Positions 1 through 24,692 of a stretch of 24,692 nt of DNA are shown piece after piece. The notes under the pieces were generated by a model. The model ran no database searches. It saw only the letters and a list, made by a program, of their open reading frames with translations, and was not told the origin of the DNA. The first letter of the stretch is position 1, and each line of letters begins with the position of its first letter. Position numbers and translations under genes: made by a program. The stretch lies in contig JALOTO010000014.1 in assembly GCA_025457845.1 (NCBI GenBank), positions 1 to 24,692 on the forward strand, written 5' to 3'. This DNA comes from Thermoplasmata archaeon. Its GTDB lineage: Archaea > Thermoplasmatota > Thermoplasmata > UBA10834.

Positions 1-1
1 C

Positions 2-1237
2 GGCCCGGCCATCACCGTGATCGATTCGGCCATATCCATGTTCGACTCCGACATACCGGCCCTGCCCGAGTACTCCTCGGACGGGAGGCCTGCGGGGAAT
101 CTGACCCTCACCGGGTCGTCCACCCTCCTGGCGGTCAACAGCCACATATCGGTGGACTTCGGGCCTGTTCTTGGTTACACGTCTTGGTTTGTTCACAATG
201 TATTGGTGCTTGACGACTTGTCCAAGGCGTATCTGTATGGAACGTCCTTCGATGAATACGTGGGAAACCTGGCCGACAGGTCATCGGCTATCGAGGCGAG
301 TGGCGCCATGGCGTCACCGGCATTGCCATCTGTGAAAGGAGCTGCGGACAACACTGGCGAGAATCTTGCCTACCTAGAGTCCCTCGACTCGATAACCTAT
401 GAGGTATCACCCCAAACTACCATGGAGATTGAGACATGGGACGTAGGCACTATATTGGATTCCATGCCAGTAAGTTCAGCGTCTATACTGGTAACCTATT
501 CAGTCGCGTCCAACTACGTTGGCACCAATGCAGTCCAGTGGGCCGAAGACGGGGGAGTCTATTCGACCACAGGAATAGTGCCCGCAAGCGATGATCTCCC
601 GAATACGGAAGCTATTTTCGAGATTCCACTTGCCTCAGTACCGACAGTTGGAGACGTTAGGACGCTTGATCTTCGCTTCGTGAACAACGGGGCTGCCGGA
701 ACTGGATCAGTTGAGTTCGACCGCGCCTGGATCCTATTCTCGATTGGCGGAAGCGCCTACATCTACAGATGGCTCAACACGACTATCGGAGATGAATATG
801 GCGTCCCGATTCCAGGTGCAACAATCACTGCCACGTTCACTGGTGCAACTGAGTTTGAGGGTCAGGACGCACTGTACTACGTCCCTGGCGGAGTCACTTC
901 CACCCCTCCATCTGAGGTCCTTGACTACCTAGGCGAGACTGCTGACTCTTATGCAACGACGAAGTCGGATGGCCGGGCAGTGATTCCGTTCCTGACCGAT
1001 TTAGTTCTAAATACCTCTGCTTCCGAAGTACTGTTCGTGGGAGCTTACGAAGTAACCGGAAGTGCAACTATAGACTCTCTGCTGTATTCGTCATCCGAGA
1101 CCTTTTCGTTCTCCGCCTACCCAGCCATGACGACTGGCGACCAGAGCGCTGACTTCACCGTCGAGCTCGTCGGCGTCGTAGCTGAGAGCCCCGACCTCGC
1201 CAGATGGCTGGTCGTCACGAGCGGCGAGCTAGTGTGA
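2..1237 (+). CDS. Large secreted surface protein, N-terminal part (cut by window edge, frameshifted at its 3' end)
   Basis: The reading frame is open from the first bases, so the true start lies left of the window; the GTG at 17 is only the first start codon inside it. The visible part is a Ser/Thr/Gly/Val-rich beta protein with no cytoplasmic features, as expected of an exported protein. Around 765-850 it has a segment beginning YIYRWLNTTI, followed by G-x-P-I-P-G-A-T, which recurs as IYRWIHVTVF in the next frame near 1672. This looks like a repeated carboxypeptidase-regulatory-like (transthyretin-like) unit. The frame ends at TGA 1235-1237, while the following sequence continues the same kind of protein in another frame. 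I therefore read this and the next entry as one gene broken by a single-base indel. Base composition from about 170 to 1130 is visibly more AT-rich than the flanks. Function unknown; surface or adhesin-like role inferred. Confidence 0.7.
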   Translation, partial: GPAITVIDSAISMFDSDIPALPEYSSDGRPAGNLTLTGSSTLLAVNSHISVDFGPVLGYTSWFVHNVLVLDDLSKAYLYGTSFDEYVGNLADRSSAIEASGAMASPALPSVKGAADNTGENLAYLESLDSITYEVSPQTTMEIETWDVGTILDSMPVSSASILVTYSVASNYVGTNAVQWAEDGGVYSTTGIVPASDDLPNTEAIFEIPLASVPTVGDVRTLDLRFVNNGAAGTGSVEFDRAWILFSIGGSAYIYRWLNTTIGDEYGVPIPGATITATFTGATEFEGQDALYYVPGGVTSTPPSEVLDYLGETADSYATTKSDGRAVIPFLTDLVLNTSASEVLFVGAYEVTGSATIDSLLYSSSETFSFSAYPAMTTGDQSADFTVELVGVVAESPDLARWLVVTSGELV

Positions 1238-4200
1238 CCTACTACCACGCCGGTGACGTGATCGTCGCTGGTGATGGCACACTCATCTTCAGGGACGCGG
1301 TGTTCCAGCTCGTACAGGACTTCGACAACCAGCGCACGGTATACGTCGATGGAGATGCCACGCTAAGGTTCGAGAACTCGGTCATCGACAGCGGCCTGGC
1401 CATCAGCTTCATTGTACAAGGCGCGGCCACGCTGGAGATCATCGGTTCCGAGATGACCGGAGTCAACATCGTCGCGAAGGAATCCGCCACTGTGATACTC
1501 GACGGATCGACGATGGATGGCACCATCACCACAAGCTGGGACTCGTTGGCGAGCATCGAGGTCTACGACACTGAGCTGACACAGGCGCCAATCCTGTCTG
1601 GCTCATCCGTCGGTCATTTCACCAACACCAGTGTCCCATCGATCACTGTTGAGGATTCCGCGGTCGCACTGATATACAGATGGATCCACGTGACTGTCTT
1701 CGACGGTGCTGGAAACCCGTTGCCATCGGCGACTGCGACAGCCAGGTTCCTCATCAACGGGACCTACTGGTCGTCTGCCACATCAGATTCGGCAGGCGTC
1801 GCCAGGGTCAACTCGCTCGGAACGATAATCACATCGTCCGGGTCCACCTTCGTCGGCAACTACAAGATCAATGTGACCTACGTCTACGACTCGGTCCCGT
1901 ACTATGCGTCTGACGAGGTCGATGTGGGTGTCATGCCGTACACGGAGCCGCTGGGCATGAACGCGACCTACACCTCCCTGACCGTTGAGGATGCACTGCC
2001 CGATCTGTTCATAGACGTCGTCGGTGCAGTCACCACCGACCCGGTATCCCCCAGGAAGGGTGAGGACACAGTCGTCACCGCAACTGTCCAGAACATAGGC
2101 ATCTCGTGGGCTTATGATGTGACGGTGGACTTCTTCGATGACGGGGTCCAATTCGGCCAGGCGATCGTTCCGCTGCTTGCCCCGGGCGAGACAGTAGATG
2201 TGACGGCAACCTGGAGCGCCGACTATCCGCTCTCGCCGAGCCAGCACAACATATCCGTCACGATTGACGCAATGGACAGCGTCCTGGAGCTCAACGATGA
2301 ATTCGCTATCGGATACGTCTTCGTGACCGTCATGAGCCTGCCAGACCTCCAGCTGACATCCACGAACATATACACGGACCCGGCTGCACCTGTGATCGAC
2401 ACACCGTGCGACCTGATGGCGACCGTGTACAACCTGGGCGACACGCCTGCCTATGATGTCACCGTGGAGTTCTACAACGGCTCAGTCTCACCCGCGTCGC
2501 TGATAAACACGACGACCATCGGCCAGATACTGGTCGGCGGCTACGGTGTAGCCTCGGTTGTCTGGACTCCTGAGTCGGTCATGCAGCACACGATATTCGT
2601 AGTGGTCAACTACCCGGCCGAGTTCGAGGAGACCTCCTACACGAACAACAACGCGAGTGCCTCCATAGCGGTCTTCGACCACCCTGACCTGGTAATCCAG
2701 GGGATGAGCTTCTCCACCGGCGACCATGTCGGCGGAGGGATGCCGGTCGAGGTCCTGGCCCAGATAATCAACATTGAGCCGGCGACGGTGGTCGACCCGG
2801 TCGTCTACATGTATGTCGATTCGATGGCCAGCGACCCGTATGCGACCACGATCGTGTATGGCACAGTCACTTCGTCCACGACTTCGCTCATCGTGAGCTT
2901 CATCTACGACGCTCCGATAGTGGATGACGACACCGACGTGGAGATATTCCTCGTGGTCAACCCGGACCATGACCCCGTCGAACAGGACTACACGAACAAC
3001 ATGGTCTCCTCGACGATAACGGTCACCGACATCAGGCCAGACGTGGCCTTGTCCACCGGTGATGTCTACGTCCTCAAGGGTGCCACCGATGTGGTCAACG
3101 GGACCTTCGGCGACCAAGTGACGATATATGTCGAACTCTACAACCTCGGACCCACTGAGACTGGCGACATAACTGTCGAGGTCGGTATCAGCGGCGAGGG
3201 AGTGAACTACACCATATCCCTTGCCCTCACGAACGTGAGTGGCGCGACGGTCGTCAACGGCCACCAGACCGTGATGGTCTCGTGGACCGTCAACATCACG
3301 GAAGGCGGTCAGTACGCAATCTGGGCCATGGCGGACGTCTATGGGAACTGCTCGGAGCAGAGCGAGGTCAACAACTTCGCCTCGGCCGAGTTCGAGGTCC
3401 TCAACCTGGCCGTCGATATACTGGTATCTGTCTCCGACAGCGACCTGAAGGCCGGCGACTCTGTGGCGGTGACCGTTCAGATCACCCAGCAGGGCACTGG
3501 GGCGAACGTGATCGGCCTGCCGGGAGTTAACATCACTCTGCGCAACGAGGACGGCGATGTCGTCGCAGGACTGGCTGACGAGTTCACCACCAACGAGATG
3601 GGCGTCGTAACGGTAACCATCAACGTGCCGACAGGTCTGGAATCTGGCGAATACGTGGTCCGGGTCAGCGTCCTCGGCTACGACCAGGACTCGGCCCCCA
3701 TAACGATCGGAGGGGTGACGGCGAGAGGCATCCCGCTCCTGGTCTGGATCATCGTGATCGGCGCCATAGTCGCGGTCGTCGCGGGCTTCACGATATACAC
3801 CTATGTCTACGGCCTCGGCAAGATGGTCGAGTGCGGTGAGTGCGGTGCGTTCATACCGGCGGCGAGCAAGCGCTGCCCGAAGTGTGGCGTTGAGTTCGAG
3901 GTCGGCACGATGAAGTGCTCCGAGTGCGGGGCATGGGTGCCGGCGGAGTCCACCGAATGCCCGAACTGCGGCGTGAAGTTCGTCGGCGAGGAGCTGGGCG
4001 AGGAGGACTATCTCGAGAAGAAGAAGAAGGAATACGACGAGATGGTCTCCAAGTACCGCGAGCTCGCCAAGTCGGAGCTGGGCAAGAAGTTCAGCGACAA
4101 GAAGTTCGAGGAGTGGTGGAAGGGCCAGCCGACCTACATCACCTTCGACGACTGGCTGGCCAAGGAGGAGGAGAAGGCCAAGGAAGGCCCCGTCCCCTGC

Positions 4201-4500
4201 CCGGTCTGCGGATCGCTGAACCCGAAGGAGGCGACCGTCTGCCACAAGTGCGGGACGGTCTTCACGGGCGACAAGGAGGCCCCTCCGAGGTCACCGCCCC
4301 AGATACCGCCGGTCCAGCCGTCACTGGTGACGGAGGGCGCGCCGCCTGAGAGCGCCCCGTCGGATGTGCCACAGGCTGCTCCCGGAACCGCCCCGAGGAT
4401 GGTCATCAGGAGGCCCATCGACCGCAAGGTCGTGCCGAAGAAGATCATCAAGACGCCCACGAACGGTGAGGGCGGCGAGCAGAACGAGGGCGGCCAGTAG
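1204..4500 (+). CDS. CARDB-repeat surface protein with one membrane helix and three cytoplasmic zinc ribbons (C-terminal part of the preceding gene)
   Basis: Residues are numbered from ATG 1204, which is probably not a real start: no signal peptide follows it although the next 800 residues look extracellular. Residues about 12-155 are short repeated beta strands like a right-handed beta-helix, and 157-260 are a transthyretin-like unit. Four CARDB-like modules begin near L265, L379, H493 and R611, each opening with a P-D-[LV] motif. A further Ig-like domain spans about 736-838. A hydrophobic helix at about 845-868 is followed by zinc ribbons C877/C880/C891/C894, C905/C908/C919/C922 and C999/C1002/C1013/C1016. 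The second and third are separated by a charged helical stretch, and the tail is Pro- and Lys/Arg-rich. Known: CARDB is an adhesion-type beta module. Inferred: a surface protein anchored by its C-terminus that exposes zinc-binding modules to the cytoplasm, perhaps for signalling or assembly. Partner unknown. Confidence 0.8.
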   Translation: MAGRHERRASVTYYHAGDVIVAGDGTLIFRDAVFQLVQDFDNQRTVYVDGDATLRFENSVIDSGLAISFIVQGAATLEIIGSEMTGVNIVAKESATVILDGSTMDGTITTSWDSLASIEVYDTELTQAPILSGSSVGHFTNTSVPSITVEDSAVALIYRWIHVTVFDGAGNPLPSATATARFLINGTYWSSATSDSAGVARVNSLGTIITSSGSTFVGNYKINVTYVYDSVPYYASDEVDVGVMPYTEPLGMNATYTSLTVEDALPDLFIDVVGAVTTDPVSPRKGEDTVVTATVQNIGISWAYDVTVDFFDDGVQFGQAIVPLLAPGETVDVTATWSADYPLSPSQHNISVTIDAMDSVLELNDEFAIGYVFVTVMSLPDLQLTSTNIYTDPAAPVIDTPCDLMATVYNLGDTPAYDVTVEFYNGSVSPASLINTTTIGQILVGGYGVASVVWTPESVMQHTIFVVVNYPAEFEETSYTNNNASASIAVFDHPDLVIQGMSFSTGDHVGGGMPVEVLAQIINIEPATVVDPVVYMYVDSMASDPYATTIVYGTVTSSTTSLIVSFIYDAPIVDDDTDVEIFLVVNPDHDPVEQDYTNNMVSSTITVTDIRPDVALSTGDVYVLKGATDVVNGTFGDQVTIYVELYNLGPTETGDITVEVGISGEGVNYTISLALTNVSGATVVNGHQTVMVSWTVNITEGGQYAIWAMADVYGNCSEQSEVNNFASAEFEVLNLAVDILVSVSDSDLKAGDSVAVTVQITQQGTGANVIGLPGVNITLRNEDGDVVAGLADEFTTNEMGVVTVTINVPTGLESGEYVVRVSVLGYDQDSAPITIGGVTARGIPLLVWIIVIGAIVAVVAGFTIYTYVYGLGKMVECGECGAFIPAASKRCPKCGVEFEVGTMKCSECGAWVPAESTECPNCGVKFVGEELGEEDYLEKKKKEYDEMVSKYRELAKSELGKKFSDKKFEEWWKGQPTYITFDDWLAKEEEKAKEGPVPCPVCGSLNPKEATVCHKCGTVFTGDKEAPPRSPPQIPPVQPSLVTEGAPPESAPSDVPQAAPGTAPRMVIRRPIDRKVVPKKIIKTPTNGEGGEQNEGGQ

Positions 4501-4544
4501 GGTCGACCAGGTCTGCGGGCAACGGGCAAACCCCTTCAAACCAC

Positions 4545-4566
4545 CTGTTTTTCATCCTTTCCTCCC
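4545..4566 (+). terminator. Pyrimidine-rich terminator-like tract after the surface protein gene
   Basis: About 45 bases after the TAG stop the sequence runs through a TTTTT stretch, TCATCCTTT and then a C-rich tract. T-rich tracts of this kind end transcripts in archaea. The rest of 4501-4721 is GC-rich with no convincing gene. Confidence 0.4.
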
Positions 4567-4721
4567 CCCCAGCGGATGCCTTTGTCATGCTTCCGCGAGG
4601 GCGCGGGGACGGCAATGGCCCGGGGCCGCGCCGGCCGCGGAGGGCAGGGCCGGGCGATGCATGGCGACGCCTATCCCGTGAGTGATGAGAACCTGGAAGG
4701 TGATGCGCGACCTGTCGTCCT

Positions 4722-6440
4722 TCAAACCGGTGGCGGGGGCAGGCCCGCGCCCTCTGCCAGCTTCGCCCGGACCTCCTTCATGACCTTCTCGGGGTCCTTG
4801 TAGTAGGCGGAGATGATCGTGGCGACCTTCCTGTGGTTGTCGATGCTGACCTTCTTCATGTACTCGAGGATGTCGACCCTGCGCTTGATCTCCCGCTCCA
4901 TCTCCCTCGGGGTCCAGTTGCGGGCCATCCTCACCTTCTCGTAGACATAGCTGTGGCCGCTGTAGTTGAAGGTGTCATCGGCCGGGTTCCACGTGTAGAC
5001 GGAGTTGGTGATGAGCTCGTTGGTCTCGGGGTCGATGCCGACGATCTCCGTGAGGGACTTGACGCGCCTGGTCATCTTGGTGCCGACCTTGACCTGGGCC
5101 TGCAGGAGGACCATGTTCAGCGCGGTGATGAGGGCCCTGGGCAGGTTGATCGGGTCGTTCTCCATCCTGTGTACCATCGCCTGGACGTCCTCCGCGTGGA
5201 ACGTGGAGTAGCAGGTCTTGCCGGTGGCCATCGCCTGGAAGACGACGTACGCCTCCTTGCCTCTGACCTCACCGACCATCAGGTACTGGGGCCTCTGCCT
5301 CATGGCGGCCGTGAGCAGGTCGAACATGTCTATCTCGCCGCTCGCCCTGCCCGTGATGGCGCTCTTCCCGCCGAACCCCTCCCTGGTAAGCCCAGGGACC
5401 CAGTTCTCGTGCGGGAGGTTCAGCTCCCTGGTGTCCTCTATCGAGACGATCTTCATCTGAGGAGGTATGAACAGCAGGACCGCGTTCAGCGTGGTGGTCT
5501 TCCCGCTCGCGGTGCCGCCGCAGACGAGCATCGACTGGCCGTGCTCTATCCCTATCCAGAGGTAGGCCATCATCTCGGTGCTCATGGTCTTGAACTTGAG
5601 CAGGTCCAGGGGCGTGAAGGGGTTCTCCTTGAACCGCCTTATGGTGAACGAGCTGCCCCTCTTGGTCACGTGCTTCCCGAGGGTCGCCTGCAACCTCGAG
5701 CCGTCGGGGATCGTCGCGTCGAGCAGCGGGCTGGCGACGGATATGTGCTTGCCGCACTTCTGGGCGAGCCAGACGACGAACCCGTCCAGCTCCACCTCGG
5801 ACGTGAACCTCAGGTTGGACCTTATCGAACCATACTTCCTGTGATATATGTAGAGGGGGACGTCGACTCCGTCGCACGAGCAGTCCTCGACGTTCGGGTC
5901 GGTCATCATGGCGTCGATGTAGCTGTACCCGACGAAGTCCCTCAGGAGGTAGTACATCACCCGCTCCTTGGAGATCGGGTTGAGCGTTATGGCCAGCTCG
6001 GACATGAGGTTCTCTATGATCCGCCTGAGGTACTTCTCCTTGTCAGCGGCGAGCTCCTCGGTCATGTGCTCGACGCGCGCGATCAGGGTCTCCTTGAGCA
6101 GGGCGAGCACGTCCTTCTCGTCGTCGCTGAGCTTCGGCTCGATGACCTCATACAGGTACTCGTTGGCCTTGTTGTCGTACTTGATCCTGACATAGGAGTA
6201 GTTCTTCTTCACGGGGAGGATCTCGACCTCGTCGACGTTCTCCTCCATGAGCTTCGGGATCTCGGTGATCTGGGTGGGATCGAGCCTGGCCGTGGTCGAG
6301 GAGACCAGGATCCTGGTCGGCCTCGGCCTCAGCTTCATGAGGAGCCCGAAGTAGGCGGCCATGAACCCGGGGCCCTTGCCCTTCGGCTCGTCGTCCTTCT
6401 CCGTCACCGCCTCGGCCTTCTCGTGGACTGTCTCGGTCAT
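4722..6440 (-). CDS. Type II/IV secretion-system ATPase B (GspE/TadA/ArlI family)
   Basis: This is the AAA-type motor that would power pilin or filament subunit movement at the inner face of the membrane; 572 residues from the chosen start. Residues about 1-200 are the family's charged N-terminal domain. The ATPase core carries Walker A GGTASGKTT (K314), the Asp box IEDTRELNLPHENW, Walker B MVGEVRG (E391) and the His box STFHAED (H415). All signature residues are intact, so it should be active. The ATG at 6440 lies 4 bases after the stop of the upstream platform gene; a TTG at 6452 would add four residues and is less likely. It is clearly paralogous to the ATPase at 8427-10199, sharing for example RDFVGY and CDGV-x-[VI]-PL. 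It is last in the operon. Assignment to the superfamily is firm; which filament it serves is not known. Confidence 0.93.
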   Translation of the reverse strand: MTETVHEKAEAVTEKDDEPKGKGPGFMAAYFGLLMKLRPRPTRILVSSTTARLDPTQITEIPKLMEENVDEVEILPVKKNYSYVRIKYDNKANEYLYEVIEPKLSDDEKDVLALLKETLIARVEHMTEELAADKEKYLRRIIENLMSELAITLNPISKERVMYYLLRDFVGYSYIDAMMTDPNVEDCSCDGVDVPLYIYHRKYGSIRSNLRFTSEVELDGFVVWLAQKCGKHISVASPLLDATIPDGSRLQATLGKHVTKRGSSFTIRRFKENPFTPLDLLKFKTMSTEMMAYLWIGIEHGQSMLVCGGTASGKTTTLNAVLLFIPPQMKIVSIEDTRELNLPHENWVPGLTREGFGGKSAITGRASGEIDMFDLLTAAMRQRPQYLMVGEVRGKEAYVVFQAMATGKTCYSTFHAEDVQAMVHRMENDPINLPRALITALNMVLLQAQVKVGTKMTRRVKSLTEIVGIDPETNELITNSVYTWNPADDTFNYSGHSYVYEKVRMARNWTPREMEREIKRRVDILEYMKKVSIDNHRKVATIISAYYKDPEKVMKEVRAKLAEGAGLPPPPV

Positions 6441-6444
6441 GGGA

Positions 6445-7383
6445 TCACGCAAACAACAACCTGAGCATTACGAACCCGGCCAGCAGCATGATGAAGCTGT
6501 GCCTCATCCCTATCGGGATGCTCCCCTTCTGGATGACGCCCGCGAGGATTCCGTCGCCTATCGCGTGCACCACCACGGAGAGCAGGAACACGAACGACAC
6601 ATCAGCGATCACCGACACCTGGATGTTCACACCTGGTATCTCGGCTAGCCCCTGCTCCGCCGCCGCCTCGCTGACCGTGCGCCCAGCCTCCTCCATCTTG
6701 GGGAGGAACTGTATCTGGAGGATCAGGATGGTGGCGATGAACACGAAGAACGAGATGTAGACGACCATGACGTAGGTGGACATCGTGACGTTCCTCTCCT
6801 CCTGCGTCAGGATGGATTCCTTGGCGTCGTGGGACACCATGCTGAGGACGTCGGCCACGTTGCCGCCCGCGTCGTTCGCCTTCCTGATGATCGAGGACAT
6901 CCTGGTCACCAGCGGGGTCTTGACCCTCTCCGCGAAGAGCCTTATGGCCTCTGAGGCGGGGACGCCCCACTCGATCTGGGCGGCCATCTTCTTGATCTCA
7001 GGGGTGAGCCGGCCGTACCTGCCGGTCGAGGCCACGACTATGGCGTCGGCCAGGGTCATGCCGAACCTGCCTGCCTCCGCGACATCCCTGAGGAAGTCGG
7101 GAAGCCTCGTCTCTATCTCGCCGGTGTGCCTCTCCTTGGCGCTCATGTAGAACCCGAGCGGTCCGAGGAAGGCCAGCATCGCGAATATCACCCAGTCCAC
7201 TGGTTCGAGCGGGAGAGGCAGGCTGCCGAGGTTGTCGAGGAATGCGAGGAAGATGCACAGGGCGGCGATGCCTGCCGAGGCGCCAAGCAGGGTCTTGGTG
7301 AGGTCGGCCGCTTCGGTGGCCAGTATCCTCTTGAGGGCCTTGTCCCTCTCCTTCTGGGTCATGGCCTTGCTTGACTCCTCCAT
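6445..7383 (-). CDS. Type II secretion F-family membrane platform protein B (TadC/ArlJ-like)
   Basis: This is the polytopic membrane platform that couples the ATPase to pilin assembly; 312 residues. Predicted membrane segments lie at about 32-50, 62-80, 203-225, 258-280 and 293-311. The cytoplasmic GspF-like helical domain at about 93-200 includes the LPDFLRDVAEAGRFGMTLADAI stretch (positions 94-115) typical of archaeal members. Its ATG overlaps the stop of the upstream platform gene in a TGATG, so the two are probably translationally coupled. The downstream ATPase starts 4 bases after its stop. It pairs with platform protein A in the manner of TadB/TadC in Tad-type systems. Family assignment is confident from topology and motif; substrate unknown. 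Confidence 0.9.
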   Translation of the reverse strand: MEESSKAMTQKERDKALKRILATEAADLTKTLLGASAGIAALCIFLAFLDNLGSLPLPLEPVDWVIFAMLAFLGPLGFYMSAKERHTGEIETRLPDFLRDVAEAGRFGMTLADAIVVASTGRYGRLTPEIKKMAAQIEWGVPASEAIRLFAERVKTPLVTRMSSIIRKANDAGGNVADVLSMVSHDAKESILTQEERNVTMSTYVMVVYISFFVFIATILILQIQFLPKMEEAGRTVSEAAAEQGLAEIPGVNIQVSVIADVSFVFLLSVVVHAIGDGILAGVIQKGSIPIGMRHSFIMLLAGFVMLRLLFA

Positions 7384-8168
7384 CAGATCGCACTCTCCTT
7401 GGACATGTTCCAGATGACGAAGACGAAGCCGAACTGCGAGATGGGGATCATGCCCAGGACCACCATGTAGAGCAGGAGGACCATGGAGTCAGGGTCCCCG
7501 CCGCCGACGATCGCCATGATGGCCATTATGAGCACGAGGAACAGGGGGAACGCGACCACGACTGTGACGAACGACTCGGCCAGCATCCCGAGGGTCTCCA
7601 TCTGCGCCTTGAGGGCCAGCTTGTTCTCCTTCTGGTACTCCTCGGCCTTGAGCAGGAAGTACGGCTTGAGCTGCCCTCCCGAGGTCGAGGTCGTGATGAC
7701 GCCCTGCAGGAAGTCCTGGAACTTGGCCGAGGGCGATCTCTTCGCGGCCTTCTTGATGGCGGTGAGTATGTCGGAACCCAGGAGTTCCGTGTCCCTGGTG
7801 ATCCAGGCAGCCTCCGCGGCTATCTCGCCATAGATGCGCTGCCTCGAGAGTTCCTTGAATATGACATCGATGTTGACATCCGCCGACGCCATGGCCGATA
7901 TGAAGCTCATGGCTGCCGCGATGCGGCGGTCTATGTCCTTGCCACGTGACTTCGCCTTGGACGAGGGCGAGCCCAGCAGGATGAAGTACCCCATGAGGGG
8001 CAGCATGAATATCGCCGCGGCGGCTATGAGGACCCTCAGGACCATCCCGACGCCGAGGAACCCGAACAGGACCAGGCCCACGCCTACACCGATGCCCACG
8101 CCGATCACGGCCGCGATGATGGTGCTCATGAGGACGTACGCGTAGTACTCCTCGGGCCTGATCTTCAT
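7383..8168 (-). CDS. Type II secretion F-family platform protein A, C-terminal fragment of a split gene
   Basis: This 261-residue frame has membrane segments at about 12-34, 40-65, 199-221 and 228-254. A cytoplasmic F-domain lies between, with the family-typical pattern at about 80-200 (for example MSFISAMASADVNI). It lacks the soluble N-terminal part expected of the family, which is found in the adjoining frame at 8165-8434. Removing one copy of the 20-bp tandem repeat at 8168-8207 joins the two frames exactly: the junction then reads ESLLKAHMKIRPEEYY, giving one protein of about 343 residues. As sequenced, its ATG overlaps the stop of the N-terminal fragment in an ATGA, so coupled re-initiation could still yield this polypeptide. 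It could be a functional split, a switchable state, a mutation, or an assembly error. Confidence 0.85.
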   Translation of the reverse strand: MKIRPEEYYAYVLMSTIIAAVIGVGIGVGVGLVLFGFLGVGMVLRVLIAAAAIFMLPLMGYFILLGSPSSKAKSRGKDIDRRIAAAMSFISAMASADVNIDVIFKELSRQRIYGEIAAEAAWITRDTELLGSDILTAIKKAAKRSPSAKFQDFLQGVITTSTSGGQLKPYFLLKAEEYQKENKLALKAQMETLGMLAESFVTVVVAFPLFLVLIMAIMAIVGGGDPDSMVLLLYMVVLGMIPISQFGFVFVIWNMSKESAI

Positions 8169-8434
8169 GTGCGCTTTGAGCAGGGACTGTGCGCTTTGAG
8201 CAGGGACTCGTCGAGCTGCTGGTTGTTCGACGCCTTCTCGGTGGCGTACCTTCCCATTATCCTCCAGCAGAAGTCCTGGTACGGGGAGAGCTTGATGTAG
8301 TCGGGGATGGCGCCCTTGGGCATCTTCACCGTGTGCGGGCCGAGCGCCTCACCGGCCTGCGAGACCTTGGTCTTGAGGTACTGGGCCTGCTTGGCCGAGT
8401 CCACGCGCTTGAACAGGTCGGAGACCTCAGGCAT
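8165..8434 (-). CDS. Platform protein A, N-terminal fragment ending in a frameshifted tail
   Basis: This is an 89-residue soluble, charged piece. The ATG at 8434 is chosen because GGAGGT sits 7 bases upstream; it overlaps the end of ATPase A by 8 bases. A GTG at 8443 is less likely. The protein reads normally to DESLLKAH; then the second copy of the 20-bp repeat shifts the frame and adds the non-native tail SPCSKRT before TGA. In the single-copy form the same frame runs on into the membrane part encoded by 7383-8168. On its own it has no membrane segment, so it would not be expected to act as a platform. N-terminal cytoplasmic regions like this contact the ATPase in GspF-family proteins (family knowledge). 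Confidence 0.75.
   Translation of the reverse strand: MPEVSDLFKRVDSAKQAQYLKTKVSQAGEALGPHTVKMPKGAIPDYIKLSPYQDFCWRIMGRYATEKASNNQQLDESLLKAHSPCSKRT
8168..8207. repeat. Perfect 20-bp tandem duplication inside the platform protein A gene
   Basis: The unit TGTGCGCTTTGAGCAGGGAC occurs at 8168-8187 and again, identically and adjacently, at 8188-8207 (plus strand); the following T also matches. Twenty bases is not a multiple of three, so it shifts the coding frame. Deleting either copy restores a single open frame through 7383-8434. Confidence 0.97.
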
Positions 8435-10199
8435 CCACCGCACCTCCCACCTTTGTGACCGGGCGCATGTCCGCGCGCGGGGCGGCGTGCATGGCCTGCA
8501 TCTCCTTGCGGGCGCGCTCGGCGGTGACCTTCGGGTCCTTGTAGTACTGCCTGATCAGGCCCCAGATGTCGTTGTGGTCCTGCATGTCCTTGGCGACCAT
8601 GTACTTGACGATGTCCACGCGGCGCTCGAACTCCTGCATGAGCTCCTCGTGGGTCAGGTTCTTCATCTCCATGATCTTGTCGAACAGGAAGCTGTGACCC
8701 TTGAACACGAACTTGTCAGTGCCCTGGTCCCACTCGTAGACCGTGTTGCTGATGAGCTCGTTGGTCTCGGGCTCGAACCCGACGATCTCGATGAGGTGCT
8801 TGATGCGCCTGACCATGTCCATCCCGACCCTGGCATGGGTCTGGATGATCACGTTCCTCAGTGCCGTGAGCAGTATCCTGGGACAGTTGATGGGCGGGTT
8901 CTCGAGCCTGTTGACCATGCCCTTGACCGAGTCGGCGTGCATCGTCGAGTAGGTCGTGTGGCCGGTGGCCATCGCCTGGAACATGGTGTAGGTCTCCTTG
9001 CCCCTGACCTCACCGACTATGATGTAGTTGGGCCTCTGCCTGAGGGCCGCCCTGACGAGGTCGTACATGTCTATCTCTCCGGCCGCCTTGCCGTCCGGAC
9101 CGCGCTCGCCGCTGCCGGACCTCGTCGCGCCGGGGATCCAGTTCTCGTGAGGCAGGTTGATCTCCCTCGTGTCCTCCATGGTGATGACCTTGGCGGCCGG
9201 GGGTATGAAAAGGGATATCGCGTTCAGCGTCGCGGTCTTCCCGCTCGCTGTGCCACCGCATATGATCGCGCTCTCGCCGTGCTCCACGCTCAGCCACAGG
9301 TATGCGACGATCTCGGGGTTCGCGGTGCCGTACTTGATGAGCTCGACCGGTGTGAATGGCTTCTCCTTGAACCGTCTGATCGTGAAGGAAGCCCCTCTGG
9401 TCGTGACCTCCCTCGCGTAGGTGGCCTGGACACGGTGTCCTTCGGGGGTGGTGCCGTCGAGGATCGGGTTCGAGACGCTGAGCTGCTTCCCGCACCTCTG
9501 ACCGAGGCTGATGACGAAGGAATTGAGGTCGTTCTCATCGGCGAACGAGATGTTGGTCTTGATGCTCTCGAACTTGTTGTGGAACACGAACAGGGGGATG
9601 CCGACGCCGTCGCACGAGACGTCCTCGATGTGACCGTCGTTCATCAGGGTGTCTATCGGGCCGTATCCGACGAAGTCCCTCGTGATGAAGTACTTCATCT
9701 TGTCCTCGGAGATGGGTTCGATCCGGATGCCCCTGGACTTGATGTAGCTGTCGACGCTCTTCTCGAGGTAGCTCTTCTTGTTCATCACGTCGAGCTTCTC
9801 CCACTCGTAGTCCAGCGTCTTCTCGAAGGTCATCTTGATCGACCCGAGAAGCTCCTCCTCCTCCTCGGTCAGCTTCGGTTCGATCACGCTCAGGAGGTAG
9901 TCGCTCGTCCCGGTGTTGTACGTGGCCCTGATGTAGCTGAAGGGTTCGACGACCCCGTAGAACCCGATCTCCTGGATGTTCGGGTCGGTTATGGGCGGGA
10001 CCTCGGTGTAGATGGAGCCCCTGCCGTGCTTCCACTGTCGTCTCCTGGCAGCCGCACCCTTGGCCTGCTTGACCTTGACGGGGTCCTTCTTGAGCTTGCT
10101 GAGCGCCCTGAGGTAACCGGTCATGAACGAGCCCCCGGACTGGCGCTTCCCGCGCGGGGTCGGGGCCTCCTGCTTCGGCCTGGCCTCTGTCTCCGCCAT
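8427..10199 (-). CDS. Type II/IV secretion-system ATPase A (GspE/TadA/ArlI family)
   Basis: This is a second complete secretion/pilus motor ATPase of 590 residues. It has a basic N-terminal extension (many Lys/Arg to about residue 55), an N-terminal domain to about 200, and the core: Walker A GGTASGKTA (K321), Asp box MEDTREINLPHENW, Walker B IVGEVRG (E397) and His box STMHADS (H421). Two ATGs are adjacent at 10202 and 10199. I chose 10199 because GAGGTG lies 5 bases before it but only 2 before the other. The upstream pilin-like gene ends 9 bases before this start and the platform gene downstream overlaps it, so all are one operon. It aligns well along its length with ATPase B. Whether the two form a mixed hexamer or drive opposite movements is unknown. 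Confidence 0.93.
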   Translation of the reverse strand: MAETEARPKQEAPTPRGKRQSGGSFMTGYLRALSKLKKDPVKVKQAKGAAARRRQWKHGRGSIYTEVPPITDPNIQEIGFYGVVEPFSYIRATYNTGTSDYLLSVIEPKLTEEEEELLGSIKMTFEKTLDYEWEKLDVMNKKSYLEKSVDSYIKSRGIRIEPISEDKMKYFITRDFVGYGPIDTLMNDGHIEDVSCDGVGIPLFVFHNKFESIKTNISFADENDLNSFVISLGQRCGKQLSVSNPILDGTTPEGHRVQATYAREVTTRGASFTIRRFKEKPFTPVELIKYGTANPEIVAYLWLSVEHGESAIICGGTASGKTATLNAISLFIPPAAKVITMEDTREINLPHENWIPGATRSGSGERGPDGKAAGEIDMYDLVRAALRQRPNYIIVGEVRGKETYTMFQAMATGHTTYSTMHADSVKGMVNRLENPPINCPRILLTALRNVIIQTHARVGMDMVRRIKHLIEIVGFEPETNELISNTVYEWDQGTDKFVFKGHSFLFDKIMEMKNLTHEELMQEFERRVDIVKYMVAKDMQDHNDIWGLIRQYYKDPKVTAERARKEMQAMHAAPRADMRPVTKVGGAVDA

Positions 10200-10208
10200 C
10201 ATCTCACC

Positions 10209-11207
10209 TCAGGATCCTCCCATCTCGCCGATGGACATCTGGATGGTAGCGCGGCTGTGGTCGAGCACGTTGACCTCGTGTATCGTGACTGTCACCGTGT
10301 AGTAGTCGGTCATCCATCCGCTGACCGAGGTCTTCACCTTGGTGACCGTGAAATCAGTATCGTATGTGAGGTCGGCCAGCGAGGCGTTGAGCTGTTTCTT
10401 GAAGTAGTTCTCCCAGGCCGAGCCGTGCTGGGTCACGATGCTGAAGACCAGGTCCGTCCCAGCGCTGGAGTTGTAGGCCGTCGTGGATGCGTAGAGGAGG
10501 TCGGCGTTGACGCCCTTCGACCCCATGCCCCCGATGGTCTTGTTGATGCCGAGGAGGTCGACCTGTGTGATCTTCACGACGCGGGAGATCGAAGTCCCGC
10601 TGACATAGTTGTTCACGCTGAACTGCGGACCGGCGATAATGAATTCACCGTTGGACTGGTTGAGGACGACCGCGCCTGCCTCGTATATCAGCGTCTGCTC
10701 CACGTAATACCTGTTGGGGCAGTAGAGTTCCAGGTACCCTCCGGCGGACCCGTCGGTCGATGGGCTGACCGTGTACTCATCAGAGGCGTAAGTGACGTTG
10801 AACCATGGATAGTTGTCCAGGCTGGCCGGCACGTACGAGAGTATCCCGGCCGTGGCTGCGGCGAATACCGGTATGCCCTCCGAGCTCAGCGTGACCGCGG
10901 CGAATATGGGGGCCGGCGCTAGGAGCTCGTTGGCGTAGTCGACGATGACGCCATCGATCTGCGCCTTCAGGGCCGCGAACTCCTGGATCGCGTCGGACAT
11001 GTGGGCGCTCTCGTTGTCGCTCATCCAGACAGGCACGAACTGGTTAGTGAACATCCCCATAAAAGTGAGGAACACCATCAACGTCATGATGGTCCCGACC
11101 GTCGCGGCGACACCCTCGTCGTCCCACCGGCGGGATTTCTTGATCCTCGGGAGGCCGTGCGTTGTCGAGTTTCTAGAGTACGCTAATCGAAGCGGAAACC
11201 AATCCAT
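10209..11207 (-). CDS. Archaeal type IV pilin-like protein with large extracellular domain
   Basis: This is the first gene of the filament operon and the likely subunit or tip/minor pilin moved by the ATPases. From ATG 11207 it has 332 residues. A basic n-region with RIKKSRRWDD is followed by EGVAATVGTIMTLMVFLTFM (31-50), the hydrophobic N-helix typical of archaeal class III signal peptides, where a prepilin peptidase would cut near the start of the hydrophobic stretch. The remainder (about 65-332) is a beta-rich, Asn/Thr/Ser-rich exported domain with several N-x-[ST] sequons. It is longer than usual major pilins, so a minor pilin is plausible. An upstream GTG at 11249 would extend it by 14 residues but would lie before the transcript start predicted from the TATA box at 11258-11265. 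No prepilin peptidase gene is in view. Confidence 0.75.
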   Translation of the reverse strand: MDWFPLRLAYSRNSTTHGLPRIKKSRRWDDEGVAATVGTIMTLMVFLTFMGMFTNQFVPVWMSDNESAHMSDAIQEFAALKAQIDGVIVDYANELLAPAPIFAAVTLSSEGIPVFAAATAGILSYVPASLDNYPWFNVTYASDEYTVSPSTDGSAGGYLELYCPNRYYVEQTLIYEAGAVVLNQSNGEFIIAGPQFSVNNYVSGTSISRVVKITQVDLLGINKTIGGMGSKGVNADLLYASTTAYNSSAGTDLVFSIVTQHGSAWENYFKKQLNASLADLTYDTDFTVTKVKTSVSGWMTDYYTVTVTIHEVNVLDHSRATIQMSIGEMGGS

Positions 11208-11257
11208 CCTACCACCGAAATGGGGGTGCTGAAGCAACCTAATCAGCACCTAGTACG

Positions 11258-11265
11258 TATTTAAG
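11258..11265 (-). promoter_or_regulatory. TATA box for the filament operon
   Basis: The minus strand reads GCTTAAATACG, a good archaeal TATA match. It would place the transcript start near 11236, about 30 bases before the chosen ATG at 11207. It is the only clear promoter for the five-gene run down to 4722. Confidence 0.6.
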
Positions 11266-11422
11266 CGTGTCGTTTCTGGTATCGAGCCAAAGACGCCTTC
11301 TGGAAGCGCCGTCGGAGCGAGGATTCGAGACCATCGCCGCGCCCGGCGGCGCGGGAGGGATCCGCGATTGTCTTCGGTGCGTAGGGTCGGTCCGAGTCGC
11401 CGCCGCTGCGAGCCCGCGAACG

Positions 11423-11430
11423 TTTAATAT
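11423..11430 (+). promoter_or_regulatory. TATA box for tRNA-Phe
   Basis: CGTTTAATATGG lies about 35 bases before the tRNA 5' end in otherwise GC-rich DNA. The interval 11270-11415 shows no gene or clear structure. Confidence 0.65.
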
Positions 11431-11462
11431 GGAGTTACGCCTAACGCCCCTCTGCCCAGCGT

Positions 11463-11538
11463 GCCGTGGTAACTCAGCTGGGAGAGTGCAAGACTGAAGA
11501 TCTTGAAGTCGCTGGTTCAAGTCCGGCCCACGGCACCA
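11463..11538 (+). tRNA. tRNA-Phe (anticodon GAA), CCA encoded
   Basis: A full cloverleaf can be drawn. The acceptor stem is GCCGTGG with CCACGGC (11463-11469 and 11528-11534). The D stem is ACTC/GAGT, and the anticodon stem CAAGA/TCTTG encloses loop CTGAAGA with anticodon GAA at 11496-11498. The T stem GCTGG/CCGGC encloses TTCAAGT. Discriminator A at 11535 is followed by a genomically encoded CCA. No intron. A pyrimidine-rich stretch with TTTC follows at 11549-11560 and may end the transcript. Confidence 0.97.
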
Positions 11539-11591
11539 TCCTCCTGGCCCGCTTTCTGTCACCTCCGCATGGTCAGGGCCATCCTCAGATA

Positions 11592-11598
11592 GATTAAT
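11592..11598 (+). promoter_or_regulatory. Weak TATA-like element before the SecB-like gene
   Basis: AGATTAATG stands out from GC-rich surroundings about 45 bases before the chosen GTG start, consistent with a short leader. Weak match only. Confidence 0.35.
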
Positions 11599-11641
11599 GT
11601 CAGGGGACGCGGTTGGAGCGAACCACCTGGGGAGTGAACCT

Positions 11642-12079
11642 GTGCCTGTCAAGTCCTTTGAGATGGTGTCCATCGATGCGAAGCGTTTTTCGAAGAAGGG
11701 CGAGAGGATGCCTCAGCTCAGGGTCGAGCAGAACACGACCGTCACGAACATCTCCGCAATCTCCGCCAAGGAGGCGCAGATCGACTTCAGGTTCATAATC
11801 AGCTACGCCACGATGGGCATGATCAACATCGACGGGAGGATCGTCTGGGAGGGCGAGCCAGGGACGATAGTGGAGCAGTGGTCGAAGACCAAGAAGCTCC
11901 CCAACGACGTCACGGGGATGATCATCGGCACGATCTTCACCAACTGCCTGCCCATCGCCGTCATGATAGCCAAGGAGGTAGCGCTCCCGATGCCGATCCC
12001 GCCGCCCCAGGTGCAGATGCCTAAGGAAACCAGGCCGCCCGGTGCGAAGGACCACAAGTCGTCGATGGAAGTCGCCTGA
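11642..12079 (+). CDS. Small soluble protein, possible archaeal SecB-like chaperone
   Basis: This 145-residue protein has no signal peptide or obvious membrane anchor. The GTG at 11642 is chosen because GGAG at 11631-11634 is 7 bases upstream; the in-frame ATG at 11597 lies within the promoter-like element. The body is beta-beta-beta with ISYATMGMINIDGRIVWEGE, then an amphipathic helix ending LPMPIPPPQV. That order (beta sheet, long helix, Pro-rich exit) resembles SecB and its archaeal relatives such as the M. jannaschii SecB-like protein MJ0357. I base this on pattern only and the match is not firm. The tail (about 125-145) is Pro/Lys-rich and probably flexible. It converges on the KaiC-like gene with a 12-base gap. 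Alternative: an unrelated archaeal family of unknown function. Confidence 0.6.
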   Translation: MPVKSFEMVSIDAKRFSKKGERMPQLRVEQNTTVTNISAISAKEAQIDFRFIISYATMGMINIDGRIVWEGEPGTIVEQWSKTKKLPNDVTGMIIGTIFTNCLPIAVMIAKEVALPMPIPPPQVQMPKETRPPGAKDHKSSMEVA

Positions 12080-12091
12080 GCCGGCCCGCGC

Positions 12092-14509
12092 CTACCTTAT
12101 GTGGTCGAGCGAGAAGGAGCCGATGCTGACGGAGCTCTTCGTCGCGCTGTAGCGGATGAAGGCCCTCGACTGCACGTCGCTTATCCCCTTGATGGACAGG
12201 AACGTGTTCAGGTTCTCGATCTTGAACTCGATCATCCCGTCCATGAGAGAGCCGAGCATCTGTATCTCCTGCTCGCCGTGGACCCCCTTCTCGATGGTGA
12301 ACATCGAGACCGCCCTGTCCCTCTTCCTCCTTCCCGCTATCGGGCTCAGGAACCTGAAGGCCGTGTTCGGGTCCAGGTATGCTATGAGGGTGGATATCGA
12401 CCTGAAGCCCACCCTGTAGTACTCGTGCTTCGACTTGAAGTCCTTCGCGACCTTCTCGATCGCCTTGGCGAGACCTTCGTAGTCGGTGGGGGAATCGACG
12501 TAGTCGGTGTACTCGTCCTGTGAGTCGTCGCCCATGCTCCTCGAGTATGAGTCGATGTACCTGACGAGCCCGCGCTTCTCGTACTCCTCGTACGCGGGGA
12601 TGACGAAAGCCATCTCCTCCCTGATCTCCTTGGAGGACTTCTCGGTGACTATCCACATCGCGGGGACGCCCTTCTTCAGCCCATCCGCGATGAATGCGCT
12701 GACGAGGACCTCCTTGCCGGCGAATGGCGGTCCATAGATCATGACGTTGGATCCGAACGGGATGCCGCCCAGGAGCAGGTCGTCCAGCCTTGACGTGCCG
12801 GTCTTGACCTTCTCCTGCTTGATCTCGAGGACGCGGTCCGCCTCGCGCTTGTCGATCTCCTCGCCAATGAGGCCCTGCTCGCGCGTCCTGAGCTCCTCCT
12901 CCTTGGCGGCGAGGTACTTCTCCTTGGAGCGGACCTCCTCCTCCTTGGCCGTGACCTCGGCCTGGAGCTCCTCGAGGCGCTTCTTCAGGGTGATCTCGTC
13001 CATGGAGGTCATCTCCGCCTTCTGCTGGGTGACCTGCTTGAGCTCTTCCTGGAGGAGCTTCTCCCTGAACATCAGGTCCTCCTCGCGCCTGAGCATCTCC
13101 GCCTCCTTGTACGCCAGAGGCTCCTTGAGTTTCCTGAAGTCCTCCTCGCGTATCCTGGCGTCTTCCTTGAGCTTCTCGATCTCCTGCTGACGGAGCATCA
13201 GGGTCCGCTCTAGCGTCTGCGCGTCCTCTAGCTTCCTCTTTATCGTCGGGTCGAGCATGCCCGAGGAGCCGGCGGAGGCCTTGATCATCTCCTCCCTGTG
13301 CTTGTACTCGACCTCCACGGTGGAGAGCTTGGTCTCCAGCTCGTGGATCCGGTCGGCATACTCCTGCTCCTTCTTCGAGTACTCCTCGGTCTGCTCGATC
13401 ATCTTGTCCTGGACCTTGGACGTGACCTTGCTGCCCTCGACGAAGCTCACTATGCCGTCCTTGAGGGTCTCCTCCTTGGCCATCAGCTGACGCTCCATCG
13501 CCTCCATGCGCGCTCCCCTCTCCGCGAGGGTCGCCTCGATGGTCGCCAGCTCCTTGGCGTCGGGCGGGAGCTCGGAGATGTTCTGCTCTAGCCTCTCCTT
13601 GAGGACCTTGATGATCTCGTCCTGCTCCATTATCTGGAGTTCGAGTTTCTCCCTGCGGGCCATCTCCGAGGCCAGCCTGTCGGCGAGGTTGTCCGCCTCA
13701 GCCTCGGCCCCTGCCCCCTGTTGGCCCTTGATGAACTTGATCACTGCGATGCTGCCCCTCTTGACGTTGTCGAGCTCCTCGCCGAGGGCGGCGTTGGCCT
13801 TCTTCTCCGCGTCCAGCTCCGCCTTCGTCCGGGCCAGCTCCTCGACAGTGGCCTGAGCGTCGAAGCCGCCCGAGTCGATCAGGCCGATCTTCTCCCTCAG
13901 TGTCTCGCGGAGCTGGATGAGCTCCGCCTCCTTCTCGAGGAGCTCCTGTGGGGGTGCCGCGGGCGCTCCTGCGCGCCTGGACGCGGGTTCGTCGAGCCAG
14001 GAGTCCAGGCCGTCCTCGCTCCCGGCGAGCCACTTGGCCAGCGAATCGCTGTGGCCCGGCTCGCTGCGCTCGGTCGCGCTGGCCGCCTCCGGGGCCTTCT
14101 CCTCGCCCGAGAGCCAGCTGGACAGCCCGTCCTCCTCCCCAGACAGCCAGTCCGCGAGGCCGGCCCCGTCCGCTCCGTCGACGGACCGCGCCCCCTTGAT
14201 TATCTTGGTGGCCAGCTTCTCGCCGATGCCCTTGATGCTCGCGAGGTCCTCGGCCTTCGCTTCCTGGATGTCCTTGACGCTCTTGTAGCCGGCCTCCCTC
14301 AGTATCTCGGCCTTCGCCTGCCCGACGCCAGGTATAGCGGTCAGTTCGTCGGTGCCTCCTGCCTCGGCCTTCGGGCTCTGGACGGCACCGCTAGCGCTGG
14401 ATGAGAGGACGTTGTAGCAGTTCTCGCACTTCTCCGTGCCCGACGGCGACTCGTGGCCGCAAATGGGGCAGACAATCCCTCCGGTCTGGCGCTTCTCGTC
14501 CTTTGGCAT
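12092..14509 (-). CDS. Zinc ribbon - helix-hairpin-helix - coiled coil - KaiC/RecA-like protein with degenerate ATP-binding motifs
   Basis: This protein has 805 residues from ATG 14509, chosen for GGAGAG 5 bases upstream; ATG 14554 would add 15 residues and has no such site. Domains in order: zinc ribbon C14/C17/C28/C31; helix-hairpin-helix pair about 54-107 (IPGVGQAKAEIL, IKGIGEKLATKI); an acidic linker with two copies of an L-x-x-W-L motif pair (W121/W132 and W160/W171); a long Glu/Lys-rich coiled coil about 195-555; and a KaiC/RadA-type core about 570-805. In the core, Walker A reads GPPFAGKE, so the Ser/Thr after K599 is Glu. The expected Walker B strand reads VGFRSIS (700-706) without the usual Asp. 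This suggests a nucleotide-binding or pseudo-ATPase scaffold. ArlH of archaella is a KaiC-like relative, so a link to the nearby filament operon is possible but unproven. Confidence 0.85.
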   Translation of the reverse strand: MPKDEKRQTGGIVCPICGHESPSGTEKCENCYNVLSSSASGAVQSPKAEAGGTDELTAIPGVGQAKAEILREAGYKSVKDIQEAKAEDLASIKGIGEKLATKIIKGARSVDGADGAGLADWLSGEEDGLSSWLSGEEKAPEAASATERSEPGHSDSLAKWLAGSEDGLDSWLDEPASRRAGAPAAPPQELLEKEAELIQLRETLREKIGLIDSGGFDAQATVEELARTKAELDAEKKANAALGEELDNVKRGSIAVIKFIKGQQGAGAEAEADNLADRLASEMARREKLELQIMEQDEIIKVLKERLEQNISELPPDAKELATIEATLAERGARMEAMERQLMAKEETLKDGIVSFVEGSKVTSKVQDKMIEQTEEYSKKEQEYADRIHELETKLSTVEVEYKHREEMIKASAGSSGMLDPTIKRKLEDAQTLERTLMLRQQEIEKLKEDARIREEDFRKLKEPLAYKEAEMLRREEDLMFREKLLQEELKQVTQQKAEMTSMDEITLKKRLEELQAEVTAKEEEVRSKEKYLAAKEEELRTREQGLIGEEIDKREADRVLEIKQEKVKTGTSRLDDLLLGGIPFGSNVMIYGPPFAGKEVLVSAFIADGLKKGVPAMWIVTEKSSKEIREEMAFVIPAYEEYEKRGLVRYIDSYSRSMGDDSQDEYTDYVDSPTDYEGLAKAIEKVAKDFKSKHEYYRVGFRSISTLIAYLDPNTAFRFLSPIAGRRKRDRAVSMFTIEKGVHGEQEIQMLGSLMDGMIEFKIENLNTFLSIKGISDVQSRAFIRYSATKSSVSIGSFSLDHIR

Positions 14510-14647
14510 CCGGGCTCTCCACAAACCTTGAGACAAACCACCTGATCTCTTCATGAGGGGGTGCTCGTCATCCGGGGCGGTCAGATACCGCCGGTCCGGG
14601 TCGCGAGCATCGAGGCCAGTCTTGTCGGTCTAAATAGCCTTAACGGG

Positions 14648-14657
14648 ATATTTAAAT
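14648..14657. promoter_or_regulatory. Symmetrical TATA element between divergent genes
   Basis: ATATTTAAAT reads as a TATA box on both strands within the 287-base gap between the KaiC-like gene (-) and the HdrA-like gene (+). Leaders from it would be over 100 bases on each side. Another minus-strand candidate (CTATTTAG, about 14630-14637) and an A-rich stretch at 14750-14758 could serve instead. Confidence 0.45.
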
Positions 14658-14796
14658 CCTCGCGAAACACAGAAGAACCTCGTCCCAGAACCCCGCCCCT
14701 CCCCCCCGTCACCCGCTCTCCCGCGTGCGAGCCAGTCCGCGCGCGCGTGGAAACCAAAAGGACATTATCCCGCCCAGTCATACCATCGTCGCCACC

Positions 14797-17205
14797 ATGG
14801 TCGATGAGAAGAAGGCCAAGAAGGAACGGCCCGAGCGGGTGGGCGTGTACGTCTGTCACTGCGGCACCAACATCGCCGGGACCGTCGACTGCAAATCGGT
14901 AACGGAATACGCGAAGGGCATAGACGATGTCGTCGTTGCTAGGGACAACGTCTACACCTGTTCTGAGCCCGGTCAGAACCAGATAGCCGAGGATATCAAG
15001 AACCTCCATCTCACGAAGGTCGTCGTCGCCTCCTGTTCCCCGAAGATGCACGAGAAGACCTTCAGGAAGACGGTCAGCGACGCCGGCCTCAACCCCTACA
15101 ACCTCGAGATGGTCAACCTGAGGGAGCAGTGCTCCTGGGTCCACAAGGACAAGGCCGAGGCCACGAAGAAGGCGAAGGACCTTGTCCGCGGAGGGATCAG
15201 GAGGGCTTCCGAGCTCGAGGACCTGTTCCCCAAGGAGGTCGAGGTCAGCAAGGAGGCGCTGGTCATCGGCGGCGGGATCGCCGGGATATCCGCCGCCCTC
15301 CAGCTGGCCAGCTCTGGGTACAAGGTGCATCTCGTGGAGCGCAGGTTCAGCATCGGCGGGAGGATGGCCCAGCTGAGCAAGACCTTCCCGACGCTGGACT
15401 GCGCCCCGTGTATCCTCAGTCCGAGGATGGTCGAGGTCGCGGCCCACCCCAACGTCACTCTCTACTCGGGCAGCGAGGTCATCGGCGTCACTGGAGCTCC
15501 CGGCAACTACAAGGTCAGTGTCAAGGTCCGGCCGAGGGGCGTCGACCCGAAGAAATGCATCGGCTGCGCCAAGTGCGAGAAGGTCTGCCCCGCCAAGGTC
15601 CCCAACGAGTTCGAGGAGTGCCTCTACGAGCGCAAGGCGATCCACAAGCCGTTCCCCCAGGCCGTCCCAGCGTCGTATGTCATCGATTTCGACAGCTGCA
15701 AGGAGTGCGGCGCGTGCGCCAAGGTCTGCTCAGCCAAGGCGATAGACCTAGAGGACAAGGGAAGGACCGTGGAACTCGAGGTGGGCGCGATAATCGTCGC
15801 CGCGGGCTTCGACACGTTCGACGTGAAGAAGCTCAAGGAGTACGACACCTCGCTACCAGACGTCATAACGGCCACCCAGATGGAGCGCCTCATGATCAAC
15901 GAGTGCGGGGCGGGTATGGTCCTCAAGAGGAAGGCCGACGGCAACCGCGTGAAGAAGGTGGCCTTCGTCCTCTGCGCCGGCTCGCGAACGAGGAAGACCG
16001 GCGTCCCGTACTGCAGCAAGGTCTGCTGCAACTATGCGATAAAGCAGGCGGTCATCCTCAGGAAGACCTTCCCGTACATGCAGGTCTACGTGTACTACAT
16101 CGACATCAGGTCCGCCGGCCGCGGGTTCGAGGAGTTCTACGCGCGGTCGATGGAGGAGTTCGGCGTCAGGTACATCCACGGAAAGGTCGCGGACATCCAG
16201 AAGGGCAGGGGCGGGATACTGGTCCGCGCCGAGGACATAACGCTGGGCGAGATAATCGAGACCGAGTACGACATGGTCGTGCTGTGCCCTGCAATGCTCC
16301 CATCGGACGGGACGGAGCCTCTGGCCAGGATGCTCAAGGTCCCTCTGGGCGAGGACGGGTTCATCTCGGAGAAGCATCCGAAGCTCGACCCGGTGTCGAC
16401 CCACCGGACCGGCGTGTTCGCGGCAGGCGCCGTGCTCGGCCCGCGAGACGTACGGGACAGCGTCGTGGACGGGAGGGGCACCGCAGCGCATGTCATCGAG
16501 TTCCTGGGGTCGGGCAGGATGTCGATCGACCCAGCCAAGGCGTTCATCGTCGATGCTGGGAGGTGCATACAATGCAAGGCATGCGAGGTGGTCTGCCCTG
16601 TGCGGGCGATCGCCGTCTCCGACCTCCCGCAGATAGACCAGATCGCGTGCATCGGCTGCGGTGCCTGCGTCTCCGAGTGCCCGACCCGGGTCTTCGACCT
16701 CGCTCATTACACTGACACCCAGGTGAGGGCCGAGGTCGAGGGGCTGCTCTCCGGCGAGGGCGACGACGTCAGGGTGATAGGCTTCTTCGGCGACGTGCTC
16801 GCGTACGTCGCCGCGGACACTGCTGGTACGGCCAGGATGGAGTATCCAGCGGCCATAAGGATGATGCGCGTTCCATCGGCGGCGCGCGTCGCGAGGCGCG
16901 AGATCCTAGAGGCGTTCGCCATGGGCGCCGACGGAGTCATGCTCTCTGACGAGGAGGGCGGGGAGATCGGGCACATCGTCGAGGGGCGCATCAAGGCGCT
17001 CGGCCCCGAGCTCGATTCCCTCGGCATAGGCAAGGAGCGCCTGACTTTCGTCCCGATGCTTCTGCCAATCTACAAGGTCCTCCCCAAGATGATCGACACC
17101 TTCGACAAGAAGGTCCGGCAGATGGGCAGGGTCCCGAAGGAGGCGAGGGAGCGCGCCCTCGCGGCGTCCAAGGTGCAGAGCGAGCCCGTCTTCAGGCCGA
17201 AATGA
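14797..17205 (+). CDS. HdrA-family FAD/iron-sulfur protein with cysteine-less MvhD-like C-terminal domain
   Basis: HdrA is the flavin-bifurcating subunit of heterodisulfide reductase-type complexes, moving electrons between a donor, ferredoxin and a disulfide-reducing partner (family knowledge). It has 802 residues from ATG 14797. The N-terminal cluster domain starts VCHCG (C20, C22), and the FAD-binding fold begins GGGIAG (158-163). Paired 4Fe-4S motifs lie at C254/257/260/264 and C301/304/307/311. The HdrA signature PYCSKVCCNYAIKQA follows, then a C-terminal ferredoxin pair at C590/593/596/600 and C618/621/624/628. Residues about 658-775 resemble MvhD (IGFF..., MMRVPSAARV, AFAMGADGV), but all its 2Fe-2S cysteines are replaced. 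No hdrB, hdrC or hydrogenase genes are nearby, so partners are encoded elsewhere. Soluble cytoplasmic protein expected. Confidence 0.93.
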   Translation: MVDEKKAKKERPERVGVYVCHCGTNIAGTVDCKSVTEYAKGIDDVVVARDNVYTCSEPGQNQIAEDIKNLHLTKVVVASCSPKMHEKTFRKTVSDAGLNPYNLEMVNLREQCSWVHKDKAEATKKAKDLVRGGIRRASELEDLFPKEVEVSKEALVIGGGIAGISAALQLASSGYKVHLVERRFSIGGRMAQLSKTFPTLDCAPCILSPRMVEVAAHPNVTLYSGSEVIGVTGAPGNYKVSVKVRPRGVDPKKCIGCAKCEKVCPAKVPNEFEECLYERKAIHKPFPQAVPASYVIDFDSCKECGACAKVCSAKAIDLEDKGRTVELEVGAIIVAAGFDTFDVKKLKEYDTSLPDVITATQMERLMINECGAGMVLKRKADGNRVKKVAFVLCAGSRTRKTGVPYCSKVCCNYAIKQAVILRKTFPYMQVYVYYIDIRSAGRGFEEFYARSMEEFGVRYIHGKVADIQKGRGGILVRAEDITLGEIIETEYDMVVLCPAMLPSDGTEPLARMLKVPLGEDGFISEKHPKLDPVSTHRTGVFAAGAVLGPRDVRDSVVDGRGTAAHVIEFLGSGRMSIDPAKAFIVDAGRCIQCKACEVVCPVRAIAVSDLPQIDQIACIGCGACVSECPTRVFDLAHYTDTQVRAEVEGLLSGEGDDVRVIGFFGDVLAYVAADTAGTARMEYPAAIRMMRVPSAARVARREILEAFAMGADGVMLSDEEGGEIGHIVEGRIKALGPELDSLGIGKERLTFVPMLLPIYKVLPKMIDTFDKKVRQMGRVPKEARERALAASKVQSEPVFRPK

Positions 17206-17230
17206 GTGCGGTATTTTCGCGCGCGACAGC

Positions 17231-17256
17231 TGCACGCCAGCATGCCCGCGCGTGCA
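17231..17256 (+). terminator. Possible hairpin after the HdrA-like gene
   Basis: TGCACGC (17231-17237) and GCGTGCA (17250-17256) form a perfect 7-bp stem with a 12-base loop 26 bases past the stop. There is no T-run after it, so a terminator role is only tentative. Confidence 0.25.
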
Positions 17257-17288
17257 GGCGCATGTGGCCCGGTCCCCGTGTAAATGTA

Positions 17289-17296
17289 TTTATATC
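17289..17296 (+). promoter_or_regulatory. TATA box for the 55-residue protein / DUF531 pair
   Basis: TTTATATC within an AT-rich patch (TAAATGTATTTATATCC). It predicts a transcript start near 17318, about 30 bases before the ATG at 17351. Confidence 0.65.
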
Positions 17297-17350
17297 CTCA
17301 GGTCCAATAAGAACGATGTCCCACACTGGCAGGGACGAGTGATAGGGTCC

Positions 17351-17518
17351 ATGCAGAAGCGCATCATCGTCAAGATCAAGCGGGACGGGACGGAGCTCAG
17401 CCTCCGCGAGGTCCTCGACAAGATCAAGGAGCTGCAGGACCAACTCCCTGACGAGGACGTCTTCTTCGACGGCGACGAGTACGCGATATGCGCGAGGCCG
17501 CGACAGGCCTCCCCGTGA
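17351..17518 (+). CDS. Small conserved-looking protein of unknown function (55 residues)
   Basis: The ATG at 17351 follows GAGTGAT at a good ribosome-binding distance and lies about 30 bases after the predicted transcript start. The upstream codons in the same frame lie within the promoter, so a longer start is unlikely. The protein has a basic first strand (KRIIVKIKRDG), a charged amphipathic helix (LREVLDKIKELQDQL) and an acidic strand (DEDVFFDGDEYAIC), like a compact beta-alpha-beta fold. There is one Cys and no membrane segment. It is co-directional with the DUF531-like gene, 22 bases upstream of it, so the two are probably co-transcribed. I do not recognise the family. Confidence 0.6.
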   Translation: MQKRIIVKIKRDGTELSLREVLDKIKELQDQLPDEDVFFDGDEYAICARPRQASP

Positions 17519-17540
17519 CCTCCCGCGGATGGGTGTTATC

Positions 17541-18071
17541 ATGCCGGGTCGGGTGACGATAGGCCTCTACAACTCATATGACCCCGTCAAGTTCCGCGAG
17601 GCGCACAGACGGGTACTCGCGCGGGCCGGTCCTCTGGCCCTGGCGTTCGACTGCAACCTCGCGACGTTCGGGTTCCCCTACGACAAGGAGCTCGGCACGC
17701 CGTCGGAGATCGCGGAATGGGTCTCGACGACCACATCGATCGGCGAAGAGGGCGCCTACCTCGTGGAGCTCGCCGGCAAGGGCCGGTTCTCATGTTTCGA
17801 GTATCCCAAGAAGGGGTTCCCGCCTCAGCTCGGCGAGGTCGTCGTCACTACCAGAAAACCGGTCCAGGGTTGCTCCGTCTCGACCCAGGACATCCGCTCG
17901 CTCGTGAAGTCGGGGAGGTCGGTCGTCCTCGTCTTCGGCCTCGGCCCCCACGGCCTCCCGAAGGAGGTCTTCGAGATGGCGAGGAAGCATCTCGACATAA
18001 CCGGGCGCGGTTACTCGCTGGAGACATGCACGGCCCTCGGGGCCGTCGTCGGCTCGATGATGGGCCGTTGA
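17541..18071 (+). CDS. DUF531-like archaeal protein, predicted SPOUT-type fold
   Basis: This protein has 176 residues from ATG 17541, preferred because GGTG lies just upstream; ATG 17529 would add four residues. The N-terminal TIGLYNSYDPVKFREAHRR and the following A-FDCNLATFGFP match my memory of the archaeal DUF531 family. The C-terminal part, with VVLVFGLGPHGLPKEVF, then HLDITGRGYSLETCTALG, resembles the glycine-rich knot of SPOUT RNA methyltransferases that binds S-adenosylmethionine. Inferred role: RNA methylation, target unknown. It follows the 55-residue gene in what looks like one transcript and ends 4 bases before the stop of purM on the other strand. Confidence 0.75.
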   Translation: MPGRVTIGLYNSYDPVKFREAHRRVLARAGPLALAFDCNLATFGFPYDKELGTPSEIAEWVSTTTSIGEEGAYLVELAGKGRFSCFEYPKKGFPPQLGEVVVTTRKPVQGCSVSTQDIRSLVKSGRSVVLVFGLGPHGLPKEVFEMARKHLDITGRGYSLETCTALGAVVGSMMGR

Positions 18072-18075
18072 GGGT

Positions 18076-19098
18076 TCAGTACCTGTCGTAGCTGAGGCCC
18101 ATCGACGGGACGATGACCCTACCGCCCTTGGCCGCATGCCCGACGACCTTCGCGCCCTTGCCCGCCGCCTTCACGACCTCGTCAGCCTCGTCGTCCGGGA
18201 CCACCATGGCGAAACCCATGCCCATGTTGAAGGTCTGGTACATCTCCCTGTCGGAGACCTGTCCCAGGTCCTGCATCACCTTGAAGATGGGATTCGGCGC
18301 GATCGGGTCCTCTATGACGAAGCCGACCCCGTCCCTGAGCCTGATGAGGTTCCTGAGGCCGCCGCCGGTGATGTTCGCCATGCCGTGCACGTCGTACTCC
18401 TCCAGGATCCCGAGCACCTGCTTCACGTAGATGGTCGTCGGGGTCAGGAGCTCCATCCCCACGGTCCTCTTGAGCCCCTTCGCGCGCTCGTCGTAGCCGA
18501 CCCCCTTCGCCTCGAAGATCCTCCTGGCGAGCGAGAGCCCGTTCGAGTGGACCCCGGACGCGGGGAGGGCGATGAGCGCGTCGCCAGGGCGCACCGCCTT
18601 TCCGGTGATGATGTGCTTCTTCTCGACCATCCCCAGGCACGTCCCGGCCAGGTCGAACCCCCGGACGAGCTCCGGCAGGACGGCGATCTCGCCGCCCACT
18701 ATGGTCATGTTCGACTGCCTCGCCCCCTCCTCCAGGCCCTTGCCGACCTCTGAGGTGACCTTCTCGTCCGGCCTGTCGATGGCGATGTAGTCGACGAAGG
18801 CTATCGGCTCCGCCCCGACGCAGATCGTGTCGTTCACGTTCATCGCGATGCAGTCGATGCCGACGGTGTCCCACTTCCTGAGCGCGTCAGCGATGAGGAG
18901 CTTGGTACCGACCCCGTCGGTGCAGAGGGTCAGGGCATGGTCCCCGAAGTCGATCAGCCCGGTGAAGTGCCCTGGCAGGTCGACGGGCCTGCCCACGCCC
19001 TTCCTCTTGAACTTGAGATGGCCGACGAGCGCCGCGATGCTCTTCGACTTCCTGTCGATGTCGACCCCTGCTTTGGCGTAGGTCATACCCTCTGGCAT
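18076..19098 (-). CDS. purM: Phosphoribosylformylglycinamidine cyclo-ligase (AIR synthase)
   Basis: This enzyme closes FGAM to aminoimidazole ribonucleotide using ATP, the fifth step of purine synthesis, in the cytoplasm. It has 340 residues, normal for the family. Visible signatures are AGVDIDRKSKSI near the N-terminus, CTDGVGTKLLIA, the metal/ATP-binding AMNVNDTICVGAEPIAFVDY, GGEIAVLPEL, ALPASGVHSNGLSLARRI, ITGGGLRNLIRL and the C-terminal FNMGMGFAMVV. The ATG at 19098 is preceded by GGAAGG at 7 bases; ATG 19086 (MTYAKAGVD) is an equally plausible start, and GTG 19137 is less likely. It is transcribed away from the rrmJ-like gene and is not in an operon with other pur genes here. Confidence 0.96.
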   Translation of the reverse strand: MPEGMTYAKAGVDIDRKSKSIAALVGHLKFKRKGVGRPVDLPGHFTGLIDFGDHALTLCTDGVGTKLLIADALRKWDTVGIDCIAMNVNDTICVGAEPIAFVDYIAIDRPDEKVTSEVGKGLEEGARQSNMTIVGGEIAVLPELVRGFDLAGTCLGMVEKKHIITGKAVRPGDALIALPASGVHSNGLSLARRIFEAKGVGYDERAKGLKRTVGMELLTPTTIYVKQVLGILEEYDVHGMANITGGGLRNLIRLRDGVGFVIEDPIAPNPIFKVMQDLGQVSDREMYQTFNMGMGFAMVVPDDEADEVVKAAGKGAKVVGHAAKGGRVIVPSMGLSYDRY

Positions 19099-19167
19099 CT
19101 GGAATCCTTCCCTTGGATGGGCGATTGCATACTCCACCTATACCTTTTGCCGTCGGTGGCAGGAAAC

Positions 19168-19176
19168 AATATATGG
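19168..19176. promoter_or_regulatory. Shared TATA element between purM and rrmJ-like genes
   Basis: AATATATGG is the only AT-rich patch between the divergent genes. On the plus strand it puts the transcript start at about 19199, exactly at the GTG 19200 start. On the minus strand (CCATATATT) it would put the purM start near 19145. Confidence 0.55.
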
Positions 19177-19199
19177 CCGGTCAGCGGAATGCCCCGGCC

Positions 19200-19820
19200 G
19201 TGACTAGGCAGTGGAGGGCCGACCGGAAGAGGGACAAGTACTACCGATTGGCCAAGCGCGAGCACTACCGGAGCCGCGCGGTCTACAAGCTGAAGCAGAT
19301 CGACTACAGGTACGACCTCATACGCCCAGGGGACACGATAGTCGACCTCGGGGCCTCGCCCGGCGGCTGGTCCCAGGTCGCGGTGGAGCTCGGCGGTGCC
19401 GAGTCCAAGGTCTTCGCGCTGGACCTCGACAGGTTCGTCCCCATAGAGGGCGTGACATTCATCAAGGGCGACATCAGGGATGCCGAGATCGCCGAGAGGC
19501 TCATGTCTCTCGTGCCGGACGGCGTGGACGTCGTCCTCTCGGACATGGCGCCGAACATCAGCGGCAACTACTCGTACGACCACGCGAGGTCCATCGAGCT
19601 GTGCGAGCACGCGCTCGCCTTCGCCTCCAAGGTCCTGTGCGACGGAGGCAACTTCGTCGCGAAGATGTTCTCGGGGGACATGAGCAACGGGTTCGTCAGG
19701 CGGGTCGGCCACATGTTCTACGAGGTCCACGTCCACAGGCCGAGGGCGACCCGCGAGCAGAGCTCGGAGGAGTACGTCATCGGCCTCGAGTTCACGGGCC
19801 TGCGGCGCGGCAGACGCTAG
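19200..19820 (+). CDS. rlmE: RrmJ/FtsJ-like 2'-O-ribose RNA methyltransferase
   Basis: The family uses S-adenosylmethionine to methylate the 2'-OH of a uridine in 23S rRNA helix 92 (E. coli RrmJ/RlmE). From GTG 19200 it has 206 residues, close to the E. coli 209. The SAM motif is VDLGASPGGWSQVA, and the catalytic K-D-K-E set is visible as K30 (SRAVYKL), D115 (LSDMAPN), K155 (FVAKMF) and E191 (SEEYVIG). GTG 19200 is chosen because the TATA box predicts a leaderless transcript there; ATG 19173 lies inside that box. Its TAG stop overlaps the helicase stop on the other strand. In archaea the exact rRNA or tRNA target of members can differ, so the substrate is inferred. Confidence 0.92.
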   Translation: MTRQWRADRKRDKYYRLAKREHYRSRAVYKLKQIDYRYDLIRPGDTIVDLGASPGGWSQVAVELGGAESKVFALDLDRFVPIEGVTFIKGDIRDAEIAERLMSLVPDGVDVVLSDMAPNISGNYSYDHARSIELCEHALAFASKVLCDGGNFVAKMFSGDMSNGFVRRVGHMFYEVHVHRPRATREQSSEEYVIGLEFTGLRRGRR

Positions 19821-22561
19821 TCCCAGAAACGCTTCGTCCGCGCGTAGTTGACCTCGGCCTCGAGCACGTCCCTGAGGAACTCGTCCTCTTCTATGTGGTA
19901 CCTGGCCAGTATTCTGGCCGCGGTGTCGGGTCCCACGCCCCTTCCGACGAGGGCGAGGACGGCCCGCTTGCCGTGGGCCATCACGAGGTTCGCGTTCTTG
20001 TAGATCCGCTTGAGGACCTTCCTCTGCTCTTCGTCCGAGGCCCCCTTCTTCAGGACCTGCAGGTCGGTCCTGGCGTACGGCTGGATCGCCGCGACCAGGA
20101 CGCCGTCGCACTTGGGGCATCTTATCTTGTTCGGGAGCGAGGAGACCTTGGCCTTCCTCTGGGTCCTGCAGTTCATGCAGGCCAGGACGACCTCCTCCGC
20201 CCCGAGCCTGTCCCTGAGGGCGTTTAGGACGCTCTTGTCCGCGCGCCTTGGCCGCATGAGCTCCTTCCTGGTGCCTATGGCGTCCTCCCCCATAGGGGAG
20301 AGGCCGCAGACGTGGACCTCGACCGTCCCGTCCTGGATCCTCCTGAGGACTGCAGCGGCGGCCTCGACGTCCATGTTCTCCCACAGGGTCTTCGCGAGCG
20401 CCTCCTCGAAGATGGGGGAGTGCTCGAAGACCTCGATGAGCCTGGAGATGTTGAGCATCTTGTAGTCCGCGTCCTTCCTGACGGCCCCGAACTTCTTGGC
20501 CACGTGGACGAACTGCCACCTGAGGTAGGACGAGTTGCGCACCATCAGCCTCATCAGCTGTTCCAGTGTGTCGGGGTTGGTCTCCTTGAGCGCCTTGACG
20601 ACGTCATGGGCGCGCAGCCCGCGGGGCACCTCCAGGACAATCGCGTAGGGTTCGGTCTGCATCCCGATGCTCTCCCCGAACCTTGCGGTCAGGAGGGTGG
20701 TGACCAGCTTGGCCAGCGTCTCGTTGACCTTCGTCCCGAAGCAGCAGTTGATGACTATGACGCCCTCTCCCTGCTCGACGGTGACGAGTTTGTCCGTCGG
20801 GAGCGGGTGCTTGCCCTGCGAGGCGACCCAGCGGTCGACATCGGCCTTGGTCGCCGCGTCGCCGGGGTACATGTCGTAGATCCTCAGCCGCCTCATCGCT
20901 CCGACCTCCTGGGCGACCTCGTACGGCACCGGGATCTCCTCCCCGACCCAGGAAGGGGTGGCCGCGATCTCGTGGACCTCCTCGACGATGACCTCGTCCT
21001 CCTCCACCTCGATGACCCTCCATGTCCTGCCCCGCGTGACGAAGGTCGCGTAGGGTTCAGCGCAGGTCGCGACGAAGCTCTCGTCCAGGGTCCCGATCAC
21101 GCTCCTCGAGGAGACCTCCCTGACCCTGTAGGTCCGCTCGTCGGGGATCATCGAGATGTTGTCGAAGAAGTGCTTCATGCCCGTCGTCTTCCGGCGGAAG
21201 CTCCTGTCGTCGTCCCAGACAAGGTGCAGCTCGGCCAGGAGCCTTACCACGTCGTCGAAGTCCTTCCTGATGAGCCCCCTGAACGCGTGGGTCCTCCGGA
21301 CGGTCTCGAAGGCCTGGTCCTTGTCGACCCTTGGCTCCGTGAGGGTCATCGCGACGAGCTGGTTGGCCAGCACGCTCATCGGGTTGTCCCTGATCCTGAA
21401 CCGTTCGAGCTCCTCGACCATCGCCCTCCTGGCGATGACCAGGCTCTCCGCTGTCTCCCCCGGTTTGGTGGTCACGATGGTCCCGTACGAGACGGCGTCG
21501 TGCCTGTGCCCCGACCTGCCGACGCGCTGTATCAGGCGGGTGACCTGGCGGGGCGAGTTGAACTGGATGGTGAAGTCAGCCGAGCCGACGTCGATGCCCA
21601 GCTCGAGCGAGGAGGTGCATATGATCGCCTTCAGCTTCTCCGACTTGAAGTCGTCCTCCATCTGCACCCTGATGTCCTTGGAGAGCGAGCCATGGTGGAC
21701 CCCTACCGGGAATTGGCTGTCCCAGACATGGTACCGGACCCCGAGCGCCTCCGCGTAGTCCCTGGTGTTGACGAAGAACAGCGTGGACCGGTGCGCCTCG
21801 ACCAGCTCCCTGCACCTCCTCATGCACGCGACGTGCTTGAGATCGGTCTCGAGCTTGTCGGCGAGCGCCCTGTCCTTCGTGTCCTCGGCCGGCGAATCGA
21901 CGACTATGCGCATGTCCTTAACCGCGGAGACCTTGATGGTCACCACGTCCCTGCCCACGCCGGCGAGGTAGTTCGCTATCTCGTCGACGGAACCGACGGT
22001 GGCGGAGAGTCCGATGCGCTGGAACTCGCCCGCGAGGAGCGCGAGCCTCTCCAGTGCGATCGCGAGCTGCGCCCCGCGCTCGTCCTCGGCGAGCTCGTGT
22101 ATCTCGTCCACGACCACGTGCTTGACGTCGGCCAGGTGCCGTCTGAGGTTCCTTCCCGTGAAGAGCACCTGGAGGGTCTCCGGGGTCGTTATCAGGACAT
22201 CTGGCGGATCCTTCGACTGTGCCGTCCGCTCGGACTGGGGGGTGTCGCCGTGCCTCACCGCGATCCGCAGACCCAGGGTCTGCCCGTACTCCTCCATCCT
22301 TATGAGCAGGTCCCTGTTGAGCGCCCTGAGAGGCGTGACATAGATGCACCGTATCCCTGAGCGTGGCTCCGACACGAGCCTGTTTAGGACCGGAAGGATG
22401 GCCGCCTCTGTCTTGCCGATCCCCGTCGGCGCGACCAGGAGCACGTGCTTCCCGGCCAGGACCTCGGGTATGGCCCGCCTCTGCGCCTCAGTCGGCTCGG
22501 TGATCCCCCTCCTGCGGAGAAGGGCCCTGAGCCGTTCGTCCATCTGCCCGAAGTCGTTCAT
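19817..22561 (-). CDS. Lhr-type superfamily 2 DNA/RNA helicase with C-terminal zinc finger and helix-hairpin-helix
   Basis: ATP-dependent helicase of the Lhr group, thought to act in DNA repair or RNA handling. It has 914 residues from ATG 22561. Motifs: Walker A APTGIGKTEAA (K50-T51), motif Ia TPLRALNRD, motif Ib TTPETLQ, motif II DEIH (152-155), motif III LSATVGS, motif IV region FFVNTRDYAE, SLELGIDVG and motif VI QRVGRSGHR. The Lhr-core winged-helix and C-terminal region follows. A zinc finger is formed by C795/C798 and C815/C818, and a late LALVGRGVGPDTAARIL looks like a helix-hairpin-helix. The start is supported by a TATA box about 30 bases upstream, giving a nearly leaderless message. 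It is more like the archaeal aLhr2-type proteins than the long bacterial Lhr; exact subgroup not tested. Confidence 0.93.
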   Translation of the reverse strand: MNDFGQMDERLRALLRRRGITEPTEAQRRAIPEVLAGKHVLLVAPTGIGKTEAAILPVLNRLVSEPRSGIRCIYVTPLRALNRDLLIRMEEYGQTLGLRIAVRHGDTPQSERTAQSKDPPDVLITTPETLQVLFTGRNLRRHLADVKHVVVDEIHELAEDERGAQLAIALERLALLAGEFQRIGLSATVGSVDEIANYLAGVGRDVVTIKVSAVKDMRIVVDSPAEDTKDRALADKLETDLKHVACMRRCRELVEAHRSTLFFVNTRDYAEALGVRYHVWDSQFPVGVHHGSLSKDIRVQMEDDFKSEKLKAIICTSSLELGIDVGSADFTIQFNSPRQVTRLIQRVGRSGHRHDAVSYGTIVTTKPGETAESLVIARRAMVEELERFRIRDNPMSVLANQLVAMTLTEPRVDKDQAFETVRRTHAFRGLIRKDFDDVVRLLAELHLVWDDDRSFRRKTTGMKHFFDNISMIPDERTYRVREVSSRSVIGTLDESFVATCAEPYATFVTRGRTWRVIEVEEDEVIVEEVHEIAATPSWVGEEIPVPYEVAQEVGAMRRLRIYDMYPGDAATKADVDRWVASQGKHPLPTDKLVTVEQGEGVIVINCCFGTKVNETLAKLVTTLLTARFGESIGMQTEPYAIVLEVPRGLRAHDVVKALKETNPDTLEQLMRLMVRNSSYLRWQFVHVAKKFGAVRKDADYKMLNISRLIEVFEHSPIFEEALAKTLWENMDVEAAAAVLRRIQDGTVEVHVCGLSPMGEDAIGTRKELMRPRRADKSVLNALRDRLGAEEVVLACMNCRTQRKAKVSSLPNKIRCPKCDGVLVAAIQPYARTDLQVLKKGASDEEQRKVLKRIYKNANLVMAHGKRAVLALVGRGVGPDTAARILARYHIEEDEFLRDVLEAEVNYARTKRFWD

Positions 22562-22587
22562 CCTAGTCGGTCCAGTGGAGCCGGCCC

Positions 22588-22594
22588 GTATTAA
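22588..22594 (-). promoter_or_regulatory. TATA box for the Lhr-type helicase
   Basis: The minus strand reads AGGTTAATACGG. The predicted transcript start near 22566 is about 5 bases before the ATG at 22561. Confidence 0.5.
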
Positions 22595-22706
22595 CCTTTT
22601 ACCAGGTGAGGTGCGAAGGTGCCCAACAAGCGGCGGGCAGGCGGGGTCGACCGTTCCAGGACCCATTGAACCTCGTACCGATTGTTTCAAGATTGTACTA
22701 TAACGA

Positions 22707-22714
22707 CTATATAG
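22707..22714 (+). promoter_or_regulatory. TATA box for the C11 peptidase
   Basis: CTATATAG in a locally AT-rich stretch (22680-22715). It predicts transcription from about 22736-22740 and a leader of about 55 bases containing the inverted repeat at 22749-22770. Confidence 0.6.
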
Positions 22715-22748
22715 CACAGCTCGTGATTGGCGGTAAGTCAGTACTTGC

Positions 22749-22770
22749 GAATGGACATTCATGTCCATTC
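22749..22770. repeat. Perfect 10-bp inverted repeat in the C11 peptidase leader
   Basis: GAATGGACAT (22749-22758) and ATGTCCATTC (22761-22770) are perfect reverse complements with a 2-base spacer. It lies just past the predicted transcript start and about 25 bases before the start codon, suiting an operator for a dimeric repressor or an RNA hairpin. Confidence 0.8.
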
Positions 22771-22794
22771 TCATACGAGGAGCATCGGGGGAGT

Positions 22795-24198
22795 ATGATG
22801 AACAGAAGCCTTCAGTCAGTGCTTGTTGTAGGAATAATGATCGTGGCCGCGTTCTCGGCCGTGAGCATAGCGGCGTCGGCGAAGCCGACCCTGTTCTTCG
22901 AGAAGCTCATGGAGACCGACGACAAGGCCGTCGAGACCGAATCGCCGACATGGACCGTGATCGTCCACCTGTGCGGCGACAACAACCTCGAGTCGTGGGC
23001 CCTAGCCGACCTCGAGGAGATGGAGAAGATCGGCTCGAAGAACGGCGTCAACATCCTCGTCCTGATGGACACGATGACGTACTTCGAGGGGACCCACTGG
23101 TACTACATCGAGCCGGGCTCTGACCACATCGACCTCGAGAACGGCGTCAACGACTGTGACTGCGAGGATATCGTCGGAGCCTGCCCTGGCGAACTCAACA
23201 TGGCCAGCGGATCGGTCCTCCAGTACACCGTGAAGACCGCGGTCGAGAAGTACCCGGCTGACAAGTACATGGTCGTACTCTGGAACCACGGTGGCGGCTG
23301 GAAGGGAGTCTGCTACGACGACACGACCCCGCTGATCAACGATGTTTACACCGACAGACTGTCAACCAACGAGACCGCCGACGCGCTCGCGGCCGTCGAG
23401 ACGGAGATAACCACGACGGGCATCGATGCGGATTACGAGCTCACCATGCTGTCCTATGACGCGTGCCTGAACGGTATGATCGAGGTCGTCTACGAGAACA
23501 GGAACGTAGCGAAGTACATGACCGCTTCGATCACGCTGATACCGGTCCAGGGATACGCCTACGACAAGGTCCTTGAGAACCTGACGATGCTGCCGAGGCT
23601 CTCCGATGTGGAGTTCGGCAAGAAGATAGTCGACACGTACGTCGAGTATTATTCCATGTGCGCGGGCAACGGGATAGAATACTACGGCGACGCGCAGCTC
23701 TCACTGTTCGACCTGTCCAAGGCGGGTGCGCTGGGCGACGCGGTCGACGCTCTCGCGACGGAGCTGCTAGAGGGCGACTACGCCATCACTGGCGAGTACA
23801 GAGGCGCTATAGAATCTGCCGAATCCCAGACCCCGAAGATCGAGGTCCAGGGAGAGCACCTTCCGTTCATCGACCTGGGATCGTTCGCGAACCTGCTCGG
23901 TGAGAAGATACCGGAGCTCGTCGCGCTGACCGACGCGGTCGAGGCGGGTGTCTCGTCCACGGTCGTGTACACGAGCAACGTCGAGTCGACGTACGGCGGG
24001 ATCATGAGGACGACCGGCATCACGATATACTTCACGTGCTGCTGGAACTGGCTGAACGACTTCTATCCGCTCGAGACCGAGCAGCAGCTGATAGACGCGG
24101 GCGTGCTGAACGTCTATGGCAACATGGACCTGGTCCTCGACACGAACTGGGACGAGTTCGTCTACATCTTCTCGCAGGTCTACGTCTACACGGAGTAG
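22795..24198 (+). CDS. Secreted clostripain-like cysteine peptidase (family C11)
   Basis: This is a clan CD cysteine protease related to clostripain, which cuts after basic residues (family knowledge; specificity here not shown). It has 467 residues from ATG 22795; ATG 22798 is also possible, with GGGGGAG just upstream. The N-terminus is a clear Sec signal peptide (hydrophobic 8-27) with cleavage likely after A29 in ASA. The catalytic pair is visible: His165 in LWNHGGGW and Cys224 in LSYDACLNG. The early WTVIVHLCGDNNLE and NILVLMD strands match the family. No C-terminal anchor is seen, so it is probably released or held by other means. It stands alone, with its own promoter and a terminator-like hairpin after it. 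Confidence 0.92.
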   Translation: MMNRSLQSVLVVGIMIVAAFSAVSIAASAKPTLFFEKLMETDDKAVETESPTWTVIVHLCGDNNLESWALADLEEMEKIGSKNGVNILVLMDTMTYFEGTHWYYIEPGSDHIDLENGVNDCDCEDIVGACPGELNMASGSVLQYTVKTAVEKYPADKYMVVLWNHGGGWKGVCYDDTTPLINDVYTDRLSTNETADALAAVETEITTTGIDADYELTMLSYDACLNGMIEVVYENRNVAKYMTASITLIPVQGYAYDKVLENLTMLPRLSDVEFGKKIVDTYVEYYSMCAGNGIEYYGDAQLSLFDLSKAGALGDAVDALATELLEGDYAITGEYRGAIESAESQTPKIEVQGEHLPFIDLGSFANLLGEKIPELVALTDAVEAGVSSTVVYTSNVESTYGGIMRTTGITIYFTCCWNWLNDFYPLETEQQLIDAGVLNVYGNMDLVLDTNWDEFVYIFSQVYVYTE

Positions 24199-24241
24199 GC
24201 GCTGCGAGGGAAGCTCAAACACTTTGGCACGGGGGAATCCG

Positions 24242-24275
24242 GGGGGCGCAGGCCCCCACTCCTTTTTCATTTCTC
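24242..24275 (+). terminator. Hairpin plus T-tract terminator after the C11 peptidase
   Basis: GGGGGC (24242-24247) and GCCCCC (24252-24257) form a 6-bp GC stem with loop GCAG. They are followed by ACTCC, TTTTT at 24263-24267 and CATTTCT. Confidence 0.6.
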
Positions 24276-24285
24276 TCCTGGATGA

Positions 24286-24692
<407 letters not shown>

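Follow-up and report, generated by a model that had tools for sequence, protein, structure and literature searches.

In the accessible part of its description, the CdiP pilus of Cuniculiplasma divulgatum combines a platform encoded as two proteins, CdiPFa and CdiPFb, with two ATPases, CdiPE1 and CdiPE2, and the pair of ATPases is called unique there among the reported archaeal operons (PMC12448462). Archaeal ATPase/TadC modules have also been described in PMC4858521, in whose excerpted text a platform split does not appear. We analyzed a stretch of 24,692 nucleotides from a Thermoplasmata archaeon (contig JALOTO010000014.1, hereafter the window), which, as far as the published description of CdiP extends, resembles the Cuniculiplasma system in carrying, within one cluster, a pair of secretion ATPases together with separate genes for the N-half and the C-half of the platform. 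The difference is that the N-half gene of the window is broken again by a 20-bp tandem duplication, whereas the relatives examined lack this break. The features of the locus are as follows:

17..4500, plus strand: CARDB/zinc-ribbon surface-protein gene, convergent, in frames 17-1237 and 1204-4500, with a second frame break at about 1216-1234
4722..6452, minus strand: secretion ATPase 1, unbroken (PF00437, 4.6e-32)
6445..7383, minus strand: platform C (C-terminal half), unbroken, with a TGATG overlap with the preceding gene (PF00482, 2.2e-17; C-half of the ArlJ model)
7383..8168, minus strand: platform N fragment 2, 261 aa (PF00482, 1.5e-12; hydropathy)
8165..8168, minus strand: ATGA stop/start overlap (from the reading frames)
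8165..8434, minus strand: platform N fragment 1, 89 aa plus stop, with the tail SPCSKRT (aligns with residues 1-82 of homologue P0001)
8168..8187, plus-strand order: 20-bp unit, copy 1, exact tandem repeat
8188..8207, plus-strand order: 20-bp unit, copy 2, exact tandem repeat; with base 8208, the match reaches 21
8427..10202, minus strand: secretion ATPase 2, unbroken (PF00437, 1.9e-33; archaellum motor ATPase model below cut-off)
10209..11249, minus strand: pilin-like surface protein, assigned by eye (weak DUF7289 match below cut-off; syntenic in relatives)

The split gene encodes the N-terminal half of the platform in a type IV pilus-like locus that is related to Thermoplasmata. Read along the minus strand, the order is pilin-like protein, ATPase, broken platform N, platform C and ATPase, followed by the convergent surface-protein gene, and from the first ATPase onward the pilus genes overlap end to end. 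Platform C and both ATPases are intact, with 72-89% identity to their counterparts in 11 related loci (10 for ATPase 2); for the pilin-like protein, identity is 51-60% across the 9 related loci that carry its gene. Both ATPases and both half-platforms were found in 13 of the 14 related loci viewed (L004, L005, L007, L008, L009, L011, L012, L013, L016, L018, L021, L026 and L045); the remaining one, L003, ends before ATPase 2. A pair of genes thus normally encodes the platform here; it is the first of the pair that the duplication breaks once more. Adjoining the pilus locus, positions 12092-14554 of the window encode a protein with a helix-hairpin-helix, a long middle part and a KaiC-like ATPase domain, the gene for which lies beside the pilus locus in most of the 14 related loci viewed. 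Positions 14725-17205 encode, in one frame, an HdrA2-like protein with an FlpD domain.

The initial annotation had interpreted the two frames as pieces of one GspF-family protein of about 343 residues, and the protein comparisons bear this out for a T2SSF/GspF-family platform protein. On the minus strand, fragment 1 starts with ATG at 8434 and stops with TGA at 8167-8165; fragment 2 starts with ATG at 8168 and stops at 7385-7383, so that the two share the annotated ATGA at 8165-8168. Both the 261-aa fragment and the adjacent platform C gene contain the T2SSF domain (PF00482), scoring above cut-off, and platform N and platform C match, respectively, the N-half (6-246) and the C-half (269-536) of the 555-position ArlJ model, below its equivalog cut-off. 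Hydropathy analysis revealed three strongly hydrophobic stretches in the 261-aa fragment and none in the 89-aa fragment. The closest homologue among the matches listed, P0001, has 343 aa, exactly the sum of the 82 aligned residues and the 261 of fragment 2, to which it is 93% identical over 261 aa, and is continuous at the split site. All 120 homologous proteins among the matches listed, out of 1,859 found, likewise continue across the junction.

A sequence-profile search for relatives of the platform with solved structures yielded no match at E ≤0.01. When a whole-protein model of P0001 (mean pLDDT 73.7, pTM 0.53) was compared with solved structures, EpsF, OutF and PilC domains were among the top 14 ranks with probabilities of 0.98-1.00, but with E ≥0.35. 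In this model, residues 1-46 fall below pLDDT 50, and the first piece is thus predicted to contain little confidently folded structure. The split position falls at residues 81-86, in a loop that joins a short helix to the first of the long helices; given this predicted position, assembly of the half-platform from two pieces is conceivable and might occur.

The tandem duplication that separates the frames is, as had been annotated, perfect: the units at 8168-8187 and 8188-8207 are identical, and the period-20 match comprises 21 bases, spanning 8168-8208. By our own arithmetic for a window-sized sequence (~0.26 per base), 21 consecutive exact matches at one given spacing have a probability of ~1e-8, and the duplication is beyond chance. 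The unit does not occur elsewhere in the window on either strand. A clade-wide excess of short tandem duplications was considered and rejected: a search for exact tandem duplications with units of 15-120 bp in 157 related loci (1.13 Mb, partly redundant) turned up just one more, with a 24-bp unit, and a search of 113 loci for units of 12-120 bp returned 4, all with units that are multiples of three.

To assess the copy number of the unit in relatives, we compared 65 sequence-distinct related loci (at least 50% identity, match beginning no later than residue 5 of the 261-aa fragment, identical flanks merged), some of which share a genome (for example, L002 with L010 and L003 with L054). In all 65, none of which was found to be conspecific with the window, the unit is present in a single copy and the two parts of the gene abut without a gap and in frame. 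A DNA alignment with 10 relatives showed the same 20-nt extra stretch in the window; the nearest DNA among the 17 genomes searched is 77% identical. In a wider platform search, 186 of 400 genomes matched, with at least four open frames shorter than 300 aa among the matches listed. One of these, in G020, sits at the start of a contig; the remaining three, when fetched, carry one copy and read straight through the site (3/3), two of them stopping at a contig end and the third (L160) being interrupted further on by a stretch of N. Split platforms elsewhere were rejected on this basis. A repeat hot spot was likewise rejected, because the second copy is absent from every relative examined (the 65 loci, the 10-relative alignment and the three fetched frames), and there is no standing repeat tract at the locus in these relatives. 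Judging from these comparisons, the duplication appears to be private to the sequenced strain or population.

Because the gene is whole in the relatives examined, a one-off mutation or an assembly error would account for the locus better than an evolved switch. We favor, with a probability of roughly 0.55, a recent spontaneous 20-bp duplication, private to the strain or population, that damages the platform N gene of a CdiP-like pilus. The duplication would shift the frame in the N-terminal half-platform gene, so that the ribosome would terminate after 89 aa at a TGA lying out of frame under a conserved Met-Lys. The 261-aa remainder with its predicted membrane helices could then be made only through re-initiation at the overlapping ATG, and the pilus would likely be lost or reduced. 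Since a perfect tandem repeat can slip back, which would restore the gene, the lesion may be reversible in principle.

An assembly or sequencing artefact is the main rival, ranking close behind the private duplication, and is a serious, if less probable, reading. Here, the organism would have one copy, and the consensus would be in error at the duplication and possibly at the second break of the contig, too. Such an error would fit the intact P0001 gene, the closest among the matches listed, and the outcome of a search with the 89-aa frame among proteins of ~49-155 aa, which placed the split product in one cluster only, with a contig of 24,692 bases, as long as the window itself; yet that cluster is counted at two member sequences. 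Furthermore, a perfect 20-bp tandem duplication is atypical of base-calling errors, and a stretch of 41 bases lies within the span of ordinary reads.

The second break, at about 1216-1234 in the surface-protein gene, bears on the artefact as well. The frame is open at this position in at least eight loci among the matches listed. Across 17 genomes, the site is read open in 11, the other six being cut by contig ends or having no usable match. A sister protein, P0123, also reads through. Pointing the other way, P0123 itself starts only 81 residues upstream, and the homologue P0124 (59% identical, on a contig of 337,035 bases) is seemingly broken within ~10 codons of the second break of the window, as judged from the protein start (residues 1-20) alone. 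A wider search for the surface gene matched 50 of 400 genomes, 13 of them with frames shorter than 1,500 aa, and all 13 short frames lie within 1.6 kb of an upstream contig end. Recurrent breakage near 1216-1234 was rejected given the 11 open genomes and the contig ends adjoining the short frames; P0124 stands apart.

We then compared rates of frame breakage. The window has 2 breaks in 16.3 kb aligned versus 5 in 386 kb of relatives' loci (54 loci; P 0.02-0.03), a test that favors the artefact but carries a bias, since the window was chosen for one of its two breaks; when only the second break is counted, the probability of at least one is 0.19. Weighing against the artefact, no break was seen in any of the eight other genes compared on the contig. 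The background breaks, from genomes that are mostly metagenome-assembled, affect HdrA of L007, the ATPase and KaiC genes of L025, g11597 of L026 and platform C of L040, two of them on one contig. We excluded from the count by eye three ATP1 rows (L007, L008 and the window), where the stop-to-stop query enters the overlapping neighbor, and two g17529 rows (L007 and L011), which reflect an upstream extension.

The initial annotation had gone further and proposed an on/off or split/fused switch, in which frequent gain and loss of one 20-bp copy would toggle the pilus platform, with the ATGA permitting coupled re-initiation. In Haloferax volcanii, ATGA overlaps can indeed couple translation: in the available text of Huber et al., strict coupling is reported for all nine native Haloferax pairs tested, beginning with four AUGA overlaps picked for strong SD motifs (PMC6728339). 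The window pair has the same four-base stop/start overlap as these termination-reinitiation pairs; however, the four AUGA pairs of Haloferax are native and were picked for strong SD motifs, whereas the overlap here is derived from a frameshift and shows none. Upstream of the native start (8434) lies GGAGGTG, which we take to be a ribosome-binding-like motif, and none resembling a ribosome-binding or SD motif was apparent by eye before the second ATG at 8168.

To trace the origin of the overlap, we inspected the homologous place in 64 relatives, the count being 64 because 100 bases upstream were also required. A latent ATGA is present within the unbroken gene in 47, including all 18 with at least 75% protein identity, owing to a conserved Met with Lys or Arg as the next residue. 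In 21 of these 47, the hidden frame stays open for at least 7 codons; in the other 26, it closes within three or four. Unless an earlier stop intervenes, translation shifted into this frame shortly before the site ends at the latent ATGA. In none of the 65 relatives is there a native gene boundary at this site. Given how widely it is latent, the overlap looks incidental, a by-product of the shifted frame, and evolved translational coupling was rejected. Thus, the proposal of coupled re-initiation holds in so far as such overlaps can couple in archaea; at the second ATG of the window, re-initiation is possible but probably weak.

The evolved switch itself fares poorly and is, in our judgment, improbable. 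In its favor are the perfect, out-of-frame tandem repeat in a surface-filament gene, the intrinsic instability of such repeats, the potential for re-initiation, and the predicted loop at residues 81-86, which might let the pieces still assemble. There is also a bacterial precedent: pneumococcal capsule genes, including cap8E and tts, are reported to be switched by spontaneous duplications of regions within the open frame (Waite 2001, 2003, cited in the accessible part of PMC4243769). As in the window, these are duplications inside the open frame of a surface-structure gene, reversible in principle; but phase variation has been reported for the capsule in that account, whereas the duplication in the window is known from one contig alone. 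Against the switch, the repeat occurs in 0 of 65 relatives, there are just two copies rather than a standing array, and the ATGA is latent in the relatives and lacks a ribosome-binding-like motif. Given the capsule precedent, as far as that source describes it, the duplication mechanism would not be new. Our literature search returned no comparable example from archaea, although this does not prove that none has been published. To our knowledge, phase variation is little documented in archaea.

We consider it very improbable that one-copy and two-copy alleles are kept as an archaeal pilus switch, perhaps against viruses that use the pilus, with the second break being part of the same surface loss or variation. 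The least probable reading is a fixed functional split, in which the lineage would build the half-platform from two subunits atop the older N-half/C-half division: separate genes already encode the two platform halves in the related loci and, by the available description, in Cuniculiplasma, and the break falls at a predicted loop, but the 89-aa product ends in out-of-frame sequence, the split is not seen in P0001 (the closest among the matches listed), and the copies are still identical, which leaves no evident time for adaptation.

If the private duplication is real, it would add an uncultured archaeon to the examples of surface-structure genes inactivated by a short tandem duplication. The locus also carries a caution for genome annotation: because Met-Lys and Met-Arg codons can carry a hidden stop, a single frameshift can yield a seemingly ATGA-coupled gene pair. 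More interesting than the duplication is the layout shared by the relatives: the combination of two ATPases with a split platform, described for one cultured species, occurs in 13 of the 14 related loci viewed.
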